A DNA stretch of 64,000 nucleotides from an uncultured Desulfatiglans sp. (GCA_900498135.1 LR026961.1:1242520-1306519); one strand, 5' to 3'. Positions 1 to 64,000 are shown, counted from the first letter of the stretch. A program made the numbers and translations. The notes: generated from the letters alone by a model not told the origin.

Positions 1-1092
1 GGAGCCATGGTCCAGAATGATCTGGTACTCGCTGCCGATCCCGCTTACGCCGGAAAGCACATGGTCGATCTGCCCGGGGTAGACATTCACGGCGCGAAAG
101 ATGATCATGTCGTCCGATCGGCCCAGCAGCCGGTCGTGCCGAGGCAGGATGGAACCGCATGGGCAGACCCCGGGGATCAGGCGGGTCAGGTCCCTGGTGC
201 GGTAGCGGATGAGAGGCACCGCTTCCTTCGCGAGGGTGGTGACGACCATCTCACCCGTCTCCCCCTCCGGAACCGGCAGGAGCGTCTCAGGATCCAGGAT
301 CTCGAGGATATAGTAATCCGCCCAATAGTGGATCCCCGTGTGATGAAGGCAGTCGAGACCGGTCCCGGGCCCGTACAGTTCCGTCATGCCCGGGATATCG
401 AACATGTGCTCCACCCCCAGGAGATCCCTTATTCGATCACGCATGGCCTGACTGCAGCGTTCGGAGCCGAAGATCATCTTCTTCACGTTGATCTGATCGA
501 GGATCCCCCGCCTTCTGACCTCCTCCGCCAGAAGAAGCCCCATCGAGGCTGTGCAGCAAACGACCGTGGTCTGAAAATCCACAAGAAACTGGCACTGCAT
601 GTCCAGGTTGCCCGGACCCGCTGGAATCGCCATGGCGCCGAAGGTCTCGCACCCGAGCTGGAAGCCGATCCCGGCAGTCCATACCCCGTATCCGACCGCG
701 ATCTGGATCCTGTCTTCCACTGTAAGCCCGGCCATCTCGTAGCACCGTGCAAAGAAGTGGGCCCAATCCTGGACATCCTTTTGGCTGTAGGAAAGCACTT
801 TCCTCTTTCCGGTGGTTCCGGACGAGGCGTGGATCCGGACCACCTTCTCGAACGGCACCGAGAGCAGAGGGAACGGGTACCCCTCCTTCAAATCCTCCGC
901 CGTCGTAAACGGGAGCCGCTCGATGTCGGCCAGAGACCGGATTTGATCCGGCCTGACCCCGGCCTGCTCCAGTTTGGCGCGGTACACCGGAGAACCATGG
1001 TAGGCGTGGTTGACGGTCCACTTCAGACCTTCCAGCTGCAGTGCCTTCAGCTCCTCTTGCGTTTTGACGGTAGGCATAAACGTTTTCGTCAT
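1..1092 (-). CDS. Phenylacetate-CoA ligase-like (PaaK family) AMP-forming acyl-CoA ligase, 3' end outside window
   Basis: The minus-strand frame starts at the ATG at 1092 (reads MTKTFMPTVKTQEELKALQ) and stays open to base 1, giving 364 residues of a family that is usually about 430, so the C-terminus lies outside. An AGGAAAG Shine-Dalgarno sits just before the ATG. The AMP-binding P-loop reads HASSGTTGKRKV, typical of PaaK-type ligases, which activate aryl or other carboxylic acids to CoA thioesters using ATP. It follows the TRAP transporter genes in the same direction, so it probably activates the imported acid. The true substrate cannot be read from the sequence; PaaK relatives accept phenylacetate, benzoate-like and aliphatic acids. 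Confidence 0.85.
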   Translation of the reverse strand, partial: MTKTFMPTVKTQEELKALQLEGLKWTVNHAYHGSPVYRAKLEQAGVRPDQIRSLADIERLPFTTAEDLKEGYPFPLLSVPFEKVVRIHASSGTTGKRKVLSYSQKDVQDWAHFFARCYEMAGLTVEDRIQIAVGYGVWTAGIGFQLGCETFGAMAIPAGPGNLDMQCQFLVDFQTTVVCCTASMGLLLAEEVRRRGILDQINVKKMIFGSERCSQAMRDRIRDLLGVEHMFDIPGMTELYGPGTGLDCLHHTGIHYWADYYILEILDPETLLPVPEGETGEMVVTTLAKEAVPLIRYRTRDLTRLIPGVCPCGSILPRHDRLLGRSDDMIIFRAVNVYPGQIDHVLSGVSGIGSEYQIILDHGS

Positions 1093-1294
1093 TTCTTTCC
1101 TGTACCCCTTTTTCGCAGACTGGATGTTTGACATCCCCTCATTGTCCAAGCCACATTTCTCTCCGGTCTGGAACACGTTGAGCCCAGCACCCGGATGACC
1201 TTTTGAACGAACGATCCTGTCGGCGGCATCCCTCTGTGTTCAGAGCGTGGCTTCTCATCATATCGAAGCCGCTGAGAACACATCTGGCGGGCCC

Positions 1295-2599
1295 CTAATG
1301 CATCAGATTCGGCAGGAAGGTTATGATTTGCGGAAAAATCATCAGCAGAACGACACAAAGGATATAAGCAGGGAGAAAATAGGCCACTCCCTTGAAGACA
1401 TCTTCGAGCGGCACGTCCTTCGCCATCCCTCCGACGACATACGTCGTAGCTCCCACGGGGGGTGTCACGGCACCGAGGGTCGTAATGACGGTGATAGTGA
1501 CACCGAACCAGATGGGATCATGTCCGAGTTCGGTCGCAACCGGGAAAAAGATCGGGATCGTGATCAGCAAAAGCGCCAGGGCATCCATCACCGCACCGCC
1601 GACCACATAGATGGCGAAGATGATGCTGATGATGACGACATCGGGCACAGGCAGGTCCGCCACCCAGGTGGCGATGTTATAGGGGATCCGGGTCACGGCA
1701 AGAAACTTGCCGAACAGCATGGCCCCCGCGACGATCATGATCACCATGCACGAGATTCGCAAGGTGTCGGTAAAGGAGGCGATAAACCCCTTCCAGCTGA
1801 GGCTTCGCTGCACAAGCGCAATTATCACGGCGAAAAAGGAACCGGCGGCACCGGCCTCCGCGGGCGTAAAATACCCGAAGTAAAGACCCAGCATAACGAG
1901 AAGAAAGAGGAGCAGCATCTCGAAGGCACCGGGCAAAGCCCTGAATTTTTCCCCCAGGGTCGTCCTGGGGCCTGCCGGCCCCCACGCCGGGTAGATCCGG
2001 CAGCAGAGGTATACGGTCAGGGTGAGCAGCACGGCCAGCAGGATGCCGGCCCCCACGCCTCCATAAAACAGCCGCGCGATCGATTGCTCCGTCGAAAGCC
2101 CGATGATGATGAGCACGACACTCGGCGGAATGACGACGCCGAGCGTCGAACCACAGGCAATCGCCCCTGTGCTGAGCATCGGATCGTATTTATACTTTTT
2201 CATCTCGGGGAGGGCGACCGTCGTCATCGTGGCCGCCGTCGCCGCGTTGGATCCGCAGATGGCCGCAAAGGCCGCGCACGCCATCACCGTCGCCATGGCG
2301 ATGCCGCCCCGGATCTGCCCGACCCACTTGTAGGCGGCATTGTAAAGCCTCGAATTGACCCCCGAGTAGAAAGCCACCTGCCCCATGAAGATGAACAACG
2401 GAATGACGGTAAGCCCGTAGCTGGAAAAGGTACCCCAAAGGTCCGTTCCCAGCATGCCCAGACCGGCCTTGAAATTGATGACATACACATATCCGCAGAA
2501 CCCGACGATCGCCATGGCGAAACCGACCGGGATACCCAGGAAAAACAGGGCCGCCAGGAGGACCAGGATCCCTGTAATGCCGATCATCGCTAGACTCAC
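1295..2599 (-). CDS. dctM: TRAP transporter large permease subunit
   Basis: This 434-aa hydrophobic protein has the length and about 12-helix layout of DctM, the large membrane subunit that moves the substrate with sodium symport in the inner membrane. Family-like stretches include the N-terminal LFFLGIPVGFAMAIVGF, a central GVVIPPSVVLIIIG and a C-terminal LGAVTPPVGATTYVV. It overlaps the end of dctQ by 4 bases (ATGA), indicating translational coupling. It is the third gene of dctP-dctQ-dctM and is followed after about 200 bases by the CoA ligase gene. Confidence 0.95.
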   Translation of the reverse strand: MSLAMIGITGILVLLAALFFLGIPVGFAMAIVGFCGYVYVINFKAGLGMLGTDLWGTFSSYGLTVIPLFIFMGQVAFYSGVNSRLYNAAYKWVGQIRGGIAMATVMACAAFAAICGSNAATAATMTTVALPEMKKYKYDPMLSTGAIACGSTLGVVIPPSVVLIIIGLSTEQSIARLFYGGVGAGILLAVLLTLTVYLCCRIYPAWGPAGPRTTLGEKFRALPGAFEMLLLFLLVMLGLYFGYFTPAEAGAAGSFFAVIIALVQRSLSWKGFIASFTDTLRISCMVIMIVAGAMLFGKFLAVTRIPYNIATWVADLPVPDVVIISIIFAIYVVGGAVMDALALLLITIPIFFPVATELGHDPIWFGVTITVITTLGAVTPPVGATTYVVGGMAKDVPLEDVFKGVAYFLPAYILCVVLLMIFPQIITFLPNLMH

Positions 2600-3087
2600 T
2601 TTTGGCCCTCCTCACGGGGAAAGAGTGTCCGCAGCAGATCCACCAGGAACACCAGGGCGAGAAAGCCGCATCCCAAAGCCATCCCATAGATGAACGGGAA
2701 GTAGGGTATCCGCAGCGTCTCCGTAACCTCGCCGGTCCGCCACAGGGTGGTTCCATAACGGGTGATCTGCCAGGCGGCCATACAGAAGAACACCAGGCAA
2801 AGGAGGCTGTTCAGGAAGGTGAGCCCTCTGCGAACCCCGGCCGGAAAGGAATTATAAAGCACGTCGACGGAGATGTGCCCGCGCCGTATCTGCGTGCTTC
2901 CCAAGGCAAACGCGCCGGCGATCGCGCCGAAATATCCCATCAGTTCATAGGCGCCCTGCACGGGCACCCACACGATGCGAAGGAAAATGTTGGCGCAGGT
3001 CAGGAGGATCATCGCCGCCAGAAAAAGGCCGCCGATCCAAATGAGGCCGCGGTTGAGAACCCGGCTCATCTTGTCCAGAAAATCCAT
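2596..3087 (-). CDS. dctQ: TRAP transporter small permease subunit
   Basis: This 163-aa protein has four predicted membrane helices (around residues 15-35, 50-70, 88-108 and 130-150), as expected for DctQ. It scaffolds the large subunit and docks the binding protein. The start is supported by a GGGGAGG Shine-Dalgarno 5-8 bases before the ATG at 3087. Its stop overlaps the start of dctM. A strong hairpin lies between dctP and this gene, so dctQM is probably expressed at a lower level than the binding protein. Confidence 0.92.
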   Translation of the reverse strand: MDFLDKMSRVLNRGLIWIGGLFLAAMILLTCANIFLRIVWVPVQGAYELMGYFGAIAGAFALGSTQIRRGHISVDVLYNSFPAGVRRGLTFLNSLLCLVFFCMAAWQITRYGTTLWRTGEVTETLRIPYFPFIYGMALGCGFLALVFLVDLLRTLFPREEGQK

Positions 3088-3230
3088 GTAACGCCTCCCC
3101 TCCCTGTCTGGTTCTCATACTCCGCCCGGACCTGGAAGCCTTGGGCATCCCGAAAAACCGCTGGAGCATCGGTGGTGCCCAACCCCGTTGCAGGGTCATG
3201 GACGCCAGCGGCCACACAAAAGGTTCAAGC

Positions 3231-3262
3231 GTGATTCCCCGCAGGCACCTGCGGGGAATCAC
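3231..3262 (-). terminator. Intercistronic hairpin between dctP and dctQ
   Basis: A perfect 14-bp inverted repeat (3231-3244 with 3249-3262, GTGATTCCCCGCAG arms, 4-base loop) begins 7 bases after the dctP coding region. No U-run follows on the minus strand, so it more likely stabilises the dctP mRNA 3' end or acts as a partial terminator than as a full terminator. This would fit the need for excess binding protein over permease. Confidence 0.75.
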
Positions 3263-3269
3263 GGGCCGC

Positions 3270-4292
3270 CTATTCGGCGTGCTTTTTGGATATCATCTTG
3301 ATATCCTGGATGATCTTCTCGCCAGGAAGCCCTTTTGCCGTGGCATCCGCAACCCACTTGTCGATCATCGGTTCGAGCAGCTTGTTCCACTCGGCCTTTT
3401 CCCCATCGGAGAGCTGGATGACTTCGACGTTGTAAGTTTCCTTGGACCAATCCATGGATTCTTTCACATGCGCATCCATGTACTCGCCTGTCCAAAGGGC
3501 CTGCTCGCCCCCCAGATCGTCCATCACCTTCTTGACATCATCAGGGAGGCGGTTCCACGAATCCATGTTCATCACAACGGCGAATGGATAGATGACTGTG
3601 TCGGTCATGGTGACGAAGCGGCAAAGCTCCGCGTATTTGAAATCCTTCATGACCTCCAGGGATGAGAAGAGGCCCTGCACCACTCCTTTCTGCAGAGCCT
3701 CCGGGGTCGCGGACATGGGCATGCCGACCATGTTGGCCCCCCAGGCCTTGAGGATCTCGCCCGCACCGCCCGAGGCGCGGATATCCATGCCCTTGATGTC
3801 CGCCAGGGTCCGGACGGGCTTTTTCGTCATCAGGTTGGAAGGCGCCGTGGCAAACATCGTGAGGACCTTGACTTGCGAGAATTCGTCGGGCTTATATTGG
3901 TTGTAGAGATCCCAGAGCGTCAGACTGGCAACTTTCGCATTCGGGAGATCCAGGGGCAGGCTGGTGGCGTTCGTGACGATAAAGCGGCCAGGCTGGTAGG
4001 CCATGCACAGGCACCCGATGTCGGCCTGCCCCCCGATGACCCCGTCCATCATCGCTTTGGCGTCCAATAGCGTCCCGCCGGGAAAGGTCTTGATAGCGAC
4101 CTTTCCGTTGGTCCTTTTCTCCACCTCTTCTTTCCATCTTTCCATTTGCACGCACGGAAAGGTGGGAGCCGGGGGGAAATTGGCATAGTTCAGTTTGATC
4201 GGCTCAGCGACTGCAGGCGCTGAAAGGAAGGTGGTTAAGGCGAAGGTGGCAAAAATGACGGCGGCCAGCAAAAAAGATACCCTTTTCAACAT
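3270..4292 (-). CDS. dctP: TRAP transporter substrate-binding protein
   Basis: This 340-aa periplasmic protein has a signal peptide of about 29 residues ending AVA before EPIKLNYANFPP. The conserved DctP segment DIKGMDIRASGGAGEI carries the arginine that normally binds the substrate carboxylate. Start choice is supported by GAGGAGG 8 bases before the ATG at 4292. Length fits the family (about 330). It captures the acid and hands it to DctQM. Lying between the mutase genes and the CoA ligase, it suggests import of a carboxylate that is then activated and oxidised; the exact substrate is unknown. Confidence 0.95.
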   Translation of the reverse strand: MLKRVSFLLAAVIFATFALTTFLSAPAVAEPIKLNYANFPPAPTFPCVQMERWKEEVEKRTNGKVAIKTFPGGTLLDAKAMMDGVIGGQADIGCLCMAYQPGRFIVTNATSLPLDLPNAKVASLTLWDLYNQYKPDEFSQVKVLTMFATAPSNLMTKKPVRTLADIKGMDIRASGGAGEILKAWGANMVGMPMSATPEALQKGVVQGLFSSLEVMKDFKYAELCRFVTMTDTVIYPFAVVMNMDSWNRLPDDVKKVMDDLGGEQALWTGEYMDAHVKESMDWSKETYNVEVIQLSDGEKAEWNKLLEPMIDKWVADATAKGLPGEKIIQDIKMISKKHAE

Positions 4293-4625
4293 CTTTCAAA
4301 CCTCCTCAGCTTCAACCCGGAACAACTGGAATCGTTTCCGGTCCTGAATGCTGCCGGTGCCCCTCAGAGATTCGAGCGGGGGCACGCTCTAAAAGAGTGG
4401 ATGACAGATTGCTCCCGTGGCCCCGAGAAACAGCGCTTCACCTCCTTTCCATACAGATCGATCGAAGAAAATCAGAAAGCCCCTTTTTGGAGAACGACAA
4501 GGTCCATGACCATCACGACCTCGTTCCCGTCAAAACGGAGGTTAAAGACCTGCATGGTCATCAGCCTCCGGCTCCAAGAGCGTAAACCGGTGCGGAGATC
4601 GGCCTGAAAGGCCTTTCGTCGAAGA
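4293..4625. other. Intergenic region between mutase large subunit and dctP
   Basis: No supported gene lies in these 333 bases. On the minus strand it holds the dctP ribosome-binding site. About 140 bases upstream there is a perfect Shine-Dalgarno-like AAAGGAGGTGA (around 4437-4450) with no convincing start codon or ORF after it. I see no clear sigma-70 promoter, so dctPQM may be read through from the mutase genes. Confidence 0.5.
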
Positions 4626-6254
4626 TCAAAAGATATTCGGCTCGACATACTCCCCGAACACCGCACGAAACGTATCCGCCATTTCCCCCACAGTGGCATA
4701 CGCATTGCAGCATTCCACGAGGAAAGGCATCACATTTTCCTTTTTCTGTGCAGCCTTTTCAAGGTCTTTCAACGTCCTGCCCACTGCAGCTTCGCTACGC
4801 GATCGTTTGAGCTCCTTCAACCGATCGATCTGAAGCCTGGCCCACTCTTCGTTGTAAGCGTGGAGTTCTACCTCCATGTCGACCCCCTCGGTATACCGGT
4901 TGACCCCGACCTTGATCACCTCGCCTTTCTGCAGCTTCTTTTCATACTCGAAGGCCTGACGCGCCACCTCGCGCTGAACGAATCCCGAAGAGACCGCCTC
5001 TACCATTCCACCCACCTTTTCGACCTTCTCCATCTCTTCGAGGATCTTCTCTTCCATTTCCTTCGTCAGGGTCTCGATGAAATAGGAACCCGCGAGCGGA
5101 TCGACCGTGTCTCTCAGCCCGATCTCGTCCATCAGGATCTGAAAGGTCCTGAGCGAAAGCAGCGCCGCCCGCTCAGTGGGGATCGTGTAGGCCTCGTCAA
5201 AGGAGCAGAGCGCCGTGGTCTGCGCCCCGGAAAGCGCCGCCGCCAAAGCGTAATAAGCCCCTCGCATGATGTTGTTCTCCGGTTGCTGTTTGGTCATGCC
5301 CGACCCGCCGCCCCCGAAGATACCCCTCAGGAACAGGGCCTTCTTGTCCTGAACCCCGTATCGCTCCCTCAAGAGCATCGCCCATAACTTGCGCGCCGCT
5401 CTGAATTTCGCCACCGTCTCCCACAGATTTCCATAGATGTTGAGGTTGAAGGAAAAGCGCCCCACGAAATCCTCGGCACGGTATCCCCTTGCGATGACGT
5501 TGTCGATATAGGCGAAGGCGATCATGAAGGCGTAGGAAATCTCCTGCGCCGGCGTGCATCCGGATTCACGGATGTGATAGCCGCAGATCGAGACCGGGTT
5601 GCATCTCGGCAGGACCTTCATCGCATATTCGATGGTGTCTCCGATGAGGCGCACCGCCGGTTCGACCGGGTAGATCCAGGCTCCACGGCCGACGATCTCC
5701 TTCAGGATGTCATTCTGGGGGGTGGCCGATATCTTAGACCGGTCATAGCCGAATTTTTCGGCCACGGCCTGATACATGGCCAACATGACCGAGGCGACCG
5801 CATTGATGGTCAGCCCCGAACCGATCCGGTCCAGAGCGATGTCCTTGAAGGCCACTTCGAAATCCCTCAGGGAATCGACGGCCATCCCCACACGGCCGAC
5901 TTCGCCCTCCGCCATGGGGTGGTCGGAATCGTATCCCATCTGTGTCGGTAGATCAAAAGCGACATTCAATCCCGTCTGCCCATGCGAGATCATCAATTTG
6001 AATCGCTCGTTCGTCTCTTCCGGCGTACCGAAACCCGTATACTGGCGCGTCGTCCAATTGCGGCTTCGATATCCCATTGGATGCAGACTTCGGGTAAAGG
6101 GGAATTCGCCGGCATCACCCAGGTCCTTGTGATAGTCGAAACCGATACGCTCGAGATCTTCCGGAGTATAGACCGGCTTCACTTTAATGCCGGATTGGAG
6201 GATAACCTCTTTAATCGCATCTTTATCGTCTTTGATGTATGTGGCGACTCCCAT
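4626..6254 (-). CDS. Methylmalonyl-CoA mutase-type acyl-CoA mutase, large (catalytic) subunit
   Basis: This 542-aa protein is the TIM-barrel half of an adenosylcobalamin-dependent acyl-CoA mutase; the B12 domain is a separate gene about 270 bases upstream. Residues typical of methylmalonyl-CoA mutase are present: Tyr72 in RQYTGF, Arg202 in AVRLIGD and His227 in CGYHIRESG. Tyr plus Arg argues for a dicarboxylyl-CoA substrate such as methylmalonyl-CoA/succinyl-CoA, and against isobutyryl- or 2-hydroxyisobutyryl-CoA mutase. GAGAGGAAAGC precedes the ATG. In this cluster it could serve propionate/succinate interconversion or rearrangement of a branched dicarboxylate. Confidence 0.92.
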   Translation of the reverse strand: MGVATYIKDDKDAIKEVILQSGIKVKPVYTPEDLERIGFDYHKDLGDAGEFPFTRSLHPMGYRSRNWTTRQYTGFGTPEETNERFKLMISHGQTGLNVAFDLPTQMGYDSDHPMAEGEVGRVGMAVDSLRDFEVAFKDIALDRIGSGLTINAVASVMLAMYQAVAEKFGYDRSKISATPQNDILKEIVGRGAWIYPVEPAVRLIGDTIEYAMKVLPRCNPVSICGYHIRESGCTPAQEISYAFMIAFAYIDNVIARGYRAEDFVGRFSFNLNIYGNLWETVAKFRAARKLWAMLLRERYGVQDKKALFLRGIFGGGGSGMTKQQPENNIMRGAYYALAAALSGAQTTALCSFDEAYTIPTERAALLSLRTFQILMDEIGLRDTVDPLAGSYFIETLTKEMEEKILEEMEKVEKVGGMVEAVSSGFVQREVARQAFEYEKKLQKGEVIKVGVNRYTEGVDMEVELHAYNEEWARLQIDRLKELKRSRSEAAVGRTLKDLEKAAQKKENVMPFLVECCNAYATVGEMADTFRAVFGEYVEPNIF

Positions 6255-6525
6255 GCTTTCCTCTCTTTCATTCCAACCACTCAGAGAGTGATCCGCTCAT
6301 TCGAAGGCATAAAAATAATCTCATTGTCATTTGTCCGGAAGATGATCCCGTCGCTCCGGGTGCTCGTGCGTAGAAGCGAAACGTCGTCAGGCGGCACAAT
6401 CATGCGAGGCGAGCCTCCTTCCGCTCTGCCGTTCATTCCAACGATCACCGGTTGGCGTGCCCCAGGAACGCTTCATGAGCAGAAACCGGATCCCGCGGGT
6501 TTTTCTCCTACCGGCGGAAAACCCA

Positions 6526-6924
6526 TCATCTCGGCGAATGCTCGCGAATGAACTGAACGATCTCTTCAAATTTCGCGCCACCCGGAAAAACGCCCTGGAT
6601 TCCCATCTCCTGCAGACGCGGTATGTCCTGGTTTGGAATGACCCCACCCACCACCAGCAGCTTGTCATCCATTTTTTCTTCTTTGATGAGTGTCGTCAGC
6701 TTCTGGCAGATCGGGATATGCGCTCCGGACATGATGGACAGGCCGATCACATCCACATCTTCCTGCATGGCCTGATTGACGATACTCGCCACGGTCTGGT
6801 GGAGGCCGGTGTAGATCACCTCCATACCGGCCTCCCGGAGGGCGTGCGCAACGACCTTGGCTCCTCGATCATGCCCGTCCAATCCAGGTTTGGCCAAAAG
6901 AACGCGTATTTTCCTTTCTGCCAT
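6526..6924 (-). CDS. Acyl-CoA mutase small subunit, cobalamin-binding domain
   Basis: This 132-aa protein is a stand-alone B12-binding domain. The DxHxxG motif that supplies the lower axial histidine is Asp16-Gly-His18-Asp-Arg-Gly21 (LDGHDRG), followed by the family GLSIMSGAH and VVGGVIP segments. It pairs with the large subunit encoded immediately downstream to form a two-subunit mutase, as in archaea and many anaerobes. A GGGAGAAGG Shine-Dalgarno precedes the start. The 271-base spacer between the two subunit genes holds no supported gene. Confidence 0.95.
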   Translation of the reverse strand: MAERKIRVLLAKPGLDGHDRGAKVVAHALREAGMEVIYTGLHQTVASIVNQAMQEDVDVIGLSIMSGAHIPICQKLTTLIKEEKMDDKLLVVGGVIPNQDIPRLQEMGIQGVFPGGAKFEEIVQFIREHSPR

Positions 6925-7128
6925 CGCCTTCTCCCTTGTCTCCGCTTATGGGTCACAACTGTTTTTCATCCGAAAAGGGGCTTCCCTGATGCCCACGGCT
7001 TCGATCTGCCCGCCTTATGAAAAAGCACCGAAATCGATGTAATCCCCTTGGGAAGGTTCGACCTCATCACCGTCACAAAATCCGGATAGCCCTTATAAAC
7101 GCCCAGGGAAGGCGAGGCTTGCGAAACC

Positions 7129-7869
7129 CTATCCCTTACGGGGGCGGGCAGGGCTCCCTTTGTCTTCCTCATCCTGGCTTTCGAGCGTGCCCAGCACCAC
7201 ATCCTGACCGCGCAGGATATGCTCCCGCACAATCCTTTCGACCCCCTCGGCATCCCGTTGGCGGATCCGTTCGAGCATCAGCCGGTGATCCTGATTGCTG
7301 GTCTTCGCCATGTCTTCGATCTTCAGGATCACCTGGCGATAGCGAAAGATCTGGTCCCTCAAGCCGCTGATCATCCGGATCAACCGCGGACTGCGGCTCA
7401 ACCCGTACAAGAGATCGTGGAAGGCGGTGTTGATCTTCGCCAGGGCCTCCGTATCCCCCTTTTCCAAGGCCCTTTCGTACTCTCTGATCTTCTCCTCCAG
7501 CGGCACGAGATCCGCCTCCGTGTGCTTCAACGCCGCCAGCCGCGCAGCGTAGCTCTCGAGGACGGAGCGGATGCCGAAGGTCTCCTCGATCTCGCTTCGA
7601 CTGAGCCCCATGACAAAAAAACCGCCGCTCGGGTTCTGGCTCAGGAGGCCCTCCTTCTCGAGCTTGTGGATCGCCTCCCGCACCGGGGTCCGGCTGATTC
7701 CCAGGGCGGAGGCGACTCGGCTCTCGACGATCCGGCTTCCTGCAGGCAACTGCCCTTTGACGATCGCTTTTTTCAGGTTTTCATAGACGTATTGACCGAG
7801 GGACTTTCTGGCCGGCACGGAGGCCAACGCCTTGAATAGGGGTTCTTCGCCTTTGGTCGATTTTCGCAT
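7129..7869 (-). CDS. GntR-family transcriptional regulator with FCD ligand domain
   Basis: This 246-aa protein, read from the ATG at 7869, has an N-terminal winged helix (LPAGSRIVESRVASALGISR then TPVREAIHKLEKEGL) and an all-helical C-terminal FCD domain containing the metal-ligand style AFHDLL and DHRLMLERI segments. The frame remains open upstream but that part overlaps the dehydrogenase gene. FCD regulators usually sense the acid or CoA ester of the pathway they control. It is embedded between the dehydrogenase and mutase genes. The palindrome CTGTATACAG in the cluster promoter at 12635-12644 is a plausible operator. Confidence 0.9.
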   Translation of the reverse strand: MRKSTKGEEPLFKALASVPARKSLGQYVYENLKKAIVKGQLPAGSRIVESRVASALGISRTPVREAIHKLEKEGLLSQNPSGGFFVMGLSRSEIEETFGIRSVLESYAARLAALKHTEADLVPLEEKIREYERALEKGDTEALAKINTAFHDLLYGLSRSPRLIRMISGLRDQIFRYRQVILKIEDMAKTSNQDHRLMLERIRQRDAEGVERIVREHILRGQDVVLGTLESQDEEDKGSPARPRKG

Positions 7870-7897
7870 CGATCGGGAACTTCCGTTGGAATGGCTC

Positions 7898-9031
7898 TCA
7901 GAGCCCGGCCCATCGGGCCAGATTGGTCTGCAGAATCTCATGGGTACCCCCGCCGTAGAGCAGGAACCGGCTGTCTCGATAGTATCGCTGAGGGGTGTAT
8001 TCCATGCTGTAAGCATAGGCGCCGAAAACGCGCGTGGCTTCGTCCGCGGCGCGGCATGCCGCTTCGGTGGCGAAATACTTCGCCATCGAAGCCTCCTTGA
8101 GGCAGGCGACCCGATCGTCGATCAGATGGGTCGTCTTATAGGTCAACAGATTGGAGGCCTCCAGGTCGGTGGCCATGTTCGCTATTTTGGCCTGGATCAG
8201 CTGATACTTTCCGATGACCCGGCCGAATTGCGCCCGCTCCCTGGCATAGCGGATGGAGTCCGTCAGGCATGCCCGCTGCAGCCCGATCGCGAGAGCCGCC
8301 GTCATAATCCGGATCTCGGCCAAGATAGTCATCAGGTTGCTGAGCCCACGTCCCTCTCCCCCGAGGCGGTGCGTCTTCGGGATCCGGCACTGGTTGAACG
8401 CGATCTCGGAGATCTTCGTCGTCCGTGTGCCCAGCAGATCAAAGGCCTTGCTGTGTGAAAAACCGGGGGTGCCCGCCGGGATAAAGAAGAAATTGAGGCC
8501 CTTGAGCTTTTTGGCTGGATCCGTCTGGCACAGAACCGTATAAAAATCCGCCACCGGTCCATTGGTAACCCAGGTCTTCATGCCGTTCAGCACGTAGCCG
8601 TCGTCGGTCTCCTCCGCCAGGGTGCTGACATTCCCCAGATCGGAACCGGCCTCCGGCTCGGTCAGGCAGAAACAGGCGACGAGATCTCCCCGCATGGCCG
8701 GCCGCCAATACCTCTCCCGCATCTCCTCCGTGCCGAAGTGGAACAGAAAATTCGTTCCCATGAGGCATTGCATAGCCGTAATGGCAGCGACACTCATCAG
8801 CCCCCGCGCCAATTCTTCACAGCTGATGCAGAAGAGCGTCGTGTTCCCGCCGGACCCTCCGTCCTTTTTCGGGTAGCGCAGCCCGAAGACCCCCAACTCC
8901 CCGATCCGCCGGAACATCTCCCTCGGGAAGTCGCCTTTTTCATCCAGTTCCTGGGCCTGGGGAATCAACTCATGGTCCACAAAGCGGGCCATGCTTTTTC
9001 GGATCAGCGTCTCCGCGTTCGATCTTATCAT
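7898..9031 (-). CDS. Acyl-CoA dehydrogenase (LCAD/isovaleryl type)
   Basis: This is a 377-aa FAD-dependent acyl-CoA dehydrogenase that oxidises an acyl-CoA to the enoyl-CoA, passing electrons to the adjacent ETF. Start at 9031 is chosen because GGAGGATTGC precedes that ATG; an upstream GTG at 9043 lacks a site. The FAD segment CFCLTEPEAGSD is present, as is YARERAQFGRVIGKYQ. The usual catalytic Glu of YEGT is absent: the C-terminal motif reads LLYGGGTHEI, as in long-chain and isovaleryl types where the base sits on another helix. The equivalent stretch here, LTDSIRYARER, offers an Asp. Confidence 0.93.
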   Translation of the reverse strand: MIRSNAETLIRKSMARFVDHELIPQAQELDEKGDFPREMFRRIGELGVFGLRYPKKDGGSGGNTTLFCISCEELARGLMSVAAITAMQCLMGTNFLFHFGTEEMRERYWRPAMRGDLVACFCLTEPEAGSDLGNVSTLAEETDDGYVLNGMKTWVTNGPVADFYTVLCQTDPAKKLKGLNFFFIPAGTPGFSHSKAFDLLGTRTTKISEIAFNQCRIPKTHRLGGEGRGLSNLMTILAEIRIMTAALAIGLQRACLTDSIRYARERAQFGRVIGKYQLIQAKIANMATDLEASNLLTYKTTHLIDDRVACLKEASMAKYFATEAACRAADEATRVFGAYAYSMEYTPQRYYRDSRFLLYGGGTHEILQTNLARWAGL

Positions 9032-9182
9032 GCAATCCTCCACTGCAGCGGGATATCCTGGCAGCCCGTTTCAGAGGCCTGTCCCGGCCTCGGACCGGCT
9101 TCCCTCAAGAAAAGGGATATGCGTCCTCCTACAATGTTCAACACCCCGGGCCGCGCATGTTCTTTCTTGGATCGAGATCCCA

Positions 9183-10373
9183 TCAACCCAGCGCTCCGCT
9201 CTTCAACTGTTCGATCATTTGCGGAACGACATCCCGCAGATCGCCGACGATCCCCCAGTCCGCCACCTGGAATATAGGCGCACGCGGATCTTTGTTGACA
9301 GCGACGATGTAGCGCGCATTCATCATGCCGGCCCGGTGCTGTATCGCCCCTGAAATCCCGCAGGCGATGTAGAGCTCGGGTCTCACGGACTGCCCCGTCT
9401 GTCCAACCTGGCGATCGGCGCCAATCCACCCCTCCTCGACCGCCACGCGGGTCCCCGCTGTCACCCCCCCCAGCAGACCCGCCAACTCTTCGAGCACCTC
9501 GAATCCCGCCCGATCACCGACCCCTCGTCCACCGGCGACAATCACCCGGGCCTGCGACAGATCGACGCGTTGCCGCTCCTCCTTGACCACCTCCAGCACG
9601 ACCGTTCCAGCCTCATTCTCCGAAAGCTCCACCGGAAAGGGGATCATCTCCCCCTGGTTCTCCGGAATTTCGCGGGCCTCCATCACGCCAGGTCTCACAG
9701 TCGCCATCTGGGGGCGTGAAAACCGATTTGCAATAGTGGCCATGACGTTTCCCCCGAAGGCCGGCCGGGTCTGGAGCAGAATCTGCTCCCCGGGATCGAT
9801 CGCGAGCTCGGTGCAGTCGGCCGTCAACCCGATGCCCACCCGCCGGGAAACCCGGGGCGCAAGATCCCGGCCCACATGGGTCGCCCCCATCAGGAGAACA
9901 TTCGGCTTGTGCTTTTCGATGAGGTTTTCGATGACATCCGTGTAAGGCAGACTGCGGTAATCCCTCAGGACAGGGTCCTCTCCCAGAAAGACCTTTTCCG
10001 CGCCATGCCGCACGAGCGTTTCGGCGAGAGCGCCGACCCCGTCGCCCAGAAGCAGGGCCGCCACCTCCTGGCCGAGTGCCTCGGCAAGCTCGCGGGCCTT
10101 GCCCAAAAGCTCCAGGGACACGGGGTGCAGCACCCCGCCCCGCTGCTCGGCAAAGACCCACACGCCCGATCGATCGCTGAAATCCGGTATCTCCCGAGGT
10201 CGGATGTCGCTCTTGACAGCCTCCAGTTTGCATACCGCCAAACAGGCGCCGCAGCCCGTACAGCGCTCGAGGATACGGGCCTTGCCGTCTTCCAGTTCGA
10301 TCGCCCCGTAAGGGCATGCCTGGATACAGCGCTTGCAGCCGTTGCACAACTCTCTTTCGATCCAAACCGTCAT
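9183..10373 (-). CDS. etfA: Electron transfer flavoprotein alpha subunit with N-terminal 2x[4Fe-4S] ferredoxin domain
   Basis: This 396-aa protein begins with two ferredoxin motifs (CNGCKRCIQACP and CTGCGACLAVCK, residues about 10-50), followed by an EtfA body ending in the FAD-binding region RPELYIACGISGAIQHRAGM and VNKDPRAPIF. The start at 10373 has GGGGA about 8 bases upstream; a GTG 18 bases earlier would lie over that site. Ferredoxin-fused EtfA occurs in anaerobes and lets electrons from acyl-CoA oxidation reach iron-sulfur membrane carriers. It lies 49 bases after etfB and upstream of the dehydrogenase gene. Confidence 0.95.
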   Translation of the reverse strand: MTVWIERELCNGCKRCIQACPYGAIELEDGKARILERCTGCGACLAVCKLEAVKSDIRPREIPDFSDRSGVWVFAEQRGGVLHPVSLELLGKARELAEALGQEVAALLLGDGVGALAETLVRHGAEKVFLGEDPVLRDYRSLPYTDVIENLIEKHKPNVLLMGATHVGRDLAPRVSRRVGIGLTADCTELAIDPGEQILLQTRPAFGGNVMATIANRFSRPQMATVRPGVMEAREIPENQGEMIPFPVELSENEAGTVVLEVVKEERQRVDLSQARVIVAGGRGVGDRAGFEVLEELAGLLGGVTAGTRVAVEEGWIGADRQVGQTGQSVRPELYIACGISGAIQHRAGMMNARYIVAVNKDPRAPIFQVADWGIVGDLRDVVPQMIEQLKSGALG

Positions 10374-10422
10374 GGACGCTTCCCCTTTCACATGGACATG
10401 GGAGACCGGGCTCGGGACGTTT

Positions 10423-11214
10423 CTAAATCACCCTGATTTCCTTCAGCCTGTCGAGCAGCCCACTCACGACCGTCCGGGTGTCACCTTGGAGGATTTCGCT
10501 CCGCCTTTGAAATTTGGGCGCGAAGGTCTTGACGACGTGCGTCAGAGACCCTTCGAGACCCACCTCCGCGGTCTTGAGGCCGAGATCGGCAACGTTCCAG
10601 ACCTTGATCGGGGCCTTTTCCCTGCAGGCATCGATCAATCGGCCCACATGCGGATACCTTGGAACGTTCAGCTCACCGATGACGGTCAGAAGCGCCGGCA
10701 TGCTGCAGCGGATCCGCTCGAAACCGTCCTCGAGCCGTCGCCGGACGACGACGGCATCCGCCTCGACGCTCTCGATCCCGCTGACATAACTCACATGAGG
10801 GATCCGCAGGTATTCCGCCACCTGCGGCCCGATCTGGGCCGTGTCCCCGTCGATCGCCTGACGGCCGCAAATCACCAGATCATATTCCCCGATCACCTCG
10901 ACGGCCCGGCCCAGAGTCGTCGAGGTCGCCCAGGTATCGGCGCCTGCAAAGGCGCGGTCGGACAGCAGGATGCCTTCGTCGACCCCCATCCCGATGGCCT
11001 CCGAGAGGACATCCACGGCCTGGGGCGGTCCCATCGAAACGGCGGTGACCCGGGCCTGCAGCATTTCCTTCAACCCTACCGCCGCCTCGACCGCATGACG
11101 GTCGTCAGGATTCATGATGCTCTCGATGCCCTCCCGGATCAGGTTCCCGGTCTTGGGATCGAGCTGTACCTCCGTCGTATCCGGGACCTGCTTGACCAGC
11201 ACGATGATCTTCAT
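10423..11214 (-). CDS. etfB: Electron transfer flavoprotein beta subunit
   Basis: This 263-aa EtfB starts MKIIVLVKQVPDT, the family's classic N-terminus. The ATG at 11214 is chosen because AGGAG lies 8 bases upstream, although the frame is open for 14 more codons. The AMP-binding signature DLVICGRQAIDGDTAQIGP and the VPRYPHVGR loop that docks onto the dehydrogenase are present. It forms the ETF heterodimer with the following etfA and accepts electrons from the acyl-CoA dehydrogenase. Confidence 0.95.
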   Translation of the reverse strand: MKIIVLVKQVPDTTEVQLDPKTGNLIREGIESIMNPDDRHAVEAAVGLKEMLQARVTAVSMGPPQAVDVLSEAIGMGVDEGILLSDRAFAGADTWATSTTLGRAVEVIGEYDLVICGRQAIDGDTAQIGPQVAEYLRIPHVSYVSGIESVEADAVVVRRRLEDGFERIRCSMPALLTVIGELNVPRYPHVGRLIDACREKAPIKVWNVADLGLKTAEVGLEGSLTHVVKTFAPKFQRRSEILQGDTRTVVSGLLDRLKEIRVI

Positions 11215-11295
11215 GCACGACACTCCTGTCAGGGTCATGGGTTTCCCCGATTTCAAACCGGAGACGGGTTTTCCCAGCAGCCGACGCCTCGCCGC

Positions 11296-12486
11296 TTAGA
11301 TGATTTTTTTCTCGGACAGCGCCTTGAGCGTCTCCCGGCCGAGATTCAGAAACCCGCCATAGACTTCTTCGTTGTGCTCACCAAAACGCGGGGGAAAGGT
11401 CATCCGCCGTCCACTTTCTTTCAGAAACGGCGTCATCCAGGGAGGCGGCGCGAGTGTGATCTCCCTGCCTGTGCGCGGATCCTGCGCGGAAAGCAGGACA
11501 CGTTGGACCAGAGGATCTTCGATCACCTCTGGAATGGACTGAATCTTTCCGACAGGGACGGTGATGGACTTGAAAACCGCGATCAGTTCATCGGCCGAGT
11601 ATCGGCGGGTGACAGCCTGTATGGCCTGGTTGAGCCTTTCGACATCGCTGATCCGGCCTGCGTTCTTGGCGTATTCGGGTTTGTCGAGTTCCTTGAACAT
11701 CTCGAGGGTGACAATAGAGCGCCACTGACGATCATTGCCAACAGCCAGATAGATGTAACCGTCGCTGGTGGGGTAAACGGATACCGGAGCGAAGAATTCA
11801 TGGGTGTTTCCCCGGCGCTGGATGGTCTTGCCGAAGCTCCGGGTCAACGTAATGGGAACGGACAGCCAAGAAACCGAGGACTCGAACATGGACACGTGAA
11901 GACAGGCGCCCTCTCCGGTCGCCTGCCGCTGGTAGAGGGCCTTCATCAGGAGCCCGTAGGAATGCTCGCTCGTACCCAGATCCGGCAGCGGAATTCCCAG
12001 GACCTGCGGGTCACCGCCCTTTTCGCCCGTCAGGGCCATCAGCCCCGAGCTGGCCTGAAGGATGGGATCGTACGCCGCCTCGTCGCATTCCGGGCCGAAG
12101 CCGCTGACCCCCAGCCAGATGATGTCCGGCTTGACGGCCTTCATGCTCTCGTAGTCGATGCCGAGCTTCCGGTAATTGCGCGGCAGTTGATTGGTGGCGA
12201 AGATATCCACCTTCATCTCCCGGACGAGCCGCCTGAAAATCTCCTGCCCCTCAGGCGCCGACAGGTCCAGTGTCAAGGCCTTTTTGCCCGCATTGATGCA
12301 CAAGAAGTAGCTGTTCATCCGTTCTTCACCGAGGACATCGTCCCCGATGAGACGGTTGGGATCCCCGTATACCGGGTGTTCGAGGCGGATGACCCGCATC
12401 CCGTCCTGCGCCAGGCGGTAGGTGAGATAAGGCAGCACCGTCGCCTGTTCCAGGGATAGAACCGTCAACTCCTTGAATAGGTCCAT
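11296..12486 (-). CDS. Class III (CaiB/BaiF) CoA transferase
   Basis: This 396-aa protein moves CoA between carboxylic acids through an aspartyl-CoA thioester. The likely nucleophile is the Asp in GIPLPDLGTSEH (around residue 167), preceded by YDPILQASSGLMALTG, the family pattern. GCGAGGA precedes the ATG at 12486. It is the first gene after the promoter at 12629-12657 and may activate the imported acid or recycle CoA from an intermediate. The donor and acceptor acids cannot be deduced. Confidence 0.92.
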   Translation of the reverse strand: MDLFKELTVLSLEQATVLPYLTYRLAQDGMRVIRLEHPVYGDPNRLIGDDVLGEERMNSYFLCINAGKKALTLDLSAPEGQEIFRRLVREMKVDIFATNQLPRNYRKLGIDYESMKAVKPDIIWLGVSGFGPECDEAAYDPILQASSGLMALTGEKGGDPQVLGIPLPDLGTSEHSYGLLMKALYQRQATGEGACLHVSMFESSVSWLSVPITLTRSFGKTIQRRGNTHEFFAPVSVYPTSDGYIYLAVGNDRQWRSIVTLEMFKELDKPEYAKNAGRISDVERLNQAIQAVTRRYSADELIAVFKSITVPVGKIQSIPEVIEDPLVQRVLLSAQDPRTGREITLAPPPWMTPFLKESGRRMTFPPRFGEHNEEVYGGFLNLGRETLKALSEKKII

Positions 12487-12628
12487 GGAAATCCTCGCTC
12501 AAGGGTTAGAACTTCAAATCGTGCTTATCGACACGGAGCATCCCCGACACGGGACATCGGCGACACGCGATAGGGCTGCTTGGGGCACAGGGCGTCATGC
12601 ACCCACCGAAGATTTGAGCGCTATCGAG

Positions 12629-12657
12629 CGTATACTGTATACAGCCTCCCCTGTCAA
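12629..12657 (-). promoter_or_regulatory. Promoter of the catabolic cluster with operator palindrome in the spacer
   Basis: On the minus strand a perfect -35 TTGACA (12657-12652), a 17-base spacer and a -10 TATACG lie about 145 bases before the CoA transferase gene. The spacer contains CTGTATACAG (12635-12644), a perfect 10-bp palindrome, part of a longer GTATACTGTATAC repeat. GntR/FCD repressors bind short palindromes of this kind, and the cluster encodes such a regulator, so repression by steric blocking is the inference. Confidence 0.7.
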
Positions 12658-12665
12658 GACATTTT

Positions 12666-13772
12666 TCAGGAAGTGCGCCGGCCAGCCCTCTGATAGCGCG
12701 CGACAGCACGTACGTGCTCCGAATAGGTCTTCGAAAAATGATGGGTTCCGTCATTCCTGGAGACGAAATAGAGAAAGGAGGTTTGGGCTGGATACAGCAC
12801 CGCCCGGATGGAAGCACCGCCCGGATTGGCTATCGGCCCCGGAGGAAGACCGGGAATGACATAGGTATTGAAGGCATGGGGCTCTCCGAGGTGAGCCCGG
12901 GTGAGGTTTCCGTCGAAGTCCTTCAAGCCGTAGATGACCGTGGGGTCGCTTTCGAGACGCATGTTTCTTTCGAGCCGGTTCAAGAAAACACCGGCTATCA
13001 GAGGCCGTTCCTGCGCCGCGCCGGTCTCCTTTTCGACGATGGAGGCCAGGGTGACCACCTCGTGAAGAGACAGCCCGCGTGCATCGATCGCCTCCTGCAG
13101 CGGACCGGCGACCTCCTTGAAACGCCCCACCATCCTATCCAGGACCATGCGCGGGGGGGTATCCCGGCTGAAGAGATAGGTATCCGGAAAGAGATAGCCT
13201 TCCAGGGTCTCCCCCTGCAAACCGTATCCACGAATGAGCTCAGGGTCTCGAGCCAGAGCCAGAAATGCGCGCTTTTCGGTGATATCGCGCTCCTGCAGCA
13301 ACCCGGCGATCTGATCCACGGTGTACCCTTCCGGGATCGTCACGGAATGCTGAATGACGGAGCCCTGGACGAAGGCCTCCAAGATGCGGGCCGGCGACCA
13401 GCTGCGGCTCAGAAGATACTCCCCCGCCCGGATCCTCCCCCCGTATCCTTTCACCGACGCCCAGACCCGCACCGGTAAGGCGCGGCGGAGCAGCCCTTCT
13501 GTCTCCAGGTCCCTGACCACAGCAGTCAGTCCAGACCCCGGCCTGATGACATAGACTTCCGCGGCTCCCCCCTCATCCATCGGTGTGTAGACGTAGTGGT
13601 TAAGGCAGACACAAGCCGCGACGGCAATCCCCGCAAGCACCATGAGCGCCAGGACGAGGCAGAGCCTCAAGCGCCGCTGGAAGGCCCCTTCCGAGCGTTG
13701 AGCGGCATCGTGGTCAGGCACGGTAACCGGCGGTTCTTCTTTGTTCGAGATGTTTGTTTCTTCGGGAGCCAC
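12666..13772 (-). CDS. mltG: Endolytic murein transglycosylase MltG (YceG)
   Basis: This 368-aa protein cleaves nascent peptidoglycan glycan strands. It has a cytoplasmic N-terminal tail, one membrane helix (about residues 35-57), a LysM-like segment and the YceG domain. Diagnostic motifs are TIPEGYTVDQIA, LEGYLFPDTYLF and LASIVEKETG, whose Glu is the catalytic residue, then YVIPGLPPGPIANPG near the C-terminus. Length matches the family (about 340). The gene ends 37 bases before the divergently used catabolic promoter region and follows a small membrane protein gene. Confidence 0.95.
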   Translation of the reverse strand: MAPEETNISNKEEPPVTVPDHDAAQRSEGAFQRRLRLCLVLALMVLAGIAVAACVCLNHYVYTPMDEGGAAEVYVIRPGSGLTAVVRDLETEGLLRRALPVRVWASVKGYGGRIRAGEYLLSRSWSPARILEAFVQGSVIQHSVTIPEGYTVDQIAGLLQERDITEKRAFLALARDPELIRGYGLQGETLEGYLFPDTYLFSRDTPPRMVLDRMVGRFKEVAGPLQEAIDARGLSLHEVVTLASIVEKETGAAQERPLIAGVFLNRLERNMRLESDPTVIYGLKDFDGNLTRAHLGEPHAFNTYVIPGLPPGPIANPGGASIRAVLYPAQTSFLYFVSRNDGTHHFSKTYSEHVRAVARYQRAGRRTS

Positions 13773-13820
13773 ATTATCTCCATCTCCGGGGAAAACCTCC
13801 CGGCGGCCTACGCCTTTCCA

Positions 13821-14240
13821 TCAAAGGCGACGCGTCTGCCCGCTCGCCAAGGCGAACCAGAAGCCGGCGGCGATCCCCCAGACCGCATTGTAGACCAGTA
13901 CGAAGGCCGGGGTCAGCCACCCCATTCCTGTCCCGAAAAGCCCCTTCCCGGCCGAAGGCAGCAACCACAGAAGCATAAAGGCGGATGGCGCCAGACTCGC
14001 GATCAGCCCCCGCAGCAGATGGGACCTGGAGGCAATCGGCAAGAGCAGCAGCCCTCCCCACAACCCTCCCCAGACGATCCGCGGGTAGAGCCAAGCCAGG
14101 GTGAAATCCGGGGCCAGTTGGACGCCGAGCCGGGCGGGGAGACCCGCATCTCCCAAAAACCAGACCACGATGCTGTTCACCAGGCCCCCGAGGCATCCGG
14201 CGCCGAATGCCAGGCTCAGCCGCCCTGCAAATGTGCTCAT
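13821..14240 (-). CDS. Small integral membrane protein of unknown function
   Basis: This 139-aa protein has about four hydrophobic helices (GAGCLGGLVNSIVVWFLG, IVWGGLWGGLLLLPIA, LIASLAPSAFMLLWLL, LTPAFVLVYNAVWGIAAGFW). The start at 14240 is chosen because GGAGGAG lies 6 bases upstream; an ATG 15 bases earlier would be on that site. It precedes mltG by 48 bases in the same direction, so the two may be cotranscribed. I do not recognise a named family. Confidence 0.75.
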   Translation of the reverse strand: MSTFAGRLSLAFGAGCLGGLVNSIVVWFLGDAGLPARLGVQLAPDFTLAWLYPRIVWGGLWGGLLLLPIASRSHLLRGLIASLAPSAFMLLWLLPSAGKGLFGTGMGWLTPAFVLVYNAVWGIAAGFWFALASGQTRRL

Positions 14241-14833
14241 GATCTGCTCCTCCATTTCGATGCCGGCACCTTCACGGCGGGCCGATCGCGCCGGCCGTGC
14301 CGCGCAAGTCGGTTTGCTGAAAAATCACACCGGGCGGCACTCCCGGAAAGAGAGCCGAAGGCCCGAAGCGGTCCGACACCCCTTGCCCCGGCAACCCGGA
14401 AGATGCACCTCCGGCCGTTTCAAGAAGCGGGTTATCCCGAGACGAACAAAATGTCTCCCCTCAAGAGAACCTCTGCCATCGCAATTGAAGATATCCCTGG
14501 CCGCCCCGCCCTGCCGTCGCAAAAGCATCTCCGGAGGGGCACGGAGGTCCATCCGCGGCGCGCGTGATCGGGCGGATCGGAGTCCTGCCGCGTACACAGA
14601 GACGTATTGACAAAACCATATTTTGCTGGTTTTGTAAATGCAGTTCGGAGAAAGTTTGCATCCATCGGACAGCTGACCCGAAATGGGGCATTCTCCGATG
14701 TTTCCGGTGATTTCGCTTCCACATCCTTGTCAGGCGGCCCCGTCCATAGGACGATAGGCCGCAGCGAGGCGAGATTTTTCGCCGGGATCTTCCCAGAATC
14801 CTCTTTCGGACCATCCTCGAAGGGAAACAGTCT
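14241..14833. other. Intergenic region between divergent genes
   Basis: No supported gene lies here. An inverted repeat with 8-bp arms ACAAAACC (14610-14617) and GGTTTTGT (14628-14635) overlaps a plus-strand TTGACA at 14607-14612. No good -10 follows at standard spacing, so an operator or promoter for the alpha/beta hydrolase gene is possible but weak. The ORFs in the rest of the interval look like chance GC-rich frames. Confidence 0.4.
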
Positions 14834-15658
14834 ATGTCATGGTTTGAGTTGGAAAGCCGCAGGATTTACTACGAGATTCACGGAAAAGGTGAACCGCTGG
14901 TCCTGCTTCACCACGGTTTCGGATGCAGCAAAATGTGGCAGGACCTTTATCCGGCGTTTGCAGAAAAGGGCTACCGGGTCATCCTGTACGACCGCCGGGG
15001 TTATGGCCGCTCGGACGAAGGCCGGGGTTTTCCTGATTTTTTCGTCAGCGACCGGTTCAGGCCCGAGAACAGGGAGGACCTGGCCGCTCTGATGGGGGGC
15101 CTCGGGATCACGGGATTCCACCTGATCGGCCAGTGCGAAGGCGGTGTCGTAGCGGTGGATTACGCCGCCCGGTACCCGGTCCATGTGAAAAGCGTCGTGA
15201 TCTCGAGCACGCAGTGTTTCAGCCCCAAACCCATGCCCGAGTGGAACGTCGAAAAATTCACCAAGTCCTTCAAGGAATCGCCGCCCGAGATGCAGGCGAA
15301 ATTCAAGGATTGGCATGGACCGGACCGTGCCGAACACCTCTATGAAATGTTCCGCACGAACGGCGGGGCCTATGGCACCGGGATGTTCGATCTGCGCGGG
15401 ATCCTTCCGCGGGTTGTCTGCCCGGCGCTCGTGCTCTACCCGGACAGGAGCGCGCTTTTCGACGTAGAGCAGGGGGTCGCGTTCTACCGGCATCTCCCCC
15501 GCGGCGAACTCGCGGTCCTGCCCTACTGCGGGCACAACACCTATGAATACAAGCCTGAAGAATACACCCGCATCTCGTTGGACTTCCTCCAGCGGGCGGT
15601 CTCCCGAAGATACCAGGAAAAGGACCCGGGCATCTCGGCGACCTGTTGTGCCACGTGA
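14834..15658 (+). CDS. Alpha/beta-hydrolase with a Cys nucleophile position
   Basis: This 274-aa protein has the alpha/beta-hydrolase fold: the oxyanion strand LVLLHHGFG, the DRRGYGRSD turn, and a nucleophile elbow that reads LIGQCEGG, putting Cys101 where most relatives have Ser. Candidate acid and base are Asp204 (LYPDRSAL) and His234 (YCGHNTYE). GAAGGGAAACAG precedes the ATG. Cys in this position is known in dienelactone hydrolase, so activity is possible, but the substrate is unknown. Its stop codon lies inside a parS-like 16-mer. Confidence 0.85.
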   Translation: MSWFELESRRIYYEIHGKGEPLVLLHHGFGCSKMWQDLYPAFAEKGYRVILYDRRGYGRSDEGRGFPDFFVSDRFRPENREDLAALMGGLGITGFHLIGQCEGGVVAVDYAARYPVHVKSVVISSTQCFSPKPMPEWNVEKFTKSFKESPPEMQAKFKDWHGPDRAEHLYEMFRTNGGAYGTGMFDLRGILPRVVCPALVLYPDRSALFDVEQGVAFYRHLPRGELAVLPYCGHNTYEYKPEEYTRISLDFLQRAVSRRYQEKDPGISATCCAT

Positions 15659-15662
15659 AACA
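15647..15662. other. parS-like 16-mer, copy 1
   Basis: TGTGCCACGTGAAACA matches the classic parS site TGTTTCACGTGAAACA at 14 of 16 positions, with a perfect right half and CACGTG core. It overlaps the last codons and TGA stop of the hydrolase gene. The identical 16-mer occurs again at 35471-35486. ParB binding is inference. Confidence 0.45.
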
Positions 15663-15808
15663 CAGCGAACTTCCGCCCGCACGGCTGGAAACGACCTCCT
15701 CAGACCTGCGCCTGGCCGGAGCGTGAGGGGCGGGTCCGGCAGTGCGATCGACGACCCTCCTCCGCCCACGCCTGAACGACCGGCCTCATCTACGAAGGGA
15801 AATCCGCC

Positions 15809-16918
15809 ATGATCATCGGTGTGCCGAAAGAAGTGAAAGACAAAGAATACCGGGTGGCTATGACTCCCGGAGGCGCATGGCAACTCACCGCGGCCGGCCA
15901 TGAAGTCAGGATTCAAGCCGGGGCAGGCGAAGAAAGCGGCTTCAATGATGACCTGTATCGCGGTGCCGGCGCAAAGGTCCTTCCCTCCCCGGAATCCGTC
16001 TGGGAAGCGGAGATGGTCGTCAAAGTCAAGGAACCCCAGCCCGCCGAATACCGATATCTGAGGCCGGGACTGACCCTTTTCACCTTTCTCCACCTGGCGG
16101 CCGAACCCGACCTGACCCTGGAACTGCAGCGCGGCTCCGTCACGGCGATCGCCTACGAAACCGTCGAGGAGGCCGACGGCTCCCTCCCGCTGCTCATCCC
16201 GATGAGCGAAGTGGCCGGCCGCATGGCGGCGCAGGTGGGATCCCGATATCTGGAAAAGACCTGCGGCGGCCGCGGCAAACTCCTCGGCGGCGTCCCCGGG
16301 GTGCGGCCCGCCGATGTGACGATCATCGGAGCAGGGGTCGTGGGGAGCAACGCGGCTCAGATGGCCCTCGGAATGGGCGCGAACGTGATCCTCCTCGACA
16401 TCGACACGGGGCGGCTGCGGCACCTCGAACAGATCCTCCACGGCCGGTTCACCACCCTCAGCGCAAACGCCTTGAACATCGCTGAGGCCGTTTCCCGCGC
16501 GGACCTCCTGATCGGCGCCGTCCTGATCAAAGGCGCTCGGGCGCCCCGTCTCGTCACCCGACAGATGATCGGCACCATGAAGCCGGGAAGCGTCGTCGTG
16601 GACGTATCGGTCGACCAGGGGGGGTGCATCGAGACCACCCGCCCGGCGACCCATTCGGATCCCATCCATGTCGTGGACGGCGTCCTCCATTACGGCGTCA
16701 CCAATATGCCGGGGGCCGTTCCGCGAACCAGCACCTATGCCCTGTCGAACGCCACCCTCCCTTATATCGTGAAGATCGCCTCCCAGGGCGTACTCGAGGC
16801 CGCCCGGTGCACCCCCGCCCTCGCCAGAGGCTTCAACACCTGCGCCGGCAAGCTGACCTACCGGGCCGTATCCGAGGCCCTGGGCTCATCCTGTACGCCG
16901 ATCGAGGACCTGTTATGA
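15809..16918 (+). CDS. ald: Alanine dehydrogenase
   Basis: This 369-aa enzyme catalyses the reversible NAD-dependent deamination of L-alanine to pyruvate and ammonia. It starts MIIGVPKEVKDKEYRVA, the family's hallmark, with the substrate-binding VKVKEP segment (Lys) and the Rossmann loop VTIIGAGVVGSNAAQMALGMGA. The C-terminal THSDPIHVVDGVLHYGVTNMPGAVPRTST is cut into family motifs VDQGGC and NMPGAVPRTST. Length is normal. It converges on trpA, with only 25 bases between stops and no obvious terminator. Confidence 0.96.
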   Translation: MIIGVPKEVKDKEYRVAMTPGGAWQLTAAGHEVRIQAGAGEESGFNDDLYRGAGAKVLPSPESVWEAEMVVKVKEPQPAEYRYLRPGLTLFTFLHLAAEPDLTLELQRGSVTAIAYETVEEADGSLPLLIPMSEVAGRMAAQVGSRYLEKTCGGRGKLLGGVPGVRPADVTIIGAGVVGSNAAQMALGMGANVILLDIDTGRLRHLEQILHGRFTTLSANALNIAEAVSRADLLIGAVLIKGARAPRLVTRQMIGTMKPGSVVVDVSVDQGGCIETTRPATHSDPIHVVDGVLHYGVTNMPGAVPRTSTYALSNATLPYIVKIASQGVLEAARCTPALARGFNTCAGKLTYRAVSEALGSSCTPIEDLL

Positions 16919-16943
16919 CAGCCCGGGGGGCTGAAACACCGGC

Positions 16944-17705
16944 CTAACGGAGCTCTTCGAGAAAGCGGCGGGCGTCCTCCGGGCCGCCCCTTTCCATGCA
17001 TCGCATCAGCTCGCTTCCGACAACGGCGATCTCGGCCCGCCCTCTGAGAAAGCCGATGTCCTCCCGATCCTTCAATCCAAAGCCGACAGCCAGCGGGAGT
17101 CGCGTCGCCTCGCGGCAGCGAGTGAGATAGGCAGCCAGCCCGTTGTCGAAGCAGGTGACGGCTCCGGTCACGCCTTTCCGGGCGACGCAATACACAAACC
17201 CGTCGGCGGCCCCGGCAAGGGTGCGCATCCTCTCAGGGCTCGTGAGCGGCGAAAAGAGGACGATCGGAGACAGGCCCCGCCGCCGTAGCGCTCCGAAACA
17301 GGCCGAGCCTTCCTCCACCGGCAGATCGGGAAGGATGGCCCCTTTGAGCCCCCTCGTGCGGAGCGCCTCCGCAAAGGCCTCCAGCCCATAGCGATAGGGG
17401 ATGTTGTAGTAGGTCATGACCAGAAAGGGGATATCGAACGCCTGGGCCGCCTCTGCAGCGAAATCCAGGCACTGTCCGACCGTGGCACCCCGTTCGAGGG
17501 CCTTCTGGTTCGCCGCCGCGATCACCGGACCATCCGCCAGAGGCTCTGAAAAGGGGATCTGGATCTCCACCATATCGACGCCGGCCGCCACCATCGCCTC
17601 TATCAGACGCAAACCCTCCGGGAAGGAGGGGTACCCCGCAACCAGATGGGCCATGACGAGCAGGTCCTTTTCCTCCAGCCGCTGCCTCAGCAGTCTTTCA
17701 AGCAC
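16944..17705 (-). CDS. trpA: Tryptophan synthase alpha subunit
   Basis: This 253-aa TIM-barrel protein cleaves indole-3-glycerol phosphate to indole and passes it to TrpB. The GTG at 17705 is the preferred start: GGAGG is 6 bases upstream and it overlaps the trpB stop by 8 bases. The catalytic Glu lies in VDMVEIQIPFSEPLADGP and the catalytic Asp in GAILPDLPVEE. The usual MPY/ITAGYP start motif appears as MAHLVAGYP. It is the last gene of trpEGDCFBA. Confidence 0.95.
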   Translation of the reverse strand: MLERLLRQRLEEKDLLVMAHLVAGYPSFPEGLRLIEAMVAAGVDMVEIQIPFSEPLADGPVIAAANQKALERGATVGQCLDFAAEAAQAFDIPFLVMTYYNIPYRYGLEAFAEALRTRGLKGAILPDLPVEEGSACFGALRRRGLSPIVLFSPLTSPERMRTLAGAADGFVYCVARKGVTGAVTCFDNGLAAYLTRCREATRLPLAVGFGLKDREDIGFLRGRAEIAVVGSELMRCMERGGPEDARRFLEELR

Positions 17706-18921
17706 GGTAACCCTCCGCTTTCCGGCGAATGAAATCACGCCATTTGAGATCGCCGAGGGCATCCGCCACCGTGAAGATGTCCTTGTCCCCCCGGCCCGAT
17801 TGGTTGATGATCACCACCGCGTCCTCCGGAAGACGGGGGATCTCCCTGAAGGCCAGCGCGAAAGCGTGCGCCGACTCGAGGGCCGGGATCAACCCCTCGG
17901 TCCTGACGGTCAAGGAAAGCGCCTCGACCACCTCATCGTCCGTAACGGCGTCGAACCGCACACGCCCCCGCTCATAGAGATCGGCGAGGATCGGAGACAC
18001 GCCGATGTAGTCGAGGCCGGCCGCCACGCTGTGCGTCTCGAGCATCTGACCGTCAAGGTCCTGCAGGAAATACGTTTTGTATCCCTGCGCGACACCCGGC
18101 ACACCCCCGGCGGATGCCAGCCTGGCCGCATGAAGGCCCGTTTCGAGACCCCGTCCGCCCGCCTCGGCGCCTACGAGTTCCACCGGATCGTCGAGGAATC
18201 CACTGAAGATCCCCAGGGCATTCGATCCGCCGCCGACGCAGGCGTAGACGCGGTCCGGCAGACACCCCTCACGCTCGAGGATCTGCCGCCGGGCCTCCTC
18301 GCCGATGATCGACTGGAACCAGACCACCATCGCTGGAAAGGGATGAGGCCCGCAGGCCGTCCCCAATACATAGTGGGTGTCCTCCATGTGGCTTACCCAA
18401 TCCCGGAAGGCCTCGTTGATGGCGTCTTTCAGGATCCGGCCGCCGCTTTGGACCGGCACGACCTCGGCCCCGAGCCGCTCCATCCAGAAGACATTGGGAC
18501 GCTGACGCTGAACGTCCTTCTCCCCCATGTAAATGGTGCACCGGAAACCGAATCGGGCCGCCATGGTCGCGGTCGCGACCCCATGCTGCCCGGCCCCGGT
18601 CTCCGCGATGACGCGCGACTTTCCCATGCGCCGCGCCAGAAGACCCTGCCCCATGACGTTGTTGGCCTTGTGCGCGCCGGTGTGGTTGAGGTCTTCGCGC
18701 TTCACGTAGATCCGCGCCCCACCGAGGTGCCGCGTCAGATTGCCCGCATAGGTCAGCGGCGTCGGCCGGCCTGAATACTCCCGCATAACGGACCGGTATT
18801 CAGCCCGGAAACCCGGGTCGACCCGGGCCGCTTCGAAGGCGCCGGTCAACTCCTCGAAGGTCGCGTGAAGGATCTCCGGTACAAACCGGCCGCCGTACTC
18901 CCCATAGTATCCCGCTCTCAT
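17698..18921 (-). CDS. trpB: Tryptophan synthase beta subunit
   Basis: This 407-aa PLP enzyme joins indole and serine. It starts MRAGYYGEYGGRFVPEIL, and the PLP lysine lies in HTGAHKANNVMGQ (around residue 89). The phosphate loop GGGSNALG and the catalytic Glu in AETGAGQHG are present. It is a canonical TrpB1. Its first base overlaps the trpF stop (ATGA), and its stop overlaps the trpA start, so the three are translationally coupled. Confidence 0.97.
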   Translation of the reverse strand: MRAGYYGEYGGRFVPEILHATFEELTGAFEAARVDPGFRAEYRSVMREYSGRPTPLTYAGNLTRHLGGARIYVKREDLNHTGAHKANNVMGQGLLARRMGKSRVIAETGAGQHGVATATMAARFGFRCTIYMGEKDVQRQRPNVFWMERLGAEVVPVQSGGRILKDAINEAFRDWVSHMEDTHYVLGTACGPHPFPAMVVWFQSIIGEEARRQILEREGCLPDRVYACVGGGSNALGIFSGFLDDPVELVGAEAGGRGLETGLHAARLASAGGVPGVAQGYKTYFLQDLDGQMLETHSVAAGLDYIGVSPILADLYERGRVRFDAVTDDEVVEALSLTVRTEGLIPALESAHAFALAFREIPRLPEDAVVIINQSGRGDKDIFTVADALGDLKWRDFIRRKAEGYRA

Positions 18922-19559
18922 GCCGTCTCTCCATCCGTCGGCGGCAAAGCCGCGATCGCGCGAATCACCGCCGCCAGCCTGGCCGGATCCTTCCGCCCGG
19001 GCTGCGATTCCACTCCGCTGTTGATGTCGATGCCGTAGGGGCGAACCGCCAGCACGGCCTCCCGCACATTTTCAGGCCCGAGGCCGCCCGCAAGGATCAT
19101 GGGCCCCGGCAGGGAAACCCCTTGCAGGACGCCCCAGTCGAACGGTCTTCCAATCCCGCCGCGACGTCCCGCAGACCAGGCGTCCAAGACGACCCCCCTC
19201 ACCCGGCCCCGGTAGCGCTGAAGGGAATCAAGGCTGCTCCGGCCCTGCACCTGCACGGCCTTGATCGAACGTGGCATCAGGCGCCCGCACAGATCCGGGG
19301 ATTCGTCTCCATGAAGCTGGACCATATCGAGGCCGCAGAAAAGCATGATCCGCTCCACCTCGTCCACGGCCTCATCCACGAACACCCCGACGGTCTTGAC
19401 GAAAGGCGGGAGGGCACGGATGATCCGCCGGGCCGCCTCGGGACTGATCCGCCTCGGGCTCGCCGCGAAGATGAAACCCAGGGCATCGACCCCGGCCGCC
19501 GCAGCCATCAGGGCATCATCGAGATTTGTCACCCCGCAGAGTTTCACCCTGACGCGCAT
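18918..19559 (-). CDS. trpF: Phosphoribosylanthranilate isomerase
   Basis: This 213-aa TIM-barrel enzyme isomerises phosphoribosylanthranilate to CdRP. It starts MRVRVKLCGVTN, where the Cys-Gly pair includes the catalytic Cys of KxCG; the catalytic Asp lies in VVLDAWSAGRRGGIGRPFDW. LAGGLGPENV binds phosphate. Its start overlaps the trpC end by 16 bases with AGGTGA directly before it. Confidence 0.95.
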   Translation of the reverse strand: MRVRVKLCGVTNLDDALMAAAAGVDALGFIFAASPRRISPEAARRIIRALPPFVKTVGVFVDEAVDEVERIMLFCGLDMVQLHGDESPDLCGRLMPRSIKAVQVQGRSSLDSLQRYRGRVRGVVLDAWSAGRRGGIGRPFDWGVLQGVSLPGPMILAGGLGPENVREAVLAVRPYGIDINSGVESQPGRKDPARLAAVIRAIAALPPTDGETA

Positions 19560-20353
19560 TTCACCTGCCCCCTCGCTCGCCCGGCCTCCACCAGAGACTG
19601 CACCTTGCCGGCCGGGTCCCCCTCCGCCATGAGAGCGGTGCCGACCAGGACGGCATCGACCCCTGCCGCCGCGAGCCGGCGGACGTCGTCAGGCCCCGTA
19701 ATGCCGCTGGCGCTCACGACGGTGCACTCCGGAGGCAGCAGCGGCCTGATCTCGAGGGTCCGGTCGAGGTCCACCCGGAACGTCTGGAGATCGCGGTTGT
19801 TGATCCCGATCACCTTGGCCCCGCATTGCACCGCCTTTTCGGCATCGTCGCGGCTGTGGACCTCCACGAGGGCAGACAGGTGGAAACGGTCCGCCTCTTC
19901 GAGAAGATCGGCCAACCGCTCACGGCTGAGGGCCCGCGCGATCAGCAGAAAGGCATCGGCGCCGCAGCGGGCCGATTCCTCCACTTGCAGCGGATCGATG
20001 ATGAAATCCTTCCGCAGCACGGGCAACGGAACGGCCGCTTTGACCTTCGTCAAGAAGGCGATATCCCCCTGGAAAAAACGCCGGTCGGTCAACACCGAGA
20101 GGGCCGCCGCCCCCGCCCTGGCATACCCCGATGCGATGGGCACGGGGTCGCCGGGGGCGCGGATGAAACCGGACGACGGAGATCCGAATTTGATCTCGCC
20201 GATCAAGGCGATGCCTGTCTTCCGCTTCAACGCGCCGGCGAAATCCCGGATGGGCGCAACGCCTCCCGGCATTCGCGGCAGGCCCTTCAGCTTCAGCTGT
20301 CCAACCTCCCGGCGCTTTTCCTCCAGAATGGTGTCCAGGAAAGAGCGGTTCAT
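19544..20353 (-). CDS. trpC: Indole-3-glycerol phosphate synthase
   Basis: This 269-aa enzyme closes the indole ring. Motifs include EIKFGSPSSGFI (the catalytic Lys is in the EIK segment), LRKDFIIDPLQVEESARCGADAFLL with the second catalytic Lys, and IGINNRDLQTFRVDL plus SASGI for substrate binding. It sits 4 bases after trpD and overlaps trpF. Length and motifs are normal. Confidence 0.96.
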   Translation of the reverse strand: MNRSFLDTILEEKRREVGQLKLKGLPRMPGGVAPIRDFAGALKRKTGIALIGEIKFGSPSSGFIRAPGDPVPIASGYARAGAAALSVLTDRRFFQGDIAFLTKVKAAVPLPVLRKDFIIDPLQVEESARCGADAFLLIARALSRERLADLLEEADRFHLSALVEVHSRDDAEKAVQCGAKVIGINNRDLQTFRVDLDRTLEIRPLLPPECTVVSASGITGPDDVRRLAAAGVDAVLVGTALMAEGDPAGKVQSLVEAGRARGQVKCASG

Positions 20354-20357
20354 CGTC

Positions 20358-21437
20358 CTACAGTTCCTTGCGTACGAATGGATGGCACCCCTGGGTGAAC
20401 CTCACCAACTGATCGAGCTTCTCCCGGGCCTTGCCCGAATCGATCGACGTCTGCGCCCGCTCGATGCCCGTTCTGAAATCGCCGTCGAGCGAGGCGGCCA
20501 TAAAGGCGGCGGCGGCGTTCAGGAGAACCATGTCCCTCCTGGGTCCTTTTTCCCCGTCGAGGATCGCGCGGACGATCTCCGCGTTTTCCCGGGCCGTGCC
20601 ACCCATGATGGCCTCCGGGATCGAGCGCTGCAAACCGAAATCCTCCGGCGTCATGTCGAAGGCACGGATCTTCCCGCTTTTCAGGTGCGCCACATGGGTG
20701 ACCCCGCAGATGCTGATCTCGTCGTAGGTACCCTCGCCGCAGACTACGAAGGCCTCCCGGCTCTGCAGGTTGTCGAGCACCTGAGCGATCTTCGTCGTCA
20801 GGGACGGGTCGTACACCCCGAGCACCTGGACGGATGCCCCGGCCGGATTGGTGAGAGGACCGAGCAAATTGAAGATGGTCCGGATCCCGATCTCCCGGCG
20901 CGGGCCCGCGGCGTATTTCATCGCCCCATGGTAGAGGGGGGCATAGAGAAACCCGATTCCCACCGTCTCGATACAACGCTCCACATCCGTGCTGGTCAGA
21001 TCCAGTTTCACGCCGAGGTTTTCGAGGACATCGGCGCTCCCGCACAGGCTTGAAACAGCTCTGTTCCCGTGCTTGGCGACCCTGACACCGGCACCGGCCG
21101 CCACGAAGGCAGTGGCGGTGGAAACGTTGAAGGTCCGGGTGCCGTCGCCGCCCGTGCCGCAGGTATCCAAAATGGTCTCGTCCTCGATGTTGATCTCGTC
21201 CCGGTCGATATTGACCAGGTGGTTGTTGAGGTGAACCCTCAACGCGCGTTTGCGCATAGCCACGGCCGCGCCCGTAATCTCCTCCACGGTCTCTCCTTTC
21301 AGCCGCAGCGCAACGGCAAATGCGCCGATCTGCGCGGGAGTCGCCTCCCCGCTCATCACTTCATCCATCGCCTGCTCCATCTCCTCGATAGACAGGTTTT
21401 CGCCCTTGACCACTTTGGCAATCGCTTCCTTAATCAT
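20358..21437 (-). CDS. trpD: Anthranilate phosphoribosyltransferase
   Basis: This 359-aa enzyme transfers phosphoribose from PRPP to anthranilate. The PRPP loop DTCGTGGDGTRTFNVST is followed by KHGNRAVSS and GSADVLENLG, all diagnostic of TrpD. The start overlaps trpG's stop by 8 bases. It is a stand-alone TrpD, not fused to TrpG as in enterics. Confidence 0.97.
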   Translation of the reverse strand: MIKEAIAKVVKGENLSIEEMEQAMDEVMSGEATPAQIGAFAVALRLKGETVEEITGAAVAMRKRALRVHLNNHLVNIDRDEINIEDETILDTCGTGGDGTRTFNVSTATAFVAAGAGVRVAKHGNRAVSSLCGSADVLENLGVKLDLTSTDVERCIETVGIGFLYAPLYHGAMKYAAGPRREIGIRTIFNLLGPLTNPAGASVQVLGVYDPSLTTKIAQVLDNLQSREAFVVCGEGTYDEISICGVTHVAHLKSGKIRAFDMTPEDFGLQRSIPEAIMGGTARENAEIVRAILDGEKGPRRDMVLLNAAAAFMAASLDGDFRTGIERAQTSIDSGKAREKLDQLVRFTQGCHPFVRKEL

Positions 21438-22014
21438 CGTTCCGTCCTCCGTTGTTGTGCAAAAAATTGTCGATAATCCTGCACCCGGCCGCCGTCATAA
21501 TGGACTCCGGGTGAAACTGAATCCCTTCGCATCGATACTCGCGGTGTCTGAGCCCCATGATCTCCCCTTCCTCGGTCCACGCACTGACCTCCAAGGTCTC
21601 CGGCAGGCTTTCCCTCCTCACCAGCAGCGAATGATAACGCGCTGCGGGAAAAGGCGCGGGAAGGCCTCGATATAACGAGCGGCCATCGTGAAACACCGGG
21701 GAGGTCTTCCCGTGCATCATGCGGCCGGCCCGGACGACCTCCCCTCCGAAGGCCGCCGCGATCGCCTGATGGCCAAGGCAGATGCCGAGGACAGGCACCC
21801 GGGGGCCGAGCCCCCGGATGAGATCCACGCAGATCCCAGCCCCTTCGGGGCTCCCCGGCCCGGGGGAAATCAGCACCGCCTCCGGCGCAAGCCCTTCGAC
21901 CGCCTCCGGAGTCACCGCATCATTGCGGTAGACCGCCACCTCCCGGCCCATCCCTTCGATCATCTGAACCAGGTTGTACGTAAACGAATCGTAGTTATCG
22001 ATCAGCACCAGCAT
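21430..22014 (-). CDS. trpG: Anthranilate synthase glutamine amidotransferase subunit
   Basis: This 194-aa class I amidotransferase supplies ammonia to TrpE. It starts MLVLIDNYDSFTYNLVQ; the nucleophile is the Cys in GICLGHQAIAAAFGG, and the His-Glu pair lies in IQFHPESIMT. It overlaps the 3' end of trpE by 20 bases. It may also serve para-aminobenzoate synthesis, as TrpG/PabA often do; no pabB is seen here. Confidence 0.96.
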   Translation of the reverse strand: MLVLIDNYDSFTYNLVQMIEGMGREVAVYRNDAVTPEAVEGLAPEAVLISPGPGSPEGAGICVDLIRGLGPRVPVLGICLGHQAIAAAFGGEVVRAGRMMHGKTSPVFHDGRSLYRGLPAPFPAARYHSLLVRRESLPETLEVSAWTEEGEIMGLRHREYRCEGIQFHPESIMTAAGCRIIDNFLHNNGGRNDD

Positions 22015-23512
22015 CCTTCATCGCCTCCTCGACCGCGCGGAAGAGGGCTGCGGCCTTCTTGAGTGTTTCTTCGTATTCGGCCGCGGGGTTTGAATCGGCC
22101 ACGATTCCGGCCCCTGCCTGAATGGACAGCCTTCCTCGGGTTGCAACCAGCGTCCGGATCGTAATGCAGAAATCCGCGTCCCCGCCGAAGCCGAACCAAC
22201 CCACCGCCCCGGCGTAGGGCCCGCGCGGGGTCCCCTCCAGTTCCTGAATGATCTCCATCGCCCGGATCTTCGGCGCCCCGCTCACCGTGCCCGCCGGAAA
22301 AGCCGACATGAAGGCGTCGAAGCAGTCCCTCCCGGATTTCAGACGGCCTTCGACGCGCGAGACGAGGTGCATCACGTGGGAGTAGCGCTCCACCTTCATG
22401 AACATGGGCACCGTCACCGAACGCACCGCGGCGACGCGCCCGACATCGTTGCGGCCCAGATCGACGAGCATCACGTGTTCGGCCCGTTCCTTCGGATCCT
22501 CCAGGAGTTCCCGCTCGAGCCGCCCGTCCTCCTCCGCATCGGCGCCCCGTGGGCGCGTCCCGGCGATCGGGCAGACCTCGAGCCGCCCGTCCTGGATCCG
22601 GACGAGCATCTCCGGCGAAGCCCCGATCAACTGCAGCGCGCCGAAGTCCAGGTAGAACATGTAGGGCGAGGGGTTGATCCGCCTCAAGGCCCGGTAGAGG
22701 GGAAACGGGTCACCCTCGATGCCCGCCGAAAACCGCTGCGAAAGGACGATCTGGATCGCATCGCCGGCGCAGATCTTCTCCTGGGCGAGGCGAACGCGCT
22801 CCATGAATTCCTCCCGCCCCACATGCGACAAAAATTTCCCCACCCTGAGGCCGCCAGGGATCGCGCCGGCGTCCGATCCGTCCTGCAGCAGATCGAGAAT
22901 GCTTCGCAGGACTGCGCGGGCCTCTTCCAAACTCTGCAAAAGCGGACCGCCGGGCTCCTCCTGCACGAAGGCCAGCGCACGCATCCTCCGCTCGAAATGA
23001 TCGAAGACGACCATGCCGCCGGCGGCGATGAAGACCCCCTCCGGGACCAAGGGGTCGAACGCCGCGTGCGCGGGCAGGCGCTCCCAGGTCCTGACCAGGT
23101 CATAATTGCAGGTGCCCACCATCCCCCCGGCAGCCAGCGGGCCGAAGGCGGAGGACTGCAGGACGGTCTCATACCCCGCTACTATTTCACGCAGCCCCTC
23201 GATCGGGCTGCCGCACAGCACCGTCGATCGCCCGTCGGCGCTGGTCGTCACTTCCATGCGGTCTCCGAACGCCCGGCAGGTGACCAAAGGCCTGAAGCCG
23301 ATGTAGCTGTAACGCCCCCAGGGCGATGCCCCTGTGCCCCCTGCCGGGTTGGTGTCGGCGCTTTCGAGCAGATAGGAATGACCCGGAAAGCGTTCGCGGA
23401 TCCTTGCGTAAACCAGCACGGGATCCCTGCCTTCGGATGGAAGATCCACCTGCAGGGGGACAAGTCTGACTCTCCGCTTCTCTGAAAAGGATGCTTCAAG
23501 GGGCATGCTCAT
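21995..23512 (-). CDS. trpE: Anthranilate synthase component I
   Basis: This 505-aa enzyme makes anthranilate from chorismate. Start at 23512 is chosen because GGAGGG lies upstream and the longer frame runs into the palindrome. The feedback motif SYLLES is present near residue 40, so tryptophan inhibition is expected. Active-site motifs include IAGTRPRGADAEED, ELLEDPKERAEHVMLVDLGRND and FPAGTVSGAPKIRAMEI. It is the first structural gene of the trp operon and is controlled by the upstream leader and attenuator. Confidence 0.96.
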   Translation of the reverse strand: MSMPLEASFSEKRRVRLVPLQVDLPSEGRDPVLVYARIRERFPGHSYLLESADTNPAGGTGASPWGRYSYIGFRPLVTCRAFGDRMEVTTSADGRSTVLCGSPIEGLREIVAGYETVLQSSAFGPLAAGGMVGTCNYDLVRTWERLPAHAAFDPLVPEGVFIAAGGMVVFDHFERRMRALAFVQEEPGGPLLQSLEEARAVLRSILDLLQDGSDAGAIPGGLRVGKFLSHVGREEFMERVRLAQEKICAGDAIQIVLSQRFSAGIEGDPFPLYRALRRINPSPYMFYLDFGALQLIGASPEMLVRIQDGRLEVCPIAGTRPRGADAEEDGRLERELLEDPKERAEHVMLVDLGRNDVGRVAAVRSVTVPMFMKVERYSHVMHLVSRVEGRLKSGRDCFDAFMSAFPAGTVSGAPKIRAMEIIQELEGTPRGPYAGAVGWFGFGGDADFCITIRTLVATRGRLSIQAGAGIVADSNPAAEYEETLKKAAALFRAVEEAMKDAGADR

Positions 23513-23528
23513 CGTTCCGTCGTTCCCT

Positions 23529-23576
23529 CCGAAAAGAAAAGGCCGCGGGTTCGAACCCGCGGCCTTTTCTTTTCGG
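23529..23576. terminator. 48-bp perfect palindrome between the trp attenuator and trpE
   Basis: Two 24-base arms are exact reverse complements, centred on TTCGAA between 23552 and 23553. The minus-strand 3' arm ends in CTTTTCTTTTCGG and runs directly into the trpE Shine-Dalgarno GGAGGG. It can form a very stable hairpin with a U-rich 3' side, so it could terminate transcription, occlude the trpE ribosome site, or act as a bidirectional element. Confidence 0.8.
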
Positions 23577-23585
23577 ACAGTACAC

Positions 23586-23620
23586 AAAAAAACCGCAGGT
23601 CCCCTGGGAGGGGCCTGCGG
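23586..23620 (-). terminator. trp attenuator terminator
   Basis: On the minus strand ACCGCAGG pairs with CCTGCGGT, enclosing an inner CCCCT/AGGGG helix, followed by seven U. It lies 46 bases after the trp leader peptide. The sequence GGGAGG just past the leader stop (23664-23659) can pair with CCTCCC in the terminator (23611-23606), a candidate antiterminator. An 8-bp hairpin GCTCACCT/AGGTGAGC (23654-23661 with 23669-23676) overlaps the leader stop codon. Confidence 0.85.
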
Positions 23621-23666
23621 TCGTTGCTCTTTTAGATCATATCAGCCGGCGCAGCTCACCTCCCTG

Positions 23667-23732
23667 TCAGGTGAGCCACCACCAGTTCCGTGCGCTCGTA
23701 GCGAGCGATCTATGATCGTCCATTCGTTTCAT
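23667..23732 (-). CDS. trpL: trp operon leader peptide with three consecutive Trp codons
   Basis: A 21-codon ORF from the ATG at 23732 (or 18 codons from the in-frame ATG at 23723) ends NWWWLT-stop. Three adjacent UGG codons just before a hairpin and terminator are the signature of ribosome-mediated trp attenuation. The first ATG is only about 2 bases after the predicted transcription start, so initiation may be leaderless there or use the second ATG. When Trp-tRNA is short, stalling on UGG should favour the antiterminator and trpE expression. Confidence 0.88.
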   Translation of the reverse strand: MKRMDDHRSLATSARNWWWLT

Positions 23733-23740
23733 TGTGCCTT

Positions 23741-23770
23741 AGCCTAAGGACAAGTCCGCCGGCTTGTCAA
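23741..23770 (-). promoter_or_regulatory. trp operon promoter
   Basis: On the minus strand TTGACA (23770-23765), an 18-base spacer and TAGGCT (23746-23741) form a plausible sigma-70 promoter. A palindrome CCTTAG-G-CTAAGG (23737-23749) covers the -10, with TTGT and ACAA flanks extending the symmetry, so a repressor may add to attenuation. The assigned start is about 23734. Confidence 0.6.
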
Positions 23771-23841
23771 GAAAAAAATCGCATTGGAAGGTCGAATCAC
23801 CGCACCTGATCCAACGTCCCTTCGACACATCAACATTTTGC

Positions 23842-23871
23842 TTGACAAGCGCCGCCGCCATCTCCTACAAA
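23842..23871 (+). promoter_or_regulatory. aroK-aroC promoter
   Basis: TTGACA (23842-23847), an 18-base spacer and TACAAA (23866-23871) lie 29 bases before the aromatic leader peptide. It is divergent from the trp promoter about 70 bases away, so the two aromatic operons share one regulatory region. Confidence 0.6.
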
Positions 23872-23899
23872 GAAGGAAAATCATTCTGTGGATTGAACG

Positions 23900-23995
23900 A
23901 TGACCTTGACCGCTATCGACATTCAGACCATTTCAGCCCGCTATTACGTCGGCGCCTATCTTTACTTTTGGGCTTGGAGTCCGCCCATGGGCTGA
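23900..23995 (+). CDS. Aromatic amino acid leader peptide (Tyr/Phe/Trp-rich)
   Basis: This 31-codon ORF starts MTLTAIDIQTISAR and continues YYVGAYLYFWAWSPPMG before a TGA. In the second half 4 Tyr, 1 Phe and 2 Trp codons fall within 12 codons. They lie inside an 11-bp helix and upstream of an antiterminator/terminator pair, the layout of a leader peptide for attenuation. No earlier annotation of this peptide is known to me. It should make aroK-aroC respond to charged tRNA for all three aromatic amino acids. Confidence 0.85.
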   Translation: MTLTAIDIQTISARYYVGAYLYFWAWSPPMG

Positions 23996-24055
23996 AATGT
24001 TCTCGACCAGGCATCTCAAACCGTGGGCACCTCTCAGGACCCGCGGTTTTTTTTT
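23929..24055 (+). promoter_or_regulatory. Transcription attenuator of aroK-aroC
   Basis: Three mutually exclusive helices can be drawn. The pause helix is CATTTCAGCCC (23929-23939) with GGGCTGAAATG (23989-23999), 11 perfect pairs. The antiterminator is GCCCATGG (23983-23990) with CCGTGGGC (24021-24028), 8 pairs with one G-U. The terminator is ACCGTGGG (24020-24027) with CCCGCGGT (24040-24047), followed by U through 24055. The aromatic codons of the leader peptide fall inside the first helix. Confidence 0.85.
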
Positions 24056-24151
24056 GCCATCAACCGGATAGAACCTTCGAGGCAGCCCGATACCATCGAG
24101 GCCGCCTCCCCCTCCCAAGAAGGCACGGCCTCAATCGGCCGCGTGAATGTG

Positions 24152-24745
24152 ATGAACATCATCCTGATCGGCTATCGCTGCAGCGGAAAATCGACCATCG
24201 GCTCTCTTCTGGCCGAAAGGCTGAATAGACCCTTCTTCGATACGGACCGCGCGATCGAAGAGCGTATGGGACGATCCGTCCAGGATTTGATCGCGATGGC
24301 CGGCTGGGCTTCTTTCAGAAAGGCTGAAAGACGAACGATCCAGGGCCTGGCCGGGATGGACGACCTGGTGATCGCCACGGGCGGGGGCGTTGTCCTCGAC
24401 CCCCAAAACGTCTCCGACCTGAGGGCGAACGGTTGGGTGATCTGGCTCAAGGCGGATGCAGCCGCCATCCGCTGGCGGATGCAGCAGGATCCGGATGAAA
24501 CCCTCTGCCGGCCCCCGCTGGCCGGCGCCGATCCCTGCTCCGAGATCGACCTGGTCCTGGGGTCGAGGACGCCGCTCTATGAAAGCGCCTGCGACTGTGC
24601 CCTCGATACGACCTCCATGAGCCCACTGGCCATTGCCAATGAAATCCTTGCCCTCCTGCCCTGGAACCCACAGACCGGGGAAACGCTTGCGGGGCGATTG
24701 GACCTCCCGGAACCTTTGGAAAAGGGTAGCCGCCATGCCAGGTAA
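24152..24745 (+). CDS. aroK: Shikimate kinase
   Basis: This 197-aa P-loop kinase phosphorylates shikimate. Start at 24152 gives MNIILIGYRCSGKSTIG with the Walker A GYRCSGKST; the frame extends upstream only into the attenuator. The shikimate-binding Asp is in FFDTDRAIEERMG, and ATGGGVVLDPQN is the conserved GGG loop. The lid region RPPLAG is present. A C-terminal tail of about 25 residues extends beyond the kinase core. It overlaps aroC by 11 bases. Confidence 0.93.
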   Translation: MNIILIGYRCSGKSTIGSLLAERLNRPFFDTDRAIEERMGRSVQDLIAMAGWASFRKAERRTIQGLAGMDDLVIATGGGVVLDPQNVSDLRANGWVIWLKADAAAIRWRMQQDPDETLCRPPLAGADPCSEIDLVLGSRTPLYESACDCALDTTSMSPLAIANEILALLPWNPQTGETLAGRLDLPEPLEKGSRHAR

Positions 24746-25835
24746 CACGTTCGGACAAGCGTTGAGAATAACCACCTTCGGAGAATCGCACGGCCGGGCC
24801 GTGGGGGCCCTAGTCGACGGCTGCCCTCCGGGTCTCGCGCTTTCGGAAGCGGATTTTCTGGAGGCCATGGCGAGGCGGCGCCCGGGAACACGGCCTTTCG
24901 ACAGCCCCCGCAGCGAAAAGGATCGGGTCATCCTCCTCTCCGGAGTCTTCGAAGATCGAACAACCGGCACACCGATCACCCTCCTGATCCACAACCAGGA
25001 CGCCGACAGCCGGCCCTACGAGCAGTTCCGCCACCTTTTCCGCCCAGGGCACGCCGACATCTCTTACCACCTGAAATACGGCCACAGGGATCACCGGGGC
25101 GGCGGCCGGGCATCGGCCCGCGAAACGGCGGCCCGGGTCGCCGCGGGCGTGATCGCCGAAAAAATCCTGCAGCCTGCCGGGGTCTCGGTGCAGGGCTACA
25201 CCGTTGAACTTGCCGGGGTCCGCGCGGGGAAAGGCGACATCCAAAACGCCGCAGGGAATCCTTTCCGCTGTGCCGACTCAGAGGCCGCGGCTCGAATGGC
25301 CGAGGCCCTCGAGGTCATCCGGGCAAGCGGGGATTCAGCGGGGGGCATCATCGAGGTTTTGATCACGGGCTGCCCGCCGGGCCTGGGAGAGCCCGTTTTC
25401 GACAAGCTGGACGCCGACCTCGCCAAGGCCGTGATGTCCGTCGGCGCGGTCAAGGGGGTGGAGATCGGCGCAGGGTTCGAGTCCGCCCGCCTGAGGGGGT
25501 CCGAGAACAATGATCCGATCACGCCGGAAGGCTTCGCCTCGAATCACGCCGGCGGGATCCTCGGCGGGGTGTCGACGGGGGCGGACATCGTCCTTCGGGC
25601 GGCCGTCAAACCAATCCCGTCCATCGGGATCGAGCAGCAGACCATCGACCGTACCGGAAAACCCTCCCGCCTGAAGCTGTCGGGGAGGCACGACACCACC
25701 GCCGTTTCCCGGATCGTCCCCGTCCTCGAGGCGATGGCCCTGCTCGTCCTGGCCGACCATTACCTGCGGGCGCGGGCACAGATGACGGGTCCTTTCCAGA
25801 ACAACCTCCAACCCGGTTTCTTCGAGAAAGGCTAG
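24735..25835 (+). CDS. aroC: Chorismate synthase
   Basis: This 366-aa FMN-dependent enzyme converts EPSP to chorismate. It starts MPGNTFGQALRITTFGESHG, containing the family GESHG signature; HGHRDHRGGGRASARETAAR-type and GSENNDPIT motifs follow (seen as KYGHRDHRGGGRASARET and RGSENNDPITPEGF), and SGRHDTTAVSRIVPVLEAM ends the core. Start is fixed by homology and overlap with aroK. It is followed by the second attenuator. Confidence 0.96.
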   Translation: MPGNTFGQALRITTFGESHGRAVGALVDGCPPGLALSEADFLEAMARRRPGTRPFDSPRSEKDRVILLSGVFEDRTTGTPITLLIHNQDADSRPYEQFRHLFRPGHADISYHLKYGHRDHRGGGRASARETAARVAAGVIAEKILQPAGVSVQGYTVELAGVRAGKGDIQNAAGNPFRCADSEAAARMAEALEVIRASGDSAGGIIEVLITGCPPGLGEPVFDKLDADLAKAVMSVGAVKGVEIGAGFESARLRGSENNDPITPEGFASNHAGGILGGVSTGADIVLRAAVKPIPSIGIEQQTIDRTGKPSRLKLSGRHDTTAVSRIVPVLEAMALLVLADHYLRARAQMTGPFQNNLQPGFFEKG

Positions 25836-25838
25836 AGC

Positions 25839-26073
25839 ATGACGTCTTCAGCGCACACGGAACGGCACACCGCTTTGAAAGGGACGCCCCGCCGTCGTGG
25901 AAGGGAAGAGAGAATCGGACCGGTCCTGGCCCGTTCAGGCATGGCGCCTTTTGTCAACCGCGGGGTTCAGGACGGCTTTTATTTTTATTATTGGTGGACC
26001 GGTCCGCCCGTGCGCCTTTGCGCTTTGAACCGCAAGGAGGCCGTGGGTGGAAAGATCCCCCCACGGCTTTTTT
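25839..26073 (+). promoter_or_regulatory. Second aromatic attenuator, after aroC
   Basis: A frame starting at the ATG at 25839 (AAAGG upstream) or the ATG at 25941 encodes GFYFYYWWTGPPVRL around 25973-26017, seven aromatic codons in a row. They lie inside an 11-bp helix (25916-25926 with 25996-26006, GGACCGGTCC core). Antiterminator: 26004-26012 with 26042-26050 (9 pairs, three G-U). Terminator: GCCGTGGG (26040-26047) with CCCACGGC (26060-26067) and six U. Unlike the first leader there is no stop codon: the frame stays open into the next gene. Confidence 0.75.
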
Positions 26074-26147
26074 GTTGCACCGACGGGGGTCCGTTGCCGG
26101 GGACCCCGGCCCGCAGGCAAGCCATCGCACAGAAAGGGAGGCAGTTT

Positions 26148-26561
26148 ATGAACAGAATTCTTCTGGTAGGAGATGAACGACCGGTGCGCATTCTTCTGAA
26201 GGACCTCCTGATCGAAGAGGGGTACGATGTCTTTGGGTGCCAGGAGCCGGCAGGCCTCGACCGGTTGATCGAACAGACCGGGCCGGACCTCCTTGTCTGG
26301 CACATCAGCCCCCGGTATGCCGAAGGGCTCTACTGGCTGCAGCGCGTCAGAGAGAACCACCCCCGGCTGCCGGCGATCCTCTTCACGGACCAGCCGTGGC
26401 TGGACCTCCCGCCCCGGTGGGTCTCGGCCCACAATTACCTGGTGGGAAGCCTGAACCTCGGGAAACTCAAACGCACGGTCAAGCGCGTCCTCTGCAACCG
26501 GGGGCAGGAAGCACGGCTTCCATGCACCGCCTTATCGGCTTCCGATGCACTCGCATCCTAA
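26148..26561 (+). CDS. Degenerate response-regulator receiver protein
   Basis: This 137-aa single-domain protein starts MNRILLVGDERPVRILLKDLL, resembling a CheY-like fold. A GGGAGG site precedes the ATG at 26148. Key residues are lost: the phospho-acceptor position reads PDLLVWHISP (His instead of Asp) and the conserved Lys region reads YLVGSLNL (Gly instead of Lys). Thr in ILFTDQP remains. Phosphorylation is therefore unlikely, and a binding role is inferred. The frame is continuous with the upstream aromatic leader, so a longer product cannot be excluded. Confidence 0.7.
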   Translation: MNRILLVGDERPVRILLKDLLIEEGYDVFGCQEPAGLDRLIEQTGPDLLVWHISPRYAEGLYWLQRVRENHPRLPAILFTDQPWLDLPPRWVSAHNYLVGSLNLGKLKRTVKRVLCNRGQEARLPCTALSASDALAS

Positions 26562-26805
26562 AGCATACGGAGGCTTTCTCAAAATGATTCGCAGGGACGC
26601 TCAAATCTTCGAATCGGCCACGGAGGCGCGCCGTCACGGGGGCCTGCAGGAAAGCAGCGGCAGCAAGCCGGCGGCAGGCCTCGCAAAGGCCCCCGAGATC
26701 GGCGGCGGAATCGAGGGGAAGGTCCTCCAGGGGCCACGGAATAACGGATCGCCGCGCCGCATGGTCGGGATAGCCACCCTATCCGTAATCGGGAGGGAAC
26801 CAGTT
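26562..26805 (+). other. Structured spacer between receiver and STAS genes
   Basis: This 244-base spacer can form two mutually exclusive stems: GGGGGCCT (26638-26645) with AGGCCCCC (26687-26694), or GGCCTGC (26641-26647) with GCAGGCC (26674-26680). A small GGATAG/CTATCC hairpin (26768-26784) sits just before the next ribosome site. No known riboswitch consensus is recognised. Confidence 0.4.
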
Positions 26806-27141
26806 ATGGACAACCGTTTTCACATCGGTATTCATCGAAACAGCGAGAATCTGCATCTCAGACTGGAGGGGGATTTCGACAAGAACTCCGCCTGCGAACT
26901 GCTTCATACCCTTCAGAGGCTCGGCTGCGGTTCGCGGCAGGTTTTCATCCACACCACCTGCCTCGGGCATATCGACCCCTTCGGGAGGGATCTCTTTCTG
27001 CACCACCTGGGCGACATAAACACGCGATCGCTGAATCTGCGCTTCACAGGCGAGTATGCCGCGCAAATAGCCCCCGAAAGGACCGCCCATTCCGACGGAA
27101 ATGAATCGTCCGGCACAGGCGGGTTTTCAATCTGGAAATGA
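26806..27141 (+). CDS. STAS-like (anti-sigma-factor antagonist fold) small protein
   Basis: This 111-aa protein starts at the ATG at 26806, with GGGAGGG 8 bases upstream. The pattern [20 protein letters not shown], then [19 protein letters not shown] and [14 protein letters not shown], resembles a STAS domain, but no clear phospho-Ser is visible. It is embedded in the aromatic operon next to a degenerate receiver, so the pair might form a regulatory module. Function is unknown. Confidence 0.6.
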
Positions 27142-27299
27142 GGAGGTTTCGTTTCACAGGCGGCGTCTGCTCGGTGTCATCCCTGAGGGATGGGTCCCGG
27201 TTTCTGGATGACAACCGAAGCGGCCCCTCCAGGGAAAAACAACATAACCGTTTTGAATCCAAACAAGAGTGTCTTAAAATCCGAAGGAGGGAACACATC

Positions 27300-28151
27300 A
27301 TGATCGGCAAAGCAATCAGAATGGAAAGAATCATGGACCGGCAGACCGGCAAAACCGTCATCGTCCCCATGGACCACGGCGTCACAGCCGGGCCTATCCT
27401 GGGCATCACCAACATGAAGGAGGCCATGCGCCAGGTGGCGGCCGGCGGCGCCAACGCCGTTGTGGAGCACAAAGGCATGGTGGCCCGCGGCCATCGCCGG
27501 AGCGGCCCGGATATGGGCCTGATCGTGCACCTGTCGGCAAGCACCTCCCTTTCCCCGCACCCCAATGCCAAGACCCTGGTCTGTACGGTCGAAGAGGCCA
27601 TCAAGCTCGGCGCCGACGCCGTCTCGATCCACGTCAACATCGGCAACGGTCACGAAAAGGAGATGCTGGCCGACTTCGGCAAGGTCGCCCTGAGCGCTGC
27701 GGAATGGGGAATGCCGCTCCTCGCCATGATCTACCCGCGCGGGGAGAAGGTGAAGGACGAATACGACCCGGCGGTCATCAAGCATGCCGCCCGCCTCGGG
27801 GCCGAACTGGGCGCGGATATGGTCAAGGTCAGTTACACCGGCAGTCCGGAGACCTTCCGGGAGGTCGTGGAAGGATGCCATGTCCCCGTCATCATCGCAG
27901 GGGGACCCAAGATGGGCTCCGACCGGGCCATCCTCGAGATGGTCAGGGGAGCCATAGATGCCGGGGCCTCAGGCACCTCCATCGGCCGGAACGTCTTCCA
28001 GCACCAGAACCCCACCCGCATCGTGCGGGCCCTTTCCATGATCGTCCATGAGGGCGCCGACGTGGAAAAAGCGCTCGATTTCCTGAATCACCCAGAGAAG
28101 ACGGATAGCGAAAATGAACCACTCGGACTCAAACTGGCAAGAGTTTCATAA
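27300..28151 (+). CDS. 2-amino-3,7-dideoxy-D-threo-hept-6-ulosonate (ADH) synthase
   Basis: This 283-aa class I aldolase-like enzyme belongs to the MJ0400 type, which condenses L-aspartate semialdehyde with a 6-deoxy-5-ketohexose phosphate to give the C7 precursor of dehydroquinate, bypassing DAHP synthase. Catalytic residues are recognisable in [11 protein letters not shown] (Asp), MIYPRGEKV (Tyr) and [12 protein letters not shown] (Schiff-base Lys). GGAGGG precedes the ATG at 27300. The gene overlaps pheA by 38 bases and is linked to DHQ synthase II, its pathway partner. Confidence 0.9.
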
Positions 28152-29214
28152 ACGGCGAAGCGAAATCGACGGCATCGACGAGGCGATCCTGAAGCTCCTC
28201 GCGAGGCGCCAGACCGTCTCGCGCGCCATAGGAAACGCGAAGAAGGAACTCGAGCTGCCCATTATGGACCCGGGGCGCGAGGGGCACGTGCTCAGGCGGC
28301 TGGTGGAGATCGGCGGGGAGGAGATCGCCCCCGACGCCATCCGCCGGGTGTTCCGGGAGATCATCTCCGCCTGCCGCTCCGTGCAGGAGGATATGACCAT
28401 CGCCTACCTGGGGCCGCCGGGCACCTTCTCCCACCAGGCGGCCATCGCCTTTTTCGGCCAGGCCCCTGCCTTCCAGCCTGTGGACACCCTGGATGACGTC
28501 TTCGCCGCCGTGGAAAAAGACGTCTGCCAGGATGGCGTGGTGCCGATCGAAAACGCCTATGAAGGCGCTGTCAGCCGCACCCTGGACCTCCTCTACCGGT
28601 CCCCGCTCCGGATCCAGGGCGAAACCTTCCTGCGCATCCGGCACCACCTCCTGAGCCGGTGCAGCACGCTTTCGGAGGTCCGCTGCGTCTACTCGCACCC
28701 CATGGCCCTGGCGCAGTGCCGTGGATGGCTCAGAAGCAACCTGCCGGGTGTGCCATGCCGCGAGACGTCCAGCACCGCCGCCGCGGCCCGGCTTGCATCG
28801 GAAGAAGCGGGAGCGGGGGCCGTGGGTGGACAGTTCGCAGCGATGCACCTGGACCTTTCGATTCTCGTCCAGGACATCCAGGACTACGCCGACAATGTGA
28901 CGCGGTTCCTCGCCATCGGCAAACGGGAGAACCGCCCGAGCGGTCATGACAAGACCTCGGTCCTGTTTTCCCTCCGCCATCGGCCGGGGTCCCTGTACGA
29001 GGTCCTCGAGCCCCTGGCACGACACGGGATCAACATGACCCGCATCGAGTCGCGGCCCATGAAGACCAAGACCTGGGAATACCTCTTCTTCGCCGACCTG
29101 GAAGGGCATGAAAGAGAGACCCCTCTGAGGGAGGCGCTTCCGGTGATGGACGAACGATGCGCCTTCGTGAAGCGCCTCGGTTCCTATCCGAAAGGCGGTG
29201 AGCCGTGGAGCTGA
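28114..29214 (+). CDS. pheA: Bifunctional chorismate mutase/prephenate dehydratase
   Basis: This 366-aa protein has an AroQ chorismate mutase domain (about residues 10-90, [18 protein letters not shown]), a prephenate dehydratase domain ([35 protein letters not shown] with the catalytic Thr) and a C-terminal ACT domain with RPGSLYEVL and ESRP, which binds Phe. It makes phenylpyruvate from chorismate and is likely feedback inhibited by Phe. It overlaps the ADH synthase gene and tyrA. Confidence 0.96.
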
Positions 29215-30011
29215 CAGCGCCCCTCATAGGGATCGTCGGCGGAAACGGGCGGATGGGCTCCTGGTTCAAACACTTCTTCGAACAGCAGGGCCTGGGGGTT
29301 CTGACCGCCGGACCCGGTGACGACCCCTCCCCCGCGGAGCTGGCGCAGCGCTGCGACGTCGTGGTCCTCTCGGTCCCCATCGCGGCCACGCTGCCCGTCA
29401 TCCGTGAACTGGCGCCGCAGGTGCGGCCGGAGGCGCTGCTGATGGATCTTACATCGATCAAGGCCGAGCCGGTCCGTGCCATGCTTGCCTGGGGAGCCTG
29501 CCAGGTGGTCGGCGCCCACCCGCTTTTCGGCCCGGAAACCCGCCCCGCGGATGCCCTGCGGATGGTCCTTTGTCCCGGCCGGGGAGAGGACGGTCTGGGT
29601 TGGCTGCAGAGGGTGCTGAGGGCGGGAGGCATCCAGCCGTGCCTTATGCCTCCCGAAGACCACGACCGGCGAATGGGGATGATCCAGGGACTGCTGCATT
29701 TTACGACCCTGGTCCTGGCCCGGTGCCTCGCCGGCTCCGGGTTCGCAGCGGAGGAGCTGGAGGCCTGCGCCACCCCCAACTTCCAACAGGCTGTGGGACG
29801 CATTAGGGGCCTGCTGGCGCAGCCTTCCGATCTGTTCGAAGGACTCTTGATGGAGAATCCCCATGCGGGGCCGTGCATGGATACGTACATCCGGGCGGCG
29901 GAGCAGCTGAGGGAAGAAATCCGAAAGCTTGACAGGGTGGCATTCAACCGGCAATTCGACATGCTGCGGGGTTGTTTCGACCCGCAGGCCAAACAGGGAG
30001 AGAGCGGATGA
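29205..30011 (+). CDS. tyrA: Prephenate dehydrogenase
   Basis: This 268-aa NAD-type dehydrogenase has an N-terminal Rossmann loop GIVGGNGRMGSWF, then LMDLTSIKAEPV, VGAHPLFGPE and a dimerising helical domain with LHFTTLVLARCL. It converts prephenate to hydroxyphenylpyruvate on the tyrosine branch. It begins with GTG at 29205, overlapping the pheA stop by 10 bases. No fused chorismate mutase is present because pheA supplies it. Confidence 0.92.
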   Translation: MELTAPLIGIVGGNGRMGSWFKHFFEQQGLGVLTAGPGDDPSPAELAQRCDVVVLSVPIAATLPVIRELAPQVRPEALLMDLTSIKAEPVRAMLAWGACQVVGAHPLFGPETRPADALRMVLCPGRGEDGLGWLQRVLRAGGIQPCLMPPEDHDRRMGMIQGLLHFTTLVLARCLAGSGFAAEELEACATPNFQQAVGRIRGLLAQPSDLFEGLLMENPHAGPCMDTYIRAAEQLREEIRKLDRVAFNRQFDMLRGCFDPQAKQGESG

Positions 30012-31003
30012 AAGAGATCTGGGTCAAGGTGGACCCCTGGGACAAGACCCTGGTGACCACGGCCCTCGAGAGCGGGGCCGCGGCGGTGGTGGTGCCGAAG
30101 GAGCACACGCCCCGGGTCAAAGAGCTCGGACGCATCAAGACCGTCTCGGAGGACGGGGACCTCCGCTGGGGCGAAGACGTGGTCACCATGGAGATCACCT
30201 CAGCGGACGACCAGGAACGGATCGTGGATGCGGCGGCGGGAAAACGCGTGATCGTGCGGACATCGGACTGGCATGTCATTCCGCTCGAGAACCTGGTGGC
30301 CCGGACCCCCAATCTCTTCGCCGAGGTGGACGGGATCGAGAGCGCGAGGCTGGCCGCCGGGATCCTCGAAAAAGGGATGGACGGCCTGCTGATCACCTGC
30401 CGGGACACGGCCGAGGTGCGGAGCATCATTCAGGAGATCCAGGGGATGAACCAGACGTTGCCCCTGTCCGGGTTCACCGTCACCGGGGTTCGCCACCTCG
30501 GCATGGGGGACCGGGTATGCGTCGACACATGCTCCATGATGGGGCCTGGCGACGGGATCCTCGTCGGCAACAGCCACCGCGCCCTCTTCCTGGTGCATGC
30601 CGAAAGCCTCGAGAACCCCTATGTGGCGCCGCGCCCCTTTCGCGTCAACGCCGGGGCGGTGCACGCCTACGTCCGGGTCCCAGGCGGCTGGACCCGCTAT
30701 CTTTCCGAGCTCAAGGCCGGCGACGGGGTGCTGGGAGTCCATACCGACGGCCGCACCGAAAATCTCGTGGTGGGGCGGGCCAAGGTCGAAAAGCGCCCCC
30801 TCCTCCTGGTAGAGGCGGAGGACTCCGATGGGCATACGGCCGGCATCATCCTGCAGAACGCGGAGACGATCCGGCTCGTAACACCGGAAGGCGGGGCCCT
30901 TTCGGTGGTGCACCTGCAGCCCGGCGACCAGGTGTTGGGCTTCACGGAGACCGGCGGACGGCATTTCGGGCACCGGATCGAAGAAACCATCACCGAACGC
31001 TGA
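30008..31003 (+). CDS. 3-dehydroquinate synthase II (archaeal type)
   Basis: This 331-aa protein belongs to the MJ1249 family, which oxidatively deaminates and cyclises ADH to 3-dehydroquinate with NAD. It is not homologous to AroB. Recognisable segments are MKEIWVKVDPWDK, GFTVTGVRHLGMGDRVCVDTCS, LVGNSHRALFLVHAES and PYVAPRPFRVNAGAVHAYV. ATGA couples it to tyrA. Together with the ADH synthase it forms the archaeal route into the shikimate pathway, inside an otherwise bacterial operon. Confidence 0.95.
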   Translation: MKEIWVKVDPWDKTLVTTALESGAAAVVVPKEHTPRVKELGRIKTVSEDGDLRWGEDVVTMEITSADDQERIVDAAAGKRVIVRTSDWHVIPLENLVARTPNLFAEVDGIESARLAAGILEKGMDGLLITCRDTAEVRSIIQEIQGMNQTLPLSGFTVTGVRHLGMGDRVCVDTCSMMGPGDGILVGNSHRALFLVHAESLENPYVAPRPFRVNAGAVHAYVRVPGGWTRYLSELKAGDGVLGVHTDGRTENLVVGRAKVEKRPLLLVEAEDSDGHTAGIILQNAETIRLVTPEGGALSVVHLQPGDQVLGFTETGGRHFGHRIEETITER

Positions 31004-31255
31004 AGCGCGGACAGGGCCGTCCACCCCGATTGAGATGCCCAGAGTGCTTTGCCCCGCCCAGCCGGCGAAAACTATGCCTGATGAGATGATGCAGCGTGAA
31101 GGCCCACATGCGCCCCTGCCCGATCGAGACGGCCAGGGCGGTCATCGGAGGGCGTGATCGCAGGGACGCGCTGATCGGGGAACCGCTTTCCCGATCGCTC
31201 GAATTTCAGATCCAGATTCCAGATGTGCAGATACATCGCCCAGGAGGAGCCGGAA

Positions 31256-31930
31256 GTGATCGGAGTACCCATTACGGCGCGAGGCACGGATGAGGCCGTC
31301 GCCAAAATGCAGAAGGCATCGAGTGAGGCCGATCTCCTAGAAATCCGCCTCGACGGTATGGAGCAGATCGATATGGAGCGGCTTCTGGCTGCAGCTCCTC
31401 TGCCGGTCATCGCCACCTACCGGTCGCGCCGGCAAGGGGGGCTCGGCACGCTGGACAACCGTGCGCGATCCGAGGTCCTGATCACCGCAGCCGAGGCAGG
31501 CGCATCCTACATCGATGTGGAATACAGCCTCCCCCTGGAGATCAGGGAAGAACTCTTCGATCGGTGCCGGCCGGGGCGGATCATCCTCTCCCACCATCAC
31601 CCGAACGGGACACCGGAGCCGGCGGAGCTTTCACGCCGCCTCCGGAACATGGCGGACAGCGGCGCCGACGTCGTCAAGATCGTAACGCGGGCGAACCGGC
31701 CGGAAGACAACCTCACCGTGCTCGGGCTGATCCCTCGAGCGCGCGACCTCGGGGTGGACATCATCGCCTTCTGCATGGGGCCGATCGGACGCCTGAGCCG
31801 GATCGCCTGTGTGCCGATGGGCGGCTTCCTGACCTTCGCCGCGTTCGAAAAGGGCGAGGAATCAGCCGACGGACAGATGACCGTCGCGGAGATGAAAGCA
31901 TTCCAGGAGACCCTGGCCTTATGCGAATAG
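31256..31930 (+). CDS. aroD: 3-dehydroquinate dehydratase, type I
   Basis: This 224-aa enzyme dehydrates dehydroquinate to dehydroshikimate through a Schiff base. The GTG at 31256 is preferred because GGAGG is 8 bases upstream; an ATG 33 bases earlier would bury it. The catalytic His is in ILSHHHPNGTP and the Schiff-base Lys in ADVVKIVTRA. LLEIRLDGME and the C-terminal FCMGPIGRLSRI are conserved. It overlaps aroE by 10 bases. Confidence 0.95.
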   Translation: MIGVPITARGTDEAVAKMQKASSEADLLEIRLDGMEQIDMERLLAAAPLPVIATYRSRRQGGLGTLDNRARSEVLITAAEAGASYIDVEYSLPLEIREELFDRCRPGRIILSHHHPNGTPEPAELSRRLRNMADSGADVVKIVTRANRPEDNLTVLGLIPRARDLGVDIIAFCMGPIGRLSRIACVPMGGFLTFAAFEKGEESADGQMTVAEMKAFQETLALCE

Positions 31931-32736
31931 ACCAGCATACCGTCCTTTACGCCGTCATCGGCCACCCTCTCGGCCACACGCTGAGCCCCGTCATGCACAA
32001 TCGGGCCTTCGAGGCGACGGGGGAGAATGCCGTTTACATGGCCTTTGAAACCGATCGTCTGGCGGACGCCCTCAACGGCATGCGGGCCCTCGGGATCCGC
32101 GGCTGCAGCGTCACCCTCCCCTTCAAGACAGCGGTGATGCCCCTCCTCGACGACATCGACCCCCTCGCCCGGGCGATCGGCGCGGTGAACACCATCGTGA
32201 ACCGGGGCGGCCGTCTCGCAGGCTACAACACCGATGCAGCCGGAGCCCTGGCCGCCGTGCGCGAGGTCATGGAACCCTCCGGACGCCGTGTGGTCATCCT
32301 CGGGGCAGGCGGGGCCGCACGCGCAGCGGGCTTCGCCCTGAAGGAGGCCGGGGCCTCCCTCACCATCGCCAACCGGACACCCGAAAAAGGGAAAGCACTG
32401 GCGCTCGCCTTGAACGCGACCTTTGCGCCGATCGACGACCTCCGGGGCCTCCCCGCGGACCTTCTGATCCAGGCCACGCCGGTCGGGATGCACCCCCGCC
32501 AGGAACGCTGCCCCCTCGACGAGGCGCTCATCCAGGCCCCGGTGGTCATGGAGTTGATCTACAACCCGAGGGAAACGCGCCTTCTCGAGATTGCCCGTCG
32601 AAAAGGCGCCGCCGTCATCCCCGGCCTGCGGATGTTCATTCATCAGGGCGCCGCGCAATTCCGGCTGTGGACCGGCAAAGAACCCCCCCTCGAGGCGATG
32701 GAAGCAGCCGTCCTGGCCGCCCTGGAGCACCCATGA
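31921..32736 (+). CDS. aroE: Shikimate dehydrogenase
   Basis: This 271-aa NADPH-dependent enzyme reduces dehydroshikimate. Shikimate-binding motifs are VIGHPLGHTLSPVMHNRAF (Ser in the LSP loop) and VTLPFKTAV, where Lys is catalytic; GYNTDAAGA holds the partner Asp. The NADP loop is VVILGAGGAARAAGFAL followed by IANRTPEKG. It overlaps aroD and aroA at both ends. Confidence 0.96.
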   Translation: MRIDQHTVLYAVIGHPLGHTLSPVMHNRAFEATGENAVYMAFETDRLADALNGMRALGIRGCSVTLPFKTAVMPLLDDIDPLARAIGAVNTIVNRGGRLAGYNTDAAGALAAVREVMEPSGRRVVILGAGGAARAAGFALKEAGASLTIANRTPEKGKALALALNATFAPIDDLRGLPADLLIQATPVGMHPRQERCPLDEALIQAPVVMELIYNPRETRLLEIARRKGAAVIPGLRMFIHQGAAQFRLWTGKEPPLEAMEAAVLAALEHP

Positions 32737-33998
32737 AAACGATCGAACCCAAGCGGAGCGTCCACGCCGCCCTGGACCTCCCAGGCTCCAAGAGCATGAC
32801 CCATCGGGCCCTGATCGCGGCCGCCCTCGCCGAAGGACCCAGCCTGATCGAGGCGCCGCTTTTCTCCGAAGACACCCGCTACACCCTCGACGCCCTCCGG
32901 TTCATGGGGGCCTCGGTCCAACCCAGCGGGGACGACCTGGCCGTCGCCGGAACCAGCGGCGGCGTCGCGCTTCCCTCACCGGAGGCGACCCTCTTCCTCG
33001 GCAATTCCGGGACATCCATGCGGTTGCTGCTTTCCGTGGCCGCCCTCGGCCATGGCCGTCTCACCCTCGACGGCTCCGAGCGCATGCGGGAGCGCCCTCT
33101 CGCCCCCCTCGTAGAGGCGCTCCGGGCGCTCGGAGCCGCCATCTCTTACAGCGGGAGGCCCGGCTGCCCTCCCGTCCGGCTCGAGGCTCGCGGCCTCGAC
33201 GGCGGAACGGTGAAGATCCCTGCCGCCGAAAGCAGCCAATACCTTTCCTCGCTCCTCCTCGCCACCCCGTATGCCCGCGATGCCGTCGAAATCGAAGCGG
33301 TCGGGCCGCTTCTGTCCAGGCCCTACGTGGACATGACCCGCTTCGTCATGGAGGCGTTCGGCGTCCGGGTGGAGCCTTCCGGCCCGCAGTCCTTTTTCAT
33401 CCCGAAAGGAGGGCGTTATCACGGCCGGCGTTTCAGAATCGAGGCGGACTTGTCGAGCGCCTCCTATTTTTGGGCCGCCGCCGCCGTCACCGGGGGGTCC
33501 GTGACCATCCGCAACGTCCGGCCCTTCGAGACCTGCCAGGGAGACGTCGGCTTCCTGGATCTGCTCGAGGCCATGGGATGCGCCGTCCTGAAGGAGGCGG
33601 ATGCCGTGACCGTCCAGGGCGGGCCGCTCGAGGGGATCGAAGCGGATATGAACGGCATGCCGGACATGGTGCCGACCCTGGCTGCGGTCGCCCCCTTTGC
33701 AGAGGGAAGAACGACGATCCGCAATGTCCCCCACCTCCGCTTCAAGGAGAGCGACCGCCTTCGATCCGTCACCCGGGCATGGCGTCGCCTCGGCGCCCAG
33801 GTCCGGGAGCTGCCCGACGGCCTCGAAATCGACGGAGGAACACCGCTCACCGGCGCCGTCGTAGACCCCGAAAACGACCATCGGCTCGCGATGAGCCTCG
33901 CGGTCATCGGTCTTCGCACCCCTGGCGTGCGCATCCTGAATGAGGACTGCGTCCAAAAATCCTTTCCGGGCTTCTGGACCCTCTTTGACGCTCTTTAG
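32733..33998 (+). CDS. aroA: 3-phosphoshikimate 1-carboxyvinyltransferase (EPSP synthase)
   Basis: This 421-aa enzyme joins PEP and shikimate 3-phosphate. Start at 32733 overlaps the aroE stop (ATGA). Motifs are LPGSKSMTHRALI, LFLGNSGTSMRLL (the PEP-binding NSGTxxR), the RPLAPL segment, and the catalytic Glu/Lys region HLRFKESDRL. The NSGTSMRLL spelling with Gly conserved is of the usual bacterial type. It closes the chorismate pathway genes. Confidence 0.96.
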   Translation: MKTIEPKRSVHAALDLPGSKSMTHRALIAAALAEGPSLIEAPLFSEDTRYTLDALRFMGASVQPSGDDLAVAGTSGGVALPSPEATLFLGNSGTSMRLLLSVAALGHGRLTLDGSERMRERPLAPLVEALRALGAAISYSGRPGCPPVRLEARGLDGGTVKIPAAESSQYLSSLLLATPYARDAVEIEAVGPLLSRPYVDMTRFVMEAFGVRVEPSGPQSFFIPKGGRYHGRRFRIEADLSSASYFWAAAAVTGGSVTIRNVRPFETCQGDVGFLDLLEAMGCAVLKEADAVTVQGGPLEGIEADMNGMPDMVPTLAAVAPFAEGRTTIRNVPHLRFKESDRLRSVTRAWRRLGAQVRELPDGLEIDGGTPLTGAVVDPENDHRLAMSLAVIGLRTPGVRILNEDCVQKSFPGFWTLFDAL

Positions 33999-34304
33999 AT
34001 GGTCCCGGGCAGCCTCCCGAACACGCGGCCGCCCGTCAGGGGCTCGCCTAATCTTACCGGGTCATAGCGCCTCCCTCGTCCCGGTAGAACAGGAAACTGT
34101 CGCAATCATAGCGGAAAGAGGTTTGCCCGGTGCTCACCGGGTCATTCTGGATGGAGTAAGCGGCGGAACCGCGGCCGGGGTTCGTCAACCGATTCGTTGT
34201 CAGCGGGCTCGGGCTGTCGCGCTTGGCTCCACCCTTGAAGGAGCGTCTTTCCCGAATCTCGCTTCAAGATCCCGCCACTCACCGCACGAACCGAAAGGCG
34301 GTGC

Positions 34305-34333
34305 TTGTCATCCTCGCTGGAGGTGATTATAAT
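34305..34333 (+). promoter_or_regulatory. Promoter of the second ADH-synthase paralogue
   Basis: TTGTCA (34305-34310), a 17-base spacer and a perfect TATAAT (34328-34333) lie about 95 bases before the ORF. It is the best -10 match seen in the window and suggests independent transcription of this paralogue from the upstream aro operon. The rest of the 430-base gap after aroA holds nothing I can name. Confidence 0.7.
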
Positions 34334-34428
34334 CAGGTCCTGTCAAAATCGGCAGGGCGAAACGGTCTTGTTTCAAGCGCTTGCGGCCTGCCTCCCACGA
34401 TGAGCATTTTGCCGGCGGTGAAGACGTC

Positions 34429-35259
34429 ATGAACGGAAAACAAACCAGGCTCAGAAGAATCCTCCATCCAGGCTCCCGAAGAACCGTCATCGTTCCGCTC
34501 GATCATGGATATACCATGGGGCCCATCACCGGGATCGCCGAGATCGAAAAGGCCGCGCAGGCCGCCGCCCAAGGCGGCGCATCGGCCGTCATCCTCCACA
34601 AAGGTTCCGCGGGCCGATGCGCCGTGAATCTTCCTCCCCAAATCAGCCTTATCGTGCATCTTTCAGGGAGTACCCATTGCGGCGTCGATCCACAGAGAAA
34701 GATCCTCGTCTGCTCCGTTGAAGAGGCCGTCAGCCTCGGCGCGGACGCCGTCTCGGTGCACGTCAACATCGGCGGCGCTCACGAAGCAGATATGTTAAGC
34801 GATTTCGCCTATGTATCCGCAGAGGCCCGACGGTGGGGAATGCCTCTTCTCGTCATGCTCTATCCGGAAAGCTCGCTGAGCGGCGCCGTCGACCGTGCAC
34901 AGTTGATCGCCCACGCCGCGCGCCTGGGGGCCGAGTTGGGAGCGGACCTGGTCAAGATACCGTACACCGGGGATCCCGAATCCTTCCGCCAGGTCACCAG
35001 GGGGTGCGGGGTGCCCGTCGTCGTGGCCGGTGGGCCCAAGATGGGGTCGTCCGGTGCGGTGCTCAACATGGTCGCGGAGGCGATAGCCGCCGGCGCAGCC
35101 GGGACCGCACTGGGGCGGAACGTCTTCCAGCACGCACAGCCCGAGCGGATGGTCGCCGCCATCGCCATGCTCGTGCATCAGAACCGCTCCGTCGAAGAGG
35201 CCCTCAGACGCCTCGAAACCCCGCTCGAACTCACACCGAAGCGGGGCCGCATCCCGTGA
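34429..35259 (+). CDS. ADH synthase/class I aldolase paralogue
   Basis: This 276-aa protein is clearly paralogous to the ADH synthase encoded at 27300-28151, sharing [43 protein letters not shown] and ALGRNVFQHAQ. Active-site Asp, Tyr and Lys are kept, but the YPRG motif becomes YPES and the K-x-SYTG becomes KIPYTG. In Methanocaldococcus two such paralogues (MJ0400 and MJ1585) divide ADH synthesis and deoxyketohexose-phosphate/FBP aldolase roles, so this copy could supply the 6-deoxy-5-ketofructose phosphate. That split is inference. Confidence 0.85.
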   Translation: MNGKQTRLRRILHPGSRRTVIVPLDHGYTMGPITGIAEIEKAAQAAAQGGASAVILHKGSAGRCAVNLPPQISLIVHLSGSTHCGVDPQRKILVCSVEEAVSLGADAVSVHVNIGGAHEADMLSDFAYVSAEARRWGMPLLVMLYPESSLSGAVDRAQLIAHAARLGAELGADLVKIPYTGDPESFRQVTRGCGVPVVVAGGPKMGSSGAVLNMVAEAIAAGAAGTALGRNVFQHAQPERMVAAIAMLVHQNRSVEEALRRLETPLELTPKRGRIP

Positions 35260-35470
35260 AGGCTCCCCTGGTCATCGACACTTAAGCAATTGTTTTTGCT
35301 GGTTCTTTCTCAAAAACGACCTATCCCATACCCTGCGCCCGGCCGCTTCTTTTCCAGGGCCTTTTCCGACCCCCGGCCTCCTTCGCCCCAAACCCCCGGC
35401 TGCTCTCTCCGCCGACCAGGCGCTGCACCGGCATCCCGCCGGCGTGATGACGGAGCGTCGGCACGCGTCA

Positions 35471-35486
35471 TGTGCCACGTGAAACA
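35471..35486. other. parS-like 16-mer, copy 2
   Basis: TGTGCCACGTGAAACA is identical to the copy at 15647-15662 and lies in the non-coding stretch between the ADH-synthase paralogue and fetB. It differs from the classic parS at two positions in the left half only. Occurrence in a non-coding site weakens a coding explanation. Confidence 0.45.
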
Positions 35487-35538
35487 TCCGGCCGCCACCC
35501 GGCACCTCCCTTTCGGAAACCTGACCGGGGAGGGCGGA

Positions 35539-36333
35539 TCACCCGCCCTTCGGCCGCAGCAGCAGCTGATGCGCCGCGCCGAAGCAGAGTCTGCGCACCA
35601 GCATCAGCACAAGGAGCGCCCCGATGGCCGTGGATCCGACGATCATCAACATCACCACGATCTGATAGCGGATGGCTGTCAGCGGATCGGCCCCGGCCAG
35701 GATCTGGCCGGTCATCATCCCCGGGATGAAGACCACGCCGGCCGCCATCATGGAGTTGATGGAAGGGATCATCCCGGCCTTCATCGCATTTCTGAGGATC
35801 TCCCGGCTGGCCTCGCGGTAGTCGGCCCCGAGGCAGAGCATCATCTCCACCTCCCGTCTCCGCCCGCGAAGATCGCTCAGGAGACGCTCGAGCGACACGG
35901 CAACCGCGTTCATGGAGTTCCCGATCACCATGCCCCCGAGCGGGATGAAAACCTGCGCCCGCCACCAGGGCGTGGCACCGACGACCACGCCGCTGACCAG
36001 ATAGGAAATGATCCAGTAGCTGAGCAGCATGGATAGGAAGGTCGGCCAGAAGAGCCCGATCTGTTTTTCACGGGCCCGCGCCCGGATGGTCCACGCCGCG
36101 AAAAGAATCATGAAAACGAAGACCGCCATGACCAGCCGGATGTCCTGCGCGTTGAAAACGAACTTGAGGACATACCCCAGCAGGAAAAGCTGCGCGAAGG
36201 TCCTGACCCCGCCCACCAGCAGATCGCGCTCGAGCCCGAGTCCGTTCAGAAAGGACACCGCACCCGCCGCCAGGATAAAGACACATCCCAGGACCAACTG
36301 AAAGAGCGATATGTCAGGAACGGCTGCGGTCAT
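35539..36333 (-). CDS. fetB: FetB-family (UPF0014) ABC transporter permease
   Basis: This 264-aa membrane protein has about seven helices and family motifs GGVRTFAQLFLLGYVLKFVF, IPLGGMVIGNSMNAVAVSLERL and IPSINSMMAAGVVFIPGMMTGQILAG. In E. coli FetAB protects against oxidative stress by exporting iron. The start at 36333 overlaps the fetA stop (ATGA). The 279 bases downstream hold only a parS-like site. Confidence 0.92.
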   Translation of the reverse strand: MTAAVPDISLFQLVLGCVFILAAGAVSFLNGLGLERDLLVGGVRTFAQLFLLGYVLKFVFNAQDIRLVMAVFVFMILFAAWTIRARAREKQIGLFWPTFLSMLLSYWIISYLVSGVVVGATPWWRAQVFIPLGGMVIGNSMNAVAVSLERLLSDLRGRRREVEMMLCLGADYREASREILRNAMKAGMIPSINSMMAAGVVFIPGMMTGQILAGADPLTAIRYQIVVMLMIVGSTAIGALLVLMLVRRLCFGAAHQLLLRPKGG

Positions 36334-37004
36334 GCGCCCTCGCTCCATTGTCCGTTCAACAGGGTCACCCGGATCGGTTCGACCATCCGCGGCTCGAACC
36401 GGCGATGGCTCACCATGACGACGGTCATCCCCGCCTCCCGGCAGAGCCGCTCCGTCTCCTCTTCCACAATCCGCGCGCTCCGTTCGTCCAAGGCGCTCGT
36501 CGGCTCATCCAACAGAAGCACCTCGGGCGCGAGCAGCAGGCCCCGGACAAAGCACAAACGCTGGAGCTGGCCCACGGACAGGGCCTCGGCAGGCGCCTCC
36601 AGCTGCACCCCTTCCGGAAGAAACCGGTCCAAACGAGCGCGCAGCTCCTGGTCCGAAGGTCGAACCAGGCCCCGGTTATGCCGGAAGGAAAAGGGGAGCG
36701 AGAGGTTTTCCCGTACACTCCCCCCGACAACGGTCGGCGTTTGCTGAATGAAGAGGACGGTCCGTCGCAGGACGGGTGGGGGGAAATCCTTCAAAGGACG
36801 CCCCTTGAAGCGGATCGTTCCCGCGGAAGGCTCTTCGAGCCGGTTGATGAGTCGCAGGAACGTCGATTTCCCGGATCCGGAAGGTCCTCCGATCAGATAG
36901 AACGCCCCCTGGAGAAGGGAAAGAGAAAGCCCTTCGAAGAGCGGACGGTCCCGTGAAAAGGAGAACGCCACGTCTTCAAAGCGGATGACGACGGACCCGG
37001 TCAT
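36330..37004 (-). CDS. fetA: FetA-like ABC transporter ATP-binding protein
   Basis: This 224-aa ATPase has Walker A GGPSGSGKST, Q-loop FIQQTPTVVGGSVREN, a signature reading LSVGQLQRL (LSxGQ) and Walker B LLLDEPTSALD, ending with the switch His in MVSHRRFE. It is the energising partner of the FetB permease encoded immediately downstream. It overlaps the upstream 379-aa gene by 29 bases, suggesting one transcription unit. Confidence 0.93.
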   Translation of the reverse strand: MTGSVVIRFEDVAFSFSRDRPLFEGLSLSLLQGAFYLIGGPSGSGKSTFLRLINRLEEPSAGTIRFKGRPLKDFPPPVLRRTVLFIQQTPTVVGGSVRENLSLPFSFRHNRGLVRPSDQELRARLDRFLPEGVQLEAPAEALSVGQLQRLCFVRGLLLAPEVLLLDEPTSALDERSARIVEEETERLCREAGMTVVMVSHRRFEPRMVEPIRVTLLNGQWSEGA

Positions 37005-38115
37005 CTCGAAAATGCCCCCACAGCCGCTGCAAATGCATCATTGGATCGGCCAGGTACTCGTTCCGGGACAGGTCGATGAAGCCGAAAGGCTCGCCCGCCT
37101 CGGCCCCACGCTTCAACGTGTCGAGCCAGGCGGGGACCCAGGCCTTCGGCTCCATGCCCGCATCGAGGAGTCCCACCCGGTCGAGCCCCGGACGGAGAAC
37201 CCAGGGCGGCCTCTGCCGCAGGGCGGGTTCGGGGTCCGCCAGGCTGGGGCGGCTGACAGCGGCGACGCCGCTCGCGGCCAGGGTCTGTGCCGCCTCCGCG
37301 CCTTCCTCGGCACCTGGGGAGCGGGCGGGGACCCGATAGCCGGTCTCGATTTCGACGGGCAGGTCGAAAAGCCAGCGTGCCATGATGCCGAGATATCCTG
37401 CGGCCAGGTTTTCGGTAAAGAAATCCTGAACGGGGCCCAGGGCCTCCGGAGGGTGCTCCATGCCCCCCAGCCGCAGGCCGTCCACTTCCTTCGCGAGCCC
37501 ACGGACGATCTGCGGATCGAGCAACTCGCTCCACCCTACGCCCAGATAGACCACCGCGCCTGAACCCTTATCACGGATCTCCCCCAGGCAGGATCGCAGC
37601 ATCCAATCGGCGACCTGCGCACTCGGCCGATTCCACTCGAGGGCCCGATCCATCAACAGCCACCCGCCGAGCGCCGGATGACCGCTCAAGGCGCCCACGC
37701 ACTCACGGAAGACCCGGATGCGCTTTTCCAGGACAGCCGGGTCCGCCCACCAGTCATAGGGCCGGAGACGCCGCACCTTGCCATCCAAAAATATCGGCGG
37801 CGCTTGCGCGCCCTTCCAGCCCGAAGCAAGATAGGGCGCCCCCCACGCAAGTCCCAGCAGGCGACCGGCCGGAGCCGTCAGCATGGCTCCGAGCCCCTTC
37901 TTCTCCATCCGATCGAGGGCCGCCACCAGGCCGTCGAGATAGGCCGTGACCACCCGCGGGGCCCGTAAGAGCGCCTCTTCCAGCACAGGCAGGTACAGCC
38001 TTTCGAGCCCGAGGTCCGCAGCGATTCCCGCCGCCGTCTCAATCCGCGACGGCTCAGGCGCCTCGAGGCCGTCCAGGCCCCGCACCGGGCAGATGTAGGT
38101 TGCCGTCAACTCCAT
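36976..38115 (-). CDS. Protein of unknown function, possible TIM-barrel hydrolase-like
   Basis: This 379-aa soluble protein has no signal peptide. GGGAGG directly precedes the ATG at 38115. Segments such as LGGWLLMDRALEWNRPS, VDGLRLGGMEHPP and GFIDLSRNEYLADPMMHLQRLW, with alternating beta/alpha character, suggest a TIM barrel like glycosidase-related folds, but I recognise no family. It overlaps fetA and may be cotranscribed with the exporter; a link to metal homeostasis is only positional. Confidence 0.65.
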   Translation of the reverse strand: MELTATYICPVRGLDGLEAPEPSRIETAAGIAADLGLERLYLPVLEEALLRAPRVVTAYLDGLVAALDRMEKKGLGAMLTAPAGRLLGLAWGAPYLASGWKGAQAPPIFLDGKVRRLRPYDWWADPAVLEKRIRVFRECVGALSGHPALGGWLLMDRALEWNRPSAQVADWMLRSCLGEIRDKGSGAVVYLGVGWSELLDPQIVRGLAKEVDGLRLGGMEHPPEALGPVQDFFTENLAAGYLGIMARWLFDLPVEIETGYRVPARSPGAEEGAEAAQTLAASGVAAVSRPSLADPEPALRQRPPWVLRPGLDRVGLLDAGMEPKAWVPAWLDTLKRGAEAGEPFGFIDLSRNEYLADPMMHLQRLWGHFRDDRVRRHPL

Positions 38116-38576
38116 TCATTCCTCCCGTTGTGACCGGCCGCAGGCGCCCGTGCTCCCGAGACGCGCTCGGCCGCGGTTCTCGGTGCTGCGCCAGCCCCAG
38201 GCGCCCGGCGCAGCTCTCCGCTCGCCAAGAGTGCGCACCCGTCCGTCCCCTTTTCCCGGCAACGAAAATCTTGTGCAGCCGGCCCTTGTCCGTTATACTC
38301 CGGCACCGCATCCGGCTTTCGGCCGGCTATCCGCAAGCCCTTTCCCGATGCGTTCGGCCGCGCATCTTCCGTGGAATCCCTGGGACGCCGCCCCCGTCCG
38401 GAAACAAGATTTTCTTTTAATTCAGTGGAAATCCGTAGTTCCGGACAAACACGGCCTGCACTTCGCCGTGAAGGCAAAGCGGCCGTTTAGCATCGGGATC
38501 GGCAAACAAGCCCCTTTCCGGATAAGCAACCTGGTCGTGCCAAATCATCATTTCCGGATGGAAACGAGGTGACACC
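38116..38576. other. Intergenic region with a decayed interspersed repeat
   Basis: No supported gene is seen. Near 38513-38572 TTTCCGGAT and CATTTCCGGATGGAAACG match the terminal repeats of the interspersed element described at 43651-43790, so a truncated copy probably lies directly upstream of the phosphoglycerate mutase gene and supplies its GAGGTG ribosome site context. Confidence 0.5.
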
Positions 38577-39902
38577 ATGAAAATCGTACTCGTCCTGCTG
38601 GACGGCCTCGGGGATCGGTCCTACCCGTCCCTTCAGGACAGGACACCGCTTCAGGCCGCCCAGACACCGAATCTCGACCGGCTCGCCGCCCTCGGGAGCA
38701 ATGGACTCTTCCACGCCTCCTGCCCGGGGGAATGCCTCCCCAGCGAGATCGCCCACCACCTGCTATTCGGTTATGCGCAAGAGACCTTTCCCGGCCGGGG
38801 GCTTCTCGAAGGGGTGGGGGCGTCGGTGCCTTTCCAGGACCAGGACGTGCTTTGTCTCGCCCATCTGTCCCATGTCCGCCTCGTAGACGGGATCCCGATC
38901 CTCACGGTTTCGCACAAGACCATCGACCTGGACCCGGAAGAGCGGGATGCTCTGTACGCGGCCCTGTCGCCATACGAATCCGGCCCCATACGGATCGAGC
39001 TGCACCGGACGTACGGGAACAACGGCATCCTGGTCCTCAAGGGCCCCGTGTCCCCCTTCGTGTCGGATTCGGACCCGATGCTGCGGGGCTGCAGCATGGC
39101 CCGCATCCATCCGCTCGCGGACAACCCGGAGCCCGAACGCGCCGAGCGCACCGCACGGGTCCTGAACGGCTACCTCCGTCACTGCTACGCCGTCTTATCC
39201 CGGCATCCGATCAACCGCGCCCGCCTCGCCAGCGGCCGCGCCCCTGCCAATTTTCTGGCCACGCAGCGTTGCGGCCGGCGCATCCGGCAGGAGCCTTTTC
39301 CCAAAAAGTGGGGGATGACCGCCCGCCTGATCGGCTCGGGCGCGGTTTTTGCAGGCCTGGCCCACGAACTCGGCTTCGATTTCACCCCTGAGCAGGACAC
39401 CACCGCCCCCGGCGAGGATCTGCGGAGGCGGGTCCGCATGGCCCTCGACGACGGCTTTCATGACTTCATCCACGTGCACACGAAGGCCCCCGACGAGGCC
39501 GCCCACAGGGGGGATCCCCTCGCAAAGAAGCGGATCATTCAAGACCTCGACGGGGCCCTCTCCGAGGCCCTCGACGCCGTCACCACCCGTGGCGATCTCC
39601 TGCTGGCCGTGACGGCGGATCATTCGACGCCCTGCGAATCCCGTCTCATCCATTCCGGGGAACCGGTGCCTGTGGCCCTTGCCGGGCAAGGGGTCCGCCG
39701 GGACGCGGTGGTCCGCTTCGATGAAATCAGCGCCGCAACCGGCTGCCTCGGTTTTCTGCGCGCCGGCGAACTCCTGCTCACCCTTCTCAACTACACCGAC
39801 CGATCCGCCCTCGTGAGCCACTGCCTCGGGCCGGCCAGGCGGCCCTTTTTCCCGACGGACTACGCCCCGTTCGACATCGGGAATCCTCCGGCTGCATACT
39901 GA
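38577..39902 (+). CDS. Cofactor-independent phosphoglycerate mutase, archaeal (ApgM) type
   Basis: This 441-aa alkaline-phosphatase-superfamily enzyme interconverts 3- and 2-phosphoglycerate. Metal-binding motifs are VLLDGLGDRSYP near the N-terminus and TADHSTPCES near the C-terminus; HVHTKAPDEAAHRGD gives further ligands. The nucleophile Ser is likely in LPSEIAHHLLFGY. ApgM enzymes are usually 390-420 aa, so the protein is slightly long. AGGTGACACC precedes the ATG. Confidence 0.9.
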   Translation: MKIVLVLLDGLGDRSYPSLQDRTPLQAAQTPNLDRLAALGSNGLFHASCPGECLPSEIAHHLLFGYAQETFPGRGLLEGVGASVPFQDQDVLCLAHLSHVRLVDGIPILTVSHKTIDLDPEERDALYAALSPYESGPIRIELHRTYGNNGILVLKGPVSPFVSDSDPMLRGCSMARIHPLADNPEPERAERTARVLNGYLRHCYAVLSRHPINRARLASGRAPANFLATQRCGRRIRQEPFPKKWGMTARLIGSGAVFAGLAHELGFDFTPEQDTTAPGEDLRRRVRMALDDGFHDFIHVHTKAPDEAAHRGDPLAKKRIIQDLDGALSEALDAVTTRGDLLLAVTADHSTPCESRLIHSGEPVPVALAGQGVRRDAVVRFDEISAATGCLGFLRAGELLLTLLNYTDRSALVSHCLGPARRPFFPTDYAPFDIGNPPAAY

Positions 39903-39981
39903 CCGGGGCATCTCCCGCACCCATCCTCTTCCGGATGGCCGGGGTCAAGCCGCCGGCGGGCCGGCCGCCCATGGGGACCCC

Positions 39982-40932
39982 CTAACGCACCGTCTTGACG
40001 GTCCTGCTCCGGATCGTTTCGAAGTGATTCTCGTGGTTGCGGATGCGCCACCAGACATCCGCCGGCCGCTCGATCCGCCAGGGCCTCAGTTCCTGTCCGT
40101 CACCACGCAGGAGGGCACATACGTTTTCCAGACCCCTTCCGGCGAAACGGCCGCTTTCCGTCCCGCCGAGCCAGTCGCTTTCCTTTGCGACGTCGGTCGA
40201 CCAGGAGAAGGGATCGGAAAAGAGCCACTCCGCCTGCGCGGCCCTGGCCACCCGATCCATCTCGCGAAGGTGATCCAGCGGTTTCGGCATCTTGTCGACC
40301 AGGTTGAGGGACGCGAGCCCCGCGAAGACATCCGAACGAAAGGGAAGGCGCGCGGCATCGGCCACCAGGAACTCCACCCGCTCCGGGTTCCACTCGGCCG
40401 GCAGATGGAATGCCCTCTGCTCACACAATCGCCCCTCCACGGGAAGGTCGAAGGTGATCGACCGGGTGTGCATCAGCCGGCGAGCGGTCTTGACGAACCT
40501 GTACGACAGGTCGACCCCCACCGAAAAATCGAAACGACCGCTCATGGCGAAGGTGAGCCTCCCCACGGCGCATCCGGCATCCAGGAAAAGCCCCTCCGTG
40601 CCGGTCAACATATCCCCCCACGCCGCATAGGCCGTCGGCTCGGCCGTCTCTTCGAGCAGGTCCAGGTAATGGCTCCAAAGGTAGGCAGCCACAGCCGCAG
40701 CGCTTTCGTAGCGGGCCTCCGCCTTGGCCGAACGCTCGACCGCTGCGCCTCCATCCGGCACCAGGAGGGCGATGCCCTCCAAGACGGGGTAGCGCGCACC
40801 GCACCCGGGGCAAAGCAGGTCCCCGTCGACCACTTCGCCTTCCAGACCCCGCTCCCGCGCCTCCAGGGTAAGCGCCCTCTCCTCCGGCAAGCATCCCGGG
40901 CAAATCAGAATATCCAGCATTCGGGTCTTCAT
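39982..40932 (-). CDS. SAM-dependent methyltransferase with N-terminal Trm112-like zinc ribbon
   Basis: This 316-aa protein begins MKTRMLDILICPGC and a second CPGC at about residue 41 completes a Trm112-like zinc ribbon. A class I methyltransferase domain follows, with motif I LFLDAGCAVGRLTFAM and motif II-like FSVGVDLSYRFVK. FLVADAARLPF is the acidic post-motif. GGAAGG lies just before the ATG. The methyl acceptor is not evident from context. Confidence 0.85.
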   Translation of the reverse strand: MKTRMLDILICPGCLPEERALTLEARERGLEGEVVDGDLLCPGCGARYPVLEGIALLVPDGGAAVERSAKAEARYESAAAVAAYLWSHYLDLLEETAEPTAYAAWGDMLTGTEGLFLDAGCAVGRLTFAMSGRFDFSVGVDLSYRFVKTARRLMHTRSITFDLPVEGRLCEQRAFHLPAEWNPERVEFLVADAARLPFRSDVFAGLASLNLVDKMPKPLDHLREMDRVARAAQAEWLFSDPFSWSTDVAKESDWLGGTESGRFAGRGLENVCALLRGDGQELRPWRIERPADVWWRIRNHENHFETIRSRTVKTVR

Positions 40933-40983
40933 CGGCCTTCCCTCATCGAAAGAACCCCATCGAAAATGGGGGCGATTCTTACC

Positions 40984-41062
40984 ACCCTCCGGGTGCTCAG
41001 TCCAGCCGCTGCGGGGCGGATCCCGGTTTTTTCACACCCTTCGGGTGCTCAACCTCACCGCT
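40984..41062. repeat. Interspersed repeat family 2, two degenerate units
   Basis: The unit reads roughly CACCCTnCGGGTGCTCAGTCC then CTGCGGGGCGG-TCCCGGTTTTTTCAC. The first unit (40984-41035) runs into the start of a second (CACACCCTTCGGGTGCTCA, 41032 onward). Similar units lie at 46948-47007 (inverted), 57449-57518 and 59611-59660. CACCC/GGGTG forms a short hairpin in each. Confidence 0.65.
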
Positions 41063-41119
41063 CGATGAAACCGAACCGGGCCTGATACCTGTGTTCGCAT
41101 CGACCCGGGCGCTCAAATA

Positions 41120-41155
41120 GAACAGGGGAAGACCTTTTGCGATCTTCCCCTGTTC
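41120..41155 (-). terminator. Hairpin after the CHAPA-repeat peptide gene
   Basis: GAACAGGGGAAGA and TCTTCCCCTGTTC (41120-41132 with 41143-41155) form a perfect 13-bp stem around a 10-base loop, 20 bases after the stop of the 51-aa ORF. The following TATTTG is only partly U-rich. Its position supports a transcript that ends after the peptide gene. Confidence 0.7.
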
Positions 41156-41175
41156 GATACACCATCCAAAAAGGT

Positions 41176-41331
41176 TTATGCCGGGGCATGGCATGATGGC
41201 GCGTGACATGCCGGGGAATGGCAGGCGGGCGCATGACATGCCGGCGCGTGACAAGCCGGGGCGTGGCATGCGGGGGCATGACAACCAGCGGCATACGACA
41301 CCTTTTTCTCCACTTTCTTAAGGTTCAACAA
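41176..41331 (-). CDS. Candidate RiPP precursor with seven CHAPA-type pentapeptide repeats
   Basis: A 51-codon ORF starts with TTG at 41331, 8 bases after a perfect Shine-Dalgarno AAAGGAGGTGA, and ends with TAA. A 16-residue head (MLNLKKVEKKVSYAAG) is followed by seven Cys-His-x-Pro-x repeats: four CHAPA, one CHSPA, one CHAPS and a final CHAPA at the C-terminus. Codons vary at third positions between repeats (TGT/TGC, CAT/CAC, GCC/GCG, CCC/CCG/CCA) while residues hardly change, indicating selection on the peptide. It lies 100 bases downstream of a B12-radical SAM gene with a PqqD-like domain. Modification of Cys or His is inferred; metal binding is an alternative. I recognise no named family. 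Confidence 0.8.
   Translation of the reverse strand: MLNLKKVEKKVSYAAGCHAPACHAPACHAPACHAPACHSPACHAPSCHAPA
41179..41283 (-). repeat. Seven tandem 15-bp coding repeats
   Basis: These 105 bases are seven in-frame 15-base units encoding the CHxPx repeats. Units differ mainly at synonymous sites, so the array is not a fresh DNA slippage product. Confidence 0.85.
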
Positions 41332-41431
41332 GGCCTTCACCTCCTTTCACACACAGCTGGGGGTTAACCTCTGGACCGACTCATTTCATCGTCGCCTCAG
41401 TTATCGAGGCGGGCAGGGGATTCAGGGGCGG

Positions 41432-43453
41432 TCAGCTCCCGAATGCAACGAGGTGGCTCCGAGCCAACATTTCGAGCGCTTCTTCACAGGATTTCAGAAA
41501 TCCCTCGCGGGTCATGCCCCGACCGTAATGATCGTAAAGTTCCCTTGCGATCGTTTCCAGGGGTGAACCGCCGTCGCAGAGCGCCAGGAAATCCCTGCCA
41601 AACGCGTTGATCTCGTTGACCTCCAGCATATCGTCTTCCTGTCTGAAGGCCAACAGCGTCTCCTGGGGTTGGTAGACCTTGTCAAAGATCCCGGATTTCA
41701 AGTCCATTATAATCACAGGGAGATCAAAATCAAACCCGCCGATCACGATTCCCTGATCCCTTTTCGGTATCAGATCGGACAACCGGTTCAAATCGATATC
41801 GAAATGGGTTTTGTTAGAAATGTGTTTGCCGGCCTCGAGCGACAGCATCTCGTATTTGAGGATGTCCTTCAGGTAAGGGATCCGGACCGTTTTGCGCGAC
41901 CCCAGCCTCTCGATGACGAACGGCTCGAAATGCCGATAACAGTCCTGGGGAGACAGGCTCCACGCCTCGCGGGCCGTCCGAAGCCGCAGCCATTCCAGCC
42001 AGTCCATGAATAGATCGGAGACGGAGATCTCCAGTTCCAGACCAAGGAGCAGGAGGGTCTTCGGCAGAAGCCTCACCATCAGGGGAAAGTAGCTCGCGAC
42101 GGCATTCAACTCCGCGAGGGGTCGCGCACGGGTGGGCAGGTTGTAGAAGCTGCTGAAGATCAGGGGATGCGCATCGATCATCGCTTCGTCCGCTTCGAGC
42201 CTCCGCCCTCCGTCGAATTCGAGACCGAGCGCGAAGTAGGTGTCGACCTCCCGCACCAGCCGATCCGCATAACGGGCGTGCAGCTCGGTCCCGGGCAGGA
42301 CCGTCGGCAGCTGGATCAGCGGATTGTTGTTGCCGACGATGCCCGCCCGCAGTGCGAGCGTCAGCGTAGCGTCCACATCCTCCTTTTCCTCTTCCGGAAA
42401 ACCGATGACGAAGCTGAGCGTAGGGATGATGCCCTGCTCCGCCGTTTCCACGACACGCTGATAGAGGATGCCGTGGTCGATCCGCTTGCGGATGAAGGCC
42501 AGGGTCTTTTTGGAGCCCGAGTCGATCCCGTAGCACATGCTTTCGCAGCCCGCCTCGCGCATGAGGGCCAGGAGATCCCGGTCGACGCTGTCCAAACGCG
42601 AGATGCAGTACCACGGGATGCGCTCCAGGCCCCTTTCCAGAACCAGCCGGCAGAATCCTTCCACAAAGGAGCGGGTCGCCGTGAACTGATCATAGGCCAG
42701 AAGGAAACACTCCGCCCCATAAAGGCGATGGACCTTCTCCATCTCCCCCACCAGGCGTTCGACGGAGTAAGTCCGCACACGTCCGCGCCACATGCGCGAC
42801 TCGGAACAATACACGCAACGATGAGGGCAGCCCCGTCCCGCCTCGAGGATGGCGATGCTGCGCGGCAGGTTACAGGCCCGCCGGTACACCTCGAGCGGCG
42901 GGAGAAAGCCGTAGTCCGGATAAGGCAACGCATCGAGGTGTGCGACCAGATCCCGGTCAGGATTCCGCATAACGCTGCCACCGTCGCGCCAGGTCACGCC
43001 TTCGACTCCTTCCCCCCTCCCTCCGGCTGCATATTGCGCGACCAGATCGCAAAAGGTCCGTTCGCCTTCGCCACGGACCACCGCATCCACCTCGGGAAAC
43101 CCCTCCAGCGTCCATTCGTCGGCGAAGGCCGCATTGTGCCCGCCAAGGACGATCTTGAGATCCCGGCGGCGAGCTTTGAGCCGCCGGCAGATCTGAAGCA
43201 CCGCCGGGTAGGTGGTGCACTGGGCCGAGAACCCTACGAGATCCGGCGATTCGGACAGGATGCGCTCTGCACAGTCATCGTAGATGTGCGGCCCCAATCT
43301 CAGGCTGCCTGTCCGAATCTCGAGAACGAAATCGAGACAAACCACCTCGTGGGGCGTTTCTTTCAAGGCGGTCGCCAGATTGACCAGCCCCAGCGGGGGA
43401 AGATTGTACATGGGCTCCAGATAGAAAGGGGGAAAGACCAGACTGATCCTCAT
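41432..43453 (-). CDS. B12-binding radical SAM enzyme with C-terminal PqqD-like domain
   Basis: This 673-aa protein, read from the ATG at 43453 (GAGGAG upstream), has an N-terminal cobalamin-binding-type Rossmann domain (residues about 1-170, VFPPFYLEPMYNLPPLGLV and IVLGGHNAAF), then a radical SAM barrel with CPHRCVYC (Cys209, Cys213, Cys216), a helical region, and a C-terminal segment of about 80 residues (594-673; LEVNEINAFGRDFLALCDGG) resembling PqqD, the RiPP recognition element. This order resembles RiPP-maturing B12 radical SAM enzymes. The CHAPA-repeat ORF follows at once. The chemistry (methylation, cross-link or other) is not deducible. Confidence 0.88.
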   Translation of the reverse strand: MRISLVFPPFYLEPMYNLPPLGLVNLATALKETPHEVVCLDFVLEIRTGSLRLGPHIYDDCAERILSESPDLVGFSAQCTTYPAVLQICRRLKARRRDLKIVLGGHNAAFADEWTLEGFPEVDAVVRGEGERTFCDLVAQYAAGGRGEGVEGVTWRDGGSVMRNPDRDLVAHLDALPYPDYGFLPPLEVYRRACNLPRSIAILEAGRGCPHRCVYCSESRMWRGRVRTYSVERLVGEMEKVHRLYGAECFLLAYDQFTATRSFVEGFCRLVLERGLERIPWYCISRLDSVDRDLLALMREAGCESMCYGIDSGSKKTLAFIRKRIDHGILYQRVVETAEQGIIPTLSFVIGFPEEEKEDVDATLTLALRAGIVGNNNPLIQLPTVLPGTELHARYADRLVREVDTYFALGLEFDGGRRLEADEAMIDAHPLIFSSFYNLPTRARPLAELNAVASYFPLMVRLLPKTLLLLGLELEISVSDLFMDWLEWLRLRTAREAWSLSPQDCYRHFEPFVIERLGSRKTVRIPYLKDILKYEMLSLEAGKHISNKTHFDIDLNRLSDLIPKRDQGIVIGGFDFDLPVIIMDLKSGIFDKVYQPQETLLAFRQEDDMLEVNEINAFGRDFLALCDGGSPLETIARELYDHYGRGMTREGFLKSCEEALEMLARSHLVAFGS

Positions 43454-43522
43454 CGGCTCCTCATTCCTGTCGAGATCGTGGGGTTGGGCAAAAAAAACAG
43501 GCGGGAGAAACACTCTGTTTTC

Positions 43523-43551
43523 ATCCTATTGCAAGTCGCCGCCTGCGTCAA
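43523..43551 (-). promoter_or_regulatory. Promoter of the radical SAM/CHAPA locus
   Basis: On the minus strand TTGACG (43551-43546), a 17-base spacer and TAGGAT (43528-43523) lie about 70 bases before the ATG at 43453. A transcript from here would cover the radical SAM gene, the peptide gene and end at the 41120-41155 hairpin. Confidence 0.6.
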
Positions 43552-43650
43552 CCGGGCAAACCAAGCGCTCGCCTCAACGCTCCCCCAAGAGGGCGGAAAA
43601 GGACCGTTGCTGCGAACCCTTGCCAAACCCGCTCCAAATGATTTAGGTTC

Positions 43651-43790
43651 GTTTCCATCCGGAAATGGTCTTTTGGGCCAATCTCGGCGTCAATCTGCCC
43701 GTTTGCTTGTGCGGCGACCTAGAGGTCGCCTCCGCACAAACGGTTGATTTCCTTGATATTGGCCAAAAATTTTCATTTCCGGATGGAAAC
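43651..43790. repeat. Interspersed repeat family 1, full copy with 17-bp terminal inverted repeats
   Basis: GTTTCCATCCGGAAATG (43651-43667) is the exact reverse complement of 43774-43790. Inner sequences also pair (TTTTGGGCCAAT with ATTGGCCAAAA) and the centre is GGCGACC-TAGA-GGTCGCC flanked by GTTTGC-type repeats, so the 140-bp element folds as one long hairpin. It encodes nothing and resembles a MITE or REP-like element. A truncated second copy follows to about 43890. Confidence 0.8.
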
Positions 43791-43965
43791 TTTACCCGGC
43801 CGGATGGTCTTTTCCGGATGGATATCAGGTTCAATCCGTAACGGGTCTTTTGGGCCAATCTCGGCGCCCATCCCTGTTTGCCCGCCGACGAAAAGGACGC
43901 GGCTGGAGCGCTCATCGACCACCGAAACTATCCGCTTTCAACCTGTCATGGAAAGGCCTTTGCCT

Positions 43966-44433
43966 ATGCGAAGATTGAATCCCGATCATGTTCAAACCCT
44001 GGCAGAACGGGTCAACACCTGCCCGTTTTTCGAACTGATGTCCATGCAGCTCGAGTCCTTCGAGGCGGGCGCATCGCGCCTGGAGATCGCCCTGAAGGAA
44101 AAACACCTCCAGCCCTACGGCATCGTCCACGGGGGCGTGACGGCGGCGATCGTCGACGCAGCGGCCTTCTGGGCGGTCTATGCCTGCGTGGAGGAGGGCG
44201 TCGGTCTCACCACTGTCGACATCAAGGTCAATTATCTCGCCCCCATATCAGCGGGCAAGATGATCGGAAGGGGGCGCTGCATCAAGGCAGGCCGGACCAT
44301 CTGCCTCGCGGACGCCGCGATCGAGACCCCCGAGGGACTCCTGATCGCGCACGGGACCGCCACCATGATGGTCCTGTCCTCCATGAAACTGGCCGGACAG
44401 GAGACCCTGCCGCCCAAATTCATCGATGAGTGA
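43966..44433 (+). CDS. PaaI-family hotdog thioesterase
   Basis: This 155-aa hotdog-fold protein starts at the ATG at 43966 (GGAAAGG upstream); the longer open frame includes the upstream repeat element. The family signature GIVHGGVTAAIVDAAAFWAV holds the conserved HGG, followed by TTVDIKVNYLAPISAGKMIG. Such proteins hydrolyse aryl- or acyl-CoA. It is alone between divergent or unrelated genes, so the substrate is unknown. Confidence 0.9.
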   Translation: MRRLNPDHVQTLAERVNTCPFFELMSMQLESFEAGASRLEIALKEKHLQPYGIVHGGVTAAIVDAAAFWAVYACVEEGVGLTTVDIKVNYLAPISAGKMIGRGRCIKAGRTICLADAAIETPEGLLIAHGTATMMVLSSMKLAGQETLPPKFIDE

Positions 44434-44597
44434 CGTCCAATACGACCGGAGGCGGGTTCGTTCCCGGGCCTCTCGTTGCGCCGATCGACGAGATCTCCTC
44501 AGAAAACGGGCCCCAACGCCCAGGAGGGTCCGCCCCCCTGGGGTGCACAGCCGCCCGCAGGAGCTCTTCCTTCGAGAAACTCCCCTGCTTCGCTCCT

Positions 44598-44990
44598 TCA
44601 GTTCACGGAGCCTCCCTCAGGCAGGGATGGGCGGACCTTGAGGATGCTTTCCTTGCGGATGCTGACCGTACCCGGCTTGGCCCCCGGCGGCTTTCCCACA
44701 TAGCGGGCCCGCGTGCAGGACACCGCCACATCTCCGGCATGGCGGGCCTTGCTGTGATAGGCGGCGATCGCCGCCGCCTGTTTGAGGGTTGCCCGATCCG
44801 GATCCTCGCCCTCCCGGGCCCTCAGGATCACATGGCTTCCGGGCACGCCGCGGACGTGGAACCACCAGTCATTGGGCCCGGCGACCTTGAGGCTCAGGAT
44901 CTCGTTGTCCCGGTCGGTGCGCCCGGCCAGGACGACCCACCCGCCGGGCAGTTCATAGCGGTGGAGGCGCGCTTCTTCATCGGGTTTCAT
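44598..44990 (-). CDS. Stand-alone NFACT-R (RNA-binding) domain protein
   Basis: This 130-aa protein starts at 44990 and consists only of the NFACT-R domain: GWVVLAGRTDRDNEILSLKVA, NDWWFHVRGVPGSHVIL and AYHSKARHAGDVAVSCTRARYVGKPPG match the C-terminal part of RqcH/Fbp proteins. The NFACT-N and coiled-coil parts are absent, so it cannot be a complete RqcH. Stand-alone versions occur in other bacteria; a role with RNA or ribosomes is inferred. The Shine-Dalgarno is weak. Confidence 0.85.
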   Translation of the reverse strand: MKPDEEARLHRYELPGGWVVLAGRTDRDNEILSLKVAGPNDWWFHVRGVPGSHVILRAREGEDPDRATLKQAAAIAAYHSKARHAGDVAVSCTRARYVGKPPGAKPGTVSIRKESILKVRPSLPEGGSVN

Positions 44991-45590
44991 CACGAAAAGG
45001 CCCCTTCTTCTGCCATTCCCCTCACCTGCCCGAGGCCGGTCTTCGCCGCGGAAAAGTCCATGGATCCAAACAAGAGGACCTCGCCGGCGAGGCGCGGATC
45101 GGCCCCCCCGGTAAGGGCGCTGAAGGGCGGGCATCGGACCGGGGTTCTGTTCTGCTTTCGATCCGGAAGCCGTTGCGTCCCTCTGCGTTTTGCCGGATAA
45201 TGATGCCCGCATCGAGCTCTTTCGCAGGCTCGAAGAGACTCGATCCAAGACGCCGCAAGGATGCAGACCGTCAACCCTCTGAGAGAGGCGCGTTGATGGC
45301 CCGGCCGTTCTGGGGGAGGTACGACCGGGCACCCATCCGGAGGAAAACATCCATCACGACCACTTGTCCAATCCACAAAGGGGATCTTACTACTAATACA
45401 TAAGGAAATCCAGCGATTGCGCGGACACACCCTGAAGATCCCGAAACGTGTCAAGGAGTCGATCGACGCCGGGATCGGCGCAAAACACCCTGTCGATATG
45501 AAAAACAGCGAGGAACGCAACTGTCTTTGTTCAAAGCAGGGGCGCGGGAGCCCAAAATACCCATGCAGAATGGAAACCGGCGAAAAGCGG
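44991..45590. other. Intergenic region between divergent NFACT-R and M55 genes
   Basis: About 600 bases between divergent genes. The frames here do not look conserved. A short A/T-rich stretch near 45385-45405 (TTACTACTAATACATAAGG) may hold a promoter for the M55 gene but no standard -35 is clear. Confidence 0.35.
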
Positions 45591-46523
45591 ATGGCCGATC
45601 CTGACTGCCCGGACAGCCCGCATTGGAGGCGGATCCTCATCATCGCCGACATCGAGGGGAGTTCCCGCTGCAGCAACCGGAACGCGGCCGCTTTCCTGAC
45701 CCGCGAGTGGGCGCTGGCCTGCCGGGGGATGACCCTCGACGTCGCGGCCGTCGTAAACGCCCTCTTTCACGCCGGGGTGGAGGAGATCCGGGTGAAGGAT
45801 TTCCATCGCACCGCCTGGAACCTTTTTCCAGAAGAAATTCCTGCAAAGGCCCGGGTGATCCGAGGGTATCGGCCGGGCCCGGTGCCGGGGATCGGCGACC
45901 CCGGCGCAGCGGAGGCCGTGATGTTCCTGGGGATGCATGCCGCCTCGGGAACGGACGGCTTCCTGGCCCATACGCTCACCTCTAGGATCTCCTCGATTCT
46001 GGTGAACGGCCGTCTTTTGAGCGAGGTCGAGCTTTTCGCGGCTGCCCTCGCCCCTTACGGTGTGAGGCCCATTTTCTTTTCGGGCTGCCCGGTCGCCTGC
46101 CGGAACGCCGAGGAGGCCGTCCATGGAATCCAAACCTTCACCTTTCCAAAGGCTGCGCCGCCCCCGGACGTAAGCGCCTGGCGCAGGGGGCTTGCGGAGG
46201 CCGCAGTCGCCGCCCTTTCGAATCTCCGCACCTCCCCGTTCCAGCCGCCCGGCCCCGTCCACGCTGCAGTCACTCTACGGGACGGCCCGAATGCGGCGCG
46301 CAAAGCAGCTCTTCGGTGGGGGTTCCATTTCGAAGGCGGCCGGATCCTGCTCCGGGCTCAGGAAATGAACCAGCTCTACCTCCAACTCATCCGCCTATGC
46401 TACCTGACACCGGTCATCGAGAAGATCCTCCCGTGGGCGCTCCCCGCCTACAATCTCTGGGGGCGCCTCGGATGTCTGTGGGCGAGGCGGGTCAGCACGC
46501 GGTCGGAAGCGCCGCCTCGATGA
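45591..46523 (+). CDS. M55-family (DppA-like) D-aminopeptidase
   Basis: This 310-aa protein (start uncertain; 45570 also possible, and neither has a good ribosome site) has the DppA core: RILIIADIEGSS supplies Asp and Glu zinc ligands, VKDFHRTAWN a His, GMHAASGTDGFLAHTLTS a His ligand and the catalytic His, and LLSEVELFAAALAPYGVRPIFFSGC the last Glu. All key residues are retained. It should cleave D-amino acid peptides in the cytosol. No peptide transporter is nearby. Confidence 0.85.
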   Translation: MADPDCPDSPHWRRILIIADIEGSSRCSNRNAAAFLTREWALACRGMTLDVAAVVNALFHAGVEEIRVKDFHRTAWNLFPEEIPAKARVIRGYRPGPVPGIGDPGAAEAVMFLGMHAASGTDGFLAHTLTSRISSILVNGRLLSEVELFAAALAPYGVRPIFFSGCPVACRNAEEAVHGIQTFTFPKAAPPPDVSAWRRGLAEAAVAALSNLRTSPFQPPGPVHAAVTLRDGPNAARKAALRWGFHFEGGRILLRAQEMNQLYLQLIRLCYLTPVIEKILPWALPAYNLWGRLGCLWARRVSTRSEAPPR

Positions 46524-46787
46524 GGCCCGGGGCACCGCCTGCCGCCTTTCCCAACAGGGAAAGGCCCGGTGAGCCGCCGCCCGCGGACTGGCTCTGCAGC
46601 CTGGGAAGCCTGCACTACCGCGGCTCCTGCGCAAAGTTCGGGCGCACCGCTGGGAACTGAACAGCCTTGCGGTCGATAAAACCCCTTTGACAAGCCCCGG
46701 CGTCCGCATGCAAAATATTGGGTCGAGTGCCTGCGGCGTATCGTCCTTCCGGCCGAGTGCCACGAGAAGGACCGGTACCCTGGCAAG

Positions 46788-47032
46788 GGTTCCATCCGGA
46801 TGTGGTCTCATTGGCTGATCTCAGTGTCGGTCTGCCCGTTTGCTTGCGAGGCGACCTGCCGATCGCTTCACAAGCAAACGGTTGATTTCCTTCATGTTGA
46901 AAAGCCGAAACCCGCCGCGAAGCAGTGGGACTTTGCACGCGAAGTGGGTGAAAAAACCGGGTCCCGCCCCGCAGGGGTGGGACTGAGCAACCGAAGGATG
47001 TGAAGAACATCTTCCATTCCGGATTGGAAACC
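46788..47032. repeat. Family 1 repeat with a nested family 2 repeat
   Basis: The left end GGTTCCATCCGGA and right end TTCCATTCCGGATTGGAAACC are diverged family 1 termini; the interior has CCCGTTTGCTTGCGAGGCGACC and AAGCAAACGGTTGATTTCC. A family 2 unit lies inside in reverse orientation (46948-47007, CCGGGTCCCGCCCCGCAGGGG). The element lies in the non-coding 640 bases before moxR. Confidence 0.7.
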
Positions 47033-47165
47033 TTGTTCTACCGGGAAATCCTTTCCGGTTAAACACGACCTGGAAGCAGCGCTAAACATCCGCTTGAAGA
47101 GTCTGGCGGGTGCAGAACCGGTAAGACCCCGAACGCCCGGGGCATTTCCTCTGGAGGACCAGACA

Positions 47166-48149
<984 letters not shown>

Positions 48150-48150
48150 A

Positions 48151-49026
48151 ATGCTGCCCGAGGACGTCTTCCAGAAGATCCAGCGGTTCCATTTCCGGAC
48201 CAGCCGCCTGGCGAACGACCTGTTCGCCGGACAGTACGAGAGCGCCTTCAAGGGCCAGGGAATGGAATTCGCGGAGGTCAGGGAGTATCAGCCCGGCGAC
48301 GACATCCGCGCCATCGACTGGAATGTCTCGGCCCGCTTCGGCCGCCCCTACGTGAAGGTCTTCCACGAGGAGCGGGAACTCACCGTCCTCCTGCTTCTGG
48401 ACCTCTCGGGCTCTCACCTTTTCGGGACCCGGAGGAAGTTCAAGCGGGAGCTCCTCGCTGAGACCGCCGGCATGCTGGCGTTCCTGGCCATCCGGACCAA
48501 CGACAAGGTCGGGGCGCTCCTTTTCAGCTCCCGAGTCGAAAAGTTCATCCCGCCGAAAAAGGGCGCGGCTCATGTCTGGCGCCTGATCAAAGAGATCTTC
48601 ACCTATGAACCCCAGGAGCCGACCACGAGCCTCGAAGCGGCCCTCTCCTATCTGAACCGCGTCGTCAAGCGCCACGCCATCGTCTTCCTGATCTCGGACT
48701 GCTGGGATGCCGGCTTCGAAAGGCCCCTGCGCCTCACCGCCCGCAAACACGATCTGACGGTGATCCGCATCTCCGATCCGGCCGAAGAAAAGCTCCCCGA
48801 TGTCGGACGCATCTGTCTGTGCGACCCGGAAAACGGCAGAACCGTGCTGATCAACACCAGCAACCGCACCCTCCGAAGGCGCTGGGAGGCCGCCCGCCGG
48901 GAACGGCTCGCCGCCCTCCGCTCGCTCTTCCAGCGAACCGGCGTCGACGAGGTCGTGCTCTCGACCGACGGTCCCGTGGTCGAACCTTTGGCGCGCCTCT
49001 TCGACAGGCGGAGGCTGAGATCATGA
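48151..49026 (+). CDS. DUF58 domain protein
   Basis: This 291-aa protein has the DUF58 hallmark FAEVREYQPGDDIRAIDWNVSAR followed by KVFHEERELTVLLLLDLSGSH, a VWA-like segment whose DLSGS resembles a MIDAS. It starts one base after the moxR stop and ends overlapping the next gene (ATGA). In Bat operons it acts with MoxR; the biochemical role is not established. Confidence 0.93.
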   Translation: MLPEDVFQKIQRFHFRTSRLANDLFAGQYESAFKGQGMEFAEVREYQPGDDIRAIDWNVSARFGRPYVKVFHEERELTVLLLLDLSGSHLFGTRRKFKRELLAETAGMLAFLAIRTNDKVGALLFSSRVEKFIPPKKGAAHVWRLIKEIFTYEPQEPTTSLEAALSYLNRVVKRHAIVFLISDCWDAGFERPLRLTARKHDLTVIRISDPAEEKLPDVGRICLCDPENGRTVLINTSNRTLRRRWEAARRERLAALRSLFQRTGVDEVVLSTDGPVVEPLARLFDRRRLRS

Positions 49027-50015
49027 TCCGCGCCTGCCGGAGCGGCCCCCGCCGCCGATCGCTTTCCTGGTGGAGGTTGATCCTGCGATTCCATGCCATC
49101 CGGCTCCTGCCGCTGCTCGTGCTCGCAGTCGCACTCCTGCAGCGGCCTTGGCCGTGCAAAGCCTCCGCGCCGGAGCATGCCGCCGCAAGCCCTCCGGAGC
49201 GAGCTCTGGAAGCCTCCCTTGACCGCTCCCCGGCCGCCTTCGGCACACGCATCACCTTGACTCTCCACACCCGTCTGCCCGCAGGGGCGAGCGTTCCGAC
49301 TCCACCCCGGATCAGCGGCCTGGAAGGCCTGACCGAATGCTCCCGCCGCATCGAGGCCGACCGGATCACCCTGACCTTCCTGGTGGACCAGTTGGATACC
49401 TGGCGGACCGGACCGCTCCGTCTCGATTACGAGGATGCGGACGGCACCCTCCGGACCCTTTCGGCCCCGCCGGCCTCCGTCGAAGTGCTCTCGGTCCTCG
49501 GCGGCAAACCCGAGGAGGCGCAGCCCCGGCCGATCGCAGACATCATCCCCGGGCGCGCCGCCTGGATGAGGACCCTGCCGTGGGCCGCCGCCGCGCTGGC
49601 CGTGGCCGCGCTCGGGGCCGGACTCGTCTGGTGGCTCAGAAAACGGCGTTGCAGCGACATCGCGGCCGAGGCCCTTCCGCCTCCGCACGTCCGCGCCCTG
49701 ACGGACCTGCAGGCCCTAACTGCGTCGGGCCTCTACGAGTCGGGCGCCGTCAAGGCCTTCTATTTCCGTTTTTCCGAAGTCCTCAGGCGCTATGTGGAAG
49801 ACATCCGGAGCTTTCCGGCAGCGGAAATGACGACGGAGGAGATCGCACGCCAGCCCCTGTCCACCTTGGACCGGGACCTCCTCCCGCTCCTCCGCCAGGC
49901 CGATCTGGCCAAGTTCGCCGGTCACCGGCCGACGCCCGCAGCGAAGGAGGCTGCCTTGGAAGCGGTTCGGGGCTACATTCACCAGACCTCGCCGGCGCCG
50001 GAGGCCGCGCCATGA
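49023..50015 (+). CDS. DUF4381-like membrane protein of the Bat operon
   Basis: This 330-aa protein has an N-terminal signal or anchor helix (LLPLLVLAVALLQRPW), a beta-rich extracytoplasmic region (residues about 55-160), a membrane helix (ALAVAALGAGLVWWL) and a cytoplasmic helical tail with FSEVLRRYVEDI and TTEEIARQP. This order matches the DUF4381-type component in Bat operons. It overlaps both neighbours by 4 bases. Confidence 0.75.
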   Translation: MIRACRSGPRRRSLSWWRLILRFHAIRLLPLLVLAVALLQRPWPCKASAPEHAAASPPERALEASLDRSPAAFGTRITLTLHTRLPAGASVPTPPRISGLEGLTECSRRIEADRITLTFLVDQLDTWRTGPLRLDYEDADGTLRTLSAPPASVEVLSVLGGKPEEAQPRPIADIIPGRAAWMRTLPWAAAALAVAALGAGLVWWLRKRRCSDIAAEALPPPHVRALTDLQALTASGLYESGAVKAFYFRFSEVLRRYVEDIRSFPAAEMTTEEIARQPLSTLDRDLLPLLRQADLAKFAGHRPTPAAKEAALEAVRGYIHQTSPAPEAAP

Positions 50016-51007
50016 TGTTCCGCTTCGCGGCCCCGCTTCTTCTGAGCCTCCTCCTGGGCGTGGCCCTCTGGCTGGCAGTGGCCGGCCGCCGCAGACCGCC
50101 CCACGTCACCTATTCCATGACCTCGGATCTGGCACGCCTGGCCGGCGGAGGCGCCAGGGTGAGAGTCCACCTTCCGCGCCTCCTTCGAGCCGCCGCCCTG
50201 ATCCTTCTGGTCTTTGCCGCCGCCCGGCCCCAGTTCTACAATGTCTCCCGCGAGGTCCGCTCCCCGGGGGTCGATATCGTGCTGTGCCTGGACACCTCGG
50301 GATCCATGCAGGCCCTCGATTTCACCATCGGCGACGAACCGGTCACGCGCCTCGACGCCGTCAAGAGCGTGGTCGCCGATTTCATCGAAAAGCGGGAATC
50401 CGACCGGATCGGCCTCGTGGTCTTCGGCGCCGAGGCCTTCACCCAGTCCCCCCTCACCATGGACAAGGGCTTGCTGCTCGAACTGGTCGACCGGATGGCC
50501 GTCGGGATGGCCGGAGACACGACGGCGGTCGGATCCGCCATAGCAGTCGGCGGCAAACGGTTGCGCGACCTCGATGCCAAGACCCGCCTCCTGATCCTCC
50601 TCACCGACGGGCGAAGCAACGCCGGGGAGATCCCCCCGGAAACAGCGGCCGAGGCCGTTCGGGCGCTCGGAGTCAAAATTCACACGATCGGCGTCGGCGG
50701 CAGGGGCCCTGCGCCCTTTCGGGTCAACACCCCGTTCGGGCCCCGCATCGTCCATGAGAACGTCGAGCTCGATGAGGAGACCCTCGAAAAAGTGGCCCGG
50801 ATCGGAGGCGGGAGGTATTTTCGTGCCGCCGACAGCCAGGAACTTGCCGAGATCTACGATGTGATCGACCAGGAAGAAAAAACGGAGGCGACCGTGAAGG
50901 AATTTTTTCACTTCAGAGACCTCTATCCCTACCTGTTGCTCCCGGCCATCCTGCTGATCCTCGTCGAGCTCATTCTGACCGCCACGGTCTGGAGGGTCCT
51001 CCCATGA
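50012..51007 (+). CDS. batA: VWA-domain membrane protein BatA
   Basis: This 331-aa protein has two N-terminal membrane helices (1-28 and 58-75), a VWA domain with a complete MIDAS (VLCLDTSGSM; T in MAGDTTAVGSA; D in LLTDGRSN) and a C-terminal helix (LLLPAILLILVELILTATVW). It is translationally coupled to its neighbours by 4-base overlaps. VWA domains bind partner proteins through a metal ion; Bat proteins are linked to stress tolerance in Bacteroides and spirochaetes. Confidence 0.92.
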   Translation: MMFRFAAPLLLSLLLGVALWLAVAGRRRPPHVTYSMTSDLARLAGGGARVRVHLPRLLRAAALILLVFAAARPQFYNVSREVRSPGVDIVLCLDTSGSMQALDFTIGDEPVTRLDAVKSVVADFIEKRESDRIGLVVFGAEAFTQSPLTMDKGLLLELVDRMAVGMAGDTTAVGSAIAVGGKRLRDLDAKTRLLILLTDGRSNAGEIPPETAAEAVRALGVKIHTIGVGGRGPAPFRVNTPFGPRIVHENVELDEETLEKVARIGGGRYFRAADSQELAEIYDVIDQEEKTEATVKEFFHFRDLYPYLLLPAILLILVELILTATVWRVLP

Positions 51008-51999
51008 GCTTCTCCCATCTGTCAGTCCTGCACCTGTTGTGGCTGGTGCCTCTGGCGGCCTTTCTGATCGCCGTCAGACACCGCCGTACAGCAAGGGCCC
51101 TCGAACAGATCGCAGACCCGCCTCTGCTGCTCAGGATAGCCGGGACCGCCCTCCCCGGCCGAAAAGGGATCAAGGCCTCCCTGCTCCTCGCCGCCATCGC
51201 CCTGATGCTTGTAGGCCTCGCCGGCCCGCGCTGGGGAACCCGTTACGAGGAGGTCGAGCGCAAAGGCGTCGATCTGATGTTCGCGGTGGATGTCTCCCGC
51301 AGCATGCTGGTGGAAGACGTCCAGCCGAACCGGCTGGAACGGGCGCGCAGAGAGATTCTCGACTTCATCGACGTGGCGACCGGAGACCGCGTCGGCCTCA
51401 CCGCCTTTGCCGGCGCCGCCTTCACGCAGTGCCCGCTGACCCTCGATTACGAGGCGCTCAGGATGTTCCTGCACGCCCTCGGACCCGATCTCCTGCCCGT
51501 CCCGGGCACCGACCTCGGGGCCGCGATCCAAACCGCCGCATCGGCCTTCGACGGTCGGGATCACACCGACAAGGTGATCATCCTCATCACTGACGGGGAA
51601 GACCATGAGAGCAGGGGGCTCGAAAGCGCGAAGGCGGCGGCGCAAAACGGCATCAGACTTTTTGTGTACGGGATAGGGGATCCCACGGGGGGCCCGATAC
51701 CCGCTGACGAGGGGGGAGGCTTTCTGAAAGACCAGGACGGAAACCTCGTCCTCTCGAAACTGGATGAAGACGGCCTGCGCCGCATGGCGGAGGCGGCCGG
51801 AGGGGCCTATGTCCACTCGGTGGCCGGAGACCTCGACCTGGATCTTCTCTACTTCGAAGGCATCAAGCACCACACGGAGGCCCGCACCTTGAAAAGCGGA
51901 AAGATCAAGGTCCAGGATGAACAATTCGCGGTCTTCCTGGCATTCGCCGCCCTGTTCCTCATCGTGGAGGGACTGATCCCGGAGAGGAAGATCCCCTGA
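51004..51999 (+). CDS. batB: VWA-domain membrane protein BatB
   Basis: This 331-aa paralogue of BatA has two N-terminal helices, a VWA domain with MFAVDVSRSM (MIDAS with R in place of G), PGTDLGAAI and LITDGEDHES, and a C-terminal helix (FAVFLAFAALFLIVEGLI). It overlaps batA by 4 bases and abuts batC by one base. Confidence 0.92.
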   Translation: MSFSHLSVLHLLWLVPLAAFLIAVRHRRTARALEQIADPPLLLRIAGTALPGRKGIKASLLLAAIALMLVGLAGPRWGTRYEEVERKGVDLMFAVDVSRSMLVEDVQPNRLERARREILDFIDVATGDRVGLTAFAGAAFTQCPLTLDYEALRMFLHALGPDLLPVPGTDLGAAIQTAASAFDGRDHTDKVIILITDGEDHESRGLESAKAAAQNGIRLFVYGIGDPTGGPIPADEGGGFLKDQDGNLVLSKLDEDGLRRMAEAAGGAYVHSVAGDLDLDLLYFEGIKHHTEARTLKSGKIKVQDEQFAVFLAFAALFLIVEGLIPERKIP

Positions 52000-53024
52000 T
52001 GGAATCGACCCTTGTATTGCAGACGAAACCTGGATTATTTTCTGGCTTGAGCAAGCGCCGGGGGAAGCATTCCGGTCATTCGAGCCCGCTGTGCCGTTTG
52101 GTCCTGGTCAGCGTCCTGTCGATCCTCTTCCTCTTCGGTTCGGGAGCCGTCTCCCATGCCCAGAACGCAGACGAACTCTACCGCACCGGGCGCTTCGAGG
52201 AGGCGCAAGAGCGCTATGCCGCCCTTGACATGGACCATCCTAAGTCCTTGCGCTACCGCTACAACCGGGGTTGCGCCGCGTTCCAGGCCGGCGATCTGGA
52301 GGGGGCGGCCGCTGCCTTCCAGAGCGTCCTGCGGCGCACCGAGGATCCCTCTCTGCGCGCCCGTGCGGCCTACAACCTCGGCAACGTCGCCCTGAAAAAC
52401 GGGGATTTCGCTTCTGCTGCCGGATATTTCCGGGATGTGCTGCGGCTCGACCCGGATCATGCAGACGCCCCCCACAACCTCGAGCTCGCTCTGCGCTCGC
52501 TCCGAAAACAAAAGGAATCGGGCGATCCGGAGGGCGGGGGGCCGCAGGAGGGAACGGAAGGCCAGGACCCGTCTCAAGGAGAAGGAAAGTCCGATCAGGG
52601 GATGCCCGGCGAATCGACCGATAAGCCTACAGAAACGAAAGGATCGGATCCGAAAGAGGATCCGGATGAGGCCCCCGGCAGCAGCGAAGACGGGCCGCCA
52701 GATGAAGCCGGGGAAAGTCCTTCTCATCAGGCGCCGCCTGAAGAAACTCGGCAAACGGGGGATCCCGATCGGAAGCCTCACGATGCAGATGAGGCTCAAC
52801 CCCCGGAAAACCGGCAGCCGGCTCCTGAAGGGGACCTCTCCCTTCGGGGGGACCTTCCGGAGCCTCCTCCCCCGGGGGATGCGGCGCCCCGGTCGGCTGC
52901 CGCCATGGACCGTGAGAAGGCCCGGGCCCTTCTGGACAACGTCAGGGAAAACCCCGGCAGAGCGCTCCGCTTCCAGATCCCGTCCGACAGGCGAAGCGGA
53001 GCGGCATCGGGAAAGGACTGGTAG
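51999..53024 (+). CDS. batC: TPR protein BatC
   Basis: This 341-aa protein has a basic N-terminus and a signal or anchor helix (LVLVSVLSILFLFGSGAVSHA), about three TPR units (residues 55-165; NADELYRTGRFEEAQERYAA, RAAYNLGNVALKNGDFASAA) and a long acidic, Pro/Gly/Glu-rich region of about 130 residues before a conserved C-terminal MDREKARALLDNVRENP. The repeats would scaffold the BatA-BatB complex in the periplasm. Confidence 0.9.
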   Translation: MESTLVLQTKPGLFSGLSKRRGKHSGHSSPLCRLVLVSVLSILFLFGSGAVSHAQNADELYRTGRFEEAQERYAALDMDHPKSLRYRYNRGCAAFQAGDLEGAAAAFQSVLRRTEDPSLRARAAYNLGNVALKNGDFASAAGYFRDVLRLDPDHADAPHNLELALRSLRKQKESGDPEGGGPQEGTEGQDPSQGEGKSDQGMPGESTDKPTETKGSDPKEDPDEAPGSSEDGPPDEAGESPSHQAPPEETRQTGDPDRKPHDADEAQPPENRQPAPEGDLSLRGDLPEPPPPGDAAPRSAAAMDREKARALLDNVRENPGRALRFQIPSDRRSGAASGKDW

Positions 53025-53026
53025 GG

Positions 53027-54787
53027 ATGATGCATCTTTTCAGAATCGCGGTCATGCTTGTCGCCTGGCTATGGGTGTCCGGCGCTCCTGCAACCGGATT
53101 CGCCGAGGAGGCTGCACTTTCCATCCATCTGGATCGCCGTGAAGCGACCCTCAACGACACCCTCAAACTGACGGTCCACATCGCCGGTGCCGAGGATGCC
53201 CCACGCCCGGCAGAGATCCCGGGCCTCGAAGACTTCGTCGTGACCAGCGGGGGAACCTCGAGCCAGATCCGGATGGATCACACGGGCGTCCTCAAGAGCT
53301 CAGAGCACGTGTACTTCATTCAACCAAAAAAGACCGGCCGTTTCTCCATTGGGCCGGCCAGCCTCACGATCGACGGCATCCAGCATGCCAGCAACATTCT
53401 GGCCCTGACCATCGAAGCTCCCTCAAGCAATGACCAAACCCCTTCGGGGCCTGTTTTTCTCACGGCCGAACTCGACCGGCCCCACGTATACGTTGAACAG
53501 AGCGCAGTCTATATCCTCCGGCTCTATCTCAAGGCCAGGGCCGGAGACCTGTCCCTCGCCCTGCCGGAGTCGGACCATCTCTCGTTCCAGCAGCTCGGGA
53601 ACCCCTCGGAATACAGGACGATGATCGAAGGTGAACGCTGGCAGGCCGTCGAGGTCCGCTACTCGGTGACCCCATCGGCCCCTGGCCGCTACGCAATCCC
53701 CCCGTCCCGGGTCCGGATGACCCTCTATGAGGCAGGCCGGAATCCGCGTCGCGGCTTTTTCGATGATCCCCTCTTTTCCTCTAGCCGCGGAAGGCCTGTG
53801 ACGGTTCGCTCCGGCCCCGTCGAACTCCAGGTCTCCCCGCTTCCGGAGGATGGGCGGCCCGGTCGGTTCAGCGGCCTGGTCGGGGACTTCCGGATGCAGG
53901 CCCGGCTCGATCCCGCCTCCCTGAGGGCGGGAGAATCCGCAACCTTGACGGTCACAATCGAGGGACGCGGCAATGTTCAACGAATCCCCGATCTGAGCCT
54001 GCCCGCGATCGAACATGTAAAGACATACGGCGACCAGCCTTCGCTGGAATATCGTGACGGAGAGGATGGGCCGGAGGCCGTGAAGACCATGAAATGGGCC
54101 CTGGTTCCGGAAATGCCAGGCCGCTATGACATCCCGCCGCTCACGCTCGACTTCTTCGATCCGTCCGCCGGCCGGTACCGCACGATCGAAGCCCCACCCC
54201 TGGCGCTGGAGGTGTCGCACGGCAATCAAGCGGAAGCGGGATCGCAGACTCCGGCCACCCGAACCTCCCCGCCGCCCGAAGACGAAACGGGGCCCGCTGC
54301 GCTGGGGGAGGACATCCTGCCTGTGCACACCACCCCCCTCACCCTGTCCAGGGGAGGGCGGCTCCCGCCGAACCCCCTGCACGCGGGCCTGGTCCTCCTC
54401 GGCCCCGCCCTGGCCGTCGGGGCAGTGTGCATCCTGGTCCGCCTCCGTCGGCGGTCCAGCCTGGCGGCCTCCCGCATGAGGGCCCGCAAGGCCGCCCGCC
54501 GGTTTTTCGCACACTTCGGGAACGGCGGCCTCTCCGCCGAAGAGCTCGAGGCCGCCTTGCGGGATTACCTGAACGACCGATTTCAGCTCTCTCTGGGGGT
54601 CCTGACGCCCCACGAAGCCGCTGCGATCCTCAAAGCCCGCGGGGTCCGAAAGGATCTTGCCGCGCGCTTCAGCGCCCTCGCAGCCGAAGTCGATCGGGCC
54701 CTTTACACCGGAAAGGGACAGACCGCCGCGGGCACCCGGGAAGACATTCCGGATCTGATCCAGCAGATCGAAAAGGAGTTGCCGTGA
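53027..54787 (+). CDS. batD: BatD-like membrane protein
   Basis: This 586-aa protein has a signal peptide ending GFAEE, repeated immunoglobulin-like beta domains (LSIHLDRREATLNDTLKLTV, VFLTAELDRPHVYVEQSAVY, MQARLDPASLRAGESATLTV), one membrane helix (AGLVLLGPALAVGAVCILV, about residue 455) and a cytoplasmic helical tail with LEAALRDYLNDRF. Its architecture and position define BatD. Confidence 0.9.
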   Translation: MMHLFRIAVMLVAWLWVSGAPATGFAEEAALSIHLDRREATLNDTLKLTVHIAGAEDAPRPAEIPGLEDFVVTSGGTSSQIRMDHTGVLKSSEHVYFIQPKKTGRFSIGPASLTIDGIQHASNILALTIEAPSSNDQTPSGPVFLTAELDRPHVYVEQSAVYILRLYLKARAGDLSLALPESDHLSFQQLGNPSEYRTMIEGERWQAVEVRYSVTPSAPGRYAIPPSRVRMTLYEAGRNPRRGFFDDPLFSSSRGRPVTVRSGPVELQVSPLPEDGRPGRFSGLVGDFRMQARLDPASLRAGESATLTVTIEGRGNVQRIPDLSLPAIEHVKTYGDQPSLEYRDGEDGPEAVKTMKWALVPEMPGRYDIPPLTLDFFDPSAGRYRTIEAPPLALEVSHGNQAEAGSQTPATRTSPPPEDETGPAALGEDILPVHTTPLTLSRGGRLPPNPLHAGLVLLGPALAVGAVCILVRLRRRSSLAASRMRARKAARRFFAHFGNGGLSAEELEAALRDYLNDRFQLSLGVLTPHEAAAILKARGVRKDLAARFSALAAEVDRALYTGKGQTAAGTREDIPDLIQQIEKELP

Positions 54788-55551
54788 GACGTTCGACAGC
54801 CTGCGCCCTCATCTTTGCGCTCCTCCTGCCGGCCGGTTTTTCGAGCGCGGCCGACACGATCCAACAGAGCCCGGATGAGCGCTTCTACGCCGCGAATCAG
54901 GCCTACCGCGAAGCCCGCTTCGCCGACGCGGCCCGAGGATACGAAGCGCTGATCCACGACGGATGGCAGACCGGCGGCCTTTATTTCAACCTCGGCAACG
55001 CGTATGTGAAGATGGGCCAGCCCGGCCGAGCCATTCTCCATTATGAACGGGCGCGCAATCTGATCCCCCGCGACCCCGATCTGATGCACAATCTGGAGTT
55101 CGCCCGCGATCGGCTGGTCGATCCTCCCAGCGAACCAAAGGGTCCCCTGCAGGCGGTTTTTTTCTGGCTGCCCGTCTTCTCACCGGGAGAGGTTTTCTGG
55201 GGGTTCGCCGCCATCAACGCCCTCTTCTGGGGCATCGTTCTGCTGCGCTTCTGGCTCTCGCGGGAATGGCTCCATTACCTTTTCATGGCCTTCGGGGTCC
55301 TCTGGCTCGTTGTCGGCCTGTCCCTCGCGCTGAAATGGCATGCGGCCGCAAACGACCGCCGGGCGGTGGTCCTGGTGCCGGAAGCCGGCGTCCTGGCCGG
55401 GCCGGCAGAGGGAGACACCGTGCTTTTCGCTCTGCATGCAGGAGCGATTCTGGAAATGGAGCGATGCGAAGGCGACTGGACGCTCGTTCACCTTTCCGAC
55501 AAGAAGCGGGGCTGGATCCCGCTCAAGCAGATCGAGGCAATCCGCCCGTGA
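54784..55551 (+). CDS. batE: BatE-like TPR and SH3 membrane protein
   Basis: This 255-aa protein starts with GTG at 54784, overlapping the batD stop by 4 bases and preceded by AAAAGGAG. It has a signal peptide, two TPRs (YAANQAYREARFADAARGYE, GLYFNLGNAYVKMGQPGRAI), two membrane helices (VFWGFAAINALFWGIVLL, FMAFGVLWLVVGLSLAL) and a C-terminal bacterial SH3 domain ending KKRGWIPLKQIEAI. It is the last Bat gene. Confidence 0.9.
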   Translation: MRRSTACALIFALLLPAGFSSAADTIQQSPDERFYAANQAYREARFADAARGYEALIHDGWQTGGLYFNLGNAYVKMGQPGRAILHYERARNLIPRDPDLMHNLEFARDRLVDPPSEPKGPLQAVFFWLPVFSPGEVFWGFAAINALFWGIVLLRFWLSREWLHYLFMAFGVLWLVVGLSLALKWHAAANDRRAVVLVPEAGVLAGPAEGDTVLFALHAGAILEMERCEGDWTLVHLSDKKRGWIPLKQIEAIRP

Positions 55552-56182
55552 TCCGCTCGGATCGACCTCCGGGAAGCAGACGGCCTGCTGCGCCTGGTCC
55601 AGCGGCCGGCCTTGGACAAGGCATATTCCGGCGGTTGCCGCCCCTCTCCGGAGGCAGGCCCCACATACGGATTCTTCCCCTGTCCAAGACCGTCAAGATT
55701 TCGCCGCAACCGAGGTCCTTTCCGGAAGCGGCCTTACAGAGCAGGCCTTTCCTTCGGCCGGATCCGGCTTGAAACCAGTTCCGGATTGACCCCTGCAGCC
55801 TATTTGGCTATCCTCCAAAAGGACGTCGTTCCGTCTCACTCGATCCCAGACCCTGCTCACCCTATCCAGCCGCAGCCTGGCGCATCCACCTGGTTTCGAG
55901 GTCGGATTCGTGCGCCTCGGGCCGCTGTCAAGGCCTTCGGGGGCCTGAAAGATCACGGTCATACCTGAAAAGGCGTCGAAATCTTCAGGACGGCTGTCTG
56001 CGCCGGGCAGCCTCGACGTCTTGGCATAGATCGGTTGAAGGAAAGCGGAACAGGAAAAGCGAGCAGCCCTTCACGCAAGAAGCTGCCTGCGGAACGATCG
56101 CCTGGACGGCGGTGCCGCTGCCGGTCCGCGCGGCGCCCAGGAAGCCTGGTTCCGGATCTAAAAACGAACAAAAAGGACGCGC
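55552..56182. other. Intergenic region with no supported gene
   Basis: The 631 bases between batE and the MFS gene show GC-rich open frames on both strands, none with a good ribosome site plus recognisable protein character. No convincing terminator or promoter was seen. Confidence 0.4.
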
Positions 56183-57388
56183 ATGCAATCACCTGCTTCC
56201 TCTGCAAACGAAGGCGCCAGCCGTTTCACCGCCTATCTGGGCCCGGTCCTTTTCCTGACGGGCATGTTCTTCATCAACTTCCTGTCCCGCATCATCTTCG
56301 CGCCGCTGCTGCCCACGATCGAACAGGATTTGGGCATCGGGCACGGGGACGCGGGATCGCTTTTTCTCTTAGTCTCCCTCGGCTATTTCACCACGCTGCT
56401 CGCCTCGGGGTTCATATCCGCCCGCATCCTCCACAGACGCACCATCATTCTCTCCGCCGTATGCCTGAGCGCCGCGCTTTTCTCCATCGCTTCGAGCCAG
56501 GGCCTTTGGGGCATCCGCCTCGGGCTTTTCGTCGTAGGAATGGCTGCCGGTCTGTACCTGCCATCCGGGATCGCGTCCATTACCGCCCTCGTAAGCCCGA
56601 GGCATTGGGGAAAAGCCCTCGCGATCCATGAACTGGCGCCCAACGGGAGCTTCGTGCTGGCGCCTCTCCTTGCCGAACTCCTTCTCCATTGGCTTTCCTG
56701 GCGAAATGTGGTCATCGCCTTGGGGGCCGCCACGCTCCTTTCGGCGGCGGCCTTTTCTCGCTTCGGCAAGGGGGGGGATTTCCCCGGCAAGGCCCCGAGT
56801 TTCGCGGCCTTCAAGGACCTCCTCGTCCTCTCCGATTTCTGGGTGATGATCCTGCTTTTCACGTTGGGGCTGGGCGCTACTATGGGGGTCTATACCATGC
56901 TTCCCCTCTACCTGGTGGCGGAACACGGTATGGATCGCAGTGTGGCAAACAGTCTGATCGGCCTTTCGCGCATCCTGAGCATCGGCATGGCCTTCGTCGC
57001 CGGGTGGGCCTGCGACCGCCTGGGGGCCAAACGCACCCTGAGAGCGGTCTTCATCCTGACCGGCCTGACGACCCTACTGCTCGGCCTCGCCCCGGGCCGT
57101 TGGCTCATCCTCGTGATCTTCGTGCAGCCCCTTGTGGCGGTCTGCTTCTTTCCGCCGGCCTTTGCGACCCTCTCCGCCATCGGTCCGCCCAGCACGCGCA
57201 ATATCGCTGTTTCACTGACGATTCCCGCCGCATTCATCATGGGCGGAGGCTGCATCCCCCTTCTGATCGGCATGCTGGGGGACGGCGGGCGTTTTCCCGC
57301 CGGTATGATGATCACGGGGGCACTCGTCCTGACCGGGGCCTTGTTGGCAGGCCTTTTGAGAATCCAGGGGGAAGAAAAGGCGGGGTGA
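56183..57388 (+). CDS. Major facilitator superfamily transporter
   Basis: This 401-aa protein has about 12 membrane helices and the MFS loop between helices 2 and 3 (SARILHRRTIILSA); GWACDRLGAKRTLRAVFIL in the second half matches the loop repeat. It probably moves a small solute by proton coupling. No neighbouring gene indicates the substrate. A family 2 repeat follows its stop. Confidence 0.88.
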   Translation: MQSPASSANEGASRFTAYLGPVLFLTGMFFINFLSRIIFAPLLPTIEQDLGIGHGDAGSLFLLVSLGYFTTLLASGFISARILHRRTIILSAVCLSAALFSIASSQGLWGIRLGLFVVGMAAGLYLPSGIASITALVSPRHWGKALAIHELAPNGSFVLAPLLAELLLHWLSWRNVVIALGAATLLSAAAFSRFGKGGDFPGKAPSFAAFKDLLVLSDFWVMILLFTLGLGATMGVYTMLPLYLVAEHGMDRSVANSLIGLSRILSIGMAFVAGWACDRLGAKRTLRAVFILTGLTTLLLGLAPGRWLILVIFVQPLVAVCFFPPAFATLSAIGPPSTRNIAVSLTIPAAFIMGGGCIPLLIGMLGDGGRFPAGMMITGALVLTGALLAGLLRIQGEEKAG

Positions 57389-57448
57389 GAAAGACGGAGG
57401 GGGGGCAGCGATCCTGTCTGAGCGTTCCACACAGAGGACCTCAGGGGT

Positions 57449-57518
57449 GGGTTCCCGTTTCTTCACACCCTGCCGGTGTTCAGTCCCGCCTCTGCGGGAA
57501 AGGGTGCCACATCCCCTC
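57449..57518. repeat. Interspersed repeat family 2, single copy
   Basis: GGGTTCCCGTTTCTTCACACCC then GGTGTTCAGTCCCGCC and TCTGCGGGAAAGGGTG follow the same order as the units at 40984 and 59611. It lies between the convergent MFS and aminotransferase genes. Confidence 0.6.
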
Positions 57519-57604
57519 TCTGGTTTAAGAGCGGACGCGAAGCCAGCCGCTGCACAAGCAGATCATACCCGCCTCCGCCCGGTCCGGGGCTCCAGGGAAT
57601 TCCA

Positions 57605-58972
57605 TCATCGGGCCGTGGCATGCGCCTTCAGCACCAGTGCCTCCCTGGAGATCTTTGCCGTTTCGCTGGACGAGGACACATACTGCCGGACCCCCCATGC
57701 CAACGTCTCGACGGTGTTCTGAAAACGCTCCTCGTCTGGATCCAGAAGGGTGAACCGGAAACCATTCAGGTCGGAATTGAAAGAGGTCAAAGGCACCACA
57801 CACAGGCCGGTTGCCGCCAGGAGATAGTAGACGAAGCGTTTGTCGAGGGCAACGCCGGGGGCCTCGACCAGTTCATCGACGAGTTCCCGGATACCTTCAT
57901 TCTGCAAAGGCAAAGACTGCCGGTCATTCAGTAAACCGGGCTCGAAAACGACGGACATATAGAACGCCCCCTTGGTCCGATTCACCACCACGCCCGGAAT
58001 CGCGCTCAACCGCTCGTAGGCGAGATCGGAAAACCGCTGATAGCGCCGGCGGCGGCTCTCCAGGTACACCGGATATTCCGGATGGCGGTAGATGTCCGGA
58101 ATGGCCTTCTGCGGCAGGGTCGTGGAGCAGACCTCGACCATCTTGGCGTTCAGGATGCTCCGCGTATAAGCGGCAAAATCGCGGTCCCGGTTTCCATTGT
58201 AGACCTCGATCCATCCGCAGCGGGAGCCCGGCCAGGGGAGTTCCTTGGAGACGCCTTTCATGGCGAGACCCGGGACATTGCCGATCACATCGACAAGCGG
58301 CAGCGTCCGGTGTCCTTCAAAGACCAGATTCTGGTAAATCTCGTCCGCAATGATGAAAAGATCGAACTCTTTGGCGATATGCACGATTTCGATCAGATCT
58401 TCGTCGGTGTACACCGCTCCGGTCGGATTGTCCGGGTTGATCACCAGGATGCCGGCTATGGTGGGGTTGTACCTGACCTTCTGACGGAGTTCCCTCAGGT
58501 TGGGACGCCAGTCGCGGTGCGGATCGAGTGCGTAGGTAATGGCCGGCAGACCGGCATGGGCAGCCTCAGATGCCGAATGGGTCGTGTAGGTCGGAGAAGG
58601 CGTGATGATGCGTGCGGTCCGGGCCAGGAACCCGTATACCTTCGTAATGGCATCGCCGAGCCCGTTGAAGAAAATAATGTCCTCAGGGGCTATCCGGACC
58701 CCCCCGTGGCGATTGTTCTGCTCGGCGAGAAACTGGCGCGTCTCGAGAATGCCCTGGGTCGGGCAGTAACCGTAGGAGCAGTCCTCCATAGCCAAACGCG
58801 CCACGATCCGTTTCATCCACTCCGGGATTTTCTCCCCCTTGGCAACCGGATCACCGATATTCTCCAGGTTGATTTTCACGCCCAGCGTCTGAAGCCGCTC
58901 CGCCACACGGATGATGTTCCGGATCTCGTAGTTGAGTTCACCGGCGCCGATATGGATAATATGGGTTCGCAT
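57605..58972 (-). CDS. PLP-dependent class I/II aminotransferase
   Basis: This 455-aa fold-type I aminotransferase has PTQGILETRQFLAEQN, ILVINPDNPTGAVYTDEDL, IADEIYQNL and the PLP lysine in GVSKELPWPGSRCGW. The C-terminal FRFTLLDPDEERF gives the carboxylate-binding Arg. It resembles AlaA-like or archaeal aspartate/alanine aminotransferases. AAAGG precedes the ATG. Upstream on the same strand lie a promoter, an Ala-rich leader ORF and a terminator. Confidence 0.9.
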   Translation of the reverse strand: MRTHIIHIGAGELNYEIRNIIRVAERLQTLGVKINLENIGDPVAKGEKIPEWMKRIVARLAMEDCSYGYCPTQGILETRQFLAEQNNRHGGVRIAPEDIIFFNGLGDAITKVYGFLARTARIITPSPTYTTHSASEAAHAGLPAITYALDPHRDWRPNLRELRQKVRYNPTIAGILVINPDNPTGAVYTDEDLIEIVHIAKEFDLFIIADEIYQNLVFEGHRTLPLVDVIGNVPGLAMKGVSKELPWPGSRCGWIEVYNGNRDRDFAAYTRSILNAKMVEVCSTTLPQKAIPDIYRHPEYPVYLESRRRRYQRFSDLAYERLSAIPGVVVNRTKGAFYMSVVFEPGLLNDRQSLPLQNEGIRELVDELVEAPGVALDKRFVYYLLAATGLCVVPLTSFNSDLNGFRFTLLDPDEERFQNTVETLAWGVRQYVSSSSETAKISREALVLKAHATAR

Positions 58973-59226
58973 ACCGTAATACCTTTTTCCTTTCCAGGAA
59001 TGACAGGCCCTTCAATCGGAGACGCCTGCAAGGTTGATTCAAGGATCCACCAAAAACGGTGCAGCTCACCGCCTGCATCCGATGGCTGCTACAGGTTTGT
59101 GACAGAAGGCGATCAGGCGGTCAGCCTGGCAAAGTGCTCATTTTGCCTTCGAAAACGGAGCCGCCGGATGGAGTCGGCACGGATTCATGATACCGACTCC
59201 AAGTCGGTGCGCCCTCCAGGGCGCAC

Positions 59227-59263
59227 AAAAAAAAAGGGCTGCGGCGCATCTGCCTACAGCCCT
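59227..59263 (-). terminator. Leader terminator upstream of the aminotransferase
   Basis: On the minus strand AGGGCTG (59263-59257) pairs with CAGCCCT (59241-59235), followed by nine U. A second hairpin, GTGCGCCCT-CC-AGGGCGCAC (about 59207-59226), lies directly beyond. The terminator falls between a leader ORF and the aminotransferase start, so regulated readthrough is plausible. Confidence 0.75.
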
Positions 59264-59283
59264 GAAATGATCTACCCTGCCCA

Positions 59284-59400
59284 TTAAAGCGGATCTTCAC
59301 CCTCCAGGACCGAAGGCCACCCGGCAGTCATAGCCGCGGCGGCCCGGCTAGCCAGCTCCGCCGTCATGATCGTTGGGGATAAAAGATCCGTTCGTTCCAT
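59284..59400 (-). CDS. Possible Ala-rich leader peptide upstream of aminotransferase
   Basis: A 38-codon ORF (ATG at 59400, TAA at 59286-59284) includes ELASRAAAAMTAGW: seven Ala in 13 codons, four consecutive. It starts about 40 bases after a predicted transcription start and ends 21 bases before a U-run terminator. Attenuation by alanyl-tRNA would suit an alanine-type aminotransferase, but Ala is common in GC-rich frames and the ribosome site is weak. Confidence 0.45.
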   Translation of the reverse strand: MERTDLLSPTIMTAELASRAAAAMTAGWPSVLEGEDPL

Positions 59401-59445
59401 CGGTTCTTCGTGCTCACACTAGGATTTTCACTACCTGAGTTAAAA

Positions 59446-59474
59446 AGCGTAAGACAATGCTGAATGCCTGTCAA
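59446..59474 (-). promoter_or_regulatory. Promoter for leader ORF and aminotransferase
   Basis: On the minus strand a perfect TTGACA (59474-59469), a 17-base spacer and TACGCT (59451-59446) form a sigma-70-like promoter. Confidence 0.6.
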
Positions 59475-59582
59475 GACAAAATTTTGGCCTTTCGAAACGA
59501 TTTTTCCGCAGCCTGTCGGCGGGCTTTTTCAAGACGTCATCAACCTTAACATTCATCCGCAAATGATTTCCCGGTAGAACCC

Positions 59583-59775
59583 GGTCTCCAATCCGAAAAT
59601 GAGGATTTTTCTTCACACCCCTCAGGTGCGCAGTCCCACCCCTGCGGGGCGGGTCCCGGTCTGCCAAATATCAAGGAAATCAAGCGTTTGCACGGAGGCG
59701 ACCTGGTGGTCGCCGCACAAGCAAACGTGCGGATTGACGCCGAAATCGGCCCAAAAGCCATCTCCGGATGGGAAC
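59583..59775. repeat. Family 1 repeat interrupted by a family 2 repeat
   Basis: Termini are GGTCTCCAATCCGAAAATG and CATCTCCGGATGGGAAC. The core contains CGGAGGCGACC-TGGT-GGTCGCCGCACAAGCAAAC. A family 2 unit (59611-59660; CTTCACACCC through GGGTCCCGGT) lies inside, so the younger element inserted into, or was captured by, the older. Confidence 0.75.
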
Positions 59776-59816
59776 GACCTAGTCTCCATCCGGAAATGAT
59801 TTCCCGGTACAACCCA

Positions 59817-59957
59817 GTTTCCAATCCGGAAATGAGGATTTTTTGCCAATATCAAGGAAATCAAGCATTTGCGCGGAGGCGACCTGGTGGTCGCCGCACA
59901 AGCAAACGTGCGGATTGACGCCGAGATTGGCAAAAAAGACCATTTCCGGATGGAAAC
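59817..59957. repeat. Family 1 repeat, full copy
   Basis: GTTTCCAATCCGGAAATG and CATTTCCGGATGGAAAC bound 141 bases with inner TTTTTTGCCAAT/ATTGGCAAAAAA pairing and the GGCGACC-TGGT-GGTCGCC centre. Its core is nearly identical to the copy at 59583-59775, suggesting recent duplication or gene conversion. Confidence 0.8.
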
Positions 59958-60049
59958 GACCTACCCATCGTGTGCATGCATATCGAGGGAAATCGCGGTT
60001 GAAGATGAGCTGACCCCGAGGCCCCTTCCGGATAGCTGATCGCGCCACC

Positions 60050-60078
60050 TTGACATGTTCGTTTTTGTTGATTATGGT
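60050..60078 (+). promoter_or_regulatory. Promoter of the histidine kinase gene
   Basis: TTGACA (60050-60055), a 17-base spacer and TATGGT (60073-60078) lie about 36 bases before the start codon. Confidence 0.65.
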
Positions 60079-60113
60079 TGCGCTTATTTGTAACGCAATC
60101 AAACCTAAAAGAA

Positions 60114-61445
60114 ATGCCCTTCATGAAAGAAGATCTTTCCGCTCCCATCATCGAAAGCATGAGCGACGGGCTTCTGGTATTGAATGCCCGGGGGTATATC
60201 GTTCACTCCAACCCGGCTGCGCTCGAAACGCTGAATATTCAGCCGGAAGAGCTGTTCACCAAGACCTACCTGGAGCTCTTCATGGAGGAGCAGGAAAACG
60301 ACGCCTTCAACGACATGCTGTTCGAAGGCATCCAGAAACGGGAGACCCGCCGCTATCAGGAGGTCCTCTTTCGCCGCAGGGACGGACGGCTGCTCGATCT
60401 TGCAGTGACCACCTCTTTCCTCGGTGTTTCCGACGACTCGCCCGGGGAACGGTGCATCGTGGTCGTGTTCAAGGATATCACCGAACTAAAATCCCTGGAT
60501 CGCGCCCGGAAACGGGTCCTGGCGCATCTCTCCCATGAGTTGAAGACCCCTTTGTCGATTATCCTGGCCTCCTTCAAACGCCTCATCCGACCGGGGGATG
60601 AAAAAGCGGCAGACAGGGTCCAACGCAATCTCGATCGACTGCTGTCCATTCAGATGGAGGTCGAGGACATCGTTAAAGGCCGTCCGCTGCCGCAGTCCTG
60701 CAGCCTGTCGCCATGGGTCGATCAGGCCCTCGACCTGATAGAGCTTGTCGCCGAGGAAAACCCTGAGCAGCGCCGTGCCCTGGATCTGATCCGGGAACGT
60801 ATCGAGCACGATTTTCGGTTCCGGACCCCGGCGGCGGGTCCTGTGCCGATCTCGGACATCCTTCATAAGACCGTCCGCCTCACGCGTGAAAAGGCTGCTG
60901 CGCGCGACGTGGAGATCGAAGAAGAAATCCCGGGCGACGCCCTCGTCGCCATCGACCCTCTCGTGATCGAGAAGATTTTGACGGGGATCCTGCGCAATGC
61001 GGTCGAAAACACGCCGGACGGCGGGCGGATCCGTGTGCTGTTGGAAATCATCCCCGATGCAGCCCGCATCAGCGTCACCGATACGGGGACAGGCATTACG
61101 GCCGAAAGCCTGAAGCAGATCTTCGGCGGTTTTTATCACGCCAAGGAAACCGAGCTCTATTCCACCAGGAGCCCCTACCTGTTCGGCGCCGGAGGCAAAG
61201 GGCTCGACCTTCTGCGAACCAAGATATACGGAGAAATGTTCGGGTTTCGGATCGAGTGCCAAAGCACCCGCTGCCCCTATATCCCCGATGAAAGAGATCT
61301 CTGCCCGGGCGCTGTGGACCGCTGCCCTCATATCGCCGACAAGGCGTCCTGCTTTCAGTCGGGCGGTTCGACGTTTACCCTCACGTTTCCCTCTGTGAAG
61401 TCCATGCCTTCATCCCACCCCGAGGCGGACGGCTCCGAGCGTTGA
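60114..61445 (+). CDS. PAS-domain sensor histidine kinase with C-terminal Cys cluster
   Basis: This protein of about 443 aa (ATG 60114 or 60123) has a PAS domain (residues about 8-120, SDGLLVLNARGYIVHSNPAA), a HisKA helix with AHLSHELKTPLSI (phospho-His) and a HATPase domain with RNAVENTPDGG, VTDTGTGI and GAGGKGLDLL. Between the G2 box and the last strand lie five Cys at 382, 387, 397, 404 and 413 (CQSTRC, DLCPGAVDRCPH, ASC). No transmembrane helix is evident, so it senses in the cytoplasm. The Cys group could bind Fe-S or zinc. No response regulator is adjacent. Confidence 0.9.
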   Translation: MPFMKEDLSAPIIESMSDGLLVLNARGYIVHSNPAALETLNIQPEELFTKTYLELFMEEQENDAFNDMLFEGIQKRETRRYQEVLFRRRDGRLLDLAVTTSFLGVSDDSPGERCIVVVFKDITELKSLDRARKRVLAHLSHELKTPLSIILASFKRLIRPGDEKAADRVQRNLDRLLSIQMEVEDIVKGRPLPQSCSLSPWVDQALDLIELVAEENPEQRRALDLIRERIEHDFRFRTPAAGPVPISDILHKTVRLTREKAAARDVEIEEEIPGDALVAIDPLVIEKILTGILRNAVENTPDGGRIRVLLEIIPDAARISVTDTGTGITAESLKQIFGGFYHAKETELYSTRSPYLFGAGGKGLDLLRTKIYGEMFGFRIECQSTRCPYIPDERDLCPGAVDRCPHIADKASCFQSGGSTFTLTFPSVKSMPSSHPEADGSER

Positions 61446-61557
61446 TCCACCGCAGCAAAATAAGGCGCCATTTTCGGCCTGGAAAGTCCGTCCGACTGCA
61501 CCGAGCAGTCGAACGAACAGCCGGGTCCACAACCGGCAAACCCCAGGGAGTCCTTGC

Positions 61558-61872
61558 ATGCAGGACCTGATGGCCGTTCTTTCATTTGCCATGGCCGTCA
61601 TCGGCGGCCTCGCCGCCATGCTCGGCAGACCGCGCGACCGTCAAACACTCGCCGCGCTGGTGGGCTTTGCCTTCCTGATCTCCTTTTTCATACACATAGA
61701 GAAAGAGGCCGTCCTCATCCTACAAGGGGCCTGTCTTATCGCCTTCGCCCTGTCATTGCTGGGTGGAGCCATCGCCATCTTCGGGCATTCGCCCGAGGCC
61801 CGCACCGAGGCCATCACAACGGCTATCGTTTCGCTGGCGACCTCCATCCTGATTGTTTACCTTTACCTCTAA
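61558..61872 (+). CDS. Small membrane protein of unknown function
   Basis: This 104-aa protein has three to four hydrophobic helices (MAVLSFAMAVIGGLAAML, LAALVGFAFLISFFI, LILQGACLIAFALSLLGGAIA, IVSLATSILIVYLYL). CAGGGAG precedes the ATG by about 8 bases. It follows the kinase by 112 bases in the same direction. No family is recognised. Confidence 0.7.
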   Translation: MQDLMAVLSFAMAVIGGLAAMLGRPRDRQTLAALVGFAFLISFFIHIEKEAVLILQGACLIAFALSLLGGAIAIFGHSPEARTEAITTAIVSLATSILIVYLYL

Positions 61873-61949
61873 CCGCCGAAACCTGCGGCAGCGGGTGCCT
61901 CCCGTCAGTAACGCGGCGGGAGGGTCTCCTCGCCCCGTCACCCGGGTCT

Positions 61950-62237
61950 TCAGTTGAATTGGATGTCGGGCTTCGGTTCCTCGGCCTGCTGGATCTCACC
62001 GTATTTTTCTTCGTATTTCCGCAAGTTGTCCTGGAGGGCGGCTGCAATCCGCTTCATATGCCCCGGACTGACGATGATGCGCGCGGTAACGGCGCCGGCC
62101 GGCGGCGCAACCATCAGGAAATCCATAATGAATTCCTCGCGGCTGTGCCCGACGGCCATGTTGTTGGAATATACCCCTCCATAAAGACCCTGCGGGAAAT
62201 TGATCTTGACTTCTTTCGGTGGCTGCGTCGCCATCAT
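61950..62237 (-). CDS. DUF3467 family protein
   Basis: This 95-aa protein matches DUF3467: LYGGVYSNNMAVGHSREEFIMDF, ARIIVSPGHMKRIAAALQDNL and KYEEKYGEIQ. GGAGG lies just before tandem ATGs at 62237 and 62234. It is soluble and of unknown function. The 271 bases between it and the cyclase gene hold no supported feature. Confidence 0.9.
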   Translation of the reverse strand: MMATQPPKEVKINFPQGLYGGVYSNNMAVGHSREEFIMDFLMVAPPAGAVTARIIVSPGHMKRIAAALQDNLRKYEEKYGEIQQAEEPKPDIQFN

Positions 62238-62508
62238 AGACCTCCTCGCTCACTGATTCCTGGATAATGTTATCGCTTTCCCATCCGGAAAAACGTTGTC
62301 GAGAAACACGCTCGGTCGATCCACCCTCTGGCTGTGCGGCGCCCTGTGAAACGCCGAGGCGGGATTGCCCGGGTCTATGACGACCGAAGGCCCCCGCATC
62401 ACAGCCGGAAGCGGAGTCGCACGGACGGAGTCGCCCCGAGCCTGCCCCTTCGGTTGTAATTTCATCAGGAAACGAACCCTTGTCTGCATCATCTCAGGTT
62501 CATCGCCA

Positions 62509-63102
62509 TCACGAAACGATTTCGGCCACCGCCCTGACGGGCGATGCCTCCGCGCCCACGATCCGGAGCGGGAAAAGATACAGGTTCATGGACCGGTTCA
62601 GGACGGCATCGAGCCCTCGCATCGATTCCACAATCAGAATGTCCCTCTCCTGGAGGACGCGGTGGACATGAATATCCCCTACGCTCATGACGTCGAATCC
62701 CGCAAGACGGATGCCCCGATCCGCGATCCACTGCATCTCGGCTCGGGTAAAGGGCGCCGCCGATCCCCGGCCCTGAATATCCGTCCCAGGATCCATCCCT
62801 GTATGCACCAGCAGGATCGGCGCATCGATCTCCGTCCGTCCTATCTCCTCCCGCCGGATCGCCACAGCCCGACCTCGGAATGCCTCGAGGGGGTAGCCGT
62901 CGAGGGTCTTCCCACCGGGTATGCTGTGCGAAGGGGCCTCGATATGGGTCCCGGCATGAAGACTCATACGGATGAAGTGAACCGTCCAGCCTTCTCCCGT
63001 CGATTCCGGCGCCTCCAGAACGCCTATCCGGGTCGCCGGATCCCCAGGGTAAACCGGCATGCCTTCTTCAATCTCGAGCGATAAATCGATAAGCGTCCTC
63101 AC
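62509..63102 (-). CDS. Cyclase/kynurenine formamidase-like metal hydrolase
   Basis: This 197-aa protein starts at a GTG at 63102 (AGGAG about 9 bases upstream), reading RTLIDLSLEIEEGMPVYPGDP. The metal motif HxGTHxDxPxH of the cyclase family appears as LHAGTHIEAPSH with Glu replacing Asp. VHTGM and RGIRLAGFDVMSVGDIHVHRVL are also family-like. Members hydrolyse N-formylkynurenine or related amides, but no kynurenine gene is near. Confidence 0.85.
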   Translation of the reverse strand: MRTLIDLSLEIEEGMPVYPGDPATRIGVLEAPESTGEGWTVHFIRMSLHAGTHIEAPSHSIPGGKTLDGYPLEAFRGRAVAIRREEIGRTEIDAPILLVHTGMDPGTDIQGRGSAAPFTRAEMQWIADRGIRLAGFDVMSVGDIHVHRVLQERDILIVESMRGLDAVLNRSMNLYLFPLRIVGAEASPVRAVAEIVS

Positions 63103-63387
63103 CTGACCTTCTCCTGTCGCAGCCAACCGGCTGCCTGACCTTGCACGGCCCTCTGCCGGAATGCCGTTTCCTGGAACATAACACCTCAGAAGGAGGACTG
63201 CACTTGACCTCGCGTCCTGCTGCGTTTATAAAGTAAGGGCATTCTACGTTCATATGCGCCTCGCATCGCCTGCCGGATTCATCTCCATCAAACAGGCCTA
63301 TCGATGTCCAGCCTGAGCAGCGAGGGACAGCCGTTTTTTCAACCGCCGCTGCGCCTCGTCGCTAAAGCGTTGTCAGGAAAGGTATCC

Positions 63388-63807
63388 ATGTCATATCAGG
63401 TCGCACAAGAAGTTGTCGCCCATTGCCCCAGTTGCAAGATGGATCTCATGCATGTCATCGTCGCCCTCGACGGGCAGAGGATCGTGAGGGTCATCTGTCT
63501 GACGTGCCGCAAGGAGCATGCTTACCACCGCCCGCACGAAGGTGCAACCCCCGAATCACGGGTGAAAAAGCCCAAGGCACCGGTCCGAAAACGACCGGAT
63601 CCCAAATCGGTCAAGTGGCAGGAGCAATGGGCCGCTCATCCCGACGCCGTTCCCAAGCCCTATTCCATCCAGTCCGTTTTTTCCTCCGGGGAGGTATTGG
63701 AACACCCCGTCTTCGGCATCGGTTTCGTCACCCGCATCGTCGAACCCGGCAAGATGGAGGTCCTCTTCCGGGAAGGACCGAAGCGGCTGGCTTTCGATCG
63801 ACGGTAA
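63388..63807 (+). CDS. Small zinc-ribbon protein of unknown function
   Basis: This 139-aa protein starts at 63388 (AGGAAAGG upstream). It has an N-terminal ribbon CPSCKMDL with CLTCRKEH, a basic linker (KKPKAPVRKRPDPKSVKW) and a C-terminal small beta domain HPVFGIGFVTRIVEPGKMEVLF that resembles the CarD/TRCF-like or KOW-type RNA polymerase/RNA-binding folds. Nucleic acid binding is inferred. Confidence 0.75.
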   Translation: MSYQVAQEVVAHCPSCKMDLMHVIVALDGQRIVRVICLTCRKEHAYHRPHEGATPESRVKKPKAPVRKRPDPKSVKWQEQWAAHPDAVPKPYSIQSVFSSGEVLEHPVFGIGFVTRIVEPGKMEVLFREGPKRLAFDRR

Positions 63808-63902
63808 AAGGATCGGTACCGCCCGGCGGAGGCTGCCTTCGCTCTCGACTCGCGGGTGCAGGGACGCAACATCCGGCCGGGCGGGCACAGAACCCGGATG
63901 GT

Positions 63903-63930
63903 TTGACTTCCCAATATAAACGTTTATATT
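63903..63930 (+). promoter_or_regulatory. Promoter with AT-rich palindromic operator at the window end
   Basis: TTGACT (63903-63908), a 16-base spacer and TATATT (63925-63930) form a promoter reading out of the window. A perfect 18-bp palindrome AATATAAACGTTTATATT (63913-63930) covers the spacer and -10, strongly AT-rich against a GC-rich background, so a repressor site is likely. The controlled gene lies outside. Confidence 0.6.
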
Positions 63931-64000
63931 AAAAGAATTCGGATTAAACGATTCCGCACCTGCAAGATGGCAGGCGTAGGATCACTCACCCCGGCAGGTG

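Follow-up and report, generated by a model that had tools for sequence, protein, structure and literature searches.

The 64,000-nucleotide stretch of DNA analysed here (hereafter, the window) comes from an uncultured Desulfatiglans sp. (GCA_900498135.1 LR026961.1:1242520-1306519). At the locus of interest, it carries three genes on the minus strand: (i) a gene for a B12-type radical SAM enzyme; (ii) 100 nt downstream of it, a short open reading frame (ORF) for a repetitive peptide; and (iii) a gene for a methyltransferase fused to a zinc ribbon (Table 1).

Table 1. Genes, domains and sites of the locus, in positions of the window
Feature	Position	Strand	Basis and remarks
B12-type radical SAM enzyme, 673 aa	41432-43453	minus	ATG at 43453; Pfam, orthologues, AlphaFold model
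B12-binding-type Rossmann domain, residues 16-137	43043-43408	minus	Pfam PF02310, 76.2 bits (cut-off 32.1; E-value 2.5e-21)
CxxxCxxC motif (CPHRCVYC), residues 209-216	42806-42829	minus	three Cys invariant in 28 homologues
C-terminal TglI-like module, residues 445-673	41435-42121	minus	structure alignment; PqqD in homologues
Precursor peptide ORF	41176-41331	minus	TTG start at 41331, 51 codons; sequence and specificity test
Ribosome-binding site AAAGGAGGTGA of the peptide gene	41337-41347	minus	sequence
13-bp perfect inverted repeat, terminator- or processing-like, between peptide and methyltransferase genes	41120-41155	minus	sequence
Promoter-like site TTGACG-17-TAGGAT upstream of the radical SAM gene	43523-43551	minus	consensus scan 9/12, weak
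Trm112-like zinc ribbon fused to OvoA-C/OvoM/OvsM-family methyltransferase, 316 aa	39982-40932	minus	TIGR04345, PDB relatives

The product of the peptide ORF is LLNLKKVEKKVSYAAGCHAPACHAPACHAPACHAPACHSPACHAPSCHAPA, that is, a leader (LLNLKKVEKKVSYAAG) followed by seven CHxPx units. An earlier note, made from the sequence of the window, had described this ORF and had argued that its repeats vary mainly at synonymous sites. Both its coordinates and its description were confirmed and, when all pairs of the seven repeats are compared, 56 of the 68 codon differences are indeed synonymous (12 are non-synonymous). The same is seen in a close relative: in a genome of the same genus, whose enzyme is 97% identical, the peptide shows seven synonymous and no non-synonymous codon changes. 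An alternative in-frame GTG upstream of the TTG would give a peptide of 54 aa. The sequence AAAGGAGGTGR, or one close to it, lies 5' of the peptide gene in nearly all homologues. The peptide belongs to no NCBIfam, Pfam or Rfam family at cut-off, and the Rfam search of the window region gave no match.

Regarding the boundaries of the unit, the promoter that had been proposed upstream of the enzyme gene exists as a site, but it is a weak one. Similarly, a two-gene unit ended by a hairpin had been put forward: the inverted repeat is there (and similar hairpins with T-runs lie after the peptide gene at loci L009 and L011), but the methyltransferase gene beyond it belongs, by its conservation, to the unit too. 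In the window, a 20-mer (CTTTTGGGCCAATCTCGGCG) occurs as an interspersed repeat, four times with 0-2 mismatches, in two pairs of copies about 180 nt apart (43670-43689 and 43847-43866 on the plus strand; 59738-59757 and 59919-59938 on the minus strand).

The radical SAM enzyme and its C-terminal module

The enzyme is, by its sequence, a member of the B12-binding radical SAM superfamily, and its use of cobalamin is predicted. As the earlier note had stated, it has a B12-type N-domain and a CPHRCVYC motif; both the B12-binding domain and the Radical_SAM domain (72.5 bits against a cut-off of 29.5; E-value 5.9e-20) exceed their Pfam cut-offs. Six Cys outside the CxxxCxxC motif (residues 79, 194, 249, 268, 283 and 307) are invariant in the 28 homologues as well, and could possibly serve as ligands of an extra cluster or as catalytic residues.

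The AlphaFold model of the enzyme, for which the 28 homologues were used as input, has a mean pLDDT of 91. Residues 1-617 of this model resemble CysS, OxsB, TsrM, AprD4 and TokK; AprD4, which is not known to use cobalamin, was the top PDB match in a single-sequence search with the enzyme. The nearest named families are ApyD (262 bits) and then BchE, both far below cut-off. Membership of ApyD (NF050148, cut-off of 750 bits) was hence rejected, and so was that of TIGR03975, the RiPP maturation radical SAM C-methyltransferases (111.2 against 281.85 bits). With these B12-radical SAM RiPP enzymes the window system has in common the B12 domain, the radical SAM core, the RRE and a ribosomal peptide, but it differs from them in precursor, partners and, presumably, reaction.

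In the C-terminal part of the enzyme, residues 445-673 align with TglI (VIA-align, chains 8hi7_A and 8hci_A: Z 13.8, 202-203 residues, rmsd 3.6-3.7 Å) and also match NGO1945 (3dee, Z 13.4), with an RRE-type winged helix at about residues 563-673. TglI itself ends in an RRE (PMC9016710). Given this fold, the PqqD-like segment recognized in the earlier note is part of a larger, TglI-like substrate-binding module. As for Pfam, PqqD is matched by 16 of the 28 homologues (best E-value, 9.1e-6), whereas the window enzyme reaches 16.7 bits and falls below the cut-off of 23.4. When the C-terminal domain is folded alone from its single sequence, the pLDDT is 45, and a search of the PDB with its sequence profile found no significant relative; in consequence, the claim of an RRE rests on the full-length model and on Pfam. 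That the enzyme carries an RRE is supported by the modelled fold and by Pfam in its relatives, while neither PqqD nor HxsA, the comparisons drawn before, turns out to be the best one for the system.

The peptide across genomes and its probable selenocysteine form

The enzyme set comprises 34 distinct genomes, the window included. Six relatives of the enzyme, at 53-61% identity, were found in genome contigs, and whole-genome searches detected it in 11 of 46 genomes of the family, 12 of 395 of the phylum and 15 of 39 of the order of genome G427. The named records with the enzyme are MAGs labelled Desulfobacterales, Desulfobacteraceae, Syntrophobacteraceae or, more loosely, Deltaproteobacteria or Pseudomonadota.

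Translation of the loci places the peptide within about 600 nt downstream of the enzyme gene in 33 of the 34 genomes. At these 33 loci the leader is conserved (M-hydrophobic-x-V-K-x-V-E-K-K or, more loosely, M-x-x-x-K-x-V/I-E-K-K) and is followed by one to nine CHxP (or UGA-HAP) units, the Cys-type peptides having four to nine; the copy at L050 is broken by masked bases. In the only enzyme-bearing genome without the peptide (G444, locus L162), the frame of the enzyme continues into VPGPPESPVRR and the UH unit is absent, a state that could stem from deletion of the peptide with fusion of its tail to the enzyme, or from a faulty assembly.

The pairing is specific. A DNA pattern of three CHxP units was found in 10 of the 395 phylum genomes, always at the enzyme locus, and the reversed-pattern control gave 0. 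These 10 genomes are the full set of enzyme-positive ones with a Cys-type peptide; the remaining two of the 12 are of the selenocysteine (Sec) type described below. None of the 383 sampled genomes that lack the enzyme has the pattern. With the peptide kept at nearly all loci and the RRE supported, the proposal of a new RiPP-type system, formed by a B12-radical SAM enzyme with an RRE and a precursor peptide, has stood the tests in relatives that the earlier note had named, and is well supported; the modification of the peptide is predicted.

Fourteen genomes of one family have a shortened peptide with only one unit, UGA-His-Ala-Pro-(Thr/Ser), in which UGA takes the position of the Cys. An example is MLQVKDIEKKILVTAVDEAPTTYVVPT-UGA-HAPSESPVRR-stop; a few of these peptides retain further Cys-His before the UGA. 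On the enzyme tree, the Sec-type genomes form one clade (support 100/99), apart from the loss in G444. The codons that follow the UGA vary synonymously only (CAT/CAC for His; GCT/GCA/GCC for Ala; CCA/CCG/CCC for Pro), the fourth residue being Thr or Ser, but the stretch TCT CCG GTN CGG AGA farther on is nearly frozen in its nucleotides. Such a combination is typical of a coding sequence that also has to form a hairpin. TCTCCG and CGGAGA can form a SECIS-like stem with a GTN loop, which starts 21 nt after the UGA, a distance within the range of bacterial SECIS elements. The stem is near-invariant and shows no covariation, and energy folding is mixed (of five minimum-energy folds, two favour a competing pairing). 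Searches for a tRNA-Sec detected one, with anticodon TCA, in two (G427 and G295) of the three Sec-type genomes covered, but none in the third, the fragmented MAG that holds L012. These features suggest that the UGA is read as Sec in the 14-genome clade.

Two further observations concern the distribution of both forms: (i) the genome of the window has a tRNA-Sec (G000:C1:3873649-3873742, L132), though its peptide contains Cys only; and (ii) in G448 (L165) the same enzyme is followed by two peptides, one with CHAP (Cys type) and one with UHAP (Sec type), at about +35 and +505 nt.

The single unit of the Sec-type peptides places the chemistry in one adjacent Cys/Sec-His pair. For this reason, a reaction within one unit is the most likely, and a crosslink between repeats is unlikely.

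As regards known peptides, CefA, the Cys-every-fifth RiPP (NF038108), also has a Cys at every fifth residue. Membership of this family was rejected (19.3 bits for the window peptide and 16.3-19.5 for three others, against a cut-off of 30); NF038108 did not match the Sec-type peptides, and a literature search on CefA ('Cys-every-fifth') found nothing. We know of no CHxP or UHAP motif, nor of a B12 domain, in the thio(seleno)oxazole RiPPs that Lewis et al. are said to have described in 2021 as products of radical SAM enzymes; the likeness, judged by title alone, lies in the radical SAM enzyme and in a peptide that may contain Sec.

The methyltransferase and the other partners

The family TIGR04345 (4-mercaptohistidine N1-methyltransferase) gives 85.8 bits with the window methyltransferase and up to 98.4, against a cut-off of 170, and membership was not assigned. 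The best PDB relatives of the orthologue at L048 are OvsM (9bxh, 5.9e-18), OvoA (8khq) and OvoM (9bxl), and, according to the PDB titles, OvsM and OvoM are the N-methyltransferases of 5-selenohistidine and 5-thiohistidine, respectively. The sequence comparison thereby points to a relative of OvoM and OvsM, if only a distant one. The methyltransferase is the next gene in 17 of 19 Cys-type loci (in one of the two exceptions, L010, the locus is cut by the contig end) and is present in all 19 enzyme-positive genomes tested; in the three Sec-type genomes tested it is unlinked and lies elsewhere in the genome (one a fragment).

Two other genes go with the enzyme: (i) one for a class-V PLP enzyme, similar to SufS, to cysteine/cystine C-S lyase and, more weakly, to EgtE, which adjoins several loci or elsewhere sits beside an M3 oligopeptidase; and (ii) one for an M19 dipeptidase, which is next at the Sec-type loci and follows the methyltransferase at some Cys-type loci. 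In the 46 family genomes, Fisher tests, which ignore shared ancestry, relate the presence of the enzyme to that of the methyltransferase (11/11 with the enzyme vs 13/35 without it, p = 2.4e-4), the PLP enzyme (9/11 vs 3/35, p = 9.4e-6) and the M19 dipeptidase (8/11 vs 4/35, p = 2.3e-4). The PLP and M19 genes are often unlinked to the locus (the PLP copy of the window's own genome lies at G000:C1:4509151-4510251, minus strand); among the 11 enzyme-positive family genomes, two have no PLP gene and three no M19 gene, one such assembly being 66% complete. No conserved transporter was found next to the genes.

In most of the genomes that have the methyltransferase without the radical SAM enzyme, its gene abuts that of a metallopterin oxidoreductase, for which acetylene hydratase is the closest solved relative (2e7z, 9e-83). 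This arrangement is seen at L105:6487-9518 (with the metallopterin gene at 7425-9518), and also at L102, L104, L106, L107, L109, L110, L112 and L113. The metallopterin orthologue occurs in eight genomes, with zero overlap with the 11 enzyme-positive ones: among methyltransferase-positive genomes it is present in 0/11 of those with the radical SAM enzyme and in 8/13 of those without it (p = 0.002), while over all 46 family genomes the avoidance between both enzymes is not significant (p = 0.17). Taken together, the two gene arrangements pair the same methyltransferase with two unrelated anaerobic partners. The PLP orthologue is absent from the metallopterin genomes, as expected if it were needed only to cut a Cys-His conjugate. 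The metallopterin-dependent ergothioneine synthase (MES), whose N-terminal module is akin to acetylene hydratase, moves the sulfur of Cys onto trimethylhistidine and does not need O2 to do so (PMC9516567). By analogy with this anaerobic formation of a C-S bond on a histidine derivative, the acetylene-hydratase-like neighbour of the methyltransferase is a candidate anaerobic thiohistidine synthase. MES differs from the window system in that it involves neither a peptide nor a radical SAM enzyme, and yields the 2-thio compound ergothioneine.

A possible route to thiohistidines, and its alternatives

The ovothiol and ovoselenol routes known to us rest on O2-using iron enzymes, so the question at stake is how anaerobes could make such compounds. 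The kinship of the methyltransferase with OvoM and OvsM, the M19 dipeptidase and the C-S-lyase type of the PLP enzyme point to the breakdown of the peptide into a small thio- or selenohistidine. We infer the bond that is formed, its position, the order of the steps and the final product as follows: (i) the TglI-like RRE module, which forms the C-terminal part of the enzyme, would bind the leader (MLxVKxVEKK); (ii) in every CHxP unit, the enzyme would form one bond between the S of Cys (or, in one clade, the Se of Sec) and the imidazole ring of the His that follows it; (iii) the M3 oligopeptidase and the M19 dipeptidase would release the Cys-His or Sec-His conjugate; (iv) cleavage of the C-S(e) bond by the class-V PLP enzyme would yield 5-thio- or 5-selenohistidine; and (v) the OvoM/OvsM-like methyltransferase would N-methylate this compound to ovothiol or ovoselenol. 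The repeats would then be copies of one small-molecule unit, and the products would be histidine-based antioxidants with sulfur or selenium. We consider this O2-independent, RiPP-type route somewhat more probable than not. To the more specific proposal that an encoded Sec-His pair serves strict anaerobes as the starting point for ovoselenol, or for a different 5-selenohistidine, and that the Cys form found in the window leads to ovothiol, we would give an even chance.

The proposed route resembles the OvoA/OvoB ovothiol and OvsM ovoselenol pathways in the joining of Cys or Se to His, in the PLP C-S lyase and in an N-methyltransferase of the same homology group (PMC12631010). But OvoA relies on O2 and non-heme iron and takes His and Cys as free amino acids, while the substrate proposed here is a ribosomal peptide with Cys-His or Sec-His, and the catalyst a radical SAM enzyme. 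No paper that links ovothiol to a RiPP route was found in a literature search that did not extend to preprints and most subscription journals, the sole match being on TglHI (PMC9016710). In the TglHI pathway to 3-thiaglutamate, a peptide likewise serves as scaffold for the alteration of a Cys, which is then set free as a small molecule (PMC9016710); nevertheless, TglI works together with an MNIO enzyme that uses O2, and it is a tRNA-dependent ligase that supplies the Cys. If the route is real, it would be the first in which a thiohistidine is made on a ribosomal template; selenocysteine inserted during translation would, in a rare use, provide the selenium of a small molecule; and the B12-radical SAM family would gain a new reaction. 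In addition, the metallopterin enzyme would become a second partner, testable as an anaerobic thiohistidine synthase, and ribosomal peptides would have a new kind of use.

An unlikely alternative is that the enzyme is an ApyD-like C-methyltransferase, acting for instance on the C-beta of His or Pro in each CHxP unit, with a methylated peptide as mature product that the methyltransferase further decorates. We know of no solved relative of the enzyme that forms a Cys-His thioether; its best family matches are ApyD and then BchE, and its fold matches include TokK, CysS, TsrM and OxsB. Moreover, most B12-radical SAM enzymes methylate, and ApyD makes beta-methyltyrosine, which counts against the proposed thioether, although non-methylating members exist, including some that form C-S bonds (PMC10635010). 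Nevertheless, C-methylation leaves unexplained (i) the exchange of Cys for Sec at the sole retained site; (ii) the OvoM/OvsM kinship of the methyltransferase and its alternative metallopterin partner; and (iii) the PLP enzyme and the dipeptidase.

It is also possible, though quite improbable, that a thio- or selenohistidine is made but that the bond is made to another atom (a backbone carbon, or C2 as is the case in ergothioneine), or that the end product is not an ovothiol. All the evidence from gene context fits this equally well, and the methyltransferase is only distantly related to OvoM and OvsM; on the other hand, its relatives act on 5-thio- or 5-selenohistidine (PDB titles).

Equally doubtful is that the modified repeat peptide is itself the product, crosslinked or metal-binding and with a methanobactin-like role. 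The earlier note had favoured a product of this sort, either modified many times or able to bind metal. Metals can be bound by both Cys and His, and the Cys-type peptides offer four to nine Cys-His units. However, the number of repeats is variable, the Sec-type peptides hold one unit (some have no other Cys) and no conserved transporter adjoins the genes, all of which make such a final product less likely than a small molecule.

Finally, the repeat ORF might be no more than a functionless sequence of chance origin or low complexity, as its shortness, repetitiveness and rare start codon could suggest. This reading has next to no probability and was rejected, given that the three-unit pattern is confined to enzyme loci, with no occurrence in the reversed control or in the enzyme-negative genomes sampled, that leader and ribosome-binding site are conserved at 33 of the 34 loci, and that change between genus-mates is synonymous only.
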